Below are positions 1 to 64,000 of a stretch of 64,000 bases of DNA, in pieces; within the stretch, counting starts at the first letter, position 1; every line of letters starts with the position of its first letter. The position numbers and the translations under genes are program-made. Source of the stretch: Salinivirga cyanobacteriivorans (lineage in GTDB: Bacteria > Bacteroidota > Bacteroidia > Bacteroidales > Salinivirgaceae); the NCBI RefSeq assembly GCF_001443605.1, contig NZ_CP013118.1, positions 2,243,501-2,307,500 of the forward strand. The letters run 5' to 3'. The notes beneath the pieces are model-generated. The model saw only the letters and a program-made list of their open reading frames with translations, did no database searches and was not told the DNA's origin.

Positions 1-561
1 GAATTTGGCGGTACACTTTTCACCATTGCCAAAGATGTGAAAATCCAAATCGAATTCAACCCCGCAGTGGTTGAATCTTATCGACTTATTGGTTATGAAA
101 ACCGTTTGCTCAACGATGAAGACTTTGAAGATGACAAAAAAGATGCCGGAGAGCTCGGCGCCGGACATACCGTAACAGCCCTGTATGAAATTGTGCCAGC
201 CGGGAACGCATCATCACAAATCAATACCCTTAAATACCAAACCGCCCAGATTAATGCTTTGGCTAAAGAAGGAAGTGAAGTAGCTACTGTAAAATTTCGC
301 TATAAAAAACCAGATGGAGCTAAAAGCATTTTAATGGAAGAGGTTATTGCCTACCATAAAAAACGGTTTGACAGAAGCTCGGATAATTTTAGATTTTCAG
401 CTGCAGTGGCTGGTTTTGGCATGCTGTTGCGAGACTCCAAATACAAAGGAGAATTAACCACAACTGATGTAATTCAAATAGCCCAGTCAGCAAAAGGTCA
501 GGATAAAGAGGGCTACCGCAGTGAGTTGATTCGCCTTATGAAACTATCAGAACTTTTGTAG
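1..561 (+). CDS. YfbK-like VWA-domain protein, C-terminal part (5' end outside window)
   Basis: The frame is open from base 1, so this is the C-terminal ~186 residues of a longer protein whose start lies before the window. The visible part begins with EFGGTLFTIAKDVKIQIEFN and continues with a stretch resembling the DUF3520 tail that follows the von Willebrand A domain in YfbK-type proteins (YRLIGYENRLL, then a GAGHTVTALYEIVP motif). In that family the VWA domain carries a metal-ion-dependent adhesion site, but it is not visible here. The function of YfbK-like proteins is poorly defined; the YfbK assignment comes from the tail only. A strong intrinsic terminator follows the stop codon, so this is the last gene of its transcript. 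Confidence 0.75.
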   Translation, partial: EFGGTLFTIAKDVKIQIEFNPAVVESYRLIGYENRLLNDEDFEDDKKDAGELGAGHTVTALYEIVPAGNASSQINTLKYQTAQINALAKEGSEVATVKFRYKKPDGAKSILMEEVIAYHKKRFDRSSDNFRFSAAVAGFGMLLRDSKYKGELTTTDVIQIAQSAKGQDKEGYRSELIRLMKLSELL

Positions 562-593
562 TATTTTATGACAAAGAGTAGCAATATCACAAT

Positions 594-628
594 GGGAGTC
601 CGGCTCAAAGTCGGGCTTCCTTTTTTTT
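594..628 (+). terminator. Intrinsic terminator after the VWA gene
   Basis: A 12 bp stem (594-605 with 609-620, three G-U pairs, CAA loop) is followed directly by eight T residues. It lies 33 bases after the stop codon of the VWA gene. Confidence 0.85.
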
Positions 629-751
629 GCTGTTTATTCCCGGCTAATCTGTCAAAATCCGTTAAATATAAAAATACTTCGATTACGCTATGTTGCTTTC
701 TTTTTATACCTGGTATTTGGCCAACATGGTAAAACAAAAACCACCTCCATA

Positions 752-783
752 TTTGGCAGTTGTAAAAGTGTTGATTACATTTA
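752..783 (+). promoter_or_regulatory. Candidate promoter for gatE-gatD
   Basis: TTTG at 752-755 is followed after 20 bases by TACATTTA at 776-783, one mismatch from the Bacteroidota -33/-7 consensus TTTG...TAnnTTTG. The predicted start of transcription near 790 would leave a leader of about 70 bases before the gatE start codon. Confidence 0.4.
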
Positions 784-862
784 AGGGCATTTAGAATGAA
801 GGTAGCGCTTTTACTGCAATCAATTAGCCATAAATGCTACCTATCCTATAAACCTCTAAACA

Positions 863-2836
863 ATGAAAGATACTTTCGATCCCAAAGCCAATTATAAAGC
901 TACCCGGAAAAAAATTGGCTATCAACCCCGTAAAAAATCCGACCAAAAAACTTATGACCGAATTGGTTTCATGTCGGGTTTGGAAGTGCATCAGCAACTT
1001 AAAACCAAATACAAACTTTTTTGTCGTTGTCCGGCCGGCATTTACCACGATGACGATAATTACGATGCCGAATTAATTCGTCACATGCGCCCAACTTTAA
1101 GTGAGTTAGGAGAATATGACGGCACGGCACTAATGGAGTTCAAAACACGGAAAAATATATTTTATCGCATCAACAATGAAAATGCCTGCACGTATGAAGT
1201 CGATGATACGCCACCATTTTTGATGGATAAAGAAGCCCTGGAAATTGCCCTGGAAATTTCTTTACTATCGAAACTCAATGTAGTTGGCGAAGTCCATATT
1301 ACACGCAAACAATATCTTGATGGGAGCATCCCAACGGGTTTTCAGCGTACAGCAATTTTAGGTGTGGAAGGCGCCATCGAATTAAAAAACAAAACCGTAA
1401 GGCTCATTCAATTGAGTATAGAAGAGGATTCGTGTCGCGAGATATCAGATGTTGGTCACAACCGTATATACAAAACAGACCGCCTTGGAATGCCATTGAT
1501 CGAAACGGTAACATACCCCGACATGGTAAACCCCAACGAAGTGAAAGAAGCCTGTGATTATATTCGTTTTTTAAACCGCAGCACCGGAAAAGTACTTACT
1601 GGTCCGGGCGCAGGCCGACAAGACGTAAACGTAAGCTGCAAAGGAGGAACACGGGTAGAGATTAAAGGAGTATCGCATACCAAATGGATCCCCGAGCTTA
1701 CCCACAATGAAGCTTTCCGCCAATGGGCACTTTTGGCCATTCGCGACGAACTTAAATCCCGTAAAATTGATCAGGAGAAGTGGGCAATAAGCCATAAAAT
1801 ACTGAATATTGACAAACTCAGCATCTCAGAAAAATTCAAAAAAGATCATCTTCAGCAAAATGAAAAACTGGTACTGGTAAAATTACCTGATTTTCAGAGC
1901 ATACTCTCTCACTTCACGCAGCCCGGAAAAATGTTTGCCGATGAACTTTCGGGCAGGCTTAAAGTAGTGGCATGTCTGGAGCATCCCAATATGTTTCATA
2001 CAGAGGAATTGCAACCTACATTCGATGAAAAATTCTGGGATGAGATGAGAAAAACACTCAAAGCAGACGAAAAAGATGCCATGCTAATTTTCCGTGGGCC
2101 CGAAGATGACATTAAAACCGCCCTGGAAACCATTCAGGAACGTTGCCAAATGGCTTTTGAAGGAGTTCCAAAGGAAACGCGCAAGTCTTTTGAAGATGGC
2201 ACAACCATTTTTGAGCGGGTACTCCCCGGTGCCGACCGCATGTATCCCGATACTGATTCGGCGCCTATTCCATTGCCCGATGATTATATTGAAAAACTTC
2301 GAAAGCGCTTACCAAAAGATATCATAGACCGATACAAACAATTAAAAAAATGGGAAATACCAGAGGATACATACACCTATATCCTGAGTAAAAACCTCTT
2401 TCCACACATTGAAAGAGTTATAAAAGAACTTCATTTCGATCCCAAATTTACAGGGACATTCTTTGGTCAGTACTTAAAATATGTAGAGGGACATTACAAG
2501 CAGGGGCGAAACTTCGATTACCACATAGTTTACGGTATGTTCAAATTTATACGCGAACGCAAACTGGAGAAAAACATATTGTATCCCATGCTGCCAATGA
2601 TTTATGAACAACCACAAATGGAATTTGAATCCGTGCTAACAGATATCCGCTATAAACCACATGGCAAGGAAGAGATTATCGCACCGGTAGACTTTTTACG
2701 TGAAAAATTCCGTGAAATAGGTCGAAAGACGAATCATGATGCTGAAAACAACTGGATCATGGGCGAGTTGCGCCACCGTGCAATGGGAAACCTCGATTAT
2801 GCCACCCTAAAAAAAGAACTCAACAGTAAAAAATAA
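863..2836 (+). CDS. gatE: Archaeal-type Glu-tRNA(Gln) amidotransferase subunit E
   Basis: This is the tRNA-binding and kinase/amidating subunit of an indirect Gln-tRNA(Gln) synthesis enzyme. In the known GatDE system it phosphorylates the Glu of Glu-tRNA(Gln) and transfers ammonia delivered by GatD. The 657-residue protein has the GatB/GatE cradle (GLEVHQQL near residue 36; GPGAGRQDVNVS near 247), and at about residues 330-470 it carries the insertion with a GAD-type fold that separates GatE from the ~480-residue GatB, followed by the GatE hallmark PDTDSAPIPL near 462 and a helical/YqeY-like tail. It lies 5 bases upstream of gatD, as expected for a two-subunit enzyme. GatDE is known as the archaeal enzyme; most bacteria use GatCAB or GlnRS, so horizontal transfer is an inference worth testing. 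Identity as GatE rather than GatB is well supported by length and partner. Confidence 0.9.
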   Translation: MKDTFDPKANYKATRKKIGYQPRKKSDQKTYDRIGFMSGLEVHQQLKTKYKLFCRCPAGIYHDDDNYDAELIRHMRPTLSELGEYDGTALMEFKTRKNIFYRINNENACTYEVDDTPPFLMDKEALEIALEISLLSKLNVVGEVHITRKQYLDGSIPTGFQRTAILGVEGAIELKNKTVRLIQLSIEEDSCREISDVGHNRIYKTDRLGMPLIETVTYPDMVNPNEVKEACDYIRFLNRSTGKVLTGPGAGRQDVNVSCKGGTRVEIKGVSHTKWIPELTHNEAFRQWALLAIRDELKSRKIDQEKWAISHKILNIDKLSISEKFKKDHLQQNEKLVLVKLPDFQSILSHFTQPGKMFADELSGRLKVVACLEHPNMFHTEELQPTFDEKFWDEMRKTLKADEKDAMLIFRGPEDDIKTALETIQERCQMAFEGVPKETRKSFEDGTTIFERVLPGADRMYPDTDSAPIPLPDDYIEKLRKRLPKDIIDRYKQLKKWEIPEDTYTYILSKNLFPHIERVIKELHFDPKFTGTFFGQYLKYVEGHYKQGRNFDYHIVYGMFKFIRERKLEKNILYPMLPMIYEQPQMEFESVLTDIRYKPHGKEEIIAPVDFLREKFREIGRKTNHDAENNWIMGELRHRAMGNLDYATLKKELNSKK

Positions 2837-2841
2837 TTGAC

Positions 2842-4227
2842 ATGGATAATGATATATTTCAGGGCTATACAGGAAAAGCATTAGCCATATTACAAAAATA
2901 TAATGTACGTGTTTGGGGAAAAGCCAAAATGGAAACAACGCGTGGGAATTTTGAAGGAACCGTGCTTCCACGGGCCGAACATCAGGACGATGAACACATT
3001 GTAATGAAAATTGCCACCGGCTACAACATCGGTATCGATATCAAAACCATCAATACCATGAAAGAGGTTGGCTACAGTAAAGCCAATTACGCTATTCCGG
3101 AGCAGGAGTTCCCCTATTCTGACGGACTGCCTAACGTGAAGTTATTTGGTACTGGCGGCACCATTGCCTCACGCCTTGATTACAGAACAGGTGCCGTGAT
3201 TCCCGCATTTTCGCCGGGCGAATTGTATGGGGCTGTACCCGAACTGGCCGATATTTGCAACCTGGAAACCGAAAAAGTTTTTGCTGTTTTTAGCGAAAAC
3301 ATGGGACCGGCACAGTACATTGCTCTGGCCAAAGCCATAGGCAAAGAAATAGAAAAGGGTATTGATGGTATTGTGATAGGTCACGGAACCGACACGCTTC
3401 ATCACACTGCGGCAGCCTTGACTTTTATGGTGCAAAACCCTCCCGTACCTATTGTGCTGGTGGGTTCGCAGCGTTCTTCGGATCGCCCAAGCTCCGATGC
3501 TGCACTAAACCTTATGCATGCTATGCATGCAGCCGGGCACGGCGACATTGCGGAGGTGATGGTTTCCATGTTCGGTCCCACTTCAGACGACTACGGCTTG
3601 TTGCATAAGGGCACCCGAGTACGAAAAATGCACTCTTCATACCGCTCCACATTCCGAACCATTGGACACACACCCCTGGCCATGGTCAGAAGAACCGGAA
3701 TAGAACATATCCACAAAGATTACAAACCCCGCCGGAAGGACCGTAGCGTGAAAATTCTACCTTACTTCAGCGATAAAGTTACCATGCTGTATTACTACCC
3801 CGGCATGAAACCCGATACAATTGACGCACTGGTTGATGCCGGCTACAAAGGGATAGTAATTGTGGGCACAGGACTTGGTCACGTGAACAAAGAATTGTAT
3901 CCGGCCATAGAGCGTGCCCACGAAAAAGGCGTGCACATGTACATGACATTACAGACCATTTGGGGCTACGTGCACATGTTTGTGTATGATACCGGCCGCG
4001 ACATGATGGCGCGGGGCATTGTTCCCGCCAGCAATATGCTTCCGGAGGTGGCGTTCATCAAGCTGGGTTGGGCCCTTGGACAAACCGATGACCCTGAAAA
4101 AGTCAAAGAAATGATGCTTACACCAATCAACGATGAAATTACCGAGCGCGAGCCTTACAACGGATATTTGGTGTATCAGGGTGGCGTGCCCGAAGTGGAA
4201 GAATTTGTACAGAAGGTGAGAAAATAA
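2842..4227 (+). CDS. gatD: Glu-tRNA(Gln) amidotransferase subunit D (asparaginase-like glutaminase)
   Basis: The predicted role is to hydrolyse glutamine and feed ammonia to GatE. The 461-residue protein has an N-terminal GatD-type beta-barrel (about residues 1-80), which ordinary L-asparaginases lack, followed by the asparaginase I fold. Catalytic motifs are all present: GTGGTIAS near residue 105 (first Thr), GHGTDTLHH near 180 (second Thr-Asp), and a Lys in LLHKGTRV near 254. The motif VGSQRSSDRPSSDAALNL is typical of this family. Start ATG is 5 bases after the gatE stop, indicating co-transcription and matched stoichiometry. The N-terminal domain and the gatE neighbour make a stand-alone asparaginase unlikely. 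Confidence 0.9.
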   Translation: MDNDIFQGYTGKALAILQKYNVRVWGKAKMETTRGNFEGTVLPRAEHQDDEHIVMKIATGYNIGIDIKTINTMKEVGYSKANYAIPEQEFPYSDGLPNVKLFGTGGTIASRLDYRTGAVIPAFSPGELYGAVPELADICNLETEKVFAVFSENMGPAQYIALAKAIGKEIEKGIDGIVIGHGTDTLHHTAAALTFMVQNPPVPIVLVGSQRSSDRPSSDAALNLMHAMHAAGHGDIAEVMVSMFGPTSDDYGLLHKGTRVRKMHSSYRSTFRTIGHTPLAMVRRTGIEHIHKDYKPRRKDRSVKILPYFSDKVTMLYYYPGMKPDTIDALVDAGYKGIVIVGTGLGHVNKELYPAIERAHEKGVHMYMTLQTIWGYVHMFVYDTGRDMMARGIVPASNMLPEVAFIKLGWALGQTDDPEKVKEMMLTPINDEITEREPYNGYLVYQGGVPEVEEFVQKVRK

Positions 4228-4264
4228 ACGTGACTTAACAAACCTGAAACCAAAATCGGATAGT

Positions 4265-5197
4265 TTATATCCCCGCCCCATTTTCAAACATGGTAGCGGT
4301 GGCTTTACGTTGAAGCACCCTTGAATTGGGGGCCAAATCGCGGGTTACCCATACATTGCCTCCAATTACAGAACCTTTTCCAATGGTAATGCGGCCGAGC
4401 ACCGATGCATTGGAATATATCACCACATCATCCTCCACAATGGGGTGTCGTGGAATACCTTTTACAAGTGTGCCGTCTTCTTCCTGGGGGAAGCTTTTTG
4501 CTCCCAACGTAACGCCCTGGTACAATTTTACATTTTTACCAATAATGCTGGTTTCTCCAATTACTACACCAGTTCCATGGTCAATGGCAAAACCTTCACC
4601 GATTTGCGCCCCGGGATGAATATCGATTCCGGTTTCAGAATGGGCCATCTCAGCAATGATACGCGGAATTACCGGAACCTCCAATAAGCGGAGTTCATGT
4701 GCTATTCGATGATTGGTCATGGCTCGAATGGCTGGGTAGCTAAAAATAATTTCTCCGGCGTTTTTGGCTGCTGGGTCGCCTTTGTAAAGTGCCTGAACAT
4801 CGGTAGCCAGTAATCGCCTTATTTCGGGCAACCGCGAAATAAACGCTGCGGCCATTTGAGGCGCCTTATTTTCGCATTCTTCACAACTCTGACTTTTACC
4901 CTGGGTGCAACTAAAACACATTCCTTTGCGTATTTGATCAGCGAGCAAACGGTAAGCAGCATCTGTATTTACGCCTATGTGATACTCATAAGTTTCGGGT
5001 CTTAGGGAAGCATTGCCGAAGTAACCCGGAAAAATCACCTCGCGGAGTTTATCAACCAAATCGCCCAAAACTTTAACCGATGGCATGGTACGCCCGTGCT
5101 TTGGCATATAAACCAACTCGTAAGATGATTCTGATGATAGTGCTTCTATGGTTTCCTGCACCAATTTTCTATTTTGATTTCTATAAAATTCAGGCAT
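4265..5197 (-). CDS. cysE: Serine O-acetyltransferase (EpsC-like), with extra Cys cluster
   Basis: It acetylates L-serine with acetyl-CoA, giving O-acetylserine for cysteine synthesis by the CysK encoded upstream. The C-terminal half is a left-handed beta-helix of hexapeptide repeats (residues about 190-300) with the active-site region GIDIHPGAQIGEGFAIDHGT. The N-terminal helical half is about 190 residues long and contains CxxC-x7-CxxC (Cys94, 97, 105, 108), which could bind zinc or an Fe-S cluster and is not part of the classical CysE fold. I chose ATG 5197 (310 residues) over a TTG at 5206; the ATG overlaps the stop of the preceding gene by 8 bases, suggesting translational coupling. It is the last gene of a cysK-unknown-cysE operon. 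Confidence 0.88.
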   Translation of the reverse strand: MPEFYRNQNRKLVQETIEALSSESSYELVYMPKHGRTMPSVKVLGDLVDKLREVIFPGYFGNASLRPETYEYHIGVNTDAAYRLLADQIRKGMCFSCTQGKSQSCEECENKAPQMAAAFISRLPEIRRLLATDVQALYKGDPAAKNAGEIIFSYPAIRAMTNHRIAHELRLLEVPVIPRIIAEMAHSETGIDIHPGAQIGEGFAIDHGTGVVIGETSIIGKNVKLYQGVTLGAKSFPQEEDGTLVKGIPRHPIVEDDVVIYSNASVLGRITIGKGSVIGGNVWVTRDLAPNSRVLQRKATATMFENGAGI

Positions 5198-5612
5198 ATT
5201 GTTCAATTAATTTTTCAAGCGTATGTTTTTTCTGGATACGTTCAAGTGAAATGGCTTCGGACTTCTGATCGGCCAAATTCAACAATTCAAGTGCTACCTT
5301 AAAATACTCAGTCACATAATTCGCATCCTTTGCTACTGCTTTTGTACCCATTTCTTTCAAAATTTCAGCCAGTGTTTCAAGGTTAGCGGCATTAAAAAGG
5401 TCTTTTTTCAGAAAATTTTTTCGTTCATCAGCTGAAATCGTTAAAAGCCTATCTAAATCAAGGTCAACCTGGGTTCTTAGCTGTTGATTTATGTGTGTGA
5501 AAACGTTTTGTGGTTCAATTTTAGTTCTCAGGCCCATCAAATCGCTCAAAATTTTTGCCAGGGCTTTACCCATCTGATCAATTTGATCTTTCAAATAATC
5601 TCTTTGTTCCAT
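5190..5612 (-). CDS. Unknown small helical protein between cysK and cysE
   Basis: A 140-residue protein predicted to be almost entirely alpha-helical and charged, without signal peptide, membrane segment or recognisable motif; one can see heptad-like leucine spacing (DLDLDRLLTI; LETLAEILKEM; ALELLNLADQ), suggesting a helical bundle, possibly TPR-like. It does not resemble a family I can name with confidence. It overlaps the cysE start by 8 bases and follows cysK by 92 bases on the same strand, so it is probably co-expressed with cysteine synthesis and may act on, or with, the CysE-CysK complex; that role is inference from position only. Confidence 0.7.
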   Translation of the reverse strand: MEQRDYLKDQIDQMGKALAKILSDLMGLRTKIEPQNVFTHINQQLRTQVDLDLDRLLTISADERKNFLKKDLFNAANLETLAEILKEMGTKAVAKDANYVTEYFKVALELLNLADQKSEAISLERIQKKHTLEKLIEQYA

Positions 5613-5704
5613 TTTATAAGCTTTTAATTAGTCTTCGCAAGAAAACTCCGAAAAACAAGGGTTTTCATGCAGTCACTGTTTATAACCACAAGCGAATAAA
5701 ACAA

Positions 5705-6628
5705 TTAATCAGCAGCATATAAAGGTGAACTCAAATATCGCTCCCCGGTATCACATACGATAAAAACAACATTTTTATCCCGGTTTTCAGGCCTACGGGC
5801 TAATTCAACGGCAGCATGGTAAATAGCTCCCGAAGATATTCCGGCAAAAATCCCATAATCCTTCACCATTTTCCTGGCTCCGTCAAATGCTTCGTCGTCT
5901 GTAACTTTAAAAACCTCATCAATCACTTCACGGTTCAAGACCTCGGGCACAAACCCGGCCCCAATACCCTGAATTCCGTGTTTTCCGGGCTCACCGCCCG
6001 ATAAAACTGGAGACCCTTCTGGTTCCACAGCGATAATTTGCACATCCTGTTTTTGCTTTTTCAGGAATTCTCCCACACCTGTCACTGTTCCGCCGGTACC
6101 TACTCCAGCCACAAAAACATCAACCTTTTGGTCTGTATCCTCCCAGATTTCGGGACCGGTGGTTTCGCGGTGCATTTGAGCATTCGCTTCGTTTTTAAAC
6201 TGATACGGGATATAACTTTTTTTATGCTCTTTTTGTAATTCCATTGCTTTGTCAATTGAGCCAGGCATACCCTCATCAGCCGGGGTAAGCACCACCTCTG
6301 CTCCATACGCTTTGATTAAGTTGCGGCGCTCCACGGTTACACTCTCGGGCATGGTTACAATAAGCCGGTACTTGCGTGCGGCGCAAACCATGGCCAGACC
6401 AATACCGGTATTGCCACTCGTGGGTTCAATAATCACCGTATCGTGGTCAATTAGATTGTTTTGCTCTCCATGCCGAACCATGGCCCAGGCTAATCGATCT
6501 TTTACCGATCCCCCGGGATTCATAGATTCCATTTTGGCCAGCATCAAACCTTCATGGTTCTTTGGTGAGTCAACCTGTAATAAGGGTGTTTTACCAATTA
6601 ACCCAGTAATATCTTTTGAAATATGCAT
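5705..6628 (-). CDS. cysK: Cysteine synthase A (O-acetylserine sulfhydrylase)
   Basis: A PLP enzyme that makes cysteine from O-acetylserine and sulfide. The 307-residue length is standard. Visible motifs are the PLP lysine in PGGSVKDR near residue 43, the substrate loop PTSGNTGIGLA near 70, the phosphate-binding glycine loop GVGTGGTVTG near 177, the helper segment HGIQGIGAGFVP near 219 and the C-terminal SSGAIYHAA. These favour CysK over CysM, although the two are hard to separate without alignment. Start ATG 6628 has no competitor upstream. It is the first gene of the cysK-unknown-cysE operon, and a TATTTTTG box (TAnnTTTG form) lies upstream at 6712-6719 on the minus strand. Confidence 0.9.
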   Translation of the reverse strand: MHISKDITGLIGKTPLLQVDSPKNHEGLMLAKMESMNPGGSVKDRLAWAMVRHGEQNNLIDHDTVIIEPTSGNTGIGLAMVCAARKYRLIVTMPESVTVERRNLIKAYGAEVVLTPADEGMPGSIDKAMELQKEHKKSYIPYQFKNEANAQMHRETTGPEIWEDTDQKVDVFVAGVGTGGTVTGVGEFLKKQKQDVQIIAVEPEGSPVLSGGEPGKHGIQGIGAGFVPEVLNREVIDEVFKVTDDEAFDGARKMVKDYGIFAGISSGAIYHAAVELARRPENRDKNVVFIVCDTGERYLSSPLYAAD

Positions 6629-6863
6629 AAGCTATACTTTATAAGGGAAACAGGAAAATAGTAAAATTGTTAAGCATGTTCTATATGTTAAACAGCTATA
6701 ATTTCTGTTAGCAAAAATACACACCATATGAATTCAAGATTAATTTGGACTAACTTCAAATTAGGCCATAATCCAAACATAAAGTATAATAGACCGTCCC
6801 ACTTAATATAAAGTCTATAAATTTACTTTTACTTAAATTATTAACCATAAAAATAGAAGACAA

Positions 6864-7376
6864 ATGGGAAAGCATGGAAAAGAAATACTAAATCTTGATG
6901 TAAATGATCTGATCAACAAACTCAATGAAGCACTAGCTGAGGAGTGGCTGGCTTATTACCAGTACTGGATTGGCAGCCGGGTAATTGAAGGGCCAATGCG
7001 TACGGATATTGAACCTGAATTGCAGGTGCACGCCGATCAGGAATTAAACCACGCCGACATGCTGGCCAATCGTATTGATCAATTGGGAGGCACCCCGGTG
7101 TTAAGTCCTGAGGAATGGATGAAAATTAGCAAGTGTAAATATTTTGCACCAGAGGATCCATACGTAGAAAAAATCCTTGAACAAAACCTGGATGCAGAAC
7201 GCTGCGCCATTAAGCGTTACCAGGAGCTGGCCAACATGACTTATGGCAAAGACCACACAACCTACAACATCGTTACTCAAATCCTGGACGAGGAAGTTGA
7301 ACACGAGCAGGAAATCGAAGACTGGATGGGTGACATTGACATCATGAAAGAGAACTGGAAAAAACTGAGGATGTAA
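6864..7376 (+). CDS. Dps-like ferritin (DPSL / thioferritin type)
   Basis: A 170-residue four-helix-bundle diiron protein. Predicted ligands are Glu26/27 (ALAEEWLAYY), Glu60 and His63 (ADQELNHAD), Glu112 (LDAERCAI) and Glu143/144 with His147 (LDEEVEHEQE), the arrangement of ferritins with the iron site inside each subunit. Two cysteines, Cys91 and Cys114, are spaced about as in the DPSL proteins of Sulfolobus and Bacteroides fragilis, where they form a disulfide near the diiron site. The expected activity is iron oxidation by hydrogen peroxide and storage, protecting anaerobes from oxidative stress. It is a single gene with its own terminator. Family assignment from motifs is good; the thioferritin label rests on the cysteines. 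Confidence 0.85.
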   Translation: MGKHGKEILNLDVNDLINKLNEALAEEWLAYYQYWIGSRVIEGPMRTDIEPELQVHADQELNHADMLANRIDQLGGTPVLSPEEWMKISKCKYFAPEDPYVEKILEQNLDAERCAIKRYQELANMTYGKDHTTYNIVTQILDEEVEHEQEIEDWMGDIDIMKENWKKLRM

Positions 7377-7388
7377 TAAAACAAGACT

Positions 7389-7430
7389 GAAACTGCCTTG
7401 TAAATTCTGCAGGGCAGTTTCTTTTGTTTT
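7389..7430 (+). terminator. Intrinsic terminator after the Dps-like gene
   Basis: GAAACTGCC (7389-7397) pairs with GGCAGTTTC (7413-7421), followed by a T-rich tract. It starts 12 bases after the stop codon and ends just before the next start. Confidence 0.8.
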
Positions 7431-7437
7431 AAACCCT

Positions 7438-7983
7438 ATGACCAACAAAAAAACTAAAGTTTACACAACTTCCATTGCCAGGGCTAACTTATTTGCCCTT
7501 ATCATCACAATTCCTGTAGCGGCATTATTTGTGGCGCCTTACCTCCTTTTTTGGCCGGCCACTGTATTAATAAATAGTCTGGACAATATTCTGATAAAAT
7601 TTATTCCTGTCCTCATACTTGGCACCATAATACATGAATTGATACATGGTATTACATGGGCCGTTTATGCTTCCAAAGGTTGGCGTTCAATCAAATTCGG
7701 TATAAAATGGACACTGCTCACACCTTATTGTCATTGTAAGGAGCCCCTTAAAAAATCACATTTCCTGCTGGGTACGATTATGCCTTTAATTTTAATGGGC
7801 ATCATTCCCGGCTTAACAGGAATAGCCACGGGCTATCCCTATTTGTTACTTTTCGGAATTTTTTTCACGTGGGCGGCAGCCGGCGATATTTTGGGCGCCT
7901 GGATGTTACGCAAGGTTAAGCGGCACGAATGGGTGGCGGACCACCCAGACACACTGGGCTTCTTAGTGTTAGATGAAAAATAA
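7438..7983 (+). CDS. DUF3267-type membrane zincin
   Basis: A 181-residue integral membrane protein with four or more hydrophobic segments (residues about 18-38, 48-65, 105-130, 134-155). HELIH at residue 65 within a membrane helix matches the HExxH zinc-protease signature, and the overall layout fits the DUF3267 family of putative zincin peptidases. Substrate is unknown. CHC in the loop near residue 97 is an extra possible metal ligand. It follows the ferritin-like gene but is separated by a terminator. Enzymatic activity has not been shown for most of the family. Confidence 0.75.
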   Translation: MTNKKTKVYTTSIARANLFALIITIPVAALFVAPYLLFWPATVLINSLDNILIKFIPVLILGTIIHELIHGITWAVYASKGWRSIKFGIKWTLLTPYCHCKEPLKKSHFLLGTIMPLILMGIIPGLTGIATGYPYLLLFGIFFTWAAAGDILGAWMLRKVKRHEWVADHPDTLGFLVLDEK

Positions 7984-8006
7984 TTATGCTCGCCGTTTGT
8001 AAAAAT

Positions 8007-9359
8007 CTATTCAATTTGCCCGATTAAATCGGGAAGATAACGGCTAAACACATTGTCAAAAAAGGCATCCTTTGCATTTTTGCGAGCTAGTTTCTTGTTT
8101 TCTCCAACTCCGCGTTGGGCAGAGGTTAATTTCTGATCGAGTAAATCACCGCTCGCACTTTCAAGCTTCAAACTACCTTCACAATAAACAGAAGTAAGTC
8201 CACCGGCCTGGACTCCGGTTGTAAAACTATAATCTACCTCAACTACAAAATCAGCGGCCCGGGGTTTCTCCGTAAAATCAAGGCTTTGTTCTTGTAACAT
8301 CTCTCTAAACCGACTAATAAAGTCCGCATTGGATTTTTCCATATTTAAAGCCACAATCGGCGAAAGTGTCTTAATATTAACTTTGGTTTCAGGCATTGAC
8401 ATCGGTGCCAATAATCGCCTTATACTCATATCTGTGGTGGCATTTTGAACCATTTGAGGCCAGTGCAGCTGTGCCGTGAGCACATTTTTTTGCGTTTTAG
8501 GCGACGATGAAGCTATAAAACAGGCAACACGTGCACTTTTTGAAGCATAAACCACATCGCGCTTTAAATAACCACCGGTATAATGAAATTCCACCGGAAT
8601 ACCTCCAAGCATTTTACCATCGTAGCTAACTTTAAATTCCACCGGTTGCTCATCTATTTTATGCCGTTTAACTACTAATTGCTTATGAGCTGCTTTTATT
8701 TGTATGTTACTACGAATTTTCTCAATTTTTGCCAGCAAATAACTACCCAGTTCAGTCTGCTGCCCATTTACCTCGGCCATGCAAGATTCTCCAAGGTACT
8801 GTTTAAGAATGGCTATTGACTGAATATAGGCCTTCAGGGCTCCGAGTACATTACCTTCAGCTTCATACTTTGCGGCTTCTTTTTGTTTATCGAGGGCAGT
8901 TTGTATTGTTTTTCGTTTTCGTTCTGCTTTCTTTCTCCTGTAAGTCTCTTTGTCGATACGATAATAGACCCAATAACGATTTTCTGTTACATAAATATCG
9001 GTGGGCTCAAACCCTTCCAGGTACTCATCGGTTTCAACTTTTATTTGCTGATTAAAAGCTTCTGTGCCACCCCAGGCATTTTCAATTTTGTGTAGCACAG
9101 AGGTAGAGCTTACAGTAGATGATATGGATGAAGCCAAATCGTTCAGGGCCCGGTTACGTGCTTTTGCACTATACTCAGGTGCAATTCCTATTTTCATTAC
9201 TGTACCAACGCCAACGTAATGACCTGGAACTATGGGTTTTTGTTTCACCCAATCTGGAGCAGGATTCTCATCTGTGGTTTTTTTTGTTGTACCACATGAA
9301 CTGAAAACAAATACTATAGCCAAACTCAATAGCGGAATTATTGAAACCATTTTTCTCAT
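8007..9359 (-). CDS. LPP20-family lipoprotein
   Basis: A 450-residue lipoprotein with a signal peptide ending in a lipobox (FSSCG, Cys at about residue 21). Residues 35-130 (PDWVKQKP, VGVGTV, ARNRALNDLA) match the LPP20/FlgT-like domain, a small alpha/beta fold found in many outer-membrane lipoproteins of unknown function. A basic helical stretch (ETYRRKKAERKRKTIQ) and a TPR-like helix pair follow, then a C-terminal domain resembling a CsgG-associated or LpoB-like fold (about residues 330-445). It begins 9 bases after the stop of the upstream lipoprotein gene, so the two form an operon and may act together at the outer membrane. Confidence 0.75.
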   Translation of the reverse strand: MRKMVSIIPLLSLAIVFVFSSCGTTKKTTDENPAPDWVKQKPIVPGHYVGVGTVMKIGIAPEYSAKARNRALNDLASSISSTVSSTSVLHKIENAWGGTEAFNQQIKVETDEYLEGFEPTDIYVTENRYWVYYRIDKETYRRKKAERKRKTIQTALDKQKEAAKYEAEGNVLGALKAYIQSIAILKQYLGESCMAEVNGQQTELGSYLLAKIEKIRSNIQIKAAHKQLVVKRHKIDEQPVEFKVSYDGKMLGGIPVEFHYTGGYLKRDVVYASKSARVACFIASSSPKTQKNVLTAQLHWPQMVQNATTDMSIRRLLAPMSMPETKVNIKTLSPIVALNMEKSNADFISRFREMLQEQSLDFTEKPRAADFVVEVDYSFTTGVQAGGLTSVYCEGSLKLESASGDLLDQKLTSAQRGVGENKKLARKNAKDAFFDNVFSRYLPDLIGQIE

Positions 9360-9368
9360 ATAGCTGAT

Positions 9369-10727
9369 TTAATTTTCGGGATTATAATTATCAACTGCAG
9401 AAGCCAGTCTTGCTACAACATTATCAGCCGCAGATTCAAGGAGGTAACTTACTTTGGTAATCTTATCTGAAGCATTCATTAATCTCCTTAATTGCCTGAT
9501 ACGGTATGTGTTGTCATGTATAACATCTTCATCACTATCATATTTACGCGATTTCCAATATCCGGGCACCAATTTCTTCAGGTCTCCCTGATAGCGGCCA
9601 AATTCTACAGCATCAGTGCGCGTATCCTTAAGGTCGTCTGTAATCATAAGGCTTGCTGTAGCTGTAGACAACATTTTATAGGACATCCGTACAGAGGCAC
9701 TGTTAGTTTTATTGTAGACTTTATAGGTAGTTTTGCTAAAAGTTTCCTTTTTACGTTCAACCCCTTCATCATCTTTATATACATGTACTTCTTTGATATA
9801 ACCACGCTCGGTTTTCACATGTGTTTTACCTTCAATTTTTTTTACATCATTTATCTGCACATGCAAAACAGCCTCTACACCGGCCAGGTTGAGTGCTTTC
9901 AAATTATAAGATCCGTCACGATTTTTAATTTTATTTTGGCTGAAAGCCGATTTATCAACAATATTGATAAAAGGATTTTGCTGTTCAGCAATGGCATTGG
10001 TAATTTCAGACAGAGAAACAGGATTTGTCCGTCTTGCAGTACCACTAATTTCTAGGGCGGGAATCAATATATCGATTGTGCCTTTTTCTCTTGCTTCCTG
10101 TTGTAAATTGGTAGCATCTTTATATCCACCTGTCTCTTGCGCAATTTGCTCAAAAAGATAGTAGGCGGAACGATACTGACCCTCATCAAAGTAGTTATTG
10201 GCTTTACGGTAATGTGGTTCATAAACTGCTGTTTCTAGTTTACGGCGTGCATCTTTATAGTTTGGCGAAATTCGTACAATTTCTTTAAAAATTGTTGCAG
10301 CCTTATCGAACTCCTCCCGATCAAGGTGTTCAGAAGCCTCTATATATTTATCGGCAATAAAGGTATTTTTTACTTCATCGTAATAGGCATGATAGCGGTC
10401 AGGAAAAGTCAGATCAACTCCAACTCCAGCTACCTTATCATGGTAATTTTTGGCGGCTTCATAGCTATAAACGGCTTCCTGTGTTTCATTTTGTTGATAG
10501 TCTTTTTCAAACTCAGTCAACAAATCGTTTAACACTAATTGTCCATTTTTTTGCAACCCAAGCTTGGTCTCTACTTTGGTACGTTTTCGTTTTACCGACT
10601 CATAATAAAACTCTGCGGCATCTTTATATAAACCGGCTTCATCAAATTTTTCAGCTTTTTTTGCATAGCGATGTGCAGCACAACCAGTAAGCAATACAAG
10701 GGTAAGGGAAAGTAAGAATAATCGCAT
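9369..10727 (-). CDS. TPR-containing lipoprotein
   Basis: A 452-residue lipoprotein with lipobox LTGC (Cys16). The N-terminal ~210 residues are helical with TPR-like repeats (AGLYKDAAEFYYESV; REEFDKAATIFKEIV; EGQYRSAYYLFEQIA). The C-terminal half is rich in beta strand and unrecognised. It is the first gene of a two-gene operon with the LPP20 lipoprotein. The start region and upstream promoter sequence have a degenerate second copy at 14208-14345, showing that a paralogue once existed nearby. TTG-N18-TATATTTA upstream is a plausible promoter and is conserved in that second copy. Confidence 0.75.
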   Translation of the reverse strand: MRLFLLSLTLVLLTGCAAHRYAKKAEKFDEAGLYKDAAEFYYESVKRKRTKVETKLGLQKNGQLVLNDLLTEFEKDYQQNETQEAVYSYEAAKNYHDKVAGVGVDLTFPDRYHAYYDEVKNTFIADKYIEASEHLDREEFDKAATIFKEIVRISPNYKDARRKLETAVYEPHYRKANNYFDEGQYRSAYYLFEQIAQETGGYKDATNLQQEAREKGTIDILIPALEISGTARRTNPVSLSEITNAIAEQQNPFINIVDKSAFSQNKIKNRDGSYNLKALNLAGVEAVLHVQINDVKKIEGKTHVKTERGYIKEVHVYKDDEGVERKKETFSKTTYKVYNKTNSASVRMSYKMLSTATASLMITDDLKDTRTDAVEFGRYQGDLKKLVPGYWKSRKYDSDEDVIHDNTYRIRQLRRLMNASDKITKVSYLLESAADNVVARLASAVDNYNPEN

Positions 10728-10906
10728 TTTTGTGTACTTTAGAAATTGCGAGGTAAATATACAAATTTCAATGACTTGTCAACGACGTCTTAAAATCATT
10801 CAAAAGATAGAAGGTGCAGAAACCTGGGTTTTTATAAATCAATTAAACCAACAATGGACTCCAGCTAAATAGCAGAAAACAAAAATTCAGTTTATTTGTA
10901 TTTAAG

Positions 10907-10922
10907 TTTAAGGATGCTTAAA
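10907..10922 (+). promoter_or_regulatory. Candidate operator upstream of TonB receptor 1
   Basis: TTTAAGGATGCTTAAA is a perfect 6-4-6 inverted repeat 55 bases before the receptor start codon, in the region where the promoter is expected. The DtxR-type repressor encoded just downstream of the receptor is the natural candidate binder, but the sequence does not match the classical DtxR box, so this is a guess from position. Confidence 0.3.
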
Positions 10923-10977
10923 TGTTTACACAAAAATACTTAAAATAGATATTATTAAACATTAAAACAAGCTTGAA

Positions 10978-13359
10978 ATGAGAAAAATACAAATATTCGT
11001 TATCTTTTTTGTGATCCTAAATTTGCCTCTATTGGCTCAACATAATGATGCAAATATTTTCGGTGATGTGCAATCTGGGGGTAAACACATTCCTTTCGCA
11101 ACCATTTTTATTGAGGGGACAACCATTGGGACTTCTACCGATGAAACCGGCCATTACATGTTCATTGATTTGCCCGAAGGTGAGCATACGATTGTAGCCA
11201 AAGCCCTGGGTTATAAGCCACAAAAGAAAAACGTGGTAATAGAGCACGAAAAGACCCTTGAAGTAAATTTTAATTTGGCAAGCGATGTAATGGCTCTGGA
11301 TGAAGTGGTGGTTACCGGAACCAAAACATTTAAACGAAGCACAGAATCACCGGTCATCGTAAATTTGCTGGACAAAAAATCCATTGAAGCCGTGCAGGCA
11401 TGTAATATTTCAGAGGGATTGAATTTCCAACCTGGTTTGCGGGTGGAAACCGATTGCCAAACCTGCAACTATTCGCAGTTGCGCATGAATGGTTTGGGAG
11501 GCGGTTATTCCCAAATCCTTATTAATGGCAGACCCATTTTCAGTCCATTAATTGGACTGTACGGAATGGAGCAAATTCCGGCCAACATGGTCAACCGCAT
11601 TGAAGTCGTTCGTGGGGGCGGTTCGGCACTCTACGGATCCAGTGCCATTGGTGGTACGGTCAATATCATCACACATATTCCCAAAAGCAACAATTACGAT
11701 ATGAGCCTAACCAGCCACAGCATTAACGGGCGGGTCATGGATAATGTCATTAGCGGCAACATCAACATGGTAACACGGAAACGCAATGCAGGAGCTGTAT
11801 TGTTTGTAAACCGACGTTACCGCGAGGCTTATGATCATCAGGGCATTACACTGCGCGAAAATGGCAACCACTTTAAGGAACGCGATGGATATTCAGAACT
11901 TCCGGAATTACGCAACAATTCATTTGGTGGCAATTTGTTTTACCGCCCCACACCCAATCAAAAACTGGAATTAAATTTTACCAGTCTTCATGAGTACCGT
12001 TACGGTGGTGAACTTACCGACAAGCCGGCTCACCTGGCCATGCAGTCGGAAGAACGCGTGCATGATATTTTGATGGGTGGCCTCGATTACCAAATCAATT
12101 TCAATGAAGATAACACCTCATTCATAGCATATTTTGCCGGACAAAATACCGACCGTGACCACTACACCGGACTTTTTCCCGTACGTGAAGAATATACTTC
12201 GGATATAAATTTCGAAGAAGCGCTGAACACTCACTTAAGCGAGCCTCCCTACGGCACTACAGATAACCTTACTCTGCAGGGAGGTACACAGTTAAACCAT
12301 CGTCTGTCCGATTTTCTGGGAGGAAGCAATGTATTAACCATCGGGGCAGAATATAAGTACGATGATGTGATCGATTCCATTCCGGCTTATGAATATGGAA
12401 CCAACCAACAGACCCAAAATGTAGCTGGTTTTATACAGAACGACTGGAAAATCAATAAAGATTTGACATTACTGATCGGATTGCGCGCCGACAAGCACAA
12501 CCTGGTAAATGATGTGATATTTAGTCCCCGGATCTCTGCATTGTATAAATTCAGGGATTACACACAATTTCGCCTCACCTGGGGAACAGGTTTTCGCGCA
12601 CCTCAGGCTTTTGACACGGACATGCACATTGCCTTTGCCGGTGGTGGTATATCACGGGTACAACTTGATCCCAATTTAAAAGAAGAGCGCTCCAACAGCA
12701 TCAGTGGCTCGGTGAATTTCGATTACCCTACTGCCCTCTACATTGTAGGATTTACTGTGGAAGGTTTTTACACCAAACTCAATGATGCTTTCTATTTGCA
12801 ACCGGTAGGAGCCGATGCTTTGGGAGCGGTTTTTGAAAAAAGAAACGGACCTGGTGCTACCGTTCAGGGAGCCACAATTGAATTGCGTGCGAATTATAAC
12901 AAAATGGCACAAATTGAAGGAGGCTTTACGCTTCAAACCAGCTTGCACGAAAAAGCCGTGGAGAATATCGGAGGGTTACCCGCCAGGAAGCAATTTCTAC
13001 GCACACCGGAACATTATGGTTATATGATACTGACCCTCACAACCAATAATCAATGGAGTGGATCAATAAGTGGTGTTTATACCGGGGAAATGTTGCACGC
13101 GAAATTCTCACCCGATGAGAATATAATGCCAAATGAGTACCGCACATCCGATCCATTTGTAGAATTGAACGTTAAACTGGGATATACCGTGCCTTTTGAA
13201 ATGCTCGATAGCGGCCTGGAACTTTTTGGTGGCATCAAAAACTTCACCAACATGTTTCAGGATGATTTTGACAACTATCGCAATCGCGATAGCAATTATA
13301 TGTACGGACCAGCCCAACCACGCACATTTTATGTGGGTGTTAGGTTAAAATCATTGTAA
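10978..13359 (+). CDS. TonB-dependent outer-membrane receptor 1 (metal or siderophore-type)
   Basis: A 793-residue TonB-dependent receptor. It has a Sec signal peptide (cleavage after LLAQ, ~21), a carboxypeptidase-D-like regulatory domain (residues 27-105), a plug domain (115-235; VVRGGGSALYGSSAIGG) and a 22-strand barrel ending in an aromatic-rich segment (FYVGVRLKSL). The plug carries a C-x2-C pair (Cys160, Cys163) plus Cys142, shared with the paralogue at 18403-20787. A DtxR-type regulator gene follows 65 bases later on the same strand, which points to an iron or manganese-related ligand. The ligand cannot be read from sequence alone. Confidence 0.88.
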   Translation: MRKIQIFVIFFVILNLPLLAQHNDANIFGDVQSGGKHIPFATIFIEGTTIGTSTDETGHYMFIDLPEGEHTIVAKALGYKPQKKNVVIEHEKTLEVNFNLASDVMALDEVVVTGTKTFKRSTESPVIVNLLDKKSIEAVQACNISEGLNFQPGLRVETDCQTCNYSQLRMNGLGGGYSQILINGRPIFSPLIGLYGMEQIPANMVNRIEVVRGGGSALYGSSAIGGTVNIITHIPKSNNYDMSLTSHSINGRVMDNVISGNINMVTRKRNAGAVLFVNRRYREAYDHQGITLRENGNHFKERDGYSELPELRNNSFGGNLFYRPTPNQKLELNFTSLHEYRYGGELTDKPAHLAMQSEERVHDILMGGLDYQINFNEDNTSFIAYFAGQNTDRDHYTGLFPVREEYTSDINFEEALNTHLSEPPYGTTDNLTLQGGTQLNHRLSDFLGGSNVLTIGAEYKYDDVIDSIPAYEYGTNQQTQNVAGFIQNDWKINKDLTLLIGLRADKHNLVNDVIFSPRISALYKFRDYTQFRLTWGTGFRAPQAFDTDMHIAFAGGGISRVQLDPNLKEERSNSISGSVNFDYPTALYIVGFTVEGFYTKLNDAFYLQPVGADALGAVFEKRNGPGATVQGATIELRANYNKMAQIEGGFTLQTSLHEKAVENIGGLPARKQFLRTPEHYGYMILTLTTNNQWSGSISGVYTGEMLHAKFSPDENIMPNEYRTSDPFVELNVKLGYTVPFEMLDSGLELFGGIKNFTNMFQDDFDNYRNRDSNYMYGPAQPRTFYVGVRLKSL

Positions 13360-13424
13360 TTTTCAATGTCATTGCATTAACGGAGACCTAAATCTTTTTT
13401 ATATTTAATAAAAACACTTTAACT

Positions 13425-14087
13425 ATGTCCATTTCAACCGAAAACTTTGTTAAAGCCATATACAAACAAACTCAAGTGAGCGGAGGAGATACCAAACCCG
13501 GTACTCTGGCTAAATTGCTCAGTATAACCAATGCTGCAACTACAGATATGGCACGTAAACTCGCGGCCAAAAAACTGGTAAACTATACCAAATACAAGGA
13601 ACTCACACTCACAACAGAAGGCGAGAAAATGGCATTGAATGTGCTGCGCAAACATCGTTTGTGGGAGACCTTTTTACACAAAACACTGAATTTATCTCTG
13701 CATGAAATTCATCGTGAAGCTGAAATGCTGGAACACCTCACCTCCGATTTTCTGGCCGAAAAAATCAGCAATTACGTGGGCAACCCTGAATATGACCCCC
13801 ACGGCGATCCTATCCCTAATATGCACGGCATAATTACTGATCGCCACAACACCATTTTATTATCACAGGCAAGGGAGCACACAGATTATAAAATCACAAG
13901 GCTTTTCAGCTCCGATGAGGACTTTTTCAATTTCTGCAAAGAAAACAACCTGATGATTGGAATGGATGTCAGGGTGGTGAAGCAATATGAATCGAATAAA
14001 ATGACCGAAATAGCTGTCAACAATAAACATGTATTGCTGAATGCGGATTTTACGAATGTGATTTATGTAAAACCTGTGCTCACATAA
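13425..14087 (+). CDS. DtxR/MntR-type metal-dependent repressor
   Basis: A 220-residue regulator: winged helix (about residues 5-65), then the metal-binding dimerisation domain with HRLWETFL (His77, Glu81) and HEIHREAEMLEH (His96, Glu100, His104), and an SH3/FeoA-like C-terminal domain (about 150-218). The family binds Fe(II) or Mn(II) and then represses uptake genes. It follows the TonB receptor 1 gene, a common arrangement for a regulator and its target. The last ~21 codons are duplicated at 16321-16383, so the gene's 3' end is the left border of a 2.1 kb insertion; the gene itself is intact. Metal preference is uncertain. Confidence 0.88.
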   Translation: MSISTENFVKAIYKQTQVSGGDTKPGTLAKLLSITNAATTDMARKLAAKKLVNYTKYKELTLTTEGEKMALNVLRKHRLWETFLHKTLNLSLHEIHREAEMLEHLTSDFLAEKISNYVGNPEYDPHGDPIPNMHGIITDRHNTILLSQAREHTDYKITRLFSSDEDFFNFCKENNLMIGMDVRVVKQYESNKMTEIAVNNKHVLLNADFTNVIYVKPVLT

Positions 14088-14207
14088 AAAAAAAGTCTTC
14101 TATTTCCTTCATAAATTAAAAGCGATTATTTTTGCTCGAAATTATCAACGATATGTTATCCTTTCAACAAAGTGTTGCTGAAATTATTTATGATTATCCG
14201 GAGTTAA
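14025..14207. repeat. Direct repeat, left copy (dtxR end to start of RIC-like gene)
   Basis: This ~183 bp segment covers the last 21 codons of the DtxR gene, the intergenic spacer and the first ~18 codons of the RIC-like gene, and it recurs at 16321-16504 with few differences (a 6-base block at 14031-14036, one indel in the A-run near 14089, one substitution near 14163). The left copy carries the intact DtxR end and a truncated RIC start. Confidence 0.92.
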
Positions 14208-14293
14208 AAATTTTTAGCTTTTTTTTTTGCGTAACGACTGGCAGCACAACCTGTAAGCAAAACCAGGGCAATAGGAAATAGGAGTAATCTCAT
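14208..14293 (-). pseudogene. Truncated N-terminus of a paralogue of the TPR lipoprotein
   Basis: Read on the minus strand from ATG 14293, the sequence encodes MRLLLFPIALVLLTGCAA followed by SRYAKKKAKNF, closely matching the first ~29 residues (signal peptide and lipobox LTGC) of the lipoprotein at 9369-10727, and the DNA upstream (14294-14345) matches that gene's promoter region too. The frame is cut off at the junction with the 183 bp direct repeat. It is a remnant left by the rearrangement that created the repeat. Confidence 0.75.
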
Positions 14294-14545
14294 ATTAGTT
14301 TCGTTTATGAATTGCTCGGTAAACATACAAATTTCAATTACCCATTGACATTTGCCATCCATCGACTACAATGGATTTGCCTTGAATAAAACAATATTCC
14401 AGGGAGAATTTGACTAACAAACAATTGTGCAGGATAGAATTTTTTCTGTAAGGTATAATAGAATAATTCTGGCAAAAAAATTGTCTATAATAACCTCAAA
14501 TGCCTAAATTTATAATAACCAACTAAAACCAACCAACAACAAGCA

Positions 14546-16285
14546 TTGAGAAAGAGAAAAATCATACTGTTATTCATCCTGTTCAGTACGCTAACTTCTG
14601 TGGCCCAGAAAGAGGTACACATCAGTCTCAATGCAAAAAATCAACCTGTTCAGAAAGTTCTTGAGCTAATAAAAAGAGAAAGTAACTACCGTCTAATCAT
14701 ACCCAATCAATTTTATAACCCCGACAGCCTGGTTACTATTACCTACCAGTACCAAAAAAGCAGCCGAATAATCAAAAAGTTATTCAATGGCAAAGCACAG
14801 ACAAAAATAGTCGGGAATAGAATTATTGTCCTACCAAAGTATCATAGCAATAAACCAGATTCTTCTGATCATTCTTACCTGGAAGTATCGGGAATTGTAA
14901 TCGATCAAAAAAGCAGAGAAACATTGCGTGAAGCAACTATCTACCAAATCGAAAAATCAAAAATCACACTTACTGATAAAGCAGGAGGTTTTGTGCTGCC
15001 TGGGACCAGGAACAAAAAGCATTTGTTACTATACATTGCCAGGCAAATGTACTCTGATACTATCATTCAGATTGATCCCAAGAACAGAGAAAATTTAGTC
15101 ATACCGCTGCAACATAAGGAAACTCCTTACTTTGCTGATGAAAACCTCATGTTCGACAGCCCAATAGAGCAGTTGATGCCCAAATTCGTCTCAAAAAAGA
15201 TTTTAAAAAAACAGATCACCATTGCTAAAAACCTGCAAAATGTAAATGAAAAAAAAATTGCTCAAATCTCATTCCTACCCTTCTTAAGCACAAACGGACA
15301 TAAAAATGGTATTACAGAAAATAACTTTTCTTTGAATATTATCGGAGGGTTTAACGGATCAATTAGTGGCATTGAAATAGGCGGAGGAGCTAACCTAACC
15401 TATCGAAATACAAGCGGGCTACAAGCTGCCGGCTTATTCAACTGGGTTAACCGGGGTGTATCCGGTTTGCAAATGGCCGGGGGATTCAACAATACATATG
15501 GAGATTTTCAGGGAATGCAACTTGGTGGAATTTTTAACTACAACAGAGAGCAACTACATGGTTTTCAGCTGGCCGGTATCGGCAATATAGTTAGGTCTGA
15601 TATAACCGGAATGCAAATGAGCTCGGCATATAACCATGGTTGCAGAACTGTTAAAGGAATCCAACTAGCCGGCATATTTAACTCCACCATTCACACCCTA
15701 AAAGGCTTGCAGTTGGGAATGGTCAATTATGCGGGAAACAATAAAGGATTTCAACTTGGACTTCTAAACATTTCGGATTCAACCAGCGGTGTTTCTATTG
15801 GTTTATTCAATTACAGTAAAACAGGTTACCGATCGTTTGCGCTATCGGCCAATGAAATATTCCCGGTTAATGTTGCTTTCCGCTCCGGAAGCACCCATTT
15901 CTACACCCTTTTCAAATTCAGTATTGGAAAACCGGAAAAAACTTATCTCTCCATGGGCACAGGCATGGGCACACAAATAACTTTTCGCAAATCCTGGATT
16001 GCATCAATTGATGCTACAGCCAACATGCTGCATGAAGATGGCACAAAAGACTGGGGCGACCTACTTTGGTACCGTTTGGGAATAGATGGCGGACACCAAA
16101 TTTCGGAAAAATTTACATTGGCTGCCGGGCCTGCCGTTAACTTGCTTCAAGTGAGAAAAACCTCTATGAATGGCATTCAGGATGCCACACTTCTTAATCT
16201 GAAACCAATCAATGAAAAGGAAATAGATCCGTTTTTAATTCAACTATGGATTGGCGGTCAGATAGAACTTCAATACCGCTTTTAA
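14546..16285 (+). CDS. Secreted protein with STN domain and surface repeats (LA_2272-like)
   Basis: A 579-residue exported protein, TTG start, signal peptide ending SVAQ (~21). Residues 23-110 resemble the STN secretin/TonB short N-terminal domain (LNAKNQPVQKVLELIKRES), residues 113-190 a carboxypeptidase-D-like beta sandwich, and residues about 265-430 hold roughly ten tandem ~16-residue repeats of the form GxQxAGIFN (GLQAAGLFN, GMQLGGIFN, GIQLAGIFN, GLQLGMVNY), as in LA_2272-type surface repeat proteins. The last ~140 residues look like beta strands of an outer-membrane barrel. It occupies the 2.1 kb insertion between the two direct repeats, interrupting the dtxR-RIC order. Function unknown; surface location is inferred. 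Confidence 0.8.
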   Translation: MRKRKIILLFILFSTLTSVAQKEVHISLNAKNQPVQKVLELIKRESNYRLIIPNQFYNPDSLVTITYQYQKSSRIIKKLFNGKAQTKIVGNRIIVLPKYHSNKPDSSDHSYLEVSGIVIDQKSRETLREATIYQIEKSKITLTDKAGGFVLPGTRNKKHLLLYIARQMYSDTIIQIDPKNRENLVIPLQHKETPYFADENLMFDSPIEQLMPKFVSKKILKKQITIAKNLQNVNEKKIAQISFLPFLSTNGHKNGITENNFSLNIIGGFNGSISGIEIGGGANLTYRNTSGLQAAGLFNWVNRGVSGLQMAGGFNNTYGDFQGMQLGGIFNYNREQLHGFQLAGIGNIVRSDITGMQMSSAYNHGCRTVKGIQLAGIFNSTIHTLKGLQLGMVNYAGNNKGFQLGLLNISDSTSGVSIGLFNYSKTGYRSFALSANEIFPVNVAFRSGSTHFYTLFKFSIGKPEKTYLSMGTGMGTQITFRKSWIASIDATANMLHEDGTKDWGDLLWYRLGIDGGHQISEKFTLAAGPAVNLLQVRKTSMNGIQDATLLNLKPINEKEIDPFLIQLWIGGQIELQYRF

Positions 16286-16320
16286 AGTATTGAGAGGAAT
16301 CTGAAATTACCATAAAAACA

Positions 16321-16504
16321 AAACATTTGCTACTGAATGCGGATTTTACGAATGTGATTTATGTAAAACCTGTGCTCACATAAAACAAAAAGTCTTCTAT
16401 TTCCTTCATAAATTAAAAGCGATTATTTTTGCTCGAAATTATCAACGATATGTTATCCTATCAACAAAGTGTTGCTGAAATTATTTATGATTATCCGGAG
16501 TTAA
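16321..16504. repeat. Direct repeat, right copy
   Basis: Second copy of the segment at 14025-14207. Here the RIC-like gene start is intact while the DtxR end is only a fragment, the mirror image of the left copy. Confidence 0.92.
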
Positions 16505-17148
16505 TTCTGGTACTGGAAAGGCTTAATATTTTTCCGGGCTTTGGCGATAAAACTATTGAAGAAATCGCCAAAGAAAAAGAGATCAATGCTGATTTATTAA
16601 TGGTTTTGCTCAGAATGCAACTTGACCCGGAACACAGTCCCAATATTGACTTACCTGTGAGCACAATTCAATCTATTGTAGAATATTTATCAGTATCTCA
16701 CGATTACTATACACGGGAGCTCTATCCGGTAATTGCTGAAAACATTGCGTTACTTGCCGAAAAAAACGATCATACTTCAATACAAATGGTCAAGCAATTT
16801 TTTGCTGAATACAGAAATGAGGCTGACCGGCATTTTGAATATGAAAACGATATAGCTTTTCCATATATTCTAAGCCTTTATTTGGAGAATCAGAAACTCC
16901 CTGATGAAATTTCTGCAGAATACTCTGTGGACACCTATCGCGAGAACCATGACAATATTGAAGAAAAACTCGATGATTTGAAGCAACTACTTATCAAATA
17001 CCTCCCTTTTGATGAAGATTATCGTATTCGCCGCAACATTATTCTTACACTCGACCGGCTCGATGCTGATATAAAAGCGCACGCAAAAATTGAAGATGAG
17101 ATTTTAATACCATTAGTGCGCCAACTTGAAGAAAAATTAACTAAATGA
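16450..17148 (+). CDS. RIC-like hemerythrin-domain protein
   Basis: A 232-residue protein related to YtfE/ScdA, which repair iron-sulfur centres damaged by nitric oxide or oxidants. An N-terminal ~75-residue ScdA_N-like part is followed by a hemerythrin fold with the likely diiron ligands in SHDYYTRE, ADRHFEYENDIAFP, NHDNIEEKL and KAHAKIEDEILIP. The N-terminal cysteines of classical ScdA proteins are absent. I chose ATG 16450; a TTG at 16429 in the same frame is possible. It overlaps the next regulator gene by 4 bases. A truncated copy of its first codons lies at 14157-14207 because of the direct repeat. Confidence 0.82.
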   Translation: MLSYQQSVAEIIYDYPELILVLERLNIFPGFGDKTIEEIAKEKEINADLLMVLLRMQLDPEHSPNIDLPVSTIQSIVEYLSVSHDYYTRELYPVIAENIALLAEKNDHTSIQMVKQFFAEYRNEADRHFEYENDIAFPYILSLYLENQKLPDEISAEYSVDTYRENHDNIEEKLDDLKQLLIKYLPFDEDYRIRRNIILTLDRLDADIKAHAKIEDEILIPLVRQLEEKLTK

Positions 17149-17759
17149 CTCAAAACTGCAAAATACTCATAATTGAGCCGTCAGACATTATCAGGCAGGG
17201 ATTAGCAGAGATATTGCGTTCAATATCATGCATTGAAAAAATTGACCAAATAGAAAGCTGGGAAACATTTTTAGCTCAAAAAAATGAAAAAAACTACGAC
17301 CTGGTGTTGCTCAACCCCCTGGGTTGCTGCCGTGGACCTCGCTTACGTCCGCAAGTATTGGAAAAATTCGAATCCACCATACTTATCGGCATCATAACTA
17401 CAATATACCATCGAAATTTGCACCAGGATTATCAGGACGTTATTTATTTGAGCGATATGGAAGCTGAAGTAAGAAGTCTAGTAGTACGTTACCTTACTCA
17501 GAAAACAGAAAAGCCACCAGTCTACCAACTACTCTCGGAGCGCGAAATTGACGTACTAAAACAAATGGCCCTTGGACTATCCAATAAAGAAATTGCAGAA
17601 ACACTTCACATTAGTACGCACACGGTTATATCGCATCGAAAAAACATCAGCAATAAGCTGGGAATCAGAACAACCTCAGGCATGGCCATCTATGCTGTAA
17701 CAGCAAAACTCATTGATGCATCTGACATTTTAAACGACATCCCTAAAAATAGGGATTGA
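17145..17759 (+). CDS. LuxR-type regulator with atypical receiver (CC motif)
   Basis: A 204-residue regulator with an N-terminal response-regulator-like fold (residues 4-115) and a C-terminal LuxR/GerE helix-turn-helix (LSEREIDVLKQMALG ... SNKEIAETLHISTHTVISHR). In the receiver, the position of the phospho-accepting Asp is occupied by Asn in LVLLNPLGCCRG, immediately followed by a Cys pair, so normal phosphorylation is unlikely. The start codon overlaps the RIC-like stop by 4 bases (ATGA type), so the two are translated together. Control of iron-centre or nitrosative stress genes, with the cysteines as sensor, is an inference. Confidence 0.8.
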   Translation: MTQNCKILIIEPSDIIRQGLAEILRSISCIEKIDQIESWETFLAQKNEKNYDLVLLNPLGCCRGPRLRPQVLEKFESTILIGIITTIYHRNLHQDYQDVIYLSDMEAEVRSLVVRYLTQKTEKPPVYQLLSEREIDVLKQMALGLSNKEIAETLHISTHTVISHRKNISNKLGIRTTSGMAIYAVTAKLIDASDILNDIPKNRD

Positions 17760-17951
17760 CCCATCACATTATCCTTACTTTTAGTGATTGCAGTTTCCGG
17801 ACAAAACCTCCATCTTTGCTTTCAATAATGAGGGATCAAAAAATGAAAACTTAAAGCTGAAAAGTAATTTGTTCGTAATCGTACACTTTTATACGAAACA
17901 AGGACATACATGTTAATATTTTTAAATTTGTTCCCGATAATATAAAATGCA

Positions 17952-18293
17952 GTGTTTAAGAGGCTTTTATCCATAATATTAGTTTTTACAGCAATCTTTA
18001 TAATTGCCAATAAAGCCATTTATTTGCACGTACATGAGGCAAACGATGGTACTTTAATAGTACATGCACATCCTTTCAATAAATCTGCTGACAATGACCC
18101 AATAAAAAAACACCACCATAACTTATTAGAATATGTATTATTGAGTCATTTCGACCTGCTATTCATAGCATCTTTATTATTTACTCTGGCGGGAAAATTT
18201 GCTCCAGAAATAATTCTGGGCATTAAACGAAAAAAATGTTCTGGTCATATTTTCCTCACCTTCAAGCCCCTTCGGGCACCTCCTTTAAAATAA
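17952..18293 (+). CDS. Small His-rich membrane protein before TonB receptor 2
   Basis: A 113-residue protein starting at GTG 17952. It has an N-terminal hydrophobic segment (residues 4-24), a short exported loop rich in histidine (LHVHEANDGTLIVHAHPF, then KKHHHNLLEY) and a second hydrophobic segment (about 62-82). The His cluster suggests metal binding on the outer face of the inner membrane. It lies 109 bases before the receptor gene on the same strand, in the same place as the Cys-rich exported protein before receptor 3 (35942-36442). I do not recognise the family; a metal-chaperone or sensing role is inference. Confidence 0.65.
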   Translation: MFKRLLSIILVFTAIFIIANKAIYLHVHEANDGTLIVHAHPFNKSADNDPIKKHHHNLLEYVLLSHFDLLFIASLLFTLAGKFAPEIILGIKRKKCSGHIFLTFKPLRAPPLK

Positions 18294-18402
18294 AACCCTG
18301 GCAATACCAGCCAACAACCCTTTTCCCAACTATTTTCGTTTTAATTACACCCATTAATTTATATTAATGTGGGCGACACATAAGATAAAAAAACTCACAA
18401 CA

Positions 18403-20787
18403 ATGAATTTCAAATTAGCAACAATATATATCCTTCTGTTTAGTATTTCGGTATCGGCATTAGCTCAAAAAGAATCCCGCACCGATGCCAATCTTGTAGG
18501 TCATGTAACATGCTGTGGCGAGCACATTCCCTTTGCCACCATACTAATTGAAGGCACTACCATAGGAACCACCACAGATGAAACCGGCCATTACCGAATA
18601 ATGAATATGCCTGTAGGGGAATTTACAGTTACTGCTCAGGCATTGGGCTATGCCCCTAAATCTGTACAAATAAAAATGGAGGCAGGCCAAACAAAAGAAA
18701 TTAAATTTGATTTGAAAAAAGACGTACTGAATCTTGAGGAGGTTGTTGTAACCGGAGACCGAAACAAAACCAACCGACGAGATGCCTCCGTTATAGTCTC
18801 AACCATTTCCCCCAAAGTATTTGAATTTGCTCAGGCCGCTACATTAAGCGAAGGGCTGGACTTTTCGCCCGGATTACGCCTGGAAAATAATTGTCAAAAT
18901 TGCGGATTTACCCAGGTTCGCATGAACGGGATGGAAGGTCCCTATTCACAGATATTGATTAACAGCCGACCTATTTTTAGTGGTTTGGCAGGAGTATATG
19001 GCCTTGAATTGATTCCTGAGAATATGATTGAACGGGTTGAAGTTGTACGGGGCGGTGGTTCTGCGCTTTATGGAAGCAATGCCATTGCAGGTACCATCAA
19101 TCTGATTTTGAAAGATCCTATTACCAACTCTTACGAAATGGATATCAGCCGCGGCAGTATTGGTGCAGGACTCGAAGATGCCAACCCATCATCAGATTTT
19201 ACAGCAAAACTCAACACATCACTCATCTCCTCCGACAGTAAAACCGGTATGGCTTTATATGGATTTTATAGAAAAAGAGCTCCCTTTGATGCCAATGGAG
19301 ATGATTTCTCCGAACTTAGTGAAATAAATAACACGACAATTGGTAGTCGCATGTTTCACCGTTTTACCAATCGAAGTCGTGTATCTATGGATGTTTTTCA
19401 TATACACGAGGAACGCCGGGGTGGCAACAAATTCCAATACCCGATTCATGAATCTGTAATTGCTGAAGCGGTAGAACACAGAATTACAACCGGTGCCCTG
19501 ACTTATGACCAGTTCTTCAGGGAGCACGATAAACTATCCATGTTTGTTTCCGGGCAAAAAGTCGACCGTGATTCATACTACGGAGCCGAAAAATCGCTCA
19601 AAGATTATGGATTAACTACTGACTTTTCTTATCATGCCGGGGCACAATATCATTTACACCTCAATCTTGCTGAAATTACATTAGGATTAGAAAACCAGGG
19701 TGCCTGGCTAAAAGACCGCAAATTGGGTTACCCGGATTTGGATAACATCCAATTGAATGTGGAAGGAACGGACACTACTTTTCAGGTACCACATACCGAA
19801 AACGTAACCATTGCAGACCAGGAGACCAATACTTTCAGTGCGTTTGGCCAGTATGATATTACCTGGGAAAAGCTCAAGATAACAGCAGGTTTACGTTTTG
19901 ATCATTACCAGGTTAACGATTATATTTCAAATGACGATAAGTCAGGAAGTGTGCTAAGCCCGCGCCTCACAATTAAGTATGATCTTTTCAATTACCTGCA
20001 GGCCCGCGCAAGCTATAGCCAGGGCTACAGGGCACCACAAATCTATGATGAAGACCTGCATATTGAAACTTCTACGGCACGTAAGGTGCTTCACGAAAAT
20101 GACCCCGATTTAAAACAAGAGACCAGTCATAGTATTATGGCTTCTCTTGATTTTAATAAAAAAATCGGGAATGCATATGTAGGAGTACTCGCAGAAGGTT
20201 TTTATACCAAACTTATGGATGCTTTTTCCAATGAATTCTCTGATCCAGACTCAACCGGAACCGTAACCTATACACGGGTAAATGCTGACGGTGGAGCTAC
20301 AGTAGCAGGTATCAACATAGAGGTTAACGTTGTTCCGACAGAAAAACTGATGTTCAAAGGCAGCTTCACTTACCAAAGCAGCAAATACGAAAATGCGCAA
20401 GAATTTGGAGAAACATCTTTTTTACGCACTCCCAGCGATTACGGATACCTAGCGATTGATTATCAACCTATTAAAAAACTTGGCTTTTCGTTGACCGGAA
20501 ACTATACTGGCTCAATGTTGGTTCCATACTTTGGCAATACCCTTCCAGCAAATTCAGAAGGAGAATTGCGGGAAAGCAATCCTTTTTATGACATCGGTAT
20601 AAAAGCCCGCTTCAACTGGAAACTTAATGGTGCTACCATGCAATTCTATGGTGGGGTAAAAAACATATTTAATTCCTATCAGGACGACTTTGATTATGGC
20701 CACGACCGTGACCCGGGCTATATTTATGGGCCGGGGTTACCAAGAATGATTTATGCAGGAATTAAAATAAGCAACCTTATTCATTAA
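18403..20787 (+). CDS. TonB-dependent outer-membrane receptor 2 (paralogue of receptor 1)
   Basis: A 794-residue TonB-dependent receptor. I chose ATG 18403 because it opens directly into a signal peptide (MNFKLATIYILLFSISVSA); an in-frame ATG at 18367 would add 12 charged residues. Domain order is signal peptide, carboxypeptidase-D-like domain (about 30-105; IPFATILIEGTTIGTTTDE), plug (115-235; VVRGGGSALYGSNAIAG) and barrel. It shares with receptor 1 the C-x2-C in the plug (NNCQNCGF) and much of the regulatory domain and plug. An additional CC is present in the N-terminal domain (HVTCCGEH). A good terminator follows at 20813-20843. Ligand is unknown, probably a metal complex. Confidence 0.87.
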   Translation: MNFKLATIYILLFSISVSALAQKESRTDANLVGHVTCCGEHIPFATILIEGTTIGTTTDETGHYRIMNMPVGEFTVTAQALGYAPKSVQIKMEAGQTKEIKFDLKKDVLNLEEVVVTGDRNKTNRRDASVIVSTISPKVFEFAQAATLSEGLDFSPGLRLENNCQNCGFTQVRMNGMEGPYSQILINSRPIFSGLAGVYGLELIPENMIERVEVVRGGGSALYGSNAIAGTINLILKDPITNSYEMDISRGSIGAGLEDANPSSDFTAKLNTSLISSDSKTGMALYGFYRKRAPFDANGDDFSELSEINNTTIGSRMFHRFTNRSRVSMDVFHIHEERRGGNKFQYPIHESVIAEAVEHRITTGALTYDQFFREHDKLSMFVSGQKVDRDSYYGAEKSLKDYGLTTDFSYHAGAQYHLHLNLAEITLGLENQGAWLKDRKLGYPDLDNIQLNVEGTDTTFQVPHTENVTIADQETNTFSAFGQYDITWEKLKITAGLRFDHYQVNDYISNDDKSGSVLSPRLTIKYDLFNYLQARASYSQGYRAPQIYDEDLHIETSTARKVLHENDPDLKQETSHSIMASLDFNKKIGNAYVGVLAEGFYTKLMDAFSNEFSDPDSTGTVTYTRVNADGGATVAGINIEVNVVPTEKLMFKGSFTYQSSKYENAQEFGETSFLRTPSDYGYLAIDYQPIKKLGFSLTGNYTGSMLVPYFGNTLPANSEGELRESNPFYDIGIKARFNWKLNGATMQFYGGVKNIFNSYQDDFDYGHDRDPGYIYGPGLPRMIYAGIKISNLIH

Positions 20788-20812
20788 AATATGTAAGCCA
20801 ATATTAATTAAT

Positions 20813-20843
20813 AAAAGGATCAGATAAAACTGGTCCTTTTTTT
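20813..20843 (+). terminator. Intrinsic terminator after TonB receptor 2
   Basis: AAAAGGATCAG (20813-20823) pairs with CTGGTCCTTTT (20830-20840) and a run of T follows. Confidence 0.85.
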
Positions 20844-20909
20844 ATTTTTAAAACAAAAGTTTATTAAATTGAAAACTGAAACAGCCAACTTTAAGCCACA
20901 GGCTAATTC

Positions 20910-21512
20910 ATGAATTTGATTTTAACTACCAATAAATCACTAATTTCTATTGCAACGCTAATACTTATATGCATTGCAAAACCCTTTTTTGCACAATCCA
21001 CTGAAAACCATAATCAGCCCAACATACTGAAAGACTCAAGGGATGGGAAGCGTTATAAAGTGATGCGCATTGGTAACCAAATTTGGATGACAGAAAACCT
21101 GGCTTATAAAACACCCGAAGGATGCTGGCCTTACCTGGATGACAGGCAATACGTTTCAGAGCACGGGTTTTTGTACAACTGGGAAACCGCAAAGGAAGCC
21201 TGCCCCGATGGGTGGGAGCTGCCAACAAAAGCAGATTTCAATCAATTACTATTTTTGATAGCACGCGATAATAAAAACCCTTCAAAAGAAATAATACAAG
21301 GTGGGTGCAGCGGTTTTGAAGCAATTCAGAGTGGCTGGAGAACAGAGAATGGTCAATATGTTGATCTCGATTATAGCGGGAATTATTGGACCCGAAGTAA
21401 AAGTTTCCGCGGCCAGGCCTGGTTGCTTTTTATAGGAAAAAATGGCCGAAAAAGCTATATCGACTTTGCTGATAAACGTTTTGGAATGTCTGTAAGGTGT
21501 ATTAAAAAGTAG
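20910..21512 (+). CDS. FISUMP-domain exported protein
   Basis: A 200-residue secreted protein with an N-terminal signal peptide (about residues 1-29, ending FFAQS). The mature part is a single FISUMP domain (Fibrobacter succinogenes major paralogous domain): DGKRYKVMRIGNQIWMTENL near residue 45, the FLYNWETAKEACPDGWELP core near 95, and the GMSVRCIKK end. Such domains are common on surface or secreted proteins of Bacteroidota and have no assigned biochemical role. It has no lipobox. The stop is followed by a hairpin without a T run. Confidence 0.82.
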   Translation: MNLILTTNKSLISIATLILICIAKPFFAQSTENHNQPNILKDSRDGKRYKVMRIGNQIWMTENLAYKTPEGCWPYLDDRQYVSEHGFLYNWETAKEACPDGWELPTKADFNQLLFLIARDNKNPSKEIIQGGCSGFEAIQSGWRTENGQYVDLDYSGNYWTRSKSFRGQAWLLFIGKNGRKSYIDFADKRFGMSVRCIKK

Positions 21513-21539
21513 AGATGGCCCAAAAAACGGGCCACCTCT
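21511..21539. terminator. Hairpin between FISUMP gene and interrupted small gene
   Basis: AGAGATGGCCC pairs with GGGCCACCTCT (one mismatch, loop AAAAAAC). It lies between two convergent genes and may serve as a bidirectional terminator; only a weak T-rich tract follows. Confidence 0.5.
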
Positions 21540-21610
21540 GTGTATTTTAATTTTCTAATATTATGCCTGTTCTTTTATAGCCCTTCTTTTTTCCATCCAA
21601 TTATAAATAG

Positions 21611-23120
21611 TTCTACTTTAACAGATTAAAAAAAACGAAGTTATTTTAAGTGAATAACAGTGATAATCCGTTAACATTTAGTATATTGCGCATGTTAAAA
21701 AAATGTAATTTTATTTGCAATGGGTAACGAGCGAATCACTTAAAAAAAGATTATAACAATGGTAAAACACTGCTTGCGGTTAACGACCGTCTTGAAGTGT
21801 ATTTGTCTGAATATGAGTATTTTTTCAAAAATAAAACAAAGACAAACTTCGATAAAGCCTCTCAATATGTCGAAGGACTTGCATTAAGCGATTTGAAAAA
21901 CATAGAACGCATAAGTGAAACATTGAATGCCAACTATCATCAGATGCAGCATTTCATAACAGAATCTAACTGGGATGCTCGGGCTGTCATCGATCAAACT
22001 GCAAAAAATGTAGACCAAGCATTGCCCAATCGGAAGTTAACAGGACTACTCATCGATGAAAGTGGTTGGGTTAAAAAGGGAAAGAAAAGCGTTGGTGTTG
22101 ATCATCAGTATTGTGGGAATGTAGGAAAAACAGCAAACTCACAGGTAGCCGTTTTTGGCTGCCTTTGTAATGACAAATACGCCTCGTTGGTCGATACCAG
22201 GCTTTATTTACCAAAATCATGGATCGATGATCAGGGTAGATGTGAAGCTGCAGGTATACCCCGTGAAGATAGGATTTTCCGCACAAAACCAGAGTTGGCA
22301 ACAGAAATAGTAAAGCATCAACTTGAAATGGGTATATCATTTGATTACGTTGGAGCGGATGGCCTATATGGAAATGACATTGTATTTACCCGTTCTGTGG
22401 CTGATTTGGGCTTAATTTATATGCTTGATATTCATAGTAATCAAAAGATATATTTAGAAGAGCCAGAACTTTATTTGCCCGAACGCAAGAGTAATCGGGG
22501 GCGCGCCCCAAAAAAGCTAAAAGCAAGTACATCAGCAGTTAATGCCGACACCTACATTAAAACCCTGTCCGCAAAGGATTGGAAGAAATTAAATATTCGC
22601 GATTCTGCAAAAGGCAAACTCAAGGGGCTCTTTCATTTCAAGACTGTTTACATTTGGGACAAAGCCTCCAATGCCGTTGAAAAACGTTTATTGATTGTTT
22701 CGAAAAGAAAAACAAATGATTGCGTAGAGACTAAATATTCATTCACAAATGCCGAACTTGTCCAGTACACCGAACAAGCACTGGCATATATGCAGGCACA
22801 GCGTTTTTTTATAGAGCACAGTTTCAAAGAACAAAAGCAAATATTGGGGATGGACCATTTTCAGACTCGTAAATGGAAATCATGGTATCATCAAGTTGCA
22901 TTAAATATGATTGTAGGCAGTTTTATGTTAAAGGAGAAAATTTTAAATCAGGACCAGATTCCATTGCTTTCTGCAAGGGACATCATGGATTTTTTGGTAT
23001 ATAAGTTTTACCGTGAAATGACAGATGAGCGTATGTTGGAAAAATTGGAACATCGACACAAAAAAAGGCAACGGGATATAGATTACTGTTATTCAAAACA
23101 ATAAATGTGTTAAAGTAGAA
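21611..23120 (+). mobile_element. IS701-family insertion sequence, copy 1
   Basis: A 1510 bp element with perfect 13 bp terminal inverted repeats (TTCTACTTTAACA at 21611-21623 and its complement at 23108-23120), carrying one transposase gene. It is almost identical to the element at 47338-48847 in the same orientation. Its flanks read ATAG on the left and CTAT on the right, so the 4 bp YTAG-type target duplication seen around copy 2 is not present here. Confidence 0.93.
21797..23104 (+). CDS. IS701-family transposase (copy 1)
   Basis: A 435-residue DDE transposase. The conserved LLIDESGWVKKGKKSVGV (first Asp), the YVGADGLYG motif (second Asp) and the C-terminal QAQRFFIEHSFKEQKQ (catalytic Glu) are all present, as is the typical HYQVAL-like YHQVALNM segment. 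The frame opens upstream of GTG 21797 without an ATG, so the true start may be somewhat earlier (a CTG exists at 21770). Differences from copy 2 are few: Cys/Gly after KTND, Gln/His in the LNxDQIP motif and Ile/Val in LLxVSKRK. Confidence 0.92.
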   Translation: MYLSEYEYFFKNKTKTNFDKASQYVEGLALSDLKNIERISETLNANYHQMQHFITESNWDARAVIDQTAKNVDQALPNRKLTGLLIDESGWVKKGKKSVGVDHQYCGNVGKTANSQVAVFGCLCNDKYASLVDTRLYLPKSWIDDQGRCEAAGIPREDRIFRTKPELATEIVKHQLEMGISFDYVGADGLYGNDIVFTRSVADLGLIYMLDIHSNQKIYLEEPELYLPERKSNRGRAPKKLKASTSAVNADTYIKTLSAKDWKKLNIRDSAKGKLKGLFHFKTVYIWDKASNAVEKRLLIVSKRKTNDCVETKYSFTNAELVQYTEQALAYMQAQRFFIEHSFKEQKQILGMDHFQTRKWKSWYHQVALNMIVGSFMLKEKILNQDQIPLLSARDIMDFLVYKFYREMTDERMLEKLEHRHKKRQRDIDYCYSKQ

Positions 23121-23267
23121 CTATTATCATCCTTTAATGATTCTAAGGCAGATATGGTCTCAGCAACGAGAGATTTGGTGTTCATTATGTAAATTTTGTC
23201 CGTTTCCGTACGATTTTTGTTAACCTTTTATATCTTTTTAGGAACATACTAAATTTAAACAAAAAAT

Positions 23268-25037
23268 ATGATACGCGCAGCCCTTTTTTTACTATCCGTT
23301 ACTCTATTGGCCGCCTGTAGCCCCCAATCTGAAAGCGATTTTGAATTTCAGCTGCCCTTTGAAACTTCAGAGGGCAGCCGTACGGCTACTTATGATGAAA
23401 CGCTTGAGTTTTGCAAAGCCATAGACCATGCTTCCTCAAGGGTACATTACACTACTTATGGAAAAAGTTCGCAGGGTTATAAACTGCCGCTTCTTATAGT
23501 TGATAAGGATGGTTTGAACCGTGTGGAAACTATCCGGGCAACTGGAAGAACAATTTTACTGGTTGAGTCAAATATTCATCCGGGAGAACCGGATGGGAAT
23601 GATGCCATGATGCTTCTGCTACGCGACATCATAACCGGTAAGTCACAAGAGTTATTGGATAGCGTTACCATTCTTTTTGCTCCGGTTGTCAATGCCGATG
23701 GGCTAAATCGGTTTGGAGCGTACAACCGGATTAATCAGAACGGGCCGGAGAAAATGGGATGGCGAACCAATGCTCAGAATTTAAATTTAAATCGCGATTT
23801 TGTGAAAGCAGACGCTCCGGGCATGCAGGCATGGATTCAAATGTTTGACAAGTGGAAGCCCGATTTCTTTATCGACTGTCATACTACGGATGGTGCAGAT
23901 TATCAGTATGTGATTACTTACATGTTGGAGATTTATGGCAACATGGACCCGGGTTTAACAGCCTGGCAGGCTGAAGATTATTTACCATATGTCAGGGATG
24001 GCATGTTTGAAGCCGGATATCCGATTTTTCCGTACGTTTCTTTCAGAAGTTGGCACGATCCGCGAAGCGGATTAATCACCAGACCCGGAAGGCCAATGCT
24101 CTCACAGGGTTATACAGCACTCAGAAATCGCCCGGGTTTGCTTATTGAAACACACATGTTGAAACCATATAAGGAACGTGTGCTGGCTACACGCGAAATG
24201 ATTGAACTTACACTGGAGAAACTTAATCAGAAAGGGAGTCAGTTACAGCAATTGATCGCTGCAGCCGACCAGGTTGTTCAGCAACCCGAATTCAGAGAAA
24301 AGCCTTTTGCAGTTGCATATCGCAGTACCGATCAGCATGATACCGTAGACTTTTTAGGGGTGGAGTATGATGTCGTAAAGAGCGATTTAACCGGTGGAGA
24401 CTGGTTCCAGTATCATAAAGGAGAAAATAAAACTTTTCGTCTGCCATGGTACCGCTACCCGGAGGCTTCGAAATCGGTGATGTTGCCCGAAGCATATGTG
24501 ATTCCAGTTCAGTGGAAAACAGTCCTAGAGCGTATGCAGGTGCATGGTATGCAAATGGACACGCTTCCGGAAGAGACAACGCTGCCCACGGAAACCTATT
24601 ATTTTACGGATGTAAAGTGGCGAAACCGACCGTATGAAGGTCGCATGACCATTAATGATGTTACTTTGCACAGTAGGAAGGATAGCACAACTTTTCCCAA
24701 AGGTTCAGTTATTATACCGATGAATCAATCCAATGCAAGACTCATTGCCTGGATGTTGGAGCCGAAAAGTCCTGATTCCTTTTTGCAATGGGGATTCTTC
24801 AATGCCGTATTTAAGCAAAAGGAGTATGCCGAAACATATGTGATGGAAGTGAAAGCCCGCAGGATGCTCGAAAATGACCCTGAACTCCGCGAAGCTTTTG
24901 ATGCTTTCCTTGCGGATAACTCCGGTGTGAAAAATAGTTCCTGGGCTCAACTCAACTGGTTTTACAAGCGAACTAAATGGTGGGATGAAAAAAAGAATGT
25001 TTATCCGGTCAGAAGAATCATGTCGGATGATATTTGA
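23268..25037 (+). CDS. M14-family zinc carboxypeptidase lipoprotein
   Basis: A 589-residue lipoprotein peptidase. Lipobox LLAAC gives Cys17. The M14 fold covers about residues 40-320: zinc ligands His104 and Glu107 in SNIHPGEPDG, the third His in FIDCHTTDGAD near 205 and the likely general-base Glu in LLIETHMLK near 290. The remaining ~270 residues form an unrecognised domain rich in beta strand. Members of this group release C-terminal residues from peptides or peptidoglycan-type substrates; the substrate here is unknown. It is a single gene between the IS701 element and the LtaS-like gene. Confidence 0.85.
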   Translation: MIRAALFLLSVTLLAACSPQSESDFEFQLPFETSEGSRTATYDETLEFCKAIDHASSRVHYTTYGKSSQGYKLPLLIVDKDGLNRVETIRATGRTILLVESNIHPGEPDGNDAMMLLLRDIITGKSQELLDSVTILFAPVVNADGLNRFGAYNRINQNGPEKMGWRTNAQNLNLNRDFVKADAPGMQAWIQMFDKWKPDFFIDCHTTDGADYQYVITYMLEIYGNMDPGLTAWQAEDYLPYVRDGMFEAGYPIFPYVSFRSWHDPRSGLITRPGRPMLSQGYTALRNRPGLLIETHMLKPYKERVLATREMIELTLEKLNQKGSQLQQLIAAADQVVQQPEFREKPFAVAYRSTDQHDTVDFLGVEYDVVKSDLTGGDWFQYHKGENKTFRLPWYRYPEASKSVMLPEAYVIPVQWKTVLERMQVHGMQMDTLPEETTLPTETYYFTDVKWRNRPYEGRMTINDVTLHSRKDSTTFPKGSVIIPMNQSNARLIAWMLEPKSPDSFLQWGFFNAVFKQKEYAETYVMEVKARRMLENDPELREAFDAFLADNSGVKNSSWAQLNWFYKRTKWWDEKKNVYPVRRIMSDDI

Positions 25038-25218
25038 TATTGATTCTGCTGCATTTCACCATGAATTACAATAAGTTTAGAGATACTTAATCCTGGCTTA
25101 ATATCTTGCGCCATTAACCATTTTGCAATGGTTATAATTAGCATTTTCATAACCTGCATTTTATTTTCAGTTAGTATGCTTTGTGGAACTTTACGCTAAG
25201 AACTTAAGTCGAGGCAAA

Positions 25219-27207
25219 ATGGCGATTCTGGTTCCTCAAACATACAGCCCGAATTTCAGTAAGCCATTATCACTGGCAATAGGAAAACTACCCCTGCTAT
25301 TTAAGCGACTTCTACTGGCGTTATTCGTATTATCAATCACACGCGTTGTATTCTTGCTGTCAAATATAGCAGTGTTTCGAGTTGACTCGGTAAATGAGTT
25401 TTTATGGATGTTTTACGGGGGGCTTCGTTTCGATGTTGCCATCTTGCTGCGTTTACAAATCGTGTTTATTGCATTGCATTTGCTACCCGGCCAATTCAAA
25501 TATTGCCTCAAAGGGGAACGACTGATGTTTTTCCTTTACCTGATTGTGAATGCTGTGCTTATAGCCCTGAATTTGGTAGATGCAGAATACTTCGACTTTA
25601 CGCATAAACGTTCCACCTTTGATCTGTTTTTGCTGGCAAGTATAGGAGAAGATATTGCCCAATTGATCCCCATGTTCCTTGGGGATTTTTGGCACCTGAT
25701 TTTCCTGTGGACCGGTCTGATGTTCCTGCTTATATGGCTTTTTCCGAAAGATCGGCGTGTTGTAATTCCGCAACCTTCTAAGTCGGGTTCCAGACGGCTG
25801 GAATTGATTATATCTATATTGATTCTGTCATTTCTTTTCATGGCAGGGCGCGGAAAGATTTCTGGCAGCTTATCAACCAAAGATGCCATTCATTATGCCG
25901 GCCGAATAGAAAATATCCCTGCAGTTTTAAATACACCATTTTGTATGATGGAAAGCCTGAATTCAGGATCTTTAAATGGACCAAATCATCTTTCTAAGAG
26001 CCTGCAGCCGGCCATGAGCAATGCTACTAAGCATTATGGCAATGGGCAAGCCAACAAGCGCAACGTGGTTGTTATAATTCTGGAAAGTTTTTCTGCAGAA
26101 TACAGCAAGTCCCTGTCAGGTTTGGATCACGGATATATGCCCTTCCTGGACAGCCTGATGCAGGAAGGATTGCACTTTACCAATGCATTTGCCAACGGAA
26201 AAAAATCCATAGAAGCTGTGCCGTCAATCATGTGTGGTGTGCCTGCCATGATGACGAATCCGGTGATTACTTCAAAGTTTGCCGGAAACAGGTATAATTC
26301 CCTGGCAAGCCTGCTTTCTGATGCCGGCTACGAAACTGCATTTTATCATGGAGCGGCCAACGGATCCATGGGTTTTGAGCAATTTACCCTGCAAACAGGC
26401 TTTGAAAAATATACAGGAATGGAAGATTATCCCAACCCTGATGATTTTGACGGGCATTGGGGCATATCTGATGAACCTTTTATGCAGTTTTTTGCGCAAG
26501 ATTTAAATCAATACAACGAGCCTTTCATGGCCGGAGTATTTACGCTGTCATCTCATCATCCTTTTAAAATTCCTGAGCAGTATCGTGACACATTTCCCGA
26601 AGGCCCCATACCCATGCTGCGCACTGTTGCTTATGCCGATCATGCACTCAGGCAATTCTTCCGGGAAGCTCAAAAGCAGGATTGGTACGACAATACTTTG
26701 TTCATTTTGACCGCAGACCATACCGGTAAATCATACACTGAAAATTATAGCAACTCATTGCAAAATTACCGGATTCCACTATTATTCTATGCACCGGGAG
26801 ATGACAGTTTAGCCGGGAAACAAACGAATGTTTCTCAACAAATTGATATTTTACCATCTGTAATGGATTACCTAAACCTTGAAATGGAGTTTATTGCTTT
26901 GGGCAACAGCGTATTTCAGCAGGATGAAGCTTTCGCCGTTAATTATTTGAATGGTGTTTTCCAGCTAATAAACAATCACTATTTGCTACAATATGATGGC
27001 CATAAGCCCATAGGCCTTTACAATTGGTCGATGGACTCCGATTTGGAGTATAATTTGCTTCATATAGAACACGCCGCAGTGAATCGTATGACACAGAAGA
27101 TCAGTACCCTCATTCAGGATTATGATTACCGTATGCTTCAGGATAAATGGCAGGTTAGCACCAATAATAATCTCCGTACATTTTACACTTTCAACGAAAT
27201 TTACTAA
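25219..27207 (+). CDS. LtaS-like sulfatase-fold membrane protein
   Basis: A membrane phosphoglycerol-transferase/sulfatase-superfamily protein. About five membrane helices fill residues 20-210 (for example LLFKRLLLALFVLSITRVVF), followed by an extracytoplasmic sulfatase-type domain from about 270. Metal and nucleophile motifs are VVIILESFSAEY (Glu), GKKSIEAVPSIMCG (Ser in the place of the catalytic Thr), LSSHHPF and LTADHTG. In Gram-negative bacteria this family modifies lipids or periplasmic glucans, and the substrate here is not known. I chose ATG 25219 (662 residues); GTG 25183 in frame would add 12 residues. The stop is 16 bases before tRNA-Arg. Confidence 0.83.
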   Translation: MAILVPQTYSPNFSKPLSLAIGKLPLLFKRLLLALFVLSITRVVFLLSNIAVFRVDSVNEFLWMFYGGLRFDVAILLRLQIVFIALHLLPGQFKYCLKGERLMFFLYLIVNAVLIALNLVDAEYFDFTHKRSTFDLFLLASIGEDIAQLIPMFLGDFWHLIFLWTGLMFLLIWLFPKDRRVVIPQPSKSGSRRLELIISILILSFLFMAGRGKISGSLSTKDAIHYAGRIENIPAVLNTPFCMMESLNSGSLNGPNHLSKSLQPAMSNATKHYGNGQANKRNVVVIILESFSAEYSKSLSGLDHGYMPFLDSLMQEGLHFTNAFANGKKSIEAVPSIMCGVPAMMTNPVITSKFAGNRYNSLASLLSDAGYETAFYHGAANGSMGFEQFTLQTGFEKYTGMEDYPNPDDFDGHWGISDEPFMQFFAQDLNQYNEPFMAGVFTLSSHHPFKIPEQYRDTFPEGPIPMLRTVAYADHALRQFFREAQKQDWYDNTLFILTADHTGKSYTENYSNSLQNYRIPLLFYAPGDDSLAGKQTNVSQQIDILPSVMDYLNLEMEFIALGNSVFQQDEAFAVNYLNGVFQLINNHYLLQYDGHKPIGLYNWSMDSDLEYNLLHIEHAAVNRMTQKISTLIQDYDYRMLQDKWQVSTNNNLRTFYTFNEIY

Positions 27208-27223
27208 CTTTGCAGCCCTGAAT

Positions 27224-27297
27224 GGCTCCGTAGTTCAGCTGAATAGAACGTCAGATTCCGGTTCTGAAGGTCGTGGGTTTGAATCCCGCCGGAGTCA
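27224..27297 (+). tRNA. tRNA-Arg (anticodon CCG)
   Basis: A full cloverleaf can be drawn: acceptor GGCTCCG with CGGAGTC, D-stem GTTC/GAAC, anticodon stem TCAGA/TCTGA with loop TTCCGGT (anticodon CCG, codon CGG), T-stem GTGGG/CCCGC with loop TTTGAAT, discriminator A. CCA is not encoded. Copies of its 3' end recur downstream at 27413-27428 and 32725-32740, making it a likely integration hot spot. Confidence 0.95.
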
Positions 27298-27321
27298 CAA
27301 AACAGTTTAGAGTTAAGAGAA

Positions 27322-27356
27322 TGAGTATTGAGTAAAAATCAGTACTCACTTTTTTG
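27322..27356 (+). terminator. Terminator after tRNA-Arg
   Basis: GAGTATTGA (27323-27331) pairs with TCAGTACTC (27339-27347) and is followed by six T residues. Confidence 0.7.
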
Positions 27357-27365
27357 CTTTAAGGA

Positions 27366-27428
27366 GGCGTGATCACGAGCGGCTGGTGGGTTGGGCTTTA
27401 GCGGGTGTGAGTAATCCGCCGGAGTCAC
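27366..27428 (+). repeat. tRNA-Arg 3'-end-like repeat, copy 1
   Basis: This begins GGCGTGATCACGAGCGGC and ends AATCCGCCGGAGTCAC, the last part being a near copy of the 3' end of the adjacent tRNA-Arg (27283-27298). Two relatives lie at 32677-32740 and 32811-32873. It cannot fold as a complete tRNA. Confidence 0.7.
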
Positions 27429-27577
27429 CATGCAGTATTGTGTGTGAGTATTGAGTTTAGAGCAAATACAAGTGTAAATTGCAAATTTAAAATGTACAAA
27501 TTTTCGCAAAAGTAAATGTACAGTTTTTGATTTATCTTTTTCATTGATTATTTGTGTTTGTTTTATGTAACAACGGA

Positions 27578-27627
27578 GGGTAATACCTTCGTCCCTGAAG
27601 CGTAGCGAAAGGGCGAAGGTATTACCC
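27578..27627 (-). terminator. Long hairpin downstream of outer istB
   Basis: GGGTAATACCTTCG (27578-27591) pairs perfectly with CGAAGGTATTACCC (27614-27627), 5 bases past the istB stop on the minus strand. It probably ends the IS transcript; no clear T run follows. Confidence 0.65.
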
Positions 27628-27632
27628 GGGCG

Positions 27633-28391
27633 TTATGATTTTTCCTCTTTAAATATGGTTTGCCTGTTCTCCATGCGATAACTACTACCTGATAGCTTGA
27701 TTACTTCACAGCGGTAAAGTATCCTGTCTAACAAGGCAGATGTTAATACCTCATCATCGAGGGTTTCCGCCCATTGTTTAGGCGATTTATTGGTGGTAAT
27801 AATTATGGAGCACTGTTCATGTAGTTGATTGATCAGGTTAAAGAAAGCGACGGCTTCATGCTTTTTAATGGGCATAAGCATAATATCGTCAATAGCTATC
27901 AAATGAGCTTTTAAAAGACGATTGTAAGTGGCCAGTGCAGATGATACCATTTCCTTCATTTTTATGGTGTTGATAATGTCTTCCATGGTCATAAAATATG
28001 CTTTATATCCCGATGTGATTGCTTGATATATAAGTCCAGCGGCCAAAAAAGTTTTGCCTGTACCTGAGGGACCCATCAAGATGACATTGTAATTTTGCTC
28101 CATCCACAATAATTCCCTTAGCTCTTTTAATTGTGGCCTGGTAATGCCATTGGCAAAGTTAAAGTCATATTGATCAAGGTCGTGAGATTTAGGAAGGCGC
28201 GCCATTTTCAACCTTCTTTCGTAATCGTTTTTTCGGCGTTGTAAGATTTCCTGATAAAGGAGTTCATGGGTATATTCCAGATAAGAAGGGCTGTCGATCT
28301 GTGCCTGGTGCACCATTTTATCAGCGTTGTTTCTTAGTTTGGTCAGCCTGAGTTTGTCGGCGTATTGCTTGATTTGTTTGATTCGTTCCAT
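27633..28391 (-). CDS. istB: IstB-type transposition ATPase (outer IS21)
   Basis: A 252-residue AAA+ helper ATPase of IS21 transposition. The Walker A motif GPSGTGKTFLA is near residue 107, Walker B LIAIDDIML near 167, and the sensor region IITTNKSPKQWAE near 198. In the intact element it would follow istA by about two bases; here 2.6 kb of another IS separates them. Its ORF is complete, so it could still be made, but it has lost its normal co-transcription with istA. Confidence 0.92.
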   Translation of the reverse strand: MERIKQIKQYADKLRLTKLRNNADKMVHQAQIDSPSYLEYTHELLYQEILQRRKNDYERRLKMARLPKSHDLDQYDFNFANGITRPQLKELRELLWMEQNYNVILMGPSGTGKTFLAAGLIYQAITSGYKAYFMTMEDIINTIKMKEMVSSALATYNRLLKAHLIAIDDIMLMPIKKHEAVAFFNLINQLHEQCSIIITTNKSPKQWAETLDDEVLTSALLDRILYRCEVIKLSGSSYRMENRQTIFKEEKS

Positions 28392-28543
28392 GGCTAAAAT
28401 AGTTTTTCGTAAGTATTAATGTTGCTTGTGTCGGCCTTAATAGTAGCTTTTTCCATTGTATATACTAATTGAAAAGGATCCACTATAACAGCCGAAAAGT
28501 ATCCATCTAAAATAATATTAACGATCTTCATTTTGTAAAAAAA

Positions 28544-30100
28544 ATGAAGAAAAAAATGATCACTATGGTGGATAAAAATGAAATTTTAGTACGATTCTTC
28601 CGCAGGGGAGAAAGTAAAAGTGAAATTGCTAGAAGTTTAAAAACAACAAGGAAAACAGTACGGAAAATTGTTTCAGAGTATGAGAGTTTAATAAATGCTC
28701 CAAATTTTGAAGAACTTCTGGAGAAGGGCTTATCGAGCAAACCTCGCTATACGAGCTCTAACCGTAAAAAAGTAAAATTAACAATCGATGTTCAAGGTGA
28801 AATCGATTTTTGCCTGGAGCAAAATAATTTGCGAAGGCAAGAGGGAATGCACAAACAAGTAATGAAAAAAGCAGACATTCATGAATATCTTCGCTCAAAA
28901 GGGTTTGATATAGGTTATTCAACTGTTTGTACTTACATTCGGAAAGAAGAAAAAAAGGCCAAAGAAGCTTTTATAAAACAAAGCTATGCCCCCGGAATAA
29001 GTTGTGAGTTTGACTGGGGAGAAGTTAAGCTATTTATTAATGGAAAAAAAAGAACCTTTAACCTGGCGGTATTTACGTGCTGTTACAGTAATTATAGATA
29101 TGCAAAATTATTTTCCCGGCAAGACAACCTAGCTTTTAGCCAGAGTCATATTGATTTTTTTGACCACTTGGGCGGCGTTGTTGAAGAAATGATATACGAC
29201 AACATGCGTGTTGCGGTCAAGCGTTTCGTTGGCACTACAGAAAAAGAGCCAACCCAGGGGCTTTTGGAACTATCGAATTATTATCATTTTGGGTTTCGTT
29301 TCTGCAACATTCGTAAAGGCAATGAAAAAGGACATGTTGAAAGAAGCGTAGAATATGTAAGACGAAAAGCATTTAGTGCTACTGTTGATTTTGACACAGT
29401 AGAAAAGGCAAATAAACATTTGCTGAAACGCTGTGACCATATCAACTTACAACCACAGAAACTGGCCGGGGACAAGAGCGCGGCGGAAATGATTGAAAAA
29501 GAAAAAAAACATCTCTATAGAGTGAAAACAGCATATAAATGCTTTGTTAGTGAACAAGCTAAAGTTGACAAATATGCTACCATTACATATATGAGCAACC
29601 ACTATTCTGTACCAGATTCACTTGTGGGTAAAGTTGTGGAAATAAAAGTGTTTGCGGAACATCTTATAGTTTACTACAACAACAGGAAAATCCACCATCA
29701 TACCCGAAGTTATGGTGCCCATACATGGACTATTGTCTTGGCCCATTATTTAAATACATTACTCCGAAAACCGGGAGCATTAAAGAACTCTGTTGCATTA
29801 CAACAAGCCGGTTCTTACTTCTCAGAACTATATACAGAACGTTTTGAGGGGAATGAAAAAGAGTTTATAGAGTTACTGCATTTTTGTGAAAAACATCAAG
29901 TATCATCTACAAAACTAAAACAAGCTGTAAGTAAGGTAATGAGTATAACAGAACACGACGTATCAAAAGATAAGGTTATCGCAATTCTTGAACACAACGG
30001 CAACGAGAACCACCAGTATAATGAGGGCAATAGCGACCCTACATATTCATACTCATCAGAGACATTAGATGCATTAACAAACATGGCAAACCTAAATTGA
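28544..30100 (+). CDS. istA: IstA transposase (inner IS21)
   Basis: A 518-residue IS21 transposase with an N-terminal helix-turn-helix (ESKSEIARSLKTTRKTVRKI), a second DNA-binding part, and a DDE integrase core: CEFDWGEVKLF (first Asp, near 155), YDNMRVAVKRF (second Asp, near 221) and KGNEKGHVERSVEYVRR (Glu, near 260). A C-terminal DUF4158/Mu-like beta barrel follows. All catalytic residues are present, so it is likely active. The istB gene starts 7 bases after its stop. Confidence 0.93.
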   Translation: MKKKMITMVDKNEILVRFFRRGESKSEIARSLKTTRKTVRKIVSEYESLINAPNFEELLEKGLSSKPRYTSSNRKKVKLTIDVQGEIDFCLEQNNLRRQEGMHKQVMKKADIHEYLRSKGFDIGYSTVCTYIRKEEKKAKEAFIKQSYAPGISCEFDWGEVKLFINGKKRTFNLAVFTCCYSNYRYAKLFSRQDNLAFSQSHIDFFDHLGGVVEEMIYDNMRVAVKRFVGTTEKEPTQGLLELSNYYHFGFRFCNIRKGNEKGHVERSVEYVRRKAFSATVDFDTVEKANKHLLKRCDHINLQPQKLAGDKSAAEMIEKEKKHLYRVKTAYKCFVSEQAKVDKYATITYMSNHYSVPDSLVGKVVEIKVFAEHLIVYYNNRKIHHHTRSYGAHTWTIVLAHYLNTLLRKPGALKNSVALQQAGSYFSELYTERFEGNEKEFIELLHFCEKHQVSSTKLKQAVSKVMSITEHDVSKDKVIAILEHNGNENHQYNEGNSDPTYSYSSETLDALTNMANLN

Positions 30101-30107
30101 AAGAAGT

Positions 30108-30866
30108 ATGGACACTGAAAACAAAATATCAGAAAGAATAAAAGAGCTTACCCGAGAGATCGGCCTACCCGGTATAAGGTCTAATTTTACAGCATTAGCT
30201 GATAGTAGCCATGCAAACAATAGTAGCTATCAGGAATATTTATTACAACTGCTTGAAATGGAATATACATCTCGATTGAAGAATAGGAAGGCTTCACGGA
30301 TCAGGCAAGCTGAATTTCCATATAAGAAATATCTTGAAGATCTCAATCGTAATGACCTGCCGGCAGATGCAACACGAAAACTGCCAGAACTTGAAAAACT
30401 GGAATTTATCAAAAATGGAAGGAATATTGTATTTGCGGGAAACCCTGGAACAGGAAAGACCCATATTGCAATAGGTATTGGAATAAAAGCATGTATGACC
30501 GATTACAAGGTGCTTTTTACCACTGTACCAAGACTTCTCACCCAGATCAAAGAGTCTCGTTCCGATAGGACTTTAAGGATGCTTGAAAATCGATTTCAAA
30601 AATATGATTTGGTTATATGTGATGAGTTTGGGTACATATCTTTTGATAAAGAGGGGGCAGAATTATTATTCTCTCATTTATCTCTGCGGGCAGGTATGAA
30701 GTCGACTATTATTACGACGAACCTGCCATTTAATAAATGGGATGAAATATTTGGAGATAAAGTACTCACCACTGCCCTTGTTGACAGGCTCACTCATAAA
30801 GCTTATATCGTGAATATGAATGGGGAATCTTACAGGACTAAAGAAACCATAGAATGGAACAAATAG
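30108..30866 (+). CDS. istB: IstB-type transposition ATPase (inner IS21)
   Basis: A 252-residue AAA+ ATPase with Walker A GNPGTGKTHIA near residue 111, Walker B LVICDEFGYI near 171 and TIITTNLPFNKWDEI near 205. It follows inner istA by 7 bases. It differs clearly in sequence from the outer IstB, so the two elements are distinct IS21 types, not duplicates. Confidence 0.93.
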   Translation: MDTENKISERIKELTREIGLPGIRSNFTALADSSHANNSSYQEYLLQLLEMEYTSRLKNRKASRIRQAEFPYKKYLEDLNRNDLPADATRKLPELEKLEFIKNGRNIVFAGNPGTGKTHIAIGIGIKACMTDYKVLFTTVPRLLTQIKESRSDRTLRMLENRFQKYDLVICDEFGYISFDKEGAELLFSHLSLRAGMKSTIITTNLPFNKWDEIFGDKVLTTALVDRLTHKAYIVNMNGESYRTKETIEWNK

Positions 30867-30899
30867 TAAAATGGAAGGTAACACGACCGTGTCGTTCAC

Positions 30900-30948
30900 C
30901 TAGTCAGGGAAAGCTTTTTTTTTTAAAAAAAAAGCTTTCCCTGACTAG
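30900..30948. terminator. 49 bp near-perfect palindrome at the end of the inner IS21
   Basis: Two 24-base arms (CTAGTCAGGGAAAGC plus a T run, and the A run plus GCTTTCCCTGACTAG) with a single central base form a hairpin with poly-T/poly-A at its tip. It lies 34 bases after the istB stop and may end the IS transcript or block transcription entering from outside. Confidence 0.75.
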
Positions 30949-31031
30949 AATAAATAATTAATATTTTTCTCTAATATTGTAGTTTAATGTGGATACTTTT
31001 CGATTACTACAACTGGATACTTTTGGGTTAA

Positions 31032-32549
31032 TTATATACATTCCATAAATTTAGTGGTTTGAGGGCGCTCTATGTTTACCTTCGTTTTACTGTTCTTTTC
31101 TGCTTGGTTTGCAATATGGATTATGGCCTGATAGAGACTGTTCGCATTGTAATATTGACATTCCATGCAATAATCAAGGCCTTTATCGATATGCTGTTGC
31201 GTAAAGCCTGTGATTTTTTTGGCTATTGCCCGCAGGTTGTCGTGGTAGTATCTTGACTTATCGCTTTTGATCAGTTCAAGGTAAAATTTGGCTTTGTCTG
31301 TATTGCCCAACCTTTCCAGTGCTTCGGCATAAGTCTGTGGAAGTGTTTTTGATTTATCGCGCCTAAAGTCCGTGTTGCGCAGGTATTCCCCTTCACCTAT
31401 GCACAGGTCATAACTTGTGATCAACCCGTTATTCCCGGAGGATCGGTAAAAGAATACTTTCCCTTCTTTTATGGAATAAAGTACCTTTGAACCAGGCCCT
31501 TTGTATGTGCCAAGGGGAAGCTGGTAGCTGTTTTTGTGCAATAAAACAGTATTGTTTTTTCTTACGGTATGCGACCGTAATGTTTGTTCATGTGACAATT
31601 GCTGTTTTTTGTAAGGTAAAAGATATTGTTTTTCGATTTTCCATTCTTTATAAGGCACTTTGTGGGTAGTGGTATGTTTTTTTGCATTTGCTGTTCGTGC
31701 AAGCCATGCCAGCCCTTCCTCATTGAGTAAACTGATGCCCCTGAAGGGCCTTCCCCTTAAAAAATTGTTCTTTATATAACCGACCACATTCTCGATCTTT
31801 CCCTTGCTTTGAGGGTCAGCTTTCCGACAAAAAACAGCTTTAAATGGCTGGTTTTGTACAAAACTGTTGAACTCATGGGTCAGCTTATAATCGCCAAGGT
31901 TTTCATCTTTTATGAAAACACAGTCCTGGTCATAAATTATTTTTCGGGGGATGCCTCCAAAAAACTCAAATGCAAGAAAATGAGCATAAACCGCATCAGT
32001 AGCAGTGAAGGGCCTTTCTTGAAAATAAACAAATTTATGCCGTGAACGGGAAAGTAATATTGCAAAGAAATAAACCTTTCGTCGATTGCCTTCGACAGTG
32101 CGCATGTAAGTCTCGCCAAAATCGACCTGAGCCTCTTGTCCGTAAGGCGTCTGTGGTAATTGGCCGAAGTCTCGTTGACTCTCCGATCTTGGTTTGGGAA
32201 TATTGTACTTTTCACGGATCATTTGCACAAAATTATACACTGTTTTACTGTGTACTTCAGGCAGGTCATCTGCGTATTTTTCTTTCAAGTGATCTTCAAT
32301 TTGCGCTGCCGACAAATCTGCATGCTCATTTAGTTCATCTTTAACGAAATCTGCATAAGCTGCAAGTTTTCGGGGCAGGTTTTTTCCCTGGCGTATCCAA
32401 TCATGGAAATCTTCTTCACCCATGCTTAAATAGCGTTTTACGGTTCGGCGGTCAATGCCAATTTCTCTTGAAATCTGGCTTTTATTGAAACCATTTTCTG
32501 ATAATTCTTTAACTTTGTACCACATACAAAATTTTTCTTTTTTTTTCAT
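31032..32549 (-). pseudogene. istA: IstA transposase (outer IS21), C-terminus replaced by inner IS21
   Basis: A 505-residue IS21 transposase with N-terminal helix-turn-helix (NKSQISREIGIDRRTVKRY) and DDE core: EAQVDFGETYMR (first Asp), IYDQDCVFIKD (second Asp) and DPQSKGKIENVVGYIK (Glu). The inner IS21 entered after codon 503, so the last residues are now CI from the inner element. The original tail can be read across the insertion (28456 downwards): after KFME it continues with KATIKADTSNINTYEKLF and a stop, right before the istB start. Only a short tail is lost, so activity may persist; I list it as disrupted. Confidence 0.85.
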
Positions 32550-32676
32550 AAGTCCTCATATTATCAAAATGATAAGATGGGGACTTTTTTTATTAACCTA
32601 AAATGTACATTTTAGATTGCGAAAATTTGTACATGTAAAGTTGCGTATTACAACAAGACTTGTTTTTATTTTAGCA

Positions 32677-32740
32677 GGCGGGATCACGAGCAGCCAGAAG
32701 GGTTGGCTTGTGGGAGTCGAGCTAATCCCGCCGGAGTCAC
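32677..32740 (+). repeat. tRNA-Arg 3'-end-like repeat, copy 2
   Basis: Starts GGCGGGATCACGAGCAGC and ends AATCCCGCCGGAGTCAC, the latter identical to the end of tRNA-Arg (27282-27298). GGCGGGAT and ATCCCGCC at its ends are inverted repeats, allowing a long hairpin. A terminator follows at once, as after a real tRNA gene. Confidence 0.75.
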
Positions 32741-32744
32741 GGAT

Positions 32745-32780
32745 AAGGCTTTTACCGATTGGTAGAAGCCTTTATTTTTT
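32745..32780 (+). terminator. Intrinsic terminator after repeat copy 2
   Basis: A perfect 12 bp stem (32745-32756 with 32761-32772, loop GATT) followed by a T-rich tract. Confidence 0.8.
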
Positions 32781-32810
32781 TCTGAAATGAAGTTACTTGT
32801 TATCCCCTTA

Positions 32811-32873
32811 GGCGGGATCATGAGCGGCATGAAGGGTTGGCGAAACGGAACCGGCCCTTTCGATTCCCGCCGG
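32811..32873 (+). repeat. tRNA-end-like repeat, copy 3 (diverged)
   Basis: Starts GGCGGGATCATGAGCGGC like copy 2 but ends GATTCCCGCCGG without the GGAGTCAC part, giving a hairpin between GGCGGGAT and the ATTCCCGCC end. Confidence 0.6.
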
Positions 32874-33196
32874 CTATCCCACCAGCAACTCAATGGCCTT
32901 AGGGGTGCGGAACTCTATATGTAATTGGATTTTGTGGTATTGTGGTAGTTCTCTGAGTAGCACTTCGGGGATGGATTGTGCGAATCGAAGAGAACGGTCC
33001 TTTCGATGCCCTCAACCGCTAACGCAAACCGAACACGCGGAGCCAGAATACAGTTTAGGGTGTGGTAGCCTTCCCCAAAAATCGGACAGCTTAAAAATAG
33101 AAAATTATTAATTTTAAACTGTTAAAATACTATTATGAATATCGTCACGAATAGCTATGGTTGAAAATCAACTATCGTCTAAAACAACAGTCTTTT

Positions 33197-34201
33197 TTAA
33201 GGACTAACCTGTGGTAACGCTTTCTTCACAAGGTGTACAACTGAAGCGTTCGAGTAAAAGTATTGATGCCTCTTATTATACTTGTTTTTTAATACGTTTA
33301 GAAGAATCCTGATATTCGGAAGGTTGTCTTTTATTTTTGCTCCCATTACCATGTTTTCAGCATATTGCTCATATTTATATGCCTTTACAAGTTCATGGAT
33401 ATGGTTTCTTGGTCCTGTTTTTCCGAGGCGATCATGCGCTTTAAGGTAATATCTTTGAGATGCAGCCAAAATTACATCATAAGGATCATAGAAAACATGT
33501 ACTCCATTGCATTGCTCATGCAAATAGGAAATGTTATAATTTATGTATGGTTCGCCTCTTCCAATACGATTTCTTACTCTTATTCCAGGTGGTGAAATTC
33601 GAAGGCTTTGATTGGGGATATCTGCAGCCATTAAAAAAATCTGGTCAAATAGTTTACCGGGATGTTCAAGATGATCTAAAAAGCTGTTTAGAATATGATG
33701 TCCGAATGATTGACACATTAAATGGAGATGTCCGTTAGATTCATTCAATACACTTGCCAGATTCTGGAATAAATGTTTGTAATCATGTGCAAGAATTTGT
33801 CCTATTTTAGCAGCTTCATCATCTTCTTTCCATATTAGTCCCCGGTTGGGCCAACTAAAAAAGATAACTGCTCCAAAGTTATTTTGGTATTTGTCAATCA
33901 AATCATTGAGTAAGTTGAGATGCAATGATTTTTGAATGGGATGATACCCATGAATAAATAGAAGCACATCTTTTTGCTTCAATGAAGCCATTTTTTTGCT
34001 AAGTTGAAATAAGAAAATATTAACATCGGAAGGTAATAGGCGCAAAACATTTTTAATGATGTTTTTATCTTCTTTGTGCTCAATAAACTTAAAATACAGA
34101 TGTTTTTCACGTATTTTACGAAACCGGGATCTTATGTAAAATCGATTGTTTTCCATCGGTTTTGCCGGTCGAATACTAAGAAATACCTTTAGTGGTTTCA
34201 T
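33197..34201 (-). CDS. Alpha/beta hydrolase (DUF900-like), partner of patatin
   Basis: A 334-residue cytoplasmic protein (no signal peptide). Residues about 75-250 form an alpha/beta hydrolase core: VLLFIHGYHP (oxyanion region), VIFFSWPNRG, and the nucleophile in LHLMCQSFGHHILN (Ser in QSFGH, near residue 168). FYDPYDVIL near 240 and HIHELVKAY near 267 could supply Asp and His. The pattern is closest to DUF900-type lipases or esterases. Its ATG overlaps the stop of the patatin gene by one base, so the two are co-translated. Substrate is unknown; a lipid is likely given the partner. Confidence 0.75.
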   Translation of the reverse strand: MKPLKVFLSIRPAKPMENNRFYIRSRFRKIREKHLYFKFIEHKEDKNIIKNVLRLLPSDVNIFLFQLSKKMASLKQKDVLLFIHGYHPIQKSLHLNLLNDLIDKYQNNFGAVIFFSWPNRGLIWKEDDEAAKIGQILAHDYKHLFQNLASVLNESNGHLHLMCQSFGHHILNSFLDHLEHPGKLFDQIFLMAADIPNQSLRISPPGIRVRNRIGRGEPYINYNISYLHEQCNGVHVFYDPYDVILAASQRYYLKAHDRLGKTGPRNHIHELVKAYKYEQYAENMVMGAKIKDNLPNIRILLNVLKNKYNKRHQYFYSNASVVHLVKKALPQVSP

Positions 34202-35607
34202 TACTTACTAATTAAGTTATGAACTGAAAAACTTTTGCTGATTTTCTTTCTAATTTTTAAAAAGCGCGTAATAAAAGAGGCAATTCTACCCATACCACCA
34301 CCAATTTGTAAGCGTATAACTTTTCTAATGCGCCGCGTCAGGGGTTTTGTGATTATTTTAAATTCTTTTCGACTAATAGAGGGCCATAATTCCGGTTCGA
34401 TTTCTTCGCCAGGGGGGGATTGGATCACAAGGTTATCTGTGTTGGGGATTTTAAAATGGTCCTTGAGGAACTTTTGGCAATTTCGTTTTCCAAGAATGTA
34501 ATCATATTGACGAAAACTTTGATGAAAAAAGCCACCAAAAGCATTAAATGCCCCACCGGCAACCTGTAAGTCGTCTTTATCGCTATCTGGCCGGTTTGGA
34601 GCAATAAAAAACCCATTAAATTTGCTCTGGTGGTTGTCAGTACCAGGAATAAAAGGTTCAATCTCGTTGGGTTTGAATGCTGACTGATTTCTAAAAACGG
34701 TATATAACCGTCCTAACTGGTTTATTATATCGTCACCTTTGTTTTCTTTACGCTCACTTGGAAAAGGGTCTATGAAAATTACCAGGTCGTTTTCATCTTT
34801 TATGAGTTTTCTTACCTGATCCAGGGGTTCATTGTCGACAGTTCCCCCATCAATACCTGAATAAGTAAAAACTTCTCCATCGATATTGAATGGTTTGAGT
34901 CCGGTGTTTTTCAATCTGTTCTTATACAGTTCAGATGGTCTGCTAATGCTCACAGGGGGGAGACCAATAGGAAAAGCTCCGGTGGCCACTGCAGCATTTT
35001 GAAGTGTATTCCAGCCGCTTTTGTTATTAAGAACAATGTATTCCGGATCATCATTTTTTTTAAAGCAAAACTTGAAATAATCTCGGTGATTGGTGATAAA
35101 ATATGGTTTATCCACATTGGGATTGATAAAATTTACTGCGTAACTTAAACCTTTTGTATTGGTTATACTTAATATGAGTTTAAAGTCTTTATGAACAAAA
35201 TCAGGCAACTTTGCGCGTTGTTTTTCCATATCACCCAATGCATCTTTCGCAATTTTCTGAATGGGATCTCCATTGAGCAATGAGGTCACTTTTCCGTTTT
35301 TGAGGTCGCTAAGGCCTGAAAGTTTCTGTATGTCTATTTCTTCCACCCATGCCTTATACATTGCACTGGAATTTGGTTTATAGGGCCATCCTTTGGCAAT
35401 GCCATTGGCGAGTATGGCACCGCACATGCCCCCGGCAGAGGCGCCGGCTACTGATTTTATTTTTACATCGTGTTTTCGTTCAGTTTCGGGCATGGACATG
35501 AATTCTTTTAATCGATCAATGAGGAAGTCGAGTACCCCGGCAGTGTACGCTCCGGCAGAAACAGCTCCACCAAGTACAAAATGCAGATTGATTTGCTGGT
35601 TAGCCAT
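34201..35607 (-). CDS. Patatin-like phospholipase
   Basis: A 468-residue patatin-fold lipase without signal peptide. The nucleophile elbow is SVAGASAGGMCGA (GxSxG, Ser near residue 56) and the dyad Asp is in GIDGGTVDNEPLDQ near 233. The oxyanion loop reads LGGAVSAGAYTAGVL, lacking the Arg/Lys common in patatins. The last ~60 residues are basic and helical (RRIRKVIRLQIGGG, TRFLKIRKKISKSF), suitable for membrane contact. It is the first gene of a two-gene operon with an alpha/beta hydrolase and has a clear promoter at 35649-35679. It probably hydrolyses phospholipid ester bonds in the cytoplasm; why two lipases are paired is unknown. Confidence 0.85.
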   Translation of the reverse strand: MANQQINLHFVLGGAVSAGAYTAGVLDFLIDRLKEFMSMPETERKHDVKIKSVAGASAGGMCGAILANGIAKGWPYKPNSSAMYKAWVEEIDIQKLSGLSDLKNGKVTSLLNGDPIQKIAKDALGDMEKQRAKLPDFVHKDFKLILSITNTKGLSYAVNFINPNVDKPYFITNHRDYFKFCFKKNDDPEYIVLNNKSGWNTLQNAAVATGAFPIGLPPVSISRPSELYKNRLKNTGLKPFNIDGEVFTYSGIDGGTVDNEPLDQVRKLIKDENDLVIFIDPFPSERKENKGDDIINQLGRLYTVFRNQSAFKPNEIEPFIPGTDNHQSKFNGFFIAPNRPDSDKDDLQVAGGAFNAFGGFFHQSFRQYDYILGKRNCQKFLKDHFKIPNTDNLVIQSPPGEEIEPELWPSISRKEFKIITKPLTRRIRKVIRLQIGGGMGRIASFITRFLKIRKKISKSFSVHNLISK

Positions 35608-35648
35608 AAATTTGTTTTTAGTTTCTTACAATGAGTCTCTTGTAATTT

Positions 35649-35679
35649 CAAAGGTAGTCTATGCTATAATAAAAATCAA
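35649..35679 (-). promoter_or_regulatory. Promoter of the lipase operon
   Basis: On the minus strand, TTG (35679-35677) and TACCTTTG (35656-35649) are separated by 20 bases, an exact match to TTG-N20-TAnnTTTG of Bacteroidota. The expected leader is about 35 bases. Confidence 0.65.
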
Positions 35680-35810
35680 TAAAGATTTGTTAAAGAAAAG
35701 TGATTGTGAAATAATAGTGATTTTAAACAATGAATTATTGAAAGTTCAATCACACCATAAGATTTTTTCAATTATTAAATATGAAAACTGATTTGAGGTA
35801 ATGATAACCC

Positions 35811-35900
35811 CCCGATCGCGCTGATTTGCAATCAGTGCGCGACGTAAAAGCGGAGCGGTTATACTCCAGTGCTCCGATAGCGCGGATTTGTAATCATGAG
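35811..35900. repeat. REP-like cluster of small hairpins
   Basis: CGCGCTGATT-TGC-AATCAGTGCG (35817-35839) is one hairpin, CGGAGC/GCTCCG (35851-35856 with 35871-35876) a second, and a second GCGGATTTGTAATC unit (35881-35896) echoes the first. The pattern resembles extragenic palindromes. The rest of the 35608-35941 gap shows only the lipase promoter. Confidence 0.55.
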
Positions 35901-35941
35901 TGTTCGGATTTATTAGGAACAATTTTTGTGAATAATTTGCT

Positions 35942-36442
35942 GTGAGAATTGCCCAAAAAAATATAAGACGATTGTTTTCCTTGTTGCTGACAATGGTATT
36001 AATTATCAGTATCACAGGGCTGCAAAAGCATTTTCGTCAATGTCTCATTTCCGGTAACATAGATTATCTCATTGCGCTGCCTGGTACTGTTGATTATTAC
36101 ACAGTGGATTTTGATTGTCAGTGTGGTCCGGTTACAAATCATGAGCAAGTTTGTGAGACTTGTCACGCAAATGAACCTTTTGCGCAAAATGAAAACGGTT
36201 GCTGTGAATCCGGTACCGAACTGATTATGATTGACCTGGAGTATGTGGCAAATGCTTCACAGAAAACAATCACCCCAAAGGCTATTGACCTTGCTTCAAC
36301 AGCTTTTAATATTACCAATGAAGTTGAAGAAGCTCATGAATTTGAGCATTCCTACAAACAAATTGATCCTCCGCCCAAATCACGGTATTACGGCAAGTAC
36401 GTGTTAATCGCCCATAATCAGCTGAAAATTCCATCGGCATAA
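35942..36442 (+). CDS. HYC_CC_PP-like exported Cys-rich protein
   Basis: A 166-residue protein from GTG 35942 with an N-terminal membrane anchor or signal (residues 11-27) and an exported part holding DCQCGP, CETCHANEP and NGCCESGTEL, then DPPPKSRYYGKYVLIAHN near the end. The CC and PP positions match the HYC_CC_PP family of small Bacteroidota proteins usually found next to metal-related TonB receptors. Seven cysteines outside the membrane suggest soft-metal binding. It sits 100 bases upstream of TonB receptor 3. Role in metal sensing or hand-over is inferred from position. Confidence 0.68.
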   Translation: MRIAQKNIRRLFSLLLTMVLIISITGLQKHFRQCLISGNIDYLIALPGTVDYYTVDFDCQCGPVTNHEQVCETCHANEPFAQNENGCCESGTELIMIDLEYVANASQKTITPKAIDLASTAFNITNEVEEAHEFEHSYKQIDPPPKSRYYGKYVLIAHNQLKIPSA

Positions 36443-36542
36443 GAAATTACTCATTTTAGAGCGTTTTAAGAGCTTTTTTCAAAGCTCTGATATGATGTCC
36501 TGTACATCTTTATTGAATCACTAAAAATTAACGAGAATTTTT

Positions 36543-38747
36543 ATGCTAAAACATCTTTTTATCGCTTTAGCGATATTTGCAAACTTTTCAGGCCTTTCAC
36601 AAAACGTTGAAGGATGGATTTTTGATGGAGAATATGACAATGAAAAAATACCCCTGGTTGGTGCTAATGTATATTGGATACATCAAAATACAGGCACTAC
36701 CACTGACCAAAACGGCTATTTCAGTCTGAAAAAAAATGAAGAAACAAATACCTTGGTAGTTAGCTTTGTAGGTTACAGCAATGACACCTTAAAAATAACC
36801 GGAAGTAAAACCGTACAACACAAGCTTTACCCTGGACAGAAACTTACGGAAGTAACTATTGAGGAACGGGTAAAACCAACAGCCATTTCGAAAATCAATC
36901 CCCGGTTGGCGCAAACAATTAGTAGCAAAGAACTCAATAGGTTTGCATGTTGTAACCTTTCTGAGAGTTTTGAAACCAATGCCTCGGTAGATGTGTCATA
37001 TTCCGATGCTGTTTCGGGAGTGAAGCAAATCAGGCTTTTGGGACTTGATGGCCGGTATTCGCAGTTGATGCTTGAAAATATTCCCATTTTGAGAGGTGCA
37101 GAAACAGCTTTTGGACTCGACTATATTCCCGGTACATGGATGGAGCGTATTCATGTATCGAAAGGCTCATCAGCCGTAAAGAACGGATATGAGTCTGTCA
37201 CAGGGCAGATCAATATTCAGTACAAAGAACCCATGGGTGATGAGAAGTTGCATTTTTACACCTATGCGAATCAGGATGGAAAGATTGAAGGTAACCTGGG
37301 ATATGCTTACGAAATCTCAGAGCACTGGGCTACATCGGTGCTGGCTCATGCCGGCACTCATGTACGCAAAATGGATATGAATGACGATGGTTTCCTTGAC
37401 AAACCGTTGACCGATATTTCGAGCTTTATGAACCGCTGGCAATACACCGGCAAGCAGGTAGAAGGAAAATTTGGTCTTAGTTTTCTGTCCGAATCACGTG
37501 AGGGCGGACAGAAGGATTTTGATCACAGTAAGACCCGGAACGAGCAGAGTGCCTATGGTATTGGAATTGATGTGCGCAAGGTTCATGGTTTCTCAAAAGT
37601 TGGTTTCCTGCTCGAACGGTCACAAACAAGCATTGGGACTATTGCCTCTTTTAATTACTTTGACCGCAATTCATTTTATGGAAACCGCAATTTCAATACA
37701 GAGCAATTAAATCTTTACACCAACCTGATTTTTCAAACTTATTTGTTCAATACTTCGCATTCTTACAATACAGGCGTTAGTTTTACCTATGACCGGAATA
37801 ATACCCTTTTCCAGGACTCTACGTTTAATATAAACAACACGGTTCCCGGGTTATTTCTGGAGTACAATTACAAACCTACAGTACGCACAACGATTATGGC
37901 CGGAATGCGTTATGACTATAGCTCAATTCATGGAGGATTCTACACCCCTCGAATTCATGTAAAACACGATTTAATTGAGTATCTTACATTCAGGGGAAGT
38001 GTGGGTAAAGGTCATCGCAGTGCATATGCCATCAGTGAAAACTCCAATTTGCTGGCCAGCGCCAGAACTTTTGTTTTTGAGGAGGAAATTGATCAGGAGG
38101 AAGCCTGGAATTATGGATCAAGCCTGGTGACAGACTTCCCGCTCTTTGGACGAGATATGACCTTTTCTGTGGAATACTTTTTTACACAGTTTTTGAATAA
38201 AATGGTGGTAGACCTTGATCAGGACGACCAGGCTGTACATTTCTACAACCTGGACGGAAAAGCCTACGCCAGGAGCTTTCAGACTGAAATCATGATAGAG
38301 CCATTTGAGCGTTTTGATTTGACCGCTGCATTCCGTTTGACCGATGTGCAAACCCAATACGCTGGTGGAATGAAACAGGAGCCTTATATCCAAAACTATA
38401 AAGGTCTTATTTCAGCCGGATACAGCACTAACATGAACAAGTGGAAGTTTGACGCCACTGTTCAGTTTCATGGACTGTCAAGGTTGCCTGGATCATACGA
38501 AGAGAACGCAGAGCAATACGATATCGATTCCCCTAAGCCATTTATCAACGTGATTGCACAGGTAACCAAGAATTACAGGTTCTGGAGTTTTTACATAGGA
38601 GTGGAGAATCTTACAGATTTCACCCAGGAGCGTGCCATTGTGGATGTTCAGAACCCGTTTGGTAATGATTTTGACGCATCCACGGTTTGGGGACCACTTT
38701 ATGGTAGAATGTTTTATGCAGGAATCAAATACATTTTAATCAAATAA
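36543..38747 (+). CDS. TonB-dependent outer-membrane receptor 3 (metal locus)
   Basis: A 734-residue TonB-dependent receptor with signal peptide (ending SGLSQ, ~20), a carboxypeptidase-D-like domain (22-95), a plug (105-225; VSKGSSAVKNGYESVTGQINI) and a barrel ending FYAGIKYILIK. The plug begins with RFACCNLSESFE, a Cys pair differing from the C-x2-C of receptors 1 and 2. The upstream Cys-rich protein and the downstream HMA-domain protein indicate a heavy-metal substrate such as copper or another soft metal, or a metallophore. It is less similar to receptors 1 and 2 than those are to each other. Confidence 0.87.
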   Translation: MLKHLFIALAIFANFSGLSQNVEGWIFDGEYDNEKIPLVGANVYWIHQNTGTTTDQNGYFSLKKNEETNTLVVSFVGYSNDTLKITGSKTVQHKLYPGQKLTEVTIEERVKPTAISKINPRLAQTISSKELNRFACCNLSESFETNASVDVSYSDAVSGVKQIRLLGLDGRYSQLMLENIPILRGAETAFGLDYIPGTWMERIHVSKGSSAVKNGYESVTGQINIQYKEPMGDEKLHFYTYANQDGKIEGNLGYAYEISEHWATSVLAHAGTHVRKMDMNDDGFLDKPLTDISSFMNRWQYTGKQVEGKFGLSFLSESREGGQKDFDHSKTRNEQSAYGIGIDVRKVHGFSKVGFLLERSQTSIGTIASFNYFDRNSFYGNRNFNTEQLNLYTNLIFQTYLFNTSHSYNTGVSFTYDRNNTLFQDSTFNINNTVPGLFLEYNYKPTVRTTIMAGMRYDYSSIHGGFYTPRIHVKHDLIEYLTFRGSVGKGHRSAYAISENSNLLASARTFVFEEEIDQEEAWNYGSSLVTDFPLFGRDMTFSVEYFFTQFLNKMVVDLDQDDQAVHFYNLDGKAYARSFQTEIMIEPFERFDLTAAFRLTDVQTQYAGGMKQEPYIQNYKGLISAGYSTNMNKWKFDATVQFHGLSRLPGSYEENAEQYDIDSPKPFINVIAQVTKNYRFWSFYIGVENLTDFTQERAIVDVQNPFGNDFDASTVWGPLYGRMFYAGIKYILIK

Positions 38748-38759
38748 AATCGAATCACT

Positions 38760-39095
38760 ATGAAAAAAATAATTCAATTTTTCGTGCTATTATTGCTTGT
38801 GACCGCTTCAGTGAGTGCACAGGCACAGAAAAATACAAAGTTTCAAACTACAACATTCTCATGTAACCTTGATTGCCCAACTTGTGAAACCAAGATAATG
38901 AAAAGCATACCTTATGAACGAGGAATTAAAGATGTTGAAGTAGATTTTCCTAATAAGGAAGTAACAGTAAAGTATAAAAGATCAAAAAATAGTGACGATG
39001 AATTAATTAAGGCATTCAAAGAGCTTGGCTATAAGGCAGTTGTTAAAAACGTAGAGGATGAGCCTAAACCGGAATCCGAAAAGACTAAATGGTAG
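38760..39095 (+). CDS. Exported heavy-metal-associated (HMA) domain protein
   Basis: A 111-residue secreted protein: signal peptide (1-22, ending SAQAQ), then one HMA ferredoxin-like domain with the metal site CNLDCPTCETKI (Cys35, Cys39, Cys42 region) and a charged tail. Such domains bind Cu(I), Zn(II) or other soft metals and pass them on. It starts 13 bases after the receptor 3 stop, so it is co-transcribed. The stop codon TAG is directly at the left end of the IS256 element, so the original C-terminus might have been longer. Confidence 0.83.
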   Translation: MKKIIQFFVLLLLVTASVSAQAQKNTKFQTTTFSCNLDCPTCETKIMKSIPYERGIKDVEVDFPNKEVTVKYKRSKNSDDELIKAFKELGYKAVVKNVEDEPKPESEKTKW

Positions 39096-39096
39096 T

Positions 39097-40582
39097 GTCC
39101 AGATTAGTGTGTCTGGGTTGACCTATTATTAGTAATGCATTCTTTCAATACAAACTTATATTTTTTTCGTTGATTTATTTGTTCTAAATGCTTTTAAAAT
39201 TTGACGAAGGATGTTGTCAATAGTGGCTTAGGTGTTGTGTAGTGGCATGTGGGGCCACTTGTCTTGCTCTTGACAACTTTCCTAGTCAAATTAATTTTGC
39301 ATTTGAGATAATAAATCAAATCCAGGTTAATATTTGTTTGCTAATAGTTTTTCTTCATATCTAAAATTATAAATAGGATATGAGTAATGACCCTCTGTTT
39401 GTTCTTTTGCCACACTTGTTATCAGTGATAGAACTGCCTCTTCAGATGGTAATGCACCTCTTATTTTCAATGTTCTTCTGGCGCTTTTATTAAATCGCTC
39501 TATCCAGTTGGTCGTATAAAGCATACGACGTATTCTGACATCGTAATCTAAAAAGGTTAAATATGGGTAAATATCCAGGTTATCAAGATATTGCCCAAAA
39601 GACCTGTATTTCTTTCGCCATTTTTCTTTAAATTCTTTAAATTTTGACACAGCTATAGCTTTGTTATGGTGCGGATCAGCAGCACTGAGAACTTCTCTAA
39701 AGTCATTAGCAACCTCTTTTTTATCACTCATGCGGACATAACTTAATAGGTTACGTTGCAAGTGTAAAATGCATTTCTGATGCGGGCAACTAAATTTTTT
39801 TGCTATGCTCTTATCAATACCGCTTAGAGCGTCTGATATTATAATACCAACAGTCTCTATTCCTCTTGCTTTGATTTGATCAAATATTATTTCCCATGAA
39901 TTAGCTGATTCTACGGGAAAATTAACGATAGATATGACTTCTCGCTTAAAATCTTCACGCAAGCCAAGAATGATATAAAAACATTCTGTTTCATATTTAT
40001 TTCCTCTTTTTAATTTTACATGAAGGCCGTCAATATAAAGTGCAAGATAATGGGAGTCCAGTTCTCTGTTTCTCCATGCTTGCATTTGATCATAAAAACT
40101 GGTACTAATATCACTAATCTTACTTTTACTATAATGTCCGCCATAAATGGTATCCATGACTGAGGATATATCACGCGTGGTTAAACCTTTTGAATATAGC
40201 TTAAAGGAGACTTCTTTTAAGTAAGATTCTTGTTCTCGAAATATAGCTAATATTTTTGGAGTAAATTGACTTAAGCGATCTCTAGGGACTTGCAGCTCAA
40301 GTTGGTGTCCATGACCTAAGGCACTTAGGGGTCTGTAACCATTTCCCTTGTTGCTTTTTGCTCCTGACAGAAAGGCTTCCCGTTCTGAATACATCATTGC
40401 ATTTAAGACCATCTCCATTACATCATGAAGACCATTTTCTCGTGAAATAAACTTGCTTAATACTTCTTCTGTTTGTTTCTTTGTAAACATCATGGTTTCT
40501 GACTTTTATTGTTTTACTTTTTAATTCATTGCAAAACTAATAATAGTTGGGAACCATGTGTTTTAGACACACTTTTTTGGAC
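39097..40582 (-). mobile_element. IS256-family insertion sequence
   Basis: An element of about 1486 bp with imperfect inverted ends sharing GTCCA, AGTGTGTCT and CTATTATTAGT blocks (left 39097-39145, right complement 40535-40582). It holds one Mutator-type transposase gene. I could not find a clear 8-9 bp target duplication; the exact ends are therefore uncertain by a few bases. Confidence 0.8.
39327..40493 (-). CDS. IS256-family (Mutator) transposase
   Basis: A 388-residue transposase. The typical IS256 features are visible: LQVPRDRLSQFTP, the LYIDGLHVKLK segment (first Asp), IISDALSGIDKS (second Asp), CILHLQRNLLSYV and TTNWIERFNKSARRTLKIRG (catalytic Glu region). The protein is full-length and seems intact. 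Confidence 0.93.
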   Translation of the reverse strand: MMFTKKQTEEVLSKFISRENGLHDVMEMVLNAMMYSEREAFLSGAKSNKGNGYRPLSALGHGHQLELQVPRDRLSQFTPKILAIFREQESYLKEVSFKLYSKGLTTRDISSVMDTIYGGHYSKSKISDISTSFYDQMQAWRNRELDSHYLALYIDGLHVKLKRGNKYETECFYIILGLREDFKREVISIVNFPVESANSWEIIFDQIKARGIETVGIIISDALSGIDKSIAKKFSCPHQKCILHLQRNLLSYVRMSDKKEVANDFREVLSAADPHHNKAIAVSKFKEFKEKWRKKYRSFGQYLDNLDIYPYLTFLDYDVRIRRMLYTTNWIERFNKSARRTLKIRGALPSEEAVLSLITSVAKEQTEGHYSYPIYNFRYEEKLLANKY

Positions 40583-40765
40583 GGTATGCTAAAAAGCTTC
40601 GTGGTAATTTTGGTTTACGTCATCGACAAAACGAATATTTTTTTTGCTTTTTACAACATGTTAGAAGAATTATTTGTTTATACTAATTGGTTATTACTTA
40701 TTTAAAGGTAATAAAAACCGCTCGTTCTTTAGATTTTTTTATCAAACTTACATTAAACAAAGATT

Positions 40766-41338
40766 ATGGGCCAAGCTAATATTACCTCATTGCTAAACAA
40801 TTATAGAAAAGGTCGAGAAGGAGCTGACAACGAATTATACTCGGCGGTATATTCGGAGTTAAAAAAGACAGCCCGTTCTGTAAGGAGGCAATGGAATGGA
40901 AATGCTACAATGAATACCACATCGCTTGTTCATGAGGCTTATTTAAAAATAGACCCGGAAAAGGTGGATTGGCAAAACCGTCTACATTTTTTCTATATCG
41001 CAGGTAAGGCCATGCGGCAAATACTGTACAATTATGCCGAGAAAAAAAAGGCATTAAAACGAGGAGCGGCTAATAAACAATCAATGGATACAAAAGAAGA
41101 GGGCATAATAATAGCACTCGATGAAAAGTCATTCTTTGAGATTTATAGTTTAGAGAATATTCTTAAGCAATTAGAAAAGCATGATAACGTGTACGGAAAA
41201 ATAATTGAATGCCGCTTTTATAGTGGTATGACAATAGAAGAAACATCCCTGGTACTTGAAATATCCAAGGCAACGGTAAAGCGTAAATGGAATTTTGCAC
41301 GTACCTGGTTGTATAGGGAATTAAAACGCACCTCGTAA
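40766..41338 (+). CDS. ECF-like sigma factor paired with a Ser/Thr kinase
   Basis: A 190-residue ECF-type sigma factor of the group that has TTSLVHEAYLKI and the region 4 helix-turn-helix MTIEETSLVLEISKATVKRKW (TIGR02999-type). This type is usually encoded beside a Ser/Thr protein kinase rather than a membrane anti-sigma factor, as here: the kinase gene starts 13 bases downstream. In studied relatives, phosphorylation of the sigma factor controls its activity. Targets are unknown; the T9SS-sorted protein at 44471-46033 is a nearby candidate. Confidence 0.87.
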   Translation: MGQANITSLLNNYRKGREGADNELYSAVYSELKKTARSVRRQWNGNATMNTTSLVHEAYLKIDPEKVDWQNRLHFFYIAGKAMRQILYNYAEKKKALKRGAANKQSMDTKEEGIIIALDEKSFFEIYSLENILKQLEKHDNVYGKIIECRFYSGMTIEETSLVLEISKATVKRKWNFARTWLYRELKRTS

Positions 41339-41351
41339 AGATAGTGTTATT

Positions 41352-44165
41352 GTGAATAATATTAGTCAATTAGAAACAGTTTATAATCGCTTTCTTACAT
41401 TTAATGAAGGGGAACGCGATGCTTTTCTGAAAAAGTTGGCGCGGGATGATCCAAAAATTCATAAGGAATTTATAGACTTTTATAAAAATGTGCAAGAAGC
41501 AATTGACTATTTCGATGCATTGGAAATGAAATTCAATAATTTGCACATTGCACCATATGATGCAGATTATGAGCCAGGAGCCCGCATAGGAAATTACAGG
41601 CTTGATTCACTTATTGGTGCAGGCGGTATGGCCTATGTATTTAAGGCATCGCGTGTGGATGGCATATTTCAGCGCTCATCGGCTATAAAGCTCATTAAGC
41701 GAGGCATTGATACCGATCAGGTAATTGCACGATTTGAGTATGAAAGGAATATACTGGCCAAACTACAACATGAACATATTACGCAGATTTACGATGGTGG
41801 CATTACTGAGCAAGGGCTTCCGTATTTCGTAATGGAGTATGTAGAAGGGGATGATTTGATAGCTTATTGCAATACGCTCCACTATACCATTAAAAAACGT
41901 TTGACTCTGTTTATTCAGCTTTGCCACGCAATGGAATTCGCACACAAAAACCTGGTTATTCATCGTGATATAAAACCAGGAAATATCATGGTAACGCCTA
42001 ACGAGAAAGTCAAATTAATGGACTTTGGTATAGCCAAAATACTGAAAGAGCCAAATCCAGGTTATCATACAGGTGAGCAAGCTAATGTACTAACACCAGA
42101 CTATGCCAGCCCGGAACAACTCAATAATCATTATATCAATACATCAAGTGATATTTACCAATTGGGCATCCTTCTTTATGAATTAGTAACCCACCTAAAA
42201 GCTTACAATAAAGACAAAGGCACACATGTACTGGAATTTTCAGGAACCACTGTTCCTTCGGAGTTAATAAGCATTATTCAAACCGCCACGCGAACGGAAT
42301 CCTCAGAACGGTATAATTCCGTTGAAAATTTGAAGGACGACATTATAAACTTCATTCAAAATAAGCCAATAAAGGCTAAAGGCAATGATTTAGCTTATCG
42401 AACCAAAAAATATTTTATAAGACACAGGAAAGCAATCCTATCTGTATTTATTGTTTTCTTTAGTCTTGGTTTTCTTATTGTGCGGTATATCCAGGATATT
42501 AATGAAGCTCGCCGGATAGCTGAATACCAAAGTGAGCAGGCCCAGCGCACAGAAAGTTTTTTGTACAATTCTTTAAGTCATCAATTTCCACGTAATGCAA
42601 GTGGCGACTCTCTTACAGTTTTTGACTTAATAGATAGGATGGCTACTCAATTACAAAATGATAAAAGATTCCCAAAAGAAAATGTCTCCCGGCTTTTTAA
42701 TTTTATTGCCGATATTACTTATCGATATAAAAATTATGAGAAGTCAAATACCTATTACCAATATGCATTGAATAACCTGCATATTGATTCTTTTAATCCT
42801 ATCGCTTCAAAACAAAATAAGTATTCGGCTCTTGTAGGACTTGGAAGAACATTCTTCACCTTACAAAAGCATGATTCTTCAGCCCATTATTTAAATCAGG
42901 GGGTATCTTATGCGCTTAAAAATGGTATATACCCTGTTGAAGCTTATACTCATCTTGCCAGGCTTGAAATGCTGCGAGGAAATTACAATATTGCAGATTC
43001 ACTTTTCAGCCGGACCTATTTAATAACTAAGAAAAGAAATAACCTTGGCAAAGAGGAAGTTGCATACTTTTATGGTATGTATGGCAATTTTTTATCTCGA
43101 TATTTTCCACATGAGAATGATCAGTTTATTGATTCTCTGTTTTCTATGTCATTTGAACTCTACAATTCACCTACTATACTCAGCCAACATGAAGCACAAT
43201 TCCCATTCTTTCAAAGAAAGGATACAATATATGGCTCTTTGTTGAAAAATGAATACCAGACCAGTTATGCAGAGGTGCTTAATTTCTATGGCGGGTTTTT
43301 GTATAAAAAGGAAGCTTATGACAGTGCTGCTATTTACTTCGATAAGGCATATCAGGCAAATAAAAAATATTACGGTGAAAATAGTATTGTGGCACTAGAA
43401 AGCGCAAACAACCTTGCTCTTATTTTCCGGGAAAATGGGGAGTATGAAAAAGCAAAAAAAATATTTTTGGAGTGTTGGAATAAAAGCAGGCAGAATGCAA
43501 ATATAAATCCTGCATTTGCAATCGGATTTTTTCAAAACTATGCAGTTATTTTATACGATATTCAGGAATATAATAAAGCCCTACATGTTTTGGACTCTGT
43601 AATCCGGCTAAGAAAAAAACATACCCCGTCAGATCACTTTAGTATTATTCATGCCTATTCTTATAAGGGACAAACTTACCGCAAACTGAACCAACCTAAG
43701 AAAGGTCTTGAGCTATTGGAACAAGCAGTAAGTATGCATAAAAAGTATGTGGGTGATAAGGGGTTTCAGGATATTAATGCGCAATTGCAAATGATTTTGC
43801 TTTATGGCATCCTGGGTGACTATGTAAATGTGGAAAAATTCTATCAGGATAATCTAGAAAAAATAACAAACCGGTTTGGCGATGACAGTAATTACCTGTA
43901 TATAAACAGTATTGTCAAAGCTTCTGCTTTACTGGAAATGCATAAATATGATGAAGCGGAAGCTTTCGTGCAACCCATGTTGAAGGATTCCATTCCGGAC
44001 AAAGAAAAAAACCACCTGCTTTTATTATTTGCTAGAAGCAAATTCAAACAAGGGCATAAAGCGGTTTCGGATTCTATCCTTTCTGTTCTTCAAAATAAAA
44101 AACAATTAAGTCCCATTGTGCAGGAAGCATTGGATGAGTTTTTGCAAAACAACCCGGTGTTTTAA
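41352..44165 (+). CDS. Membrane Ser/Thr protein kinase with TPR sensor domain
   Basis: A 937-residue PknB-type kinase starting at GTG 41352. A short N-terminal helical part (1-60) is followed by a complete kinase domain (about 78-345): LIGAGGMAYVF (glycine loop), SAIKLIKRG (Lys), VIHRDIKPGNIM near 203, LMDFGIAKI near 223 and YASPEQL. One membrane helix (about 361-382) separates it from an extracytoplasmic or periplasmic region of ~550 residues with TPR-like repeats (YDSAAIYFDKAYQANKKYYG and similar). It is 13 bases behind the ECF sigma gene, so the pair is probably one signalling module. Confidence 0.9.
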   Translation: MNNISQLETVYNRFLTFNEGERDAFLKKLARDDPKIHKEFIDFYKNVQEAIDYFDALEMKFNNLHIAPYDADYEPGARIGNYRLDSLIGAGGMAYVFKASRVDGIFQRSSAIKLIKRGIDTDQVIARFEYERNILAKLQHEHITQIYDGGITEQGLPYFVMEYVEGDDLIAYCNTLHYTIKKRLTLFIQLCHAMEFAHKNLVIHRDIKPGNIMVTPNEKVKLMDFGIAKILKEPNPGYHTGEQANVLTPDYASPEQLNNHYINTSSDIYQLGILLYELVTHLKAYNKDKGTHVLEFSGTTVPSELISIIQTATRTESSERYNSVENLKDDIINFIQNKPIKAKGNDLAYRTKKYFIRHRKAILSVFIVFFSLGFLIVRYIQDINEARRIAEYQSEQAQRTESFLYNSLSHQFPRNASGDSLTVFDLIDRMATQLQNDKRFPKENVSRLFNFIADITYRYKNYEKSNTYYQYALNNLHIDSFNPIASKQNKYSALVGLGRTFFTLQKHDSSAHYLNQGVSYALKNGIYPVEAYTHLARLEMLRGNYNIADSLFSRTYLITKKRNNLGKEEVAYFYGMYGNFLSRYFPHENDQFIDSLFSMSFELYNSPTILSQHEAQFPFFQRKDTIYGSLLKNEYQTSYAEVLNFYGGFLYKKEAYDSAAIYFDKAYQANKKYYGENSIVALESANNLALIFRENGEYEKAKKIFLECWNKSRQNANINPAFAIGFFQNYAVILYDIQEYNKALHVLDSVIRLRKKHTPSDHFSIIHAYSYKGQTYRKLNQPKKGLELLEQAVSMHKKYVGDKGFQDINAQLQMILLYGILGDYVNVEKFYQDNLEKITNRFGDDSNYLYINSIVKASALLEMHKYDEAEAFVQPMLKDSIPDKEKNHLLLLFARSKFKQGHKAVSDSILSVLQNKKQLSPIVQEALDEFLQNNPVF

Positions 44166-44385
44166 GTCTTTTATGCAAGTATCGTTAAGGCTGAAGTGTT
44201 GATATAAAAAGCCTTGCGAGTTCTGAGAATAAGCAATATTCGGATTATTCAAAATCAGAAGATATCTAACCTGTCGAAGAATATATATGATGAGCTATAT
44301 GCCTAAGACTATTGGGTTTCATCGTATTTACCTGGCATACTGTAACGCTCTGCTGCTTTTAGTAAAATACTCAGGGGACAAACCA

Positions 44386-44414
44386 GGGCAACTTCCAGTA
44401 GGTAGAAGTTGCCC
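44386..44414. terminator. Hairpin between convergent transcripts
   Basis: GGGCAACTTC (44386-44395) pairs perfectly with GAAGTTGCCC (44405-44414). There is no T run on either strand, but its place between the kinase gene and the convergent T9SS gene fits a terminator. I see nothing else in the 44166-44470 gap. Confidence 0.5.
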
Positions 44415-44470
44415 TAATTAAGATCATAATATCTACAAAACACCATGACCAATCATTATGGTTCCTGGGA

Positions 44471-46033
44471 TTATTGTTTTATGAATTTTTGGTAGATGAT
44501 TCCTTTTTTAGTATATATACGGATTAAATACACTCCCTGGGGGATAGCAGAAAGATCGATGCTTTGCTGATTACTGCTCATCACCTTTACGCCATTTATA
44601 TTATAGATATCGGAACGCTCCCAATGAGAAATGTTAATTTTGATTCTATTGGTTGCCGGGTTGGGATAAACCACGGGATTATCTCTGTAACCTACCAGGT
44701 CGTTGGTAGACAATACAAAAGTGCTGTCCGCAGCACGGGCAAGATACATGCCTCCATCCCCGCTTATAGTGTGGTTTCCAAAGTAAGCCTCACCCGTATG
44801 TATTCCGGTAACATATAAGTGGCCTGTGTTTGCCGCATGGATACTTTTTCCATTTACACTGGAACCCACTTCTCCAGAAGCAGCTAGAGACCATAAAATA
44901 TTTCCATTTAGCCCGTCATATTTTGCAAGAAAAACCTCATCTATATTATACTCGCCTGTAATTACAGGATTGCCATTAGAGTTAACAGTCACTGATTCGC
45001 CTTTATTAACACCTGTACCACCTCCGGAAACGGCCCACTGGAAATCTCCAGATTCATTTATTTTGGCCAAATAGTAATCAGAGAAACCGTTGGCGATGAA
45101 GTTTGAATCAGCAAGAATCATTTCACTCTCAAAGTCCCCGGCTATATAGGCATTATTTTCATTATCAACAGCCACGGATTTTCCATATTCCCAATCTGGA
45201 CCACCATAACCTCTCGCCCATTGCACAGCTCCTGAAGTGTCCATTTGTACCAGATAGACATCACTGACCCAGTCATCACCGGTAAGGGTATCGTTTCCGA
45301 AATTAACTGTACCCCAAAAATAACCAGTAGTATACAATTTGTCTGTACCGTTTACTGCTATACCCGCACTTTCTTCGCCATCCATTTCCTGTGCCCAAAT
45401 GACTTCTCCATCCGGACTATATTTGGCAATATAGGAACCATCTTCCTGTAGTGTGATGCCGTAATAGCCACCAAAATTTCCCTCAAAACTATACCCGGTG
45501 ATGTAAATGTTATCCGCAGCATCAATGGCCATATCAAGAACATCGTCTCGTTCGTCCCATCCTGCGCGCTCTGCCCACAGCACATCACCCGATGGACTAT
45601 ACTTGGCAATAAAAATATCGCCCGATGTGTTTGATCCACTTTCATCAAGTGTAATATTGCCGAACTCTGCACTAACGCGAAATTCACCACTTACGTATAC
45701 GTTTCCTGAACCATCCACAGCAACGGCGTGTCCTTCATCATCGCTGGAAAGATCACCAAAGGTGCGGACCCAAGTGAAATTGCCGGCGGTATCCACTTTG
45801 GCCAGGAAGCCCATTCTATAAGTGTTGCCAACTTCAAAACCGCTTCCGAAAAAGTTCACCGAATCGGTAAAGTACCCGGTGACATACACATTGCCGGATT
45901 CATCTGTGGTAACATCTGTGGGCATAACGGTACCTGCTGATGAAATGGACCATTCCCAATCTTGAGCGAAGGCTTCCTGGCTCATGGCCAGTGTAATACA
46001 TAATATCAAAAGTAATTTTACTAAGTTCTTCAT
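44471..46033 (-). CDS. T9SS-secreted SBBP-type beta-propeller protein
   Basis: A 520-residue secreted protein: signal peptide (1-23), then repeated units of the form GNVYVTGYFTDSVNFG, with WARTFG- or WAERAGWD-type strands, recurring every ~50 residues (SBBP/beta-propeller-like repeats), and a C-terminal type A sorting domain (VVYPNPATNRIKINI ... GVYLIRIYTKKGIIYQKFIKQ) used by the type IX secretion system for export and surface attachment. Role unknown; adhesion or substrate binding is common for such proteins. The next gene upstream on the same strand is a small lipoprotein 30 bases away. Confidence 0.87.
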   Translation of the reverse strand: MKNLVKLLLILCITLAMSQEAFAQDWEWSISSAGTVMPTDVTTDESGNVYVTGYFTDSVNFFGSGFEVGNTYRMGFLAKVDTAGNFTWVRTFGDLSSDDEGHAVAVDGSGNVYVSGEFRVSAEFGNITLDESGSNTSGDIFIAKYSPSGDVLWAERAGWDERDDVLDMAIDAADNIYITGYSFEGNFGGYYGITLQEDGSYIAKYSPDGEVIWAQEMDGEESAGIAVNGTDKLYTTGYFWGTVNFGNDTLTGDDWVSDVYLVQMDTSGAVQWARGYGGPDWEYGKSVAVDNENNAYIAGDFESEMILADSNFIANGFSDYYLAKINESGDFQWAVSGGGTGVNKGESVTVNSNGNPVITGEYNIDEVFLAKYDGLNGNILWSLAASGEVGSSVNGKSIHAANTGHLYVTGIHTGEAYFGNHTISGDGGMYLARAADSTFVLSTNDLVGYRDNPVVYPNPATNRIKINISHWERSDIYNINGVKVMSSNQQSIDLSAIPQGVYLIRIYTKKGIIYQKFIKQ

Positions 46034-46063
46034 TTTTTTATGTTTTTAAGGTTAAATAATCAA

Positions 46064-46555
46064 TTATGGAGTGGCGGTAAAATCTCCTTCCACGTTAATT
46101 GTGCTTCCTCCTATGCTTTCAAGTACAGCATCAATGGTACCCGTAATAGTACCACTTTCTGATTCCGTTATTTCCACAGTCCCTTCTTCACCAAAATAGG
46201 TTTCTGTACCATTGTACTGTACAGCAATGGAGTTTTCAGGCATTCCTGTACCTGTCGCAGAAACAGGGTCATAAATGCCCGTAGGAATGAGGGTTTCGTC
46301 AGTACCCAGTGAATAATTCATCACAATATCGGGTGGATTGTCGCCCAAATTAATACGCAGTATTCCTTCATCAATTTCATAAGTTGCTACCCCTTTCAGG
46401 TTATTTTCTTCATCACCAGATAGGGTGAAAGAAAAACTTCCCTGCTCGCCGTTATTCGTGGGGTCTGTATCCTCATCTTTTTCGCATGAAGTTGCTAATA
46501 GGGTAACCACAAGCAAAATGGATTGAATCGTTACTAATTGCATAAGTTTTTTCAT
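46064..46555 (-). CDS. Small lipoprotein of unknown function
   Basis: A 163-residue lipoprotein (lipobox ATSCE, Cys24) with an acidic linker (EKDEDTDPTNNGEQG) and a ~125-residue beta-rich domain lacking recognisable motifs. It is 30 bases upstream of the T9SS-sorted protein gene on the same strand and probably co-transcribed with it. The DEDTDP linker is a typical spacer of surface-exposed Bacteroidota lipoproteins. Confidence 0.72.
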   Translation of the reverse strand: MKKLMQLVTIQSILLVVTLLATSCEKDEDTDPTNNGEQGSFSFTLSGDEENNLKGVATYEIDEGILRINLGDNPPDIVMNYSLGTDETLIPTGIYDPVSATGTGMPENSIAVQYNGTETYFGEEGTVEITESESGTITGTIDAVLESIGGSTINVEGDFTATP

Positions 46556-46711
46556 ATGTTTATAATTTTGATTTTAGTGGTCATATAGAGCTCGCCATCA
46601 TGAATCAAATTTCCGTCACACAAGGTTTTCAGTTTTACTATAATCATTTGGGTGTGTGTCAAAATTTTTGTCATGGCTCGGTTCATACTATCATCATTTA
46701 ACTAATTATTA

Positions 46712-46972
46712 TTATTTAATCATCTGTATGGCAGCGGGGGATTTGCTTTTTGAGCCCCATTCGTAGCTGCCATTTAGTTGTGCTTCAGTTTTATTAAGAT
46801 TACTAATACCTCCATAAGAATAGTATCCTTCTGTGCCAATAGATATATGAGAGGTATGCATTACCTGATCTTTTTCATACTCCATGTTAAAAGTGTATAT
46901 TGCTTATTTGCAGTCATTAAGTGCAACCAGTACATGCACCCCGTATATTCTATTGCCATTGTATCGCACTTT
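46712..46972 (-). pseudogene. Decayed gene fragment with in-frame stop
   Basis: On the minus strand one frame reads KVRYNGNRIYGVHVLVALN, an in-frame TAA at 46906-46904, then AIYTFNMEYEKDQVMHTSH and on to a C-terminus ending SKSPAAIQMIK and a stop at 46712. Composition and continuity look protein-like on both sides of the TAA, suggesting a broken gene. Bases 47051-47286 on the same strand hold another protein-like stretch that may be its N-terminal remnant. I do not recognise the family. The rest of the 46556-47337 gap shows nothing else. Confidence 0.45.
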
Positions 46973-47337
46973 TTAATTTTTGATCATAAAAAATTATATA
47001 CAGCAAAACAGCCTTTATTGAACAATACAAAAAACAGCGTCAGATTGGCTCAAAAAAAAGTAATAAAATGCGGCTTTAGGTAAAGGTGTCTGCATATCAG
47101 TGTGTTAGTGCGATAAGTATAGGGTGTTTTTAGGTTGCGTTTTTCATATTTAGCTTGCCAACTACCGGATAAATTGTAAGCAACCGGACTTTTCAAATTA
47201 TTTTGTAGGGTATGGGTAGCTGTCACAAATGCACAGAGGGTGTACCCAAAAATGAGAACTGTATCCCACCTATCAATTATTTTCATTTGCCTTATGGGTA
47301 GGTGGGCATGTTTTGCTATTTTTGTAGCAATTTTTAG

Positions 47338-48847
47338 TTCTACTTTAACAGATTAAAAAAAACGAAGTTTTTTTAAGTGAATAACAGTGATAATCCGTTA
47401 ACATTTAGCATATTGCGCATGTTAAAAAAATGTAATTTTATTTGCAATGGGTAACGAGCGAATCACTTAAAAAAAGATTATAACAATGGTAAAACACTGC
47501 TTGCGGTTAACGACCGTCTTGAAGTGTATTTGTCTGAATATGAGTATTTTTTCAAAAATAAAACAAAGACAAACTTCGATAAAGCCTCTCAATATGTCGA
47601 AGGACTTGCATTAAGCGATTTGAAAAACATAGAACGCATAAGTGAAACATTGAATGCCAACTATCATCAGATGCAGCATTTCATAACAGAATCTAACTGG
47701 GATGCTCGGGCTGTCATCGATCAAACTGCAAAAAATGTAGACCAAGCATTGCCCAATCGGAAGTTAACAGGACTACTCATCGATGAAAGTGGTTGGGTTA
47801 AAAAGGGAAAGAAAAGCGTTGGTGTTGATCATCAGTATTGTGGGAATGTAGGAAAAACAGCAAACTCACAGGTAGCCGTTTTTGGCTGCCTTTGTAATGA
47901 CAAATACGCCTCGTTGGTCGATACCAGGCTTTATTTACCAAAATCATGGATCGATGATCAGGGTAGATGTGAAGCTGCAGGTATACCCCGTGAAGATAGG
48001 ATTTTCCGCACAAAACCAGAGTTGGCAACAGAAATAGTAAAGCATCAACTTGAAATGGGTATATCATTTGATTACGTTGGAGCGGATGGCCTATATGGAA
48101 ATGACATTGTATTTACCCGTTCTGTGGCTGATTTGGGCTTAATTTATATGCTTGATATTCATAGTAATCAAAAGATATATTTAGAAGAGCCGGAACTTTA
48201 TTTGCCCGAACGCAAGAGTAATCGGGGGCGCGCCCCAAAAAAGCTAAAAGCAAGTACATCAGCAGTTAATGCCGACACCTACATTAAAACCCTGTCCGCA
48301 AAGGATTGGAAGAAATTAAATATTCGCGATTCTGCAAAAGGCAAACTCAAGGGGCTCTTTCATTTCAAGACTGTTTACATTTGGGACAAAGCCTCCAATG
48401 CCGTTGAAAAACGTTTATTGGTTGTTTCGAAAAGAAAAACAAATGATGGCGTAGAGACTAAATATTCATTCACAAATGCCGAACTTGTCCAGTACACCGA
48501 ACAAGCACTGGCATATATGCAGGCGCAGCGTTTTTTTATAGAGCACAGTTTCAAAGAACAAAAGCAAATATTGGGGATGGACCATTTTCAGACTCGTAAA
48601 TGGAAATCATGGTATCATCAAGTTGCATTAAATATGATTGTAGGCAGTTTTATGTTAAAGGAGAAAATTTTAAATCATGACCAGATTCCATTGCTTTCTG
48701 CAAGGGACATCATGGATTTTTTGGTATATAAGTTTTACCGTGAAATGACAGATGAGCGTATGTTGGAAAAATTGGAACATCGACACAAAAAAAGGCAACG
48801 GGATATAGATTACTGTTATTCAAAACAATAAATGTGTTAAAGTAGAA
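47338..48847 (+). mobile_element. IS701-family insertion sequence, copy 2
   Basis: A 1510 bp element with the same perfect 13 bp inverted repeats as copy 1 and a 4 bp TTAG target duplication on each side (47334-47337 and 48848-48851), the YTAG type known for IS701. It is in the same orientation as copy 1 with only a handful of base differences, so both arrived recently. Confidence 0.95.
47524..48831 (+). CDS. IS701-family transposase (copy 2)
   Basis: 435-residue DDE transposase, complete, differing from copy 1 by three visible residues (Val/Ile, Gly/Cys, His/Gln). The catalytic segments (LLIDESGW, GADGLYG, FIEHSFKEQKQ) are unchanged. GTG start, with the same uncertainty as copy 1. Confidence 0.93.
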   Translation: MYLSEYEYFFKNKTKTNFDKASQYVEGLALSDLKNIERISETLNANYHQMQHFITESNWDARAVIDQTAKNVDQALPNRKLTGLLIDESGWVKKGKKSVGVDHQYCGNVGKTANSQVAVFGCLCNDKYASLVDTRLYLPKSWIDDQGRCEAAGIPREDRIFRTKPELATEIVKHQLEMGISFDYVGADGLYGNDIVFTRSVADLGLIYMLDIHSNQKIYLEEPELYLPERKSNRGRAPKKLKASTSAVNADTYIKTLSAKDWKKLNIRDSAKGKLKGLFHFKTVYIWDKASNAVEKRLLVVSKRKTNDGVETKYSFTNAELVQYTEQALAYMQAQRFFIEHSFKEQKQILGMDHFQTRKWKSWYHQVALNMIVGSFMLKEKILNHDQIPLLSARDIMDFLVYKFYREMTDERMLEKLEHRHKKRQRDIDYCYSKQ

Positions 48848-48933
48848 TTAGCCGGTTAACAAAAACAGGCCAAAAATGTTTAATATATAAGCTCCTTAAA
48901 TGCAGTGCTATGTAATCTGTTTTCTATTCAGGC

Positions 48934-51900
48934 CTAAGGTTCCCGATCTGGAAGGGTGACAATAAATGTACTGCCTTTGCCCGGCTCGCTTTGTATTTCA
49001 ATAGTACCTTTATTCATTTCAACAAAATCTTTTGACAGGATTAAACCCAAACCTGTTCCACGCTCTTTATCAGTACCCAATGTGGAAAAATGTGTTTCGG
49101 CATGGAACAATTTATTTTGCATTTCGGTTTTTATTCCAATGCCAGAGTCCTGTACAAAAAACTTCACAAATCCCTTTGCTTCCTCGAAATAGAGGTTAAT
49201 TCTGCCGCCAGACGGTGTATATTTCAATGCATTAAATAAAAGATTACGCACAACCGTTTTAATCATATGCTCGTCGAAATAAGCATAAATAGGTTCATCG
49301 TAAATCAGGTTTACCTTAATCTTTTTTCTTTCGGCCAAAGGCAGTAAAAGTTCGGCCATCTCTTCAACTAGCGAAGTAATATCGTCAAAGTCGGGATAAT
49401 ATTTTATACGACCTTGTTGTTGACGGGCCCAATCAAGCAAATTTTCAAGCAAATTATATGAATTTTGGGCACTACGCTGTAGTTTGCTCACATAGTTTAG
49501 CAACGTGGTTTTATCTGAAGTGGCAATATTTTGCATGATTATATTGGTCATATTTACAAAATTCCCGAACGGACTTCGTAAATCGTGACCTATAATACTA
49601 AAGAACTTGTCTTTTGTTGCATTGAGGGATTTAAGCTGATCGCGCTGTTGCTCTATTTGCATCTCTGCATTTTTGAGCGCTGTAATATCGCTATCAATTG
49701 CTATAATTTGAACAATATTTCCATCATCATCGCGAATCGGGGTCAGGGTAGTTTGTGCCCAAATTTTATTTCCGCCCCGGGTCGTATTTTGCGATTCATA
49801 AGTTATTGAGCTCCTGTGCCCAGGCCAGTTTCCAATGTATTGTCTTATTCTTTCATTGGAACTCATATTAAAAACATTGCCACGTTTTTGTCTTAAATCA
49901 TTCAGCGTATAACCATAAAGTCTTGTAAACCCCTCATTCACCCACAAAAGAGCTCCTTCTTTGTCGGTTAAAATCACGGCATTATCTGTTTCACGAGCTA
50001 TAATCGAGAGCCGCTGAAGTTCCTGGTTTTTTTCTGCCAGTTCTTTGCTTTTACGCTCCAATTCCTCCTTTTGAAAACGCACTTCTTCTTCGGCATTTTT
50101 CAACTGGGTAATATTTGTATCGATGGCTATAAATTGTTCCGGCTCACCCTCATCACTAAACACCGGAGTAAGTGTAGTGTGAATCCACAAACCATCGTGA
50201 TTTTTTGATAGCGTAAAATATTCATATTGCACCGACTTCTTTTTAGCAATGGCTTCGTCATATGCTTTTTTAATATGTGGATATTCACTGTTTTCGAATA
50301 AAAAGCTACCTCTTTCGGCTGTAAAATCTTCACAAGTGTAACCGTAAAGCTTCTCAAATGCTTCGTTGCAATAGTCGAGCTTACCATCTTTATTGAAAAT
50401 AGCTACAGCATTTCCGGCCTTTTCAGCTACAATTGATAGTTCTTTTAGTTTTTTATTGTTCTCCTTCAATATATCGGCAACCTGCATTACTTCTTCATTT
50501 TTGTCTAGAAGTTGTTGCGTGCGTTCCTGAATTACGTTTTCCAGCTTTTCTTTAGATTTTCTGAGTTGCCTGGTTCTGTATCGTATGGCTAAAAACATTA
50601 TAAAGCCCCACAACAAAATATATAAAACATATGCATAGGTTGTGCGATAAACCGGAGGATTTATAGTCAGTTCGAGTAATCGGCGCTTAACAGTTTCGCC
50701 AAAAGTATTTCTGGCACGTGCATAAAGGGTGTATTTTCCGGGAGGCAAATTAGTATAACTTTTTTTGAATTGCTGGTTCCAGGGCTCGTACTGCTTATCG
50801 AAACCTTTTAAGAAAAAACTAATTTCATTCCCTGCATAATTATAATAATAAGGTATACTTACAACTACTGAAATACTATTATGCTCAAAATCAAGTTCTT
50901 TTTTCAAAGGTTGGTTTTGCTTATAAACATCCAACCAACTACCACTACCAAACTTTATTGCACTGAAATAAATTGAGAAATATTGAGATAGTGCACGTTT
51001 GTTGTGAAAAAGGTAGTGATACAACCCATGCTCAGACCCTATCCATATTTGATCACTATCAATCCAGGCAGCATGCGTAACACTATAGGGAAGCCGCATA
51101 AGTGTTGTGCTATCAACCCCCATCCCTTTTTTAGTAGTAAAATAAAATGTTTTTTCACTTATTCTGTTAAAGCCTTCAATGTTTGCACTATCCGTATGTT
51201 CGTCTGTTAATTTGAAAGGTTTAAATTGACTATGGGCAGCATCATACGTATAAAGTTGTGGGTAAGAAGAATAGAGTAACTGGTTGTCTGTTTTTTGAAA
51301 CTGCAGTCCCCTCAGTGAATTAAGACCGTTGGCTGTGTCTTTTAGACTAAGTACCGGGGCTACTTCATGATAAATTAGTTCTTTTAACTGAATCTTATCA
51401 AGTTTGTAAAATCCCTTATAATTGGCAGCTATCCATAAATTACCAGCTGAGTCTTTAGCAAGATCCCGAACTTGCTGTCTTATAGTCCCAAATTCATGTA
51501 CCAAATTCCACTTTTTGCCGTCCTTTTTCAATAAAATTAAACCGGCTCTGGTTCCAACAAACATGTAATCAGGGTATTCCGGATAGATGTACAATTTATA
51601 AATATCAGGATACTCAAATATCTGGACCGCTTTTGATTCTTCAACCTTAAATATACCGGCCGCCGTAGCAACAAGTAATTTAGAATTAATTCCGTCTTTT
51701 ATTTCAAGCATATTCCAGGCTTGCATATTGATATTACGAACCTTCTGAAATTTTCTTTCATGCATTGGCACCTCGGGATTGACCCAATACAAACCAAATC
51801 CTGTAGCGACATAGATTCTATTCTCGAATTTTTCTATAGCTGACACAGTACCCTTTACCCCTGAACTATAATCGTAATGCGTTACTGGTAATCCTAACTC

Positions 51901-52854
51901 TATAAGACTTAAACCCATATCCTGTGCCAGCCATACAGCTCCGTTTTGTGTGCAGGTAAAATCATATACAGCATCAGTTAATAGTTGGTTTTCAGTATTA
52001 AAATGGTATTTCAGTTTTCCTTCAAAGTCAACAATAAATAAACCTGCGTGGGTTGTAGCAATTCCAATTAAATTTGGACATATAGGTTTAGCCTGGTAAA
52101 CAGTGCTCACTTTTAGCAAATCATCTACAGAAGTGCTAAACTTTTCTATGCTTTTAATACGAGAAAGGGCCTCATCGAATTTAACCCTGAAAAGGCCATG
52201 AAACTTGGTTGCTACAATATGTAAATTACCTTGTTTAAATATCGCGTGTACCTGCCGCTGTTCAAAGAATTTACTATTTTCAATTTTATTGAGTTTTCCA
52301 TTTGCATACCGAAACAAACCTCCGCCAATTTCCTGCACAATACACTGATTTGCTACCTTAAATGCGAGGTAGAAATATTGATGATCGCCCGTAAGCAACT
52401 CAACGGTCTCTTTATTATAAATAAAAATATAATTGTCTGTTAAAAACAATGTTGTGTCGCCGCATGTAACTGTACTCCAAACATCGGTAAATTCAACATC
52501 CTGCCCAACACTATCCACTAAAGAACGATATTCGTGATTTCCGTTTGTATCGCGCGCAACATATCCAAAATCGCCAATAGCACCTGCGTATAGGGTGCCG
52601 TCATTGGCAAAACTCAGTGACCTGATAGTGCTGCGATGGGGTGTTTGTATTAAATTCCATTGATTACCATTAAATGTCATTAATCCATCCTTATTGGCAA
52701 TCCACATCACATTATTTGAATCAGTTTTAATAGCCCAGTTTTGTGTTTGTCCCGGATAATCGGTGGGTAAAAAATTATGTACAAACAAGTTACCCTGGCT
52801 AAAACCCGAATTTATTAAGCTAATAAACAAACAAAAAAGGTATATTTTATACAT
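48934..52854 (-). CDS. Giant sensor histidine kinase (propeller, Y_Y_Y, two PAS)
   Basis: A 1306-residue sensor kinase. After a signal peptide come about 650 residues of reg_prop-type two-bladed propeller repeats, a Y_Y_Y domain (about 655-725, YTNLPPGKYTLYARARN), one membrane helix near 735-757, a coiled coil, two PAS domains (about 810-925 and 930-1045; AVIFxxGxLxYCN-type and GALLWVNEGFTRLYGY), HisKA with FSIIGHDLRSPFGNF near 1088 and a HATPase (DSGIGI, GTGLGLILSKDF). It lacks the receiver and AraC parts of hybrid systems. I chose ATG 52854, which overlaps the stop of the LytTR gene by one base; that regulator is the likely partner. Signal unknown, possibly a glycan. Confidence 0.9.
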   Translation of the reverse strand: MYKIYLFCLFISLINSGFSQGNLFVHNFLPTDYPGQTQNWAIKTDSNNVMWIANKDGLMTFNGNQWNLIQTPHRSTIRSLSFANDGTLYAGAIGDFGYVARDTNGNHEYRSLVDSVGQDVEFTDVWSTVTCGDTTLFLTDNYIFIYNKETVELLTGDHQYFYLAFKVANQCIVQEIGGGLFRYANGKLNKIENSKFFEQRQVHAIFKQGNLHIVATKFHGLFRVKFDEALSRIKSIEKFSTSVDDLLKVSTVYQAKPICPNLIGIATTHAGLFIVDFEGKLKYHFNTENQLLTDAVYDFTCTQNGAVWLAQDMGLSLIELGLPVTHYDYSSGVKGTVSAIEKFENRIYVATGFGLYWVNPEVPMHERKFQKVRNINMQAWNMLEIKDGINSKLLVATAAGIFKVEESKAVQIFEYPDIYKLYIYPEYPDYMFVGTRAGLILLKKDGKKWNLVHEFGTIRQQVRDLAKDSAGNLWIAANYKGFYKLDKIQLKELIYHEVAPVLSLKDTANGLNSLRGLQFQKTDNQLLYSSYPQLYTYDAAHSQFKPFKLTDEHTDSANIEGFNRISEKTFYFTTKKGMGVDSTTLMRLPYSVTHAAWIDSDQIWIGSEHGLYHYLFHNKRALSQYFSIYFSAIKFGSGSWLDVYKQNQPLKKELDFEHNSISVVVSIPYYYNYAGNEISFFLKGFDKQYEPWNQQFKKSYTNLPPGKYTLYARARNTFGETVKRRLLELTINPPVYRTTYAYVLYILLWGFIMFLAIRYRTRQLRKSKEKLENVIQERTQQLLDKNEEVMQVADILKENNKKLKELSIVAEKAGNAVAIFNKDGKLDYCNEAFEKLYGYTCEDFTAERGSFLFENSEYPHIKKAYDEAIAKKKSVQYEYFTLSKNHDGLWIHTTLTPVFSDEGEPEQFIAIDTNITQLKNAEEEVRFQKEELERKSKELAEKNQELQRLSIIARETDNAVILTDKEGALLWVNEGFTRLYGYTLNDLRQKRGNVFNMSSNERIRQYIGNWPGHRSSITYESQNTTRGGNKIWAQTTLTPIRDDDGNIVQIIAIDSDITALKNAEMQIEQQRDQLKSLNATKDKFFSIIGHDLRSPFGNFVNMTNIIMQNIATSDKTTLLNYVSKLQRSAQNSYNLLENLLDWARQQQGRIKYYPDFDDITSLVEEMAELLLPLAERKKIKVNLIYDEPIYAYFDEHMIKTVVRNLLFNALKYTPSGGRINLYFEEAKGFVKFFVQDSGIGIKTEMQNKLFHAETHFSTLGTDKERGTGLGLILSKDFVEMNKGTIEIQSEPGKGSTFIVTLPDREP

Positions 52855-53549
52855 CAAATGAGCCGGTTCAATTTATTTTGCACATCTTCTTTGTAATTCC
52901 GCCCTACCGGAAGTTCCTTTTCACCTACATCAATCAAAGATGATGTAAATGATTGTATTTTATCTATTGCAACAATTATAGAACGATGAATTCGCATAAA
53001 GCGGTCAGAAGGTAATTTTGATTCAAAGTCTGATAAATGCTGGTGGGTAATTACTTTCTTTTGTGTTGTGACTATGCGTACATAATCGCGCAGACTTTCG
53101 ATATAAATAATGTTGCTCATATCTATTCTGACCATGCGCTTATTTTGATTTACATAAAAATAATCTTCATTGAGTTCAATAGGTTTTTCTTCTGACCGGA
53201 TTTTACCAACAGCTTTTAAAAACCGTTCAAAAGTAACAGGTTTTAAAATAAAGTCCTCAACATCCAGGTCAAAGCCTTCCACTGCGTAGTCTTTATTTGC
53301 AGAACATATAATGACGTGTGGTTTATGAGCGACTGTTTTCAAAAAATCTATTCCGCTTAAGCCGGGCATCTCAATGTCCAGGAATACGAGATCGATCTCT
53401 TCCTGTGTCATAATTTCATGCGCATCAATGGCGTTTTCACAACTTGCTTTCAATTCCAGATAAGGTACTTTGCTTATATAACTTGCCATTACCTCACGTG
53501 CGACCTCTTCGTCATCTACTATCAAGCAATTTAACTTGGTATCTGTCAT
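52854..53549 (-). CDS. LytTR-family response regulator
   Basis: A 231-residue regulator: receiver domain (residues 6-120) with the phospho-acceptor Asp in DLVFLDIEMPG near 57 and the Lys in DFILKPVTFE near 107, then a LytTR DNA-binding domain (about 135-229; IIYIESLRDYVRIVT, FMRIHRSIIVAIDKI). LytTR regulators bind direct repeats upstream of targets. The sensor kinase gene follows with a one-base overlap, so the two are made together. TATGTTTG at 53620-53613 on the minus strand is a possible promoter -7 box. Confidence 0.9.
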   Translation of the reverse strand: MTDTKLNCLIVDDEEVAREVMASYISKVPYLELKASCENAIDAHEIMTQEEIDLVFLDIEMPGLSGIDFLKTVAHKPHVIICSANKDYAVEGFDLDVEDFILKPVTFERFLKAVGKIRSEEKPIELNEDYFYVNQNKRMVRIDMSNIIYIESLRDYVRIVTTQKKVITHQHLSDFESKLPSDRFMRIHRSIIVAIDKIQSFTSSLIDVGEKELPVGRNYKEDVQNKLNRLI

Positions 53550-53669
53550 TGGCTTAGGTATCTTTTACGTAAAAATAATAATTATCCGACAACACAGGAA
53601 GAAAACATTATACAAACATATCGTATTTTTGAATTGAACTGGATAAAAACGCGAGTGGATAACTATTTT

Positions 53670-53779
53670 TTGGTAATTCAAAAATTGTTTGTACTTTTAA
53701 TGTTGAGTAACAAACGGGTAGTAGCTTTTTCATAAGCGGAAGAAGGGCTGTTCCAATCATGGAGCAGCCTTATTTTTTT
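53670..53779 (+). ncRNA. Putative small RNA between lytTR and ilvE genes
   Basis: On the plus strand TTG (53670-53672) and TACTTTTA (53692-53699) are 19 bases apart, one mismatch from the Bacteroidota promoter. About 45 bases after the expected start (near 53706) lies an 11 bp hairpin (53744-53754 with 53761-53771) and a run of T ending at 53779. No open frame is present, and no gene on this strand needs the terminator, so a ~75-base RNA is a reasonable reading. It is inference; no known family is recognised. Confidence 0.35.
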
Positions 53780-53782
53780 CAT

Positions 53783-53806
53783 AAAAAAAGGCCGGAACCC
53801 CGGCCT
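53783..53806 (-). terminator. Terminator of ilvE
   Basis: GGCCGG/CCGGCC stem with a four-base loop and a run of seven T on the minus strand, 24 bases after the ilvE stop. Confidence 0.85.
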
Positions 53807-53829
53807 AAAATATAAATCGTTTAAACTTT

Positions 53830-54846
53830 TCAGACAATGGTTACCCATCCATGTGGATCGGGTTTATCGCCGTATTGTATGGCACGAAGTTCATCATATA
53901 ATTTCTGGCTTGTTGGTCCAACATTGCCATCTTTTGAATATACATACTCCTTCCCTGATTGTCTGTCGACAATTTTACCAATGGGAGATATCACAGCAGC
54001 AGTTCCACAGGCACCACACTCTTCGAATGTTTCAAGTTCTTCCATTGGTATTGGTCTGCGTTCTGCTTTTAGCCCCATATCCTCGGCCAATTGAATCAGG
54101 CTCTTGTTGGTTATGGAAGGTAAGATAGATGATGATTTGGGTGTAACATAGGTATTGTCTTTTATACCAAAAAAGTTGGCTGGACCACATTCATCAACAT
54201 ATTTTTTCTCTTTGGCATCAAGATAAAGTGCCGCAGCATAACCTTCCTCATGTGCGCGTTCGCCTGATTTCAAAGATGCTGCATAATTACCACCAACTTT
54301 CAGGGTACCCGTACCCAATGGTGCAGCACGATCTGCATCACGAACAATTTGTACATTAACAGGCTTGAATCCTTCTTTAAAATATGGTCCTACAGGCATT
54401 ACAAAAATGGCAAAAGTATATTCACTGGATGGTTTTACGCCAACCTGGGCACCAGAGCCAAAAAGTACCGGCCGAATATAGAGGGCTGCTTCGGTTTCGC
54501 GTGGTGGTACATAATCTTTATTCAATTCAATTACTTTGAAGAGCATTTTTTTGAATAAATCTTCAGGCACTTTTGCCATCATAATACCTTCTGATGAATT
54601 TGTTAAACGCTTAAAGTTTTCTTCCCATCGAAAAACTCTAACCTGACCGTCTTTTCCACGAAAAGCTTTCATTCCCTCAAAAGCCTGCTGCCCGTAATGT
54701 AAGCCTGAGGCAGCCATGTTTACTTCCAATGTATCTTTATCGCTTACTTCAACATCACTCCACTTACCATCTTTGAAATAGGCGCGTACATTGTAATCAG
54801 TTTTATAATATCCGAATCCTAATTTACTCCAATCTATATTTTTCAT
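53830..54846 (-). CDS. ilvE: Branched-chain amino acid aminotransferase
   Basis: A 338-residue fold-type IV PLP enzyme that interconverts branched-chain amino acids and their keto acids. The PLP lysine is in GGNYAASLKSGERAHEEGY, and LYLDAKEKKYVDECGPANFFG and EECGACGTAAVISPIG are typical of the larger (BCAT II) type. I chose ATG 54846 (MKNIDWSKLGFGY); a TTG 45 bases upstream has an unlikely extension. Regulated from the promoter at 54879-54909. It is a single gene with its own terminator. Confidence 0.93.
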   Translation of the reverse strand: MKNIDWSKLGFGYYKTDYNVRAYFKDGKWSDVEVSDKDTLEVNMAASGLHYGQQAFEGMKAFRGKDGQVRVFRWEENFKRLTNSSEGIMMAKVPEDLFKKMLFKVIELNKDYVPPRETEAALYIRPVLFGSGAQVGVKPSSEYTFAIFVMPVGPYFKEGFKPVNVQIVRDADRAAPLGTGTLKVGGNYAASLKSGERAHEEGYAAALYLDAKEKKYVDECGPANFFGIKDNTYVTPKSSSILPSITNKSLIQLAEDMGLKAERRPIPMEELETFEECGACGTAAVISPIGKIVDRQSGKEYVYSKDGNVGPTSQKLYDELRAIQYGDKPDPHGWVTIV

Positions 54847-54878
54847 AATAACAATAGTTAAGTTGTTTACACTCGTCA

Positions 54879-54909
54879 CAAATGTAAACAATTCAACCGA
54901 ATTTTACAA
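54879..54909 (-). promoter_or_regulatory. Promoter of ilvE
   Basis: TTG (54909-54907) and TACATTTG (54886-54879) on the minus strand are separated by exactly 20 bases, a perfect Bacteroidota promoter. It also rules against the upstream TTG start, which would lie at the transcription start. Confidence 0.7.
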
Positions 54910-54947
54910 TGAAAGAATTGTGTTACGCAATATAAATTAGCAACATA

Positions 54948-55790
54948 TTAAATGAAGCTGGAATACTTCGACAAGTCTGCTCTTGGAGGAATGCACATCA
55001 CAGGAATATCAAAGGATTCATGACTTTTACCACTAATCCATTTTAAATAATATTTTGCGGTCATCATAATCATATCAGCTTCAATTATGCCGGCAAAATT
55101 AAAAATGGCTGTCTTGAAAGCCTCTTTCTTCTTAGCGGTTTTCACACCATAAATGATATTCTGTTTATCGAGCATTTTCTTGGTGAAATATACATTATTC
55201 GCGAGATCCTTCTTCCTGAATTCATCTGTTAGATAGGGTTTCATCAGGTTAATATTGCACTGGTAATAATTTGACATGTAAATTATCCAGGCAAGGGATT
55301 CCCGGTACCTGCGGTCATCATCAATCGGAACTACAATTTCTTTATAATAATCGTGAGATGGTGGGGTTTCCACAATGATGAAAGGAATAAACGCACCTTT
55401 TAATATCCGAAGAAAATCTCTTACACTTAATGTATTTTTATTGCCTTGCACAGCTCTAAACATAACCATTAGGTTAGCATTTACTGTGTGAATAATTTCC
55501 TGGGCAATTTGTTTGGCTTTTCCTTGTCTTACAAAAGCTCTACATTCAAGACCAAACTCTTTACTGATCTCTTCGGCCCTGGCCGTCAATTCAGTGTCAA
55601 TTTTTTTAAGCTCGTCTTCTTTGAGCTTCTTGCTAAAGCCTCCAAAAATTCCGCCTTTGATATTGTTTATATACAAAAGTGCAATACCGTTGTTAACAAC
55701 TTTGGCTAACTGCACAGCGTGCTTAAGTGCAATTTCTGAACCTTCAGAAAAATCCCAGGGTATAACAATGTATTTCTTTTTTGGACTCAT
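54948..55790 (-). CDS. Universal stress protein (tandem UspA)
   Basis: A 280-residue protein made of two UspA-like halves (about 5-145 and 150-278). The first has IPWDFSEGSEIALKHAVQLA and the second EIVVPIDDDRRYRESLAW, ending in a short CIPPRADLS tail. Such tandem proteins bind nucleotides and support survival under starvation or oxidative stress; the GxxGx9GS ATP motif is not evident here, so ATP binding is doubtful. It lies 48 bases downstream of the cyclase-HD gene on the same strand and may share its transcript. Confidence 0.85.
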   Translation of the reverse strand: MSPKKKYIVIPWDFSEGSEIALKHAVQLAKVVNNGIALLYINNIKGGIFGGFSKKLKEDELKKIDTELTARAEEISKEFGLECRAFVRQGKAKQIAQEIIHTVNANLMVMFRAVQGNKNTLSVRDFLRILKGAFIPFIIVETPPSHDYYKEIVVPIDDDRRYRESLAWIIYMSNYYQCNINLMKPYLTDEFRKKDLANNVYFTKKMLDKQNIIYGVKTAKKKEAFKTAIFNFAGIIEADMIMMTAKYYLKWISGKSHESFDIPVMCIPPRADLSKYSSFI

Positions 55791-55838
55791 AGAATTGGGC
55801 GTTTCAATGGGTAAATCTACGAAATTTTTTCAATATAA

Positions 55839-57584
55839 CTATTTTTTTAATTGTTTCCGAATGTTTTCCAACTGCTTTTTTTTGTTAACATCACGTAATC
55901 TTTTAGCAGTGTCGGTAAAGTATTGATGTGATTCAATAAATTTTATTTGTATTTGATTCCATTTATCATAATCATCTTCTATAAATTTATGTTCCACAAG
56001 CTCTCTGAACAGGGTCTCTGACACAGGTATGAAGTCAGCCCGGCCAAGGTAATCCAAATCAGCATCACAAATGATCATTTCAAGTTTATTTTTCGGTTTT
56101 GGGGGCAACTTTGTAGCATAGATCAAATCGGATATTGCCTCAATTTGCTCCTCATTGTAATGGAATCGTGGCAAAACCTCCCTTGCTATTTGTATGCCCA
56201 ACAGCTCATGGTCTTTATAACCCCGTGTAAAACCGGTGTCGTGGAATAAAGCAGCTGTTTTTAATATCAACATATCGCGTTCGCTTATCTTTTCTTGCCT
56301 GCCAATAAGCTCTACCTGAGTAACCACATCAATGGTGTGCTTCAAATTATGATATGCCAAATTATCTGGTAATTGACGTTCGAGCAAGTCCATTACCTTC
56401 TCCTCAAGGTCATCAAATCGAATAAAAGCAAGCTTTATATAAAAATCTTCGTTTGGAATAAATCCCTGCTTATTAATCGAAAGATTAGGTCGAAAGCCTT
56501 CGATAAAATACATATCTACATCGCCACGATATTTTACGGGCATTTTTCCATGATAATTACAAATAAAATAATCGCGTATGAGTTCGTATGTATTGCCGCT
56601 AATGTTAGTTTTTCCTATTTCGCCCGATGATTCCATGCGACTTGCAATATTCACTGTTTCGCCCCAAATATCGAACGATTGCTTTTTAAGTCCCTCTTTG
56701 CCTGCAAAAACGGGCCCGGTATGTATGCCAATTCGTAACCCCCAAATCCTGTTTTCAGAGTCAGGATATTTCGATTTTAATCCGTCAATATATTGTTGCA
56801 TCTCAAGAGCCGCAAGCACAACTTCAATAGGATTGGTACGGTTCTTTTTTGGAATACCTCCGGCACACATATAAGTATCGCCAACTGTCTTTATTTTTTG
56901 AATGTTATATTTTTTTACCGTCTGATCAAACTTATAAAAGAACTTATCCAAGTCATCCACAAGTTTATCAGGATTATCTTTAGATGTCAACTTACTAAAC
57001 CCTGACACATCGGAAAACAACACGGTAACCATTTTGTACCGCTTCGATTTTCCCTGTACTTTAAGTTCTTCCACCTCTTCTTTTGGTAAGCGCTCTGCTA
57101 ATTTAGCCTCATATGATTGCCGCTGCTCTATCATGCGTTCGGTAGTTTTTTGCAGCCGCAGTTCCAGATCTAAACGCTCTACAGAAAATCGATATTTAAA
57201 GTATCGCACAATAAGCCAAATAAGACTCAACAAAAACAATGAAGCACTAACCCAAAACCACACAGACAATACTCGTTGCCGTTTCACAATTAACCTTGCT
57301 TCTTCTATTTTTCCATCAGGGTGCTTTATGTATAATATGTGATCGGCATTAACAGCAGAATAAAAACCTGCCATGTTGGAGCCATTTTGCTGCCATTGAC
57401 TATCTTTATGAAAACGGTAAAGGGCATTTTCTGGTATTTGAACTTTAATCCATAGACTGTCGGTTTCTACAATTTTTACATTTTTTGAATGATGGTTTTC
57501 AATCAACACCTTGTATTTATTAGAGGCTTGCAAGGTTAATACTGAAAGCAACAGGAGTAATATGGAGGTAAGTCTTATTTTCAC
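55839..57584 (-). CDS. Class III nucleotidyl cyclase fused to an HD phosphohydrolase domain
   Basis: A 581-residue protein: signal peptide, a ~75-residue exported domain, one membrane helix (about 104-126), a coiled coil, a class III adenylate/guanylate cyclase domain (about 180-370) and an HD domain (about 405-530). Cyclase residues visible are the metal Asp in LFSDVSGFSKL near 191, the second Asp in KTVGDTYMCAGG near 231 and RIGIHTGPVFAG near 285. HD motifs are NLKHTIDVV, ALFHDTGFT near 450 and ICDADLDYLG. So one chain could both make and break a nucleotide messenger; that is an inference. It is followed by a universal stress protein gene. Confidence 0.88.
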   Translation of the reverse strand: MKIRLTSILLLLLSVLTLQASNKYKVLIENHHSKNVKIVETDSLWIKVQIPENALYRFHKDSQWQQNGSNMAGFYSAVNADHILYIKHPDGKIEEARLIVKRQRVLSVWFWVSASLFLLSLIWLIVRYFKYRFSVERLDLELRLQKTTERMIEQRQSYEAKLAERLPKEEVEELKVQGKSKRYKMVTVLFSDVSGFSKLTSKDNPDKLVDDLDKFFYKFDQTVKKYNIQKIKTVGDTYMCAGGIPKKNRTNPIEVVLAALEMQQYIDGLKSKYPDSENRIWGLRIGIHTGPVFAGKEGLKKQSFDIWGETVNIASRMESSGEIGKTNISGNTYELIRDYFICNYHGKMPVKYRGDVDMYFIEGFRPNLSINKQGFIPNEDFYIKLAFIRFDDLEEKVMDLLERQLPDNLAYHNLKHTIDVVTQVELIGRQEKISERDMLILKTAALFHDTGFTRGYKDHELLGIQIAREVLPRFHYNEEQIEAISDLIYATKLPPKPKNKLEMIICDADLDYLGRADFIPVSETLFRELVEHKFIEDDYDKWNQIQIKFIESHQYFTDTAKRLRDVNKKKQLENIRKQLKK

Positions 57585-57669
57585 TTTTTTGTGATGAAAT
57601 TAACGGTAAGATTACTAAATGCCAAATTTATTTAAGCTTCGATGACAAATAATCAGGGATCAAATACTA

Positions 57670-57714
57670 AAAAATAAAAAAAAGGGATCATGAAAAGCTT
57701 TTCACGACCCCTTT
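57670..57714 (-). terminator. Terminator of pgk
   Basis: A 16 bp stem (57681-57696 with 57699-57714, two G-U pairs) followed on the minus strand by a T-rich run (57670-57680), 24 bases after the pgk stop. Confidence 0.9.
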
Positions 57715-57737
57715 AACCAACAAATTATATTATGGAA

Positions 57738-58922
57738 TTATCCTATTGCTGCTATTCCTGGCAATTTTTTGCCTTCAATATACTCGAGCATAGCTCCTCC
57801 TCCAGTTGACACATAGCTTACTTCGTTTGCAAGTCCTGATTTATTAAGCGCCGAAACAGAATCACCGCCACCAACCAGGGAATATAATCCTTTACCTGTG
57901 GCATCGGCAATCATTTGAGCGATACCAAATGTACCACGGGCAAATTTTTCCATTTCGAATACTCCCACCGGTCCATTCCACAGAATAGTTTTTGATTTGG
58001 AAATGATATCGGCCAAACGTGTGAGTGTTTCAGGTCCTATATCCATTCCCATCCAACCAGCTTCAATATCATCAGCCGGAGTAACCTGTGTATTAGCATC
58101 AGCTTTAAAGGCATCGCCATTTACTGAATCCACAGGTAAAATAATTTCGGTATCGTTTTTAGCGGCCGCTTCCATCACTTTTTTGGCGGTATCAATATAT
58201 TCTTCTTCTACCATTGAATCGCCCACTTTTCCTCCCTGAGCCTTTATAAAAGTGTAAGCCATGGCGCCTCCAATAACGAGTTTATCGACCTTTTTAAGCA
58301 ATTGTTCAATCACAATAATTTTACTTGAAACTTTTGCTCCACCAATAATAGCAGTATAACCTTTCTTGGGAGCATTTAAGGCTTTATCCAAATGCTGAAT
58401 CTCGTTGGTCATTACTTTTCCAAACATTTTATTCGGACCAAAAAGCGCTGCGATAATGGAAGTTGATGCATGAGCACGGTGTGCAGTAGCAAAAGCATCA
58501 TTTACATAGACATCTGCTCCTTCGGCAAGTTTTTTGGCAAACTCAGCATCGCCCTTTTTCTCTTCCGGATAAAACCGCAGGTTCTCCAGTAAAAGAATTT
58601 CTCCGGGTGCCAGGTCTTTTTTAGCTTTCACGGTTTCATCGCCGATACAGTCCGGCACAAAAATCACATCTTTACCTGTAATTTTTTCAAGTGCAGGAAC
58701 AACGTGTTTCAAAGAGTACTTTTCTTCTGCCCCTTTCGGGCGGCCAAGGTGAGACATCAGTATTGCACTGCCTCCACCTTTTAGAACCTCTTTAATTGTT
58801 GGCATCGTAGCTTTGATGCGGGTATCATCTGTCACTTCAAACTGATCGTTCAGTGGCACATTAAAATCGACCCTGATAAGGGCTTTTTTGTTTTTAAATT
58901 TATAAGCGGTAATGTCCTGCAT
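57738..58922 (-). CDS. pgk: Phosphoglycerate kinase
   Basis: A 394-residue glycolytic enzyme transferring phosphate from 1,3-bisphosphoglycerate to ADP. Signatures are RVDFNVPLND near 19, MSHLGRPKGAEEKYSL near 60, ILLLENLRFYPEEKKGD near 107, VNDAFATAHRAHAS near 139, and the C-terminal GGGDSVSALNKSG with STGGGAMLEYIEGKKLPG. Length is normal. It is a single gene with a good promoter (58957-58985) and terminator. Identification is secure. Confidence 0.97.
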   Translation of the reverse strand: MQDITAYKFKNKKALIRVDFNVPLNDQFEVTDDTRIKATMPTIKEVLKGGGSAILMSHLGRPKGAEEKYSLKHVVPALEKITGKDVIFVPDCIGDETVKAKKDLAPGEILLLENLRFYPEEKKGDAEFAKKLAEGADVYVNDAFATAHRAHASTSIIAALFGPNKMFGKVMTNEIQHLDKALNAPKKGYTAIIGGAKVSSKIIVIEQLLKKVDKLVIGGAMAYTFIKAQGGKVGDSMVEEEYIDTAKKVMEAAAKNDTEIILPVDSVNGDAFKADANTQVTPADDIEAGWMGMDIGPETLTRLADIISKSKTILWNGPVGVFEMEKFARGTFGIAQMIADATGKGLYSLVGGGDSVSALNKSGLANEVSYVSTGGGAMLEYIEGKKLPGIAAIG

Positions 58923-58956
58923 AATTAATTTGGTTTATTATATGGGTTTTGATAAT

Positions 58957-58985
58957 CAAATTTACAAAATTTCTAACTTTACCAA
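58957..58985 (-). promoter_or_regulatory. Promoter of pgk
   Basis: TTG (58985-58983) and TAAATTTG (58964-58957) on the minus strand, spacing 18, match the Bacteroidota consensus. The leader would be about 28 bases. Confidence 0.6.
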
Positions 58986-59096
58986 CGCTAAATAAAATCT
59001 ATTTGAGGTTAAAAATAATGCATAATCCATGCAGAAACAGCATGAAAAGAAGGTTTTTTTTACGCACACGTTTTCGGAAAGCAAAAAAAAGTTTTT

Positions 59097-60230
59097 ATGA
59101 AGTTTAGTGAAGTACTGGGACAACATCAGGTAAAAAAACAGTTAACCGGCATGGCAACATCGGGCCGCATAAGCCACAACCTCCTTTTTACAGGGCCCAA
59201 AGGAAGTGGCAAACTTCCGCTTGCAATGGCATATGCGCAGTATCTATTATGCGAGAACCCAACAGAGACTGATTCTTGCGGTGAATGCAGCTCATGCAAA
59301 CGAATTTCAAATTTGGAACACCCCGATCTGCATCTCGTATACCCTGTCATTAAAAAGAAATCTACAGACAAGCCCAAAAGTGACGATTTCATAGAACTTT
59401 TTAGAGAGCTTTTTAAGGCGCAACCCTATTTTTCTTATATCGATTGGGTTGTAAAACTCAATGCTGAAAATAAGCAAGCCGGAATTTTTGTCAGCGAAAA
59501 TGAGGCACTTATCCATAAACTTAGCCTGAAAAGCTACGGTGGAAAATACAAAATTTTTATTTTCTGGATGATGGAAAAAGTAAATATGGAGACAGCAAAC
59601 AAGTTACTCAAAGCCCTTGAAGAACCGCCCGAAAACACCATATTTCTATTAATCAGCGACCGTACAGAACTTATCTTACCTACCATCATCAGCCGTTCAC
59701 AACTTATTCGCACACAAATATTACAAAGTGACGAAATTGCAGAGGGCCTCCGTGCACAATTTCAAATGCCGGAAAATGAAGCGCAAAAGTTGGCTGTTTT
59801 TGCCGATGGAAGCTTTAACAAAGCCATTTCACTGGTTGCCAATAGCGATGAATTGGGAAAAAACCTGGACCGTTTTATCGAATATTTCAGAATGAGCTAC
59901 TCCTTCAACATTGAAAAAATAAATAAAATAGTCAACGATTTTAAAACAATGTCGCGAGACAACATTGTAGAATTCCTGCAATATTGTCTGTTTTTGGTTC
60001 GCAACAACATGGCACTGAACATGCAACTTGAAGACATGGTGCATTTGACCGAAGAAGAGCGAAAATTTTCGCAAAATTTTTCTAAAATGATCAATCCCAA
60101 TACGGCAAATTTGCTGTCACGTGAATTTGAAGAAGCTATTTTTCACATTACACGGAATGTCAATACAAAAATTGTAATGTTTGATCTGGCTATAAAAATC
60201 CACGAAAACCTCAAAAACGGTTCAAACTAA
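59097..60230 (+). CDS. holB: DNA polymerase III delta' subunit (clamp loader)
   Basis: A 377-residue AAA+ clamp-loader protein. It has the Walker A-like GPKGSGKLPLAMA near residue 37 (Leu after the Lys instead of Thr/Ser, as in delta' subunits that do not hydrolyse ATP), a Cys4 zinc module (CENPTETDSCGECSSC, Cys near 60-75), and the sensor ANKLLKALEEPPENTIFLL with TIISRSQ near 205. It loads the sliding clamp with the gamma/tau and delta subunits. The ricT gene follows 166 bases later, a known neighbour pair in many genomes. Confidence 0.92.
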   Translation: MKFSEVLGQHQVKKQLTGMATSGRISHNLLFTGPKGSGKLPLAMAYAQYLLCENPTETDSCGECSSCKRISNLEHPDLHLVYPVIKKKSTDKPKSDDFIELFRELFKAQPYFSYIDWVVKLNAENKQAGIFVSENEALIHKLSLKSYGGKYKIFIFWMMEKVNMETANKLLKALEEPPENTIFLLISDRTELILPTIISRSQLIRTQILQSDEIAEGLRAQFQMPENEAQKLAVFADGSFNKAISLVANSDELGKNLDRFIEYFRMSYSFNIEKINKIVNDFKTMSRDNIVEFLQYCLFLVRNNMALNMQLEDMVHLTEEERKFSQNFSKMINPNTANLLSREFEEAIFHITRNVNTKIVMFDLAIKIHENLKNGSN

Positions 60231-60396
60231 TGGTTGACAAAAACAACTTTTAAATCGGAATTAAGCTAATAACCCGATTTGCGCGTATTTATACAAGAAA
60301 AATGGCAATGAACTCTACTAAAGCCATTAAAAATAGTATTTTTGTAAGTTAAGAATCGTATGCAGCTAAAAAAGCTGCAATTAAATATAGTTTGAC

Positions 60397-61551
60397 ATGA
60401 GTAGCAGAGTTGAAAACACATGTGGTTGTTACGAAAACAGAGCTCATGCCAACAGGGAGTGCTTATCAGGGTGCGGATCGAAATTAAATGTACATAACTG
60501 GATGTACAAAATGGTTCAACCCAGCGCCATTAACGAAGTAGTAGAGGTTCGTTTTAAAAATACAAGAAAAGGATTTTATAAAAACGTAAACCAACTCAAC
60601 CTCAGGGTTGGCGATATTGTGGCAGTAGAAGCATCACCGGGGCATGATATTGGTGTAATAACCCTCACCGGAGAGCTCGTTAGGGAACAGATGAAAAAGT
60701 ATAAAGTTCCTGCCGGAGCCGAACTCAAAAAAGTATATCGCAAGGCCAAACAAGCCGATGTAGACAAATGGGAAGAAGCCAAAGACCTTGAACATGAAAC
60801 CATGATTGAGTCGCGAAGAATTGCCCGCGATTTAAAACTAAACATGAAAATTGGTGATGTTGAGTACCAGGGCGACCGTACAAAAGCAATTTTTTATTAC
60901 ATAGCTGAAGACCGGGTTGATTTTCGTCAGCTCATTAAGGTGCTCGCTGAAAGGTTGCGCATCAGAGTTGAGATGAAACAAATAGGGGCTCGCCAGGAAG
61001 CCGGGCTCATCGGAGGCATTGGTTCCTGCGGACGTGAATTATGTTGCTCTACCTGGATTAGCGACTTTGTATCGGTTACCACAAATGCAGCCAGGGTGCA
61101 ACAGCTTAGCCTGAACCCACAAAAACTGGCCGGGCAGTGCGGAAAGCTCAAATGCTGTCTTAACTACGAGCTTGACAGCTACATCGATGCTCAAAAAGAT
61201 TTTCCACAAAGCGATAAAGAGATTAAATCTAAGCTGGGCACAGCTTACCACCAAAAAACAGACGTCTTCAGGCGCATTATGTACTATCAGGCCGTAGCTG
61301 AAAATAGTTCAAAAATTATTGCGCTAACCCCTGAAAGAGTAAAAGAGATACTTCAGGCCAACAAAAAGGGCGTTATGGTTGAAACGTGGAAAGAACAAAC
61401 CATCGACATCAATACGACCGGCAATAAGGCAGAACTTGACTACACAAACTCAGTAGGAACAGAGAGTCTGACCCGATTTGACAGCAATAAAAAGAAGAAT
61501 CCCAAACGACGTAAGAAACGTCGAAATCCCAGAAGAAATGAAAAACGTTAG
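60397..61551 (+). CDS. ricT: RicT-like PSP1-domain protein
   Basis: A 384-residue cytoplasmic PSP1-domain protein (core about residues 45-260: EVRFKNTRKGFYKN, GDIVAVEASPGHDIGVITLTG, DRVDFRQLIKVLAERLRIRVEM, QIGARQEAGLIGGIGSCGRE). Cysteines in GCYENRAHANRECLSGC, GRELCCSTW and GKLKCCLNYE are conserved in the family, which in Bacillus (RicT/YaaT) binds Fe-S clusters with partners and affects RNA processing and development. The C-terminal ~45 residues are very basic (KKKNPKRRKKRRNPRR). A 19 bp hairpin (60361-60379) lies in its leader. The gldH start lies inside its 3' end (14-base overlap). Confidence 0.9.
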   Translation: MSSRVENTCGCYENRAHANRECLSGCGSKLNVHNWMYKMVQPSAINEVVEVRFKNTRKGFYKNVNQLNLRVGDIVAVEASPGHDIGVITLTGELVREQMKKYKVPAGAELKKVYRKAKQADVDKWEEAKDLEHETMIESRRIARDLKLNMKIGDVEYQGDRTKAIFYYIAEDRVDFRQLIKVLAERLRIRVEMKQIGARQEAGLIGGIGSCGRELCCSTWISDFVSVTTNAARVQQLSLNPQKLAGQCGKLKCCLNYELDSYIDAQKDFPQSDKEIKSKLGTAYHQKTDVFRRIMYYQAVAENSSKIIALTPERVKEILQANKKGVMVETWKEQTIDINTTGNKAELDYTNSVGTESLTRFDSNKKKNPKRRKKRRNPRRNEKR

Positions 61552-62002
61552 TTTGCTTTTATTTGTGATGCTGTTTGCATTTTTTGGGTGTGACAGGAAC
61601 AGTGTTTTAGATCAGTACAGCAGTATGTCAAAAGAACAATGGCACATGGATTCGCTAAAACATTTTCAGTTCAACATTGATGATTCTCTGGCCATATACA
61701 GTATGTATCTCAATATTCGCAATACCGGCGAATACGGTTATTCAAACCTGATCATATTTGCAGACACTGACCTTCCCGGCGAACAGCACATCAGAGATAC
61801 TATAAATTGCATATTAGCCGACGACAAAGGCGAATGGTTAGGTTCCGGTTTTGGAAGTATCTGGACAAACAAAATTCCTTACAAAACCAGGGTTCGTTTT
61901 CCCAGAACAGGAAAATACGAACTAACCCTGCAACACGGTATGCGCGAAGAAGAACTGGAAGGGATAACAGACATAGGGGTGCGAATTGAAAAACTGAACT
62001 AA
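61538..62002 (+). CDS. gldH: Gliding motility lipoprotein GldH
   Basis: A 154-residue lipoprotein (lipobox FFGCD, Cys17) matching GldH: MSKEQWHMDSLKHFQFNIDDSLAIYSMYLNIRNTGEY in the middle and YGYSNLIIFA, then GKYELTLQHGMRE. GldH is needed for gliding in Flavobacterium and belongs to the Bacteroidota gliding/T9SS gene set, though it is also kept in non-gliding species. I chose ATG 61538 rather than an upstream TTG, because the signal peptide starts there. It overlaps ricT by 14 bases. Confidence 0.88.
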   Translation: MKNVSLLLFVMLFAFFGCDRNSVLDQYSSMSKEQWHMDSLKHFQFNIDDSLAIYSMYLNIRNTGEYGYSNLIIFADTDLPGEQHIRDTINCILADDKGEWLGSGFGSIWTNKIPYKTRVRFPRTGKYELTLQHGMREEELEGITDIGVRIEKLN

Positions 62003-62004
62003 AG

Positions 62005-62721
62005 GTGGGGAAAAATAAACTGGCCAAATTTGAAGAGAACAAAACTTTTACTCATGTAATTGAGCCCTCATTGGATACATACCTTAAAAACGACCATGAG
62101 CTAAAAGGAAAATGGCATAAAGAAATATTCGGGAACAATAATCCTCTTGTTTTGGAATTGGGTTGTGGCAAAGGTGAATATGCAGTAAACCTGGCAAAAA
62201 AACATCCTGAAAAAAACTTTCTGGGTATTGATATAAAAGGAGCCAGAATTTGGAAAGGTGCGAAAATCAGTGATCAGGAACAGATCAAAAATGTCTATTT
62301 CCTGAGAACAAGAATTGAATTCCTCGACCATTTTTTTGCAACAAATGAAGTATCTGAAATCTGGATTACCTTCCCCGATCCACAAAGAAAAAAGAGAAGA
62401 AGAAAAAAACGGCTAACCCACACCTCGTTTTTGAGCATGTACCAGAAAATTATGAAAAACGAGGGAAAAATACATCTTAAAACCGATAGTATTTTTCTAT
62501 ATCGCTATACAAAAAAGGTATTGGAAAGCAACAACTTAAAAATACTGGCAGATACAGGAAACCTCTACGAGAGTCCTATTTACAAGGACGAATTAACCAT
62601 AAAAACGCATTACGAAGCTCTGTATTTAGAAGGCAATCCCACAATAACATATTTAAAATTTCAAATAAATAAAGAATCTCAATTAGCCGAACCAGCAACA
62701 GAAGATGAAGCATTTCTATGA
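62005..62721 (+). CDS. trmB: tRNA (guanine-N7)-methyltransferase
   Basis: A 238-residue SAM-dependent enzyme forming m7G46 in tRNA. GTG start, two bases after the gldH stop. The SAM site is LVLELGCGKGEYAVNLAKKH near residue 48, NFLGIDIKGARIWKGAK follows, and ITFPDPQRKKRRRKKRLTH is the characteristic TrmB motif near 120. The C-terminus IYKDELTIKTHYEALYL is typical. It overlaps the next gene by 17 bases, so gldH-trmB-ATL form one operon. Confidence 0.93.
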   Translation: MGKNKLAKFEENKTFTHVIEPSLDTYLKNDHELKGKWHKEIFGNNNPLVLELGCGKGEYAVNLAKKHPEKNFLGIDIKGARIWKGAKISDQEQIKNVYFLRTRIEFLDHFFATNEVSEIWITFPDPQRKKRRRKKRLTHTSFLSMYQKIMKNEGKIHLKTDSIFLYRYTKKVLESNNLKILADTGNLYESPIYKDELTIKTHYEALYLEGNPTITYLKFQINKESQLAEPATEDEAFL

Positions 62722-63022
62722 AAAGGTATATGAAATTACACGGCAAGTGCCCGCGGGAAAAGTCACCACCTATGGACTAATTGCACGTTCAATTGGCAGC
62801 CCCCAGTCAGCCAGAATGGTGGGTTGGGCATTGAATGCCAAAAAAGCATGGCTCGACGGTATACCTGCACACCGGGTTGTAAATCGTAAAGGATTACTAA
62901 CCGGCAGCAAATACTTCCCGGGTAACAGCATGGCTGAATTATTAGAAAACGAAGGCATAGAAATTGATAACAATCAAATTATAGATTTAGATAAACACCT
63001 TTGGGATCCGTCCCAATTTTAA
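62705..63022 (+). CDS. Alkyltransferase-like (ATL) MGMT-fold protein
   Basis: A 105-residue protein with the DNA-binding domain of O6-methylguanine methyltransferases: VPAGKVTTYGLIARSIG, SARMVGWALNA and GIPAHRVVNRKGLLTG. The acceptor Cys of the PCHR motif is Ala (Ala55), so it cannot take up alkyl groups itself; ATL proteins instead bind alkylated guanine and hand it to nucleotide excision repair. The start is within the 3' end of trmB. The active-site change is read directly. Confidence 0.9.
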   Translation: MKHFYEKVYEITRQVPAGKVTTYGLIARSIGSPQSARMVGWALNAKKAWLDGIPAHRVVNRKGLLTGSKYFPGNSMAELLENEGIEIDNNQIIDLDKHLWDPSQF

Positions 63023-63034
63023 AATCAAGCTATT

Positions 63035-64000
63035 ATGGCACTAACAACCAAACAAGTTTTTACTGTTCTACGCACAGTAAATCATCCAAAAGAAAATAAA
63101 GACATCATATCACTGGGCATGGTCCAGGAACTGGAAATCGAAGGAAAAAAAGTAAGCTTCACACTGGTTTTCCCAATCGACACCGATCCCAATATCGAAA
63201 CCGTTCGAAAAGCTTGTGTTCAGGCGCTGGAAAAAGAGATTGGCGATATTGAGATACGAGGAAACATTAAAGTTAAAGCATTGAAAAAAGAGGAAGACCA
63301 TTCAGCAATGGGCAAAGTTAAAAATATTATTGCTGTTGCTTCAGGAAAGGGAGGAGTAGGTAAATCAACCGTTGCCGTAAATCTGGCCGTTGCACTGGCC
63401 AATACAGGAGCCAAAGTAGCCTTGCTCGATGCTGACATATATGGTCCATCAGTTCCGAAAATGCTCAATATTGAAAACGAAAGGCCACAGGTTATAAAAG
63501 AGAATGGACAGGAAATGATCATCCCTATTGAAAAATATGGACTAAAAACCCTGTCAATCGGCTTTTTTGTAAATCCCGACGATGCTTTAATATGGCGTGG
63601 TGCCATGGCAACAAGTGCAATTAAACAGCTGTTGCTTCAGGCCAAATGGGGAGAAATTGATTATATGGTTGTGGACTTGCCTCCGGGCACAGGCGACATT
63701 CATCTTACCATGGTGCAAACAGTACCACTTAACGGGGGTATAATGGTTTCCACACCGCAAGAAGTAGCCATTGCAGATGTAAAAAAAGCAATGAGCATGT
63801 TCCACCAAAAAACCATTAATGTGCCCGTACTTGGGGTGGTTGAAAACATGGCCTGGTTTACACCAGAAGAATTACCGGACAATAAGTATTATCTTTTCGG
63901 TAAAGATGGCGCCAAAAATTTCGCCAATGAACACGGACTTAGTTTACTTGGACAGATTCCAATTGTACAGGGCGTAATGGAAAGTGGTGAAAAAGGTGTA
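63035..64000 (+). CDS. Mrp/ApbC-type Fe-S carrier ATPase (3' end outside window)
   Basis: The first 322 residues of a Mrp/NBP35-family P-loop ATPase that carries Fe-S clusters; the frame is open to the last base. An N-terminal MIP18/DUF59-like domain (1-95, ending KKEEDHSAMGKVKN) is followed by the deviant Walker A ASGKGGVGKSTVAVNLA near residue 103, LLDADIYGPSVPKML, and VVDLPPGTGDIHL near 211. The CxxC near the C-terminus, typical of the family, would lie near or beyond the end of the window and is not seen. It is 13 bases behind the ATL gene and may belong to its operon. Confidence 0.93.
   Translation, partial: MALTTKQVFTVLRTVNHPKENKDIISLGMVQELEIEGKKVSFTLVFPIDTDPNIETVRKACVQALEKEIGDIEIRGNIKVKALKKEEDHSAMGKVKNIIAVASGKGGVGKSTVAVNLAVALANTGAKVALLDADIYGPSVPKMLNIENERPQVIKENGQEMIIPIEKYGLKTLSIGFFVNPDDALIWRGAMATSAIKQLLLQAKWGEIDYMVVDLPPGTGDIHLTMVQTVPLNGGIMVSTPQEVAIADVKKAMSMFHQKTINVPVLGVVENMAWFTPEELPDNKYYLFGKDGAKNFANEHGLSLLGQIPIVQGVMESGEKGV

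Follow-up and report, generated by a model that had tools for sequence, protein, structure and literature searches.

We analysed a 64,000-nucleotide window of the Salinivirga cyanobacteriivorans chromosome (contig NZ_CP013118.1), and all positions below are numbered within this window. A 452-aa lipoprotein gene (lipo) lies at 9369–10727 on the minus strand, followed on the plus strand by a TonB-dependent receptor gene at 10978–13359 (Pfam TonB barrel, plug and CarboxypepD_reg) and by an intact dtxR-type metal-dependent regulator gene at 13425–14087 (Pfam Fe_dep_repr_C and Fe_dep_repress). The lipo orthologue in G001, one of the five genus and family mates, is 46% identical. Further downstream, also on the plus strand, are an intact RIC-like hemerythrin gene at 16429–17148 (Pfam Hemerythrin; NCBIfam FeS_repair_RIC below its cut-off) and a LuxR-type regulator gene at 17145–17759 (Pfam GerE), a conserved partner of RIC with a LuxR-type match in 28 of 29 RIC loci. 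The stretch between dtxR and RIC that the earlier note had delimited, 14208–16320, is 2113 bp long and carries one large open reading frame (14546–16285, plus strand), which encodes a 579-aa protein of the STN/CarboxypepD_reg/LA_2272-repeat beta-barrel type according to Pfam and NCBIfam. None of the matches of this passenger protein in the two collections is a transposase, integrase or relaxase.

The insert is bounded by a direct repeat. The 183 bp repeat proposed in the earlier note was confirmed by BLAST, which aligned 14025–14207 with 16321–16504 over 184 columns at 96.7% identity. Alignment of the two copies narrowed the recent core to 14037–14207 (171 bp; dtxR end, spacer and 18 RIC codons) and 16333–16504 (172 bp), both on the plus strand. 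These differ by one substitution and one 1-base indel, that is in 2 of 172 columns (98.8% identity), and the outermost 12 bp to the left of the core, counted in the original 183 bp, are part of a diverged stretch. The proposed distribution of intact and cut genes was also borne out. On the left dtxR is intact and RIC is cut after 18 codons from an ATG at 14153, its frame running on into the insert to give an open frame of 53 aa; on the right RIC is intact and dtxR is reduced to its last codons (residues 191–220). Both copies contain TATTTTTG, at 14127–14134 and 16424–16431 on the plus strand, which was found by a pattern scan and is a possible -7 promoter box. A search of the whole window for repeats of at least 60 bp yielded four families, two of which are parts of the dtxR/RIC repeat; the third pairs lipo-related sequences at 10656–10775 and 14222–14341 (78%), and the fourth consists of transposase-bearing copies 25.7 kb apart.

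Both ends of the insert are chimeric, a feature that had gone unnoticed. At the left end, 14208–14341 on the minus strand corresponds to part of a second, diverged lipo gene, here called lipo' (77% identity, E 1.5e-20): its first 28 codons and 2 further bases lie at 14208–14293, next to its promoter-side block. The RIC/lipo' joint, at 14207/14208, shows no extended homology. Beyond 14341 the homology of lipo' to the host breaks off sharply, and the remainder of the lipo spacer could not be aligned better than by chance: of 1000 shuffles, 722 reached the observed score for the first 140 nt, 52 for the last 80 nt and 104 for its full length. At the right end, alignments identified 16303–16332 on the plus strand as the diverged, in-frame C-terminal end of a second dtxR gene (dtxR'). 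Among the 71,636 12-mers of the window, the score of a dtxR' 12-mer was reached only by itself and by the native dtxR; a test at the nucleotide level was marginal (15 and 61 of 1000 shuffles). dtxR' runs, diverged but in frame, into the host dtxR sequence and thus forms a homologous end of the insert. The order of the two ends matches that of the resident lipo (minus strand), TonB receptor, dtxR and RIC genes.

The ends and the repeat differ in their divergence. The lipo' block differs from its resident counterpart at 27 of 120 positions (about 77% identity) and dtxR' at 12 of 33 (64%), compared with 2 of 172 columns in the repeat core. The differences in lipo' and dtxR' are mostly synonymous (pooled dS 1.00, dN 0.18, Fisher p 4e-5, from 39 codons only), although part of the constraint stems from the resident gene's own lineage. 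Judged by these codons, lipo' and dtxR' diverged as working genes, unlike the near-identical repeat copies. The combination weakens both a simple tandem duplication and a simple circular integration, the two mechanisms offered in the earlier note, which had proposed integration by recombination and not by an insertion sequence (IS). That general view is supported: no IS or MITE ends were found at the edges, and the insert ends in dtxR homology.

It appears that a single outer-membrane protein gene entered this chromosome from a related species through a lopsided recombination. We give an even chance to a specific version of this, in which DNA from a related species was anchored by a homologous joint at dtxR and closed by an illegitimate joint within RIC, so that the stretch of host DNA lying between the two joints was doubled. 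The incoming DNA, presumably linear, would have been ordered lipo', STN/barrel gene, dtxR' end. Its dtxR' end may have recombined with the resident dtxR roughly 50 bp ahead of the stop codon, and its other end, broken within lipo', would have been attached to the resident RIC gene at a point 18 codons into the reading frame that starts at the ATG. The host segment of about 172 bp between the joints would thereby have been duplicated, probably via two sister chromosomes. With the illegitimate joint placed downstream of the homologous one, the segment would be duplicated and not deleted, leaving both dtxR and RIC intact. This order of joints predicts a duplicated host segment with both copies host-derived, which matches the observation. 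One point against this version is that in the donor the STN gene must have lain directly before a dtxR end, with no space for a complete dtxR', so that the donor was already rearranged. Also counting against it are the rarity of this route and the deletions carried by its classic products, as far as the available text of PMC3240628 describes them, and the lack of a donor among the genomes and records searched. A ComEC family protein is present in this genome, but the same search also matches 10 of the 14 control genomes, so its presence is a weak argument for competence.

Two other histories were considered. A donor fragment lipo'-STN-dtxR'-RIC' might have been circularised by end joining, with the RIC/lipo' joint as its seam; a single crossover within the dtxR-RIC junction would have integrated the circle, and gene conversion would have evened the copies. 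That one crossover would produce the same gene order, and in a conjugation experiment (described in the available part of PMC3240628) a duplication was present in 56 of 60 clones, measured 109–950 bp in the 14 sequenced, and was ascribed to a degraded, re-circularised plasmid. With the donor's own junction on the circle, however, one repeat copy would be the donor's and the copies should be only about 77% or 64% alike; they are 98.8% identical in the core, whereas the donor pieces differ by 23–36%. The circle therefore needs an additional conversion across the whole repeat, and we regard it as unlikely. We consider it distinctly unlikely that lipo-TonB-dtxR-RIC underwent an ancient tandem duplication in this lineage, followed by loss of the second TonB gene and most of the second dtxR, gain of the STN gene and recent gene conversion of the junctions. 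It would account for the order of the insert's ends, and the RIC/lipo' joint would be the duplication joint. Against it, the spacer beside lipo' shows no alignable copy, no piece of a second TonB receptor appears in the lists of open reading frames and repeats, and at least three events are required. Moreover, a lipo' truncated from the outset should have decayed neutrally, and its differences are mostly synonymous instead.

The genome carries a recently active IS1634-family IS and related MITEs, with measured target repeats of 38–284 bp, and many elements without a transposase are bounded by long direct repeats. For this reason, the absence of a transposase, from which it had been argued that the insertion is not an IS, is insufficient in this genome; the conclusion itself stands through the missing terminal inverted repeats. 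The 172 bp repeat falls inside the 38–284 bp range and would fit the long target duplication of such an IS or MITE whose ends were later lost, but length alone is not diagnostic. No terminal inverted repeat lies at or near the edges of the dtxR/RIC repeats at up to 2 mismatches in a test that used MITE ends, the slightly different ends of the IS itself being compared by eye only. The best match near each edge differs at 5 of 13 bases, a level that roughly one in four random 46-nt stretches also attains, and the right copy is abutted by dtxR homology and not by a transposon end. This reading is already contradicted, and we hold it to be very improbable. An assembly artefact is barely credible: repeats can mislead assemblers, but the locus lies in a single contig of 4.81 Mb, there are two differences between the repeat copies, lipo is the only match to the insert elsewhere in the genome, and misassembly would not create diverged homologues at both ends. 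In 464 kb sampled for similar scars, a 164 bp repeat was rejected as a second case, its insert being a multi-copy terminal-repeat element.

The passenger gene was then sought elsewhere. No match to its protein was found in the five genus and family mates (G001–G005). Counting its own genome, matches occurred in 22 of 60 relatives (E 0.001), 39 of 393 genomes of the order (E 1e-25) and 9 of 395 genomes of the phylum (E 1e-45), these samples overlapping; apart from itself, none of the matches listed exceeds 42% identity. The genome-contig and viral-contig collections yielded no relative, and six plasmid and two phage records gave distant matches only. The six relatives of the passenger gene that were tested lie next to fecR. 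A tblastn search for traces of fecR ahead of the STN gene, with nine ORFs from upstream of its homologues (six of them FecR by Pfam), returned only hits with E 5.1 and 8.9. In composition the insert is unremarkable, ranking 0.51 among 422 windows, as expected of DNA from a near relative and equally of native DNA.

This dtxR was not found in either same-genus genome examined. In 80 DtxR loci, kept from 183 found, neither RIC, lipo nor the STN gene was detected near DtxR at E 1e-5, and a TonB receptor was detected in 13, downstream in each. A repeat-insert-repeat arrangement fixed in distant relatives, which the earlier note had named as a refuting result, was seen at none of the 80. RIC relatives were matched in 157 of 393 genomes, the own genome included; among the matches listed, dtxR lay within 1.5 kb of RIC at none of 29 loci from other genomes, nor was it present in 20 longer stretches that surround the best-matching loci among them. 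The empty site is thus not visible, and these loci carry no weight either way.

We compared the locus with known systems, as described in the available portions of the cited reports. In homology-facilitated illegitimate recombination (HFIR) of transformable bacteria (PMC3240628, PMC2884548), one end is likewise homologous and the other illegitimate, usually with 3–10 bp of microhomology, and about 2 kb of foreign DNA may be gained. There the insertion is generally accompanied by a host deletion, a rule that is not absolute (PMC3240628); here about 172 bp of host DNA is duplicated with both neighbours intact, the homologous end is diverged (homeologous), and the event is known only as a scar. 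Without a deletion and with a duplicated host segment, the insert is not a classic HFIR product, only HFIR-like in its proposed working. Pneumococcal merodiploids formed by interchromatid integration (PMC3784515) also duplicate host DNA via two sister chromosomes, but their duplications span about 100–900 kb and both joints are homologous. The re-circularised plasmid (PMC3240628) similarly left an insert flanked by a duplication of 109–950 bp; its homology was cloned host sequence, whereas here the donor pieces are diverged and the repeats are not. Neither copy is as diverged as the donor pieces, as single-crossover (Campbell) integration would leave one of them, although conversion could hide a donor copy. 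Displacement of T6SS effector-immunity modules in Vibrio cholerae, for which an HFIR-like route has been proposed (PMC5361080), is also anchored on one homologous side with remnants beside the insertion; there the resident effector is displaced and the available text describes no duplicated junction, whereas here the neighbours are whole. IS1634-family transposition (PMC2266710) leaves long, variable direct repeats of similar length, and such elements occur in this genome, but the insert in the window has neither terminal inverted repeats nor a transposase and shows dtxR homology at one edge.

According to a 2008 paper, there was no model for how the target repeats of the IS1634 family arise (PMC2266710). 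An IS1634-family element and MITEs with repeats of 38–284 bp in one genome offer material for studying their mechanism. It is a long shot that a host process, independent of transposon ends, both makes and fills in long staggered breaks of tens to hundreds of bases and thereby duplicates about 40–280 bp of host sequence around any captured DNA. A single repair mechanism would then lie behind both the dtxR/RIC scar and the long-repeat IS1634/MITE insertions, and the long target repeats of the IS1634 family would be a property of host repair and not of the transposase.

We read the locus as the scar of a gene transfer and not as a new mobile element. It is unusually readable: the two joints are retained together with the two host copies and the diverged ends of the donor DNA, so that the types of joint can be argued from sequence alone. 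Excision through recombination between the 172 bp copies is plausible and is predicted to reverse the event exactly. The scar illustrates a way in which a gene could be added to a chromosome at the junction beside a regulator, with neither neighbour lost.

The earlier note described a direct repeat bounding an insertion between dtxR and a RIC-like gene (RIC), and alignment of 14025-14207 with 16321-16504 confirmed it (184 columns, 96.7% identity). The near-identical portion (14037-14207 and 16333-16504) differs by one substitution and one single-base indel; leftward of it, the identity of the right copy falls over a few bases to roughly 64% and reaches background by about 13992/16288. As in that note, dtxR is intact on the left and RIC, a hemerythrin gene, on the right. 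The left copy contains the end of dtxR (13425-14087), the spacer and the first 18 RIC codons, whereas the right copy contains the dtxR end, the spacer and the start of the whole RIC. A single large gene encoding 579 aa (14546-16285) lies between the copies.

Of the 29 RIC loci examined in Bacteroidales, 28 have a LuxR-type regulator gene as the partner of RIC, like the pair at 16429-17759 in the window, and the lone exception stops at a contig edge. dtxR adjoined RIC in none of these 29 loci, and RIC was found near dtxR in none of 80 DtxR loci (of 183 found), so that, of all loci examined, only those of this lineage show the junction. A TonB receptor lies directly downstream of dtxR in 13 of the 80 DtxR loci (L056, L071, L079, L080, L082 and eight more), with up to 71% identity to the receptor of the window, whereas the latter is located upstream of dtxR (both within 10978-14087), suggesting an older rearrangement of the locus. 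In L086, one of the loci drawn from relatives (8001-11555), dtxR is followed by a match to the 113 aa ORF of the window and then by a TonB receptor that shares 46% identity with the one at 18367-20787; in the window (17952-20787 region), the 113 aa ORF is preceded by RIC and the LuxR-type gene.

When 13900-16800 was searched against the genome (one contig, 4,812,386 bases), it matched itself and one further place, within the window, where 14208-14341 matches 10644-10775 (77%, E 1.5e-20). The matched stretch comprises the 5' end of a resident lipoprotein gene (9369-10727, minus strand) and the block upstream of it. The partial copy, lipo', retains the first 28 codons, reading MRLLLFPIALVLLTGCAASRYAKKKAKNF with a stop at the joint, and these include what we take to be a signal peptide and an LTGC lipobox. 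A 24-base block upstream of its start (14318-14341) matches the resident copy at 22 of 24 positions, and the homology ends beyond it. At the other end, SEITIKTKHLLL is read in frame before the right repeat copy, where native dtxR has TEIAVNNKHVLL. The score of this 12-mer from the partial copy, dtxR', was reached only by native dtxR among the 71,636 stop-free 12-mers that the window yields in six frames. Compared as nucleotides, the stretch is marginal, its score being matched by 15 or 61 of 1000 shuffles. Judged by these matches, the insert is chimeric at both ends, and its order of lipo' (-), passenger gene (+) and dtxR' end parallels that of the resident lipoprotein gene (-), TonB receptor (+), dtxR and RIC. 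The sole same-genus orthologue of the lipoprotein gene among the genomes compared, in G001, is 46% identical and has a different upstream neighbour.

The lipo' block differs from the resident gene at 27 of 120 positions and the dtxR' stretch from native dtxR at 12 of 33, compared with 2 of 172 columns in the repeat core (repeat versus lipo', p 6e-10, the repeat being entered as 2 of 178). Codon comparisons gave dS 0.67 and dN 0.16 for lipo' (p 0.0096), saturated synonymous sites and dN 0.26 for dtxR' (p 0.0047), and dS 1.00 and dN 0.18 for both pooled over 39 codons (p 4e-5), in tests where counts were rounded, codons are few and the resident genes' own lineages add to the constraint. Since the older differences are mostly synonymous and the repeat core is near-identical, both ends probably diverged within working genes and met the host junction later, when the junction was duplicated.

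Sampling of local repeats in the window and 20 further stretches of 20 kb (464 kb in all) revealed elements ending in CCTGTTTTGTGCA, which has 78 genome matches with up to one mismatch versus 3 for the reversed pattern. These elements are non-coding (for example L208 13440-13877, also L229, L232, L233, L241, L244 and other loci of the source genome). Direct repeats of 38-284 bp (83-100% identity) convincingly bound the element in 12 of 21 such loci; 3 others have both ends but no strong repeat and 6 lack a usable end pair. Some elements stand in tandem arrays with fixed spacing of about 700, 842 or 945 bp, a pattern that would fit joint amplification of the repeat with the element. The length of the window repeat would fit such elements, hence the edges of the insert had to be tested. 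No MITE-type end was found at either edge and dtxR homology abuts the right copy, so we do not assign the insert to the transposons or MITEs.

The genome also carries an IS1634-family IS of about 1.62 kb (L245-L252; for example G000:C1 2498115-2499527, 3453389-3454801 and 4332813-4334225), with 8 of 30 matches exceeding the family cut-off and 7 having a 496-codon open frame. The copies are 99.6-99.9% identical with ends CCTGTTTTCCGG. Of the eight copies, the six that were measured have direct repeats (88, 91, 111, 143, 210 and 241 bp), each 100% identical, indicating that the IS moved recently. Long direct repeats that vary from 8 to 514 bp are described for IS1634 and IS1549 in the available part of PMC2266710, where the mechanism was without a model in 2008, and a 6 bp repeat for a Geobacillus IS1634-family element in that of PMC8024623. 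Weak IS1634-model matches at G000:C1:952697-952837 and 1971464-1971604 fall in two 492-codon open frames; the former frame is flanked by CCTGTTTTGTGCA ends (L225) and may be part of an autonomous element that partners the non-coding ones. Elsewhere, two 1.5 kb copies in the window (21608-23120 and 47335-48847, 99.5% identical) each contain a transposase-like ORF of 435 aa. A repeat of about 550 bp (93%) at L197 16244-16802 and 19293-19831 (G000:C1:100001-120000) lies inside two neighbouring large proteins that differ after the common segment, resembling displaced polymorphic-toxin modules.

We favor import of related-species DNA, which would have recombined homologously with dtxR at a point A while its other end was joined illegitimately to RIC at a point B. 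With B downstream of A, dtxR and RIC would both survive, and the host segment A-B would then stand on both sides of the insert in copies that are host-derived and identical at birth; in sequence, this arrangement is what is seen. The nearest known process is homology-facilitated illegitimate recombination, but its general product in the excerpts of PMC3240628 is an insertion with a deletion, whereas here it is a duplication. Duplications are known to arise by interchromatid integration in the course of transformation, according to the accessible text of PMC3784515.

Degraded, re-circularised donor DNA integrated by one crossover is the first rival and has precedent, since the same excerpts of PMC3240628 ascribe to such a plasmid the duplications in 56 of 60 clones, which measured 109-950 bp in 14 clones that were sequenced. 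However, it predicts that one repeat copy is donor-derived, which the 98.8% identity does not support unless conversion followed. An old tandem duplication, the second rival, agrees poorly with the spacer, with the substitution pattern and with the two ages. Import through one homologous and one illegitimate joint is itself a rare route, and no donor was found among the relatives searched. In addition, the stop of the passenger gene is only about 20 bases ahead of the recognizable dtxR' end, so the donor would have had no whole dtxR' there and would already have been rearranged, which counts against this import.

The 579 aa passenger protein matched LA_2272 surface repeats above the NCBIfam cut-off and a CarboxypepD_reg-like domain below the Pfam cut-off; an STN domain was not matched at E 0.001 (Pfam). 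Ten Bacteroidales homologues are 27-32% identical to it. All four homologues scanned have an STN domain (E 0.05 or better, two above the Pfam cut-off), and all six upstream ORFs tested beside homologues encode FecR. The passenger may act as the outer-membrane partner in surface signalling of the FecR type, in an operon that lacks its fecR here. TATTTTTG is present upstream of RIC in each repeat copy (14127 and 16424) and fits the Bacteroidota -7 box, which is weak evidence given 36 such matches on the plus strand of the window. With this candidate in each copy, RIC may keep its own putative promoter, and transcription of the passenger gene might start in the left copy.
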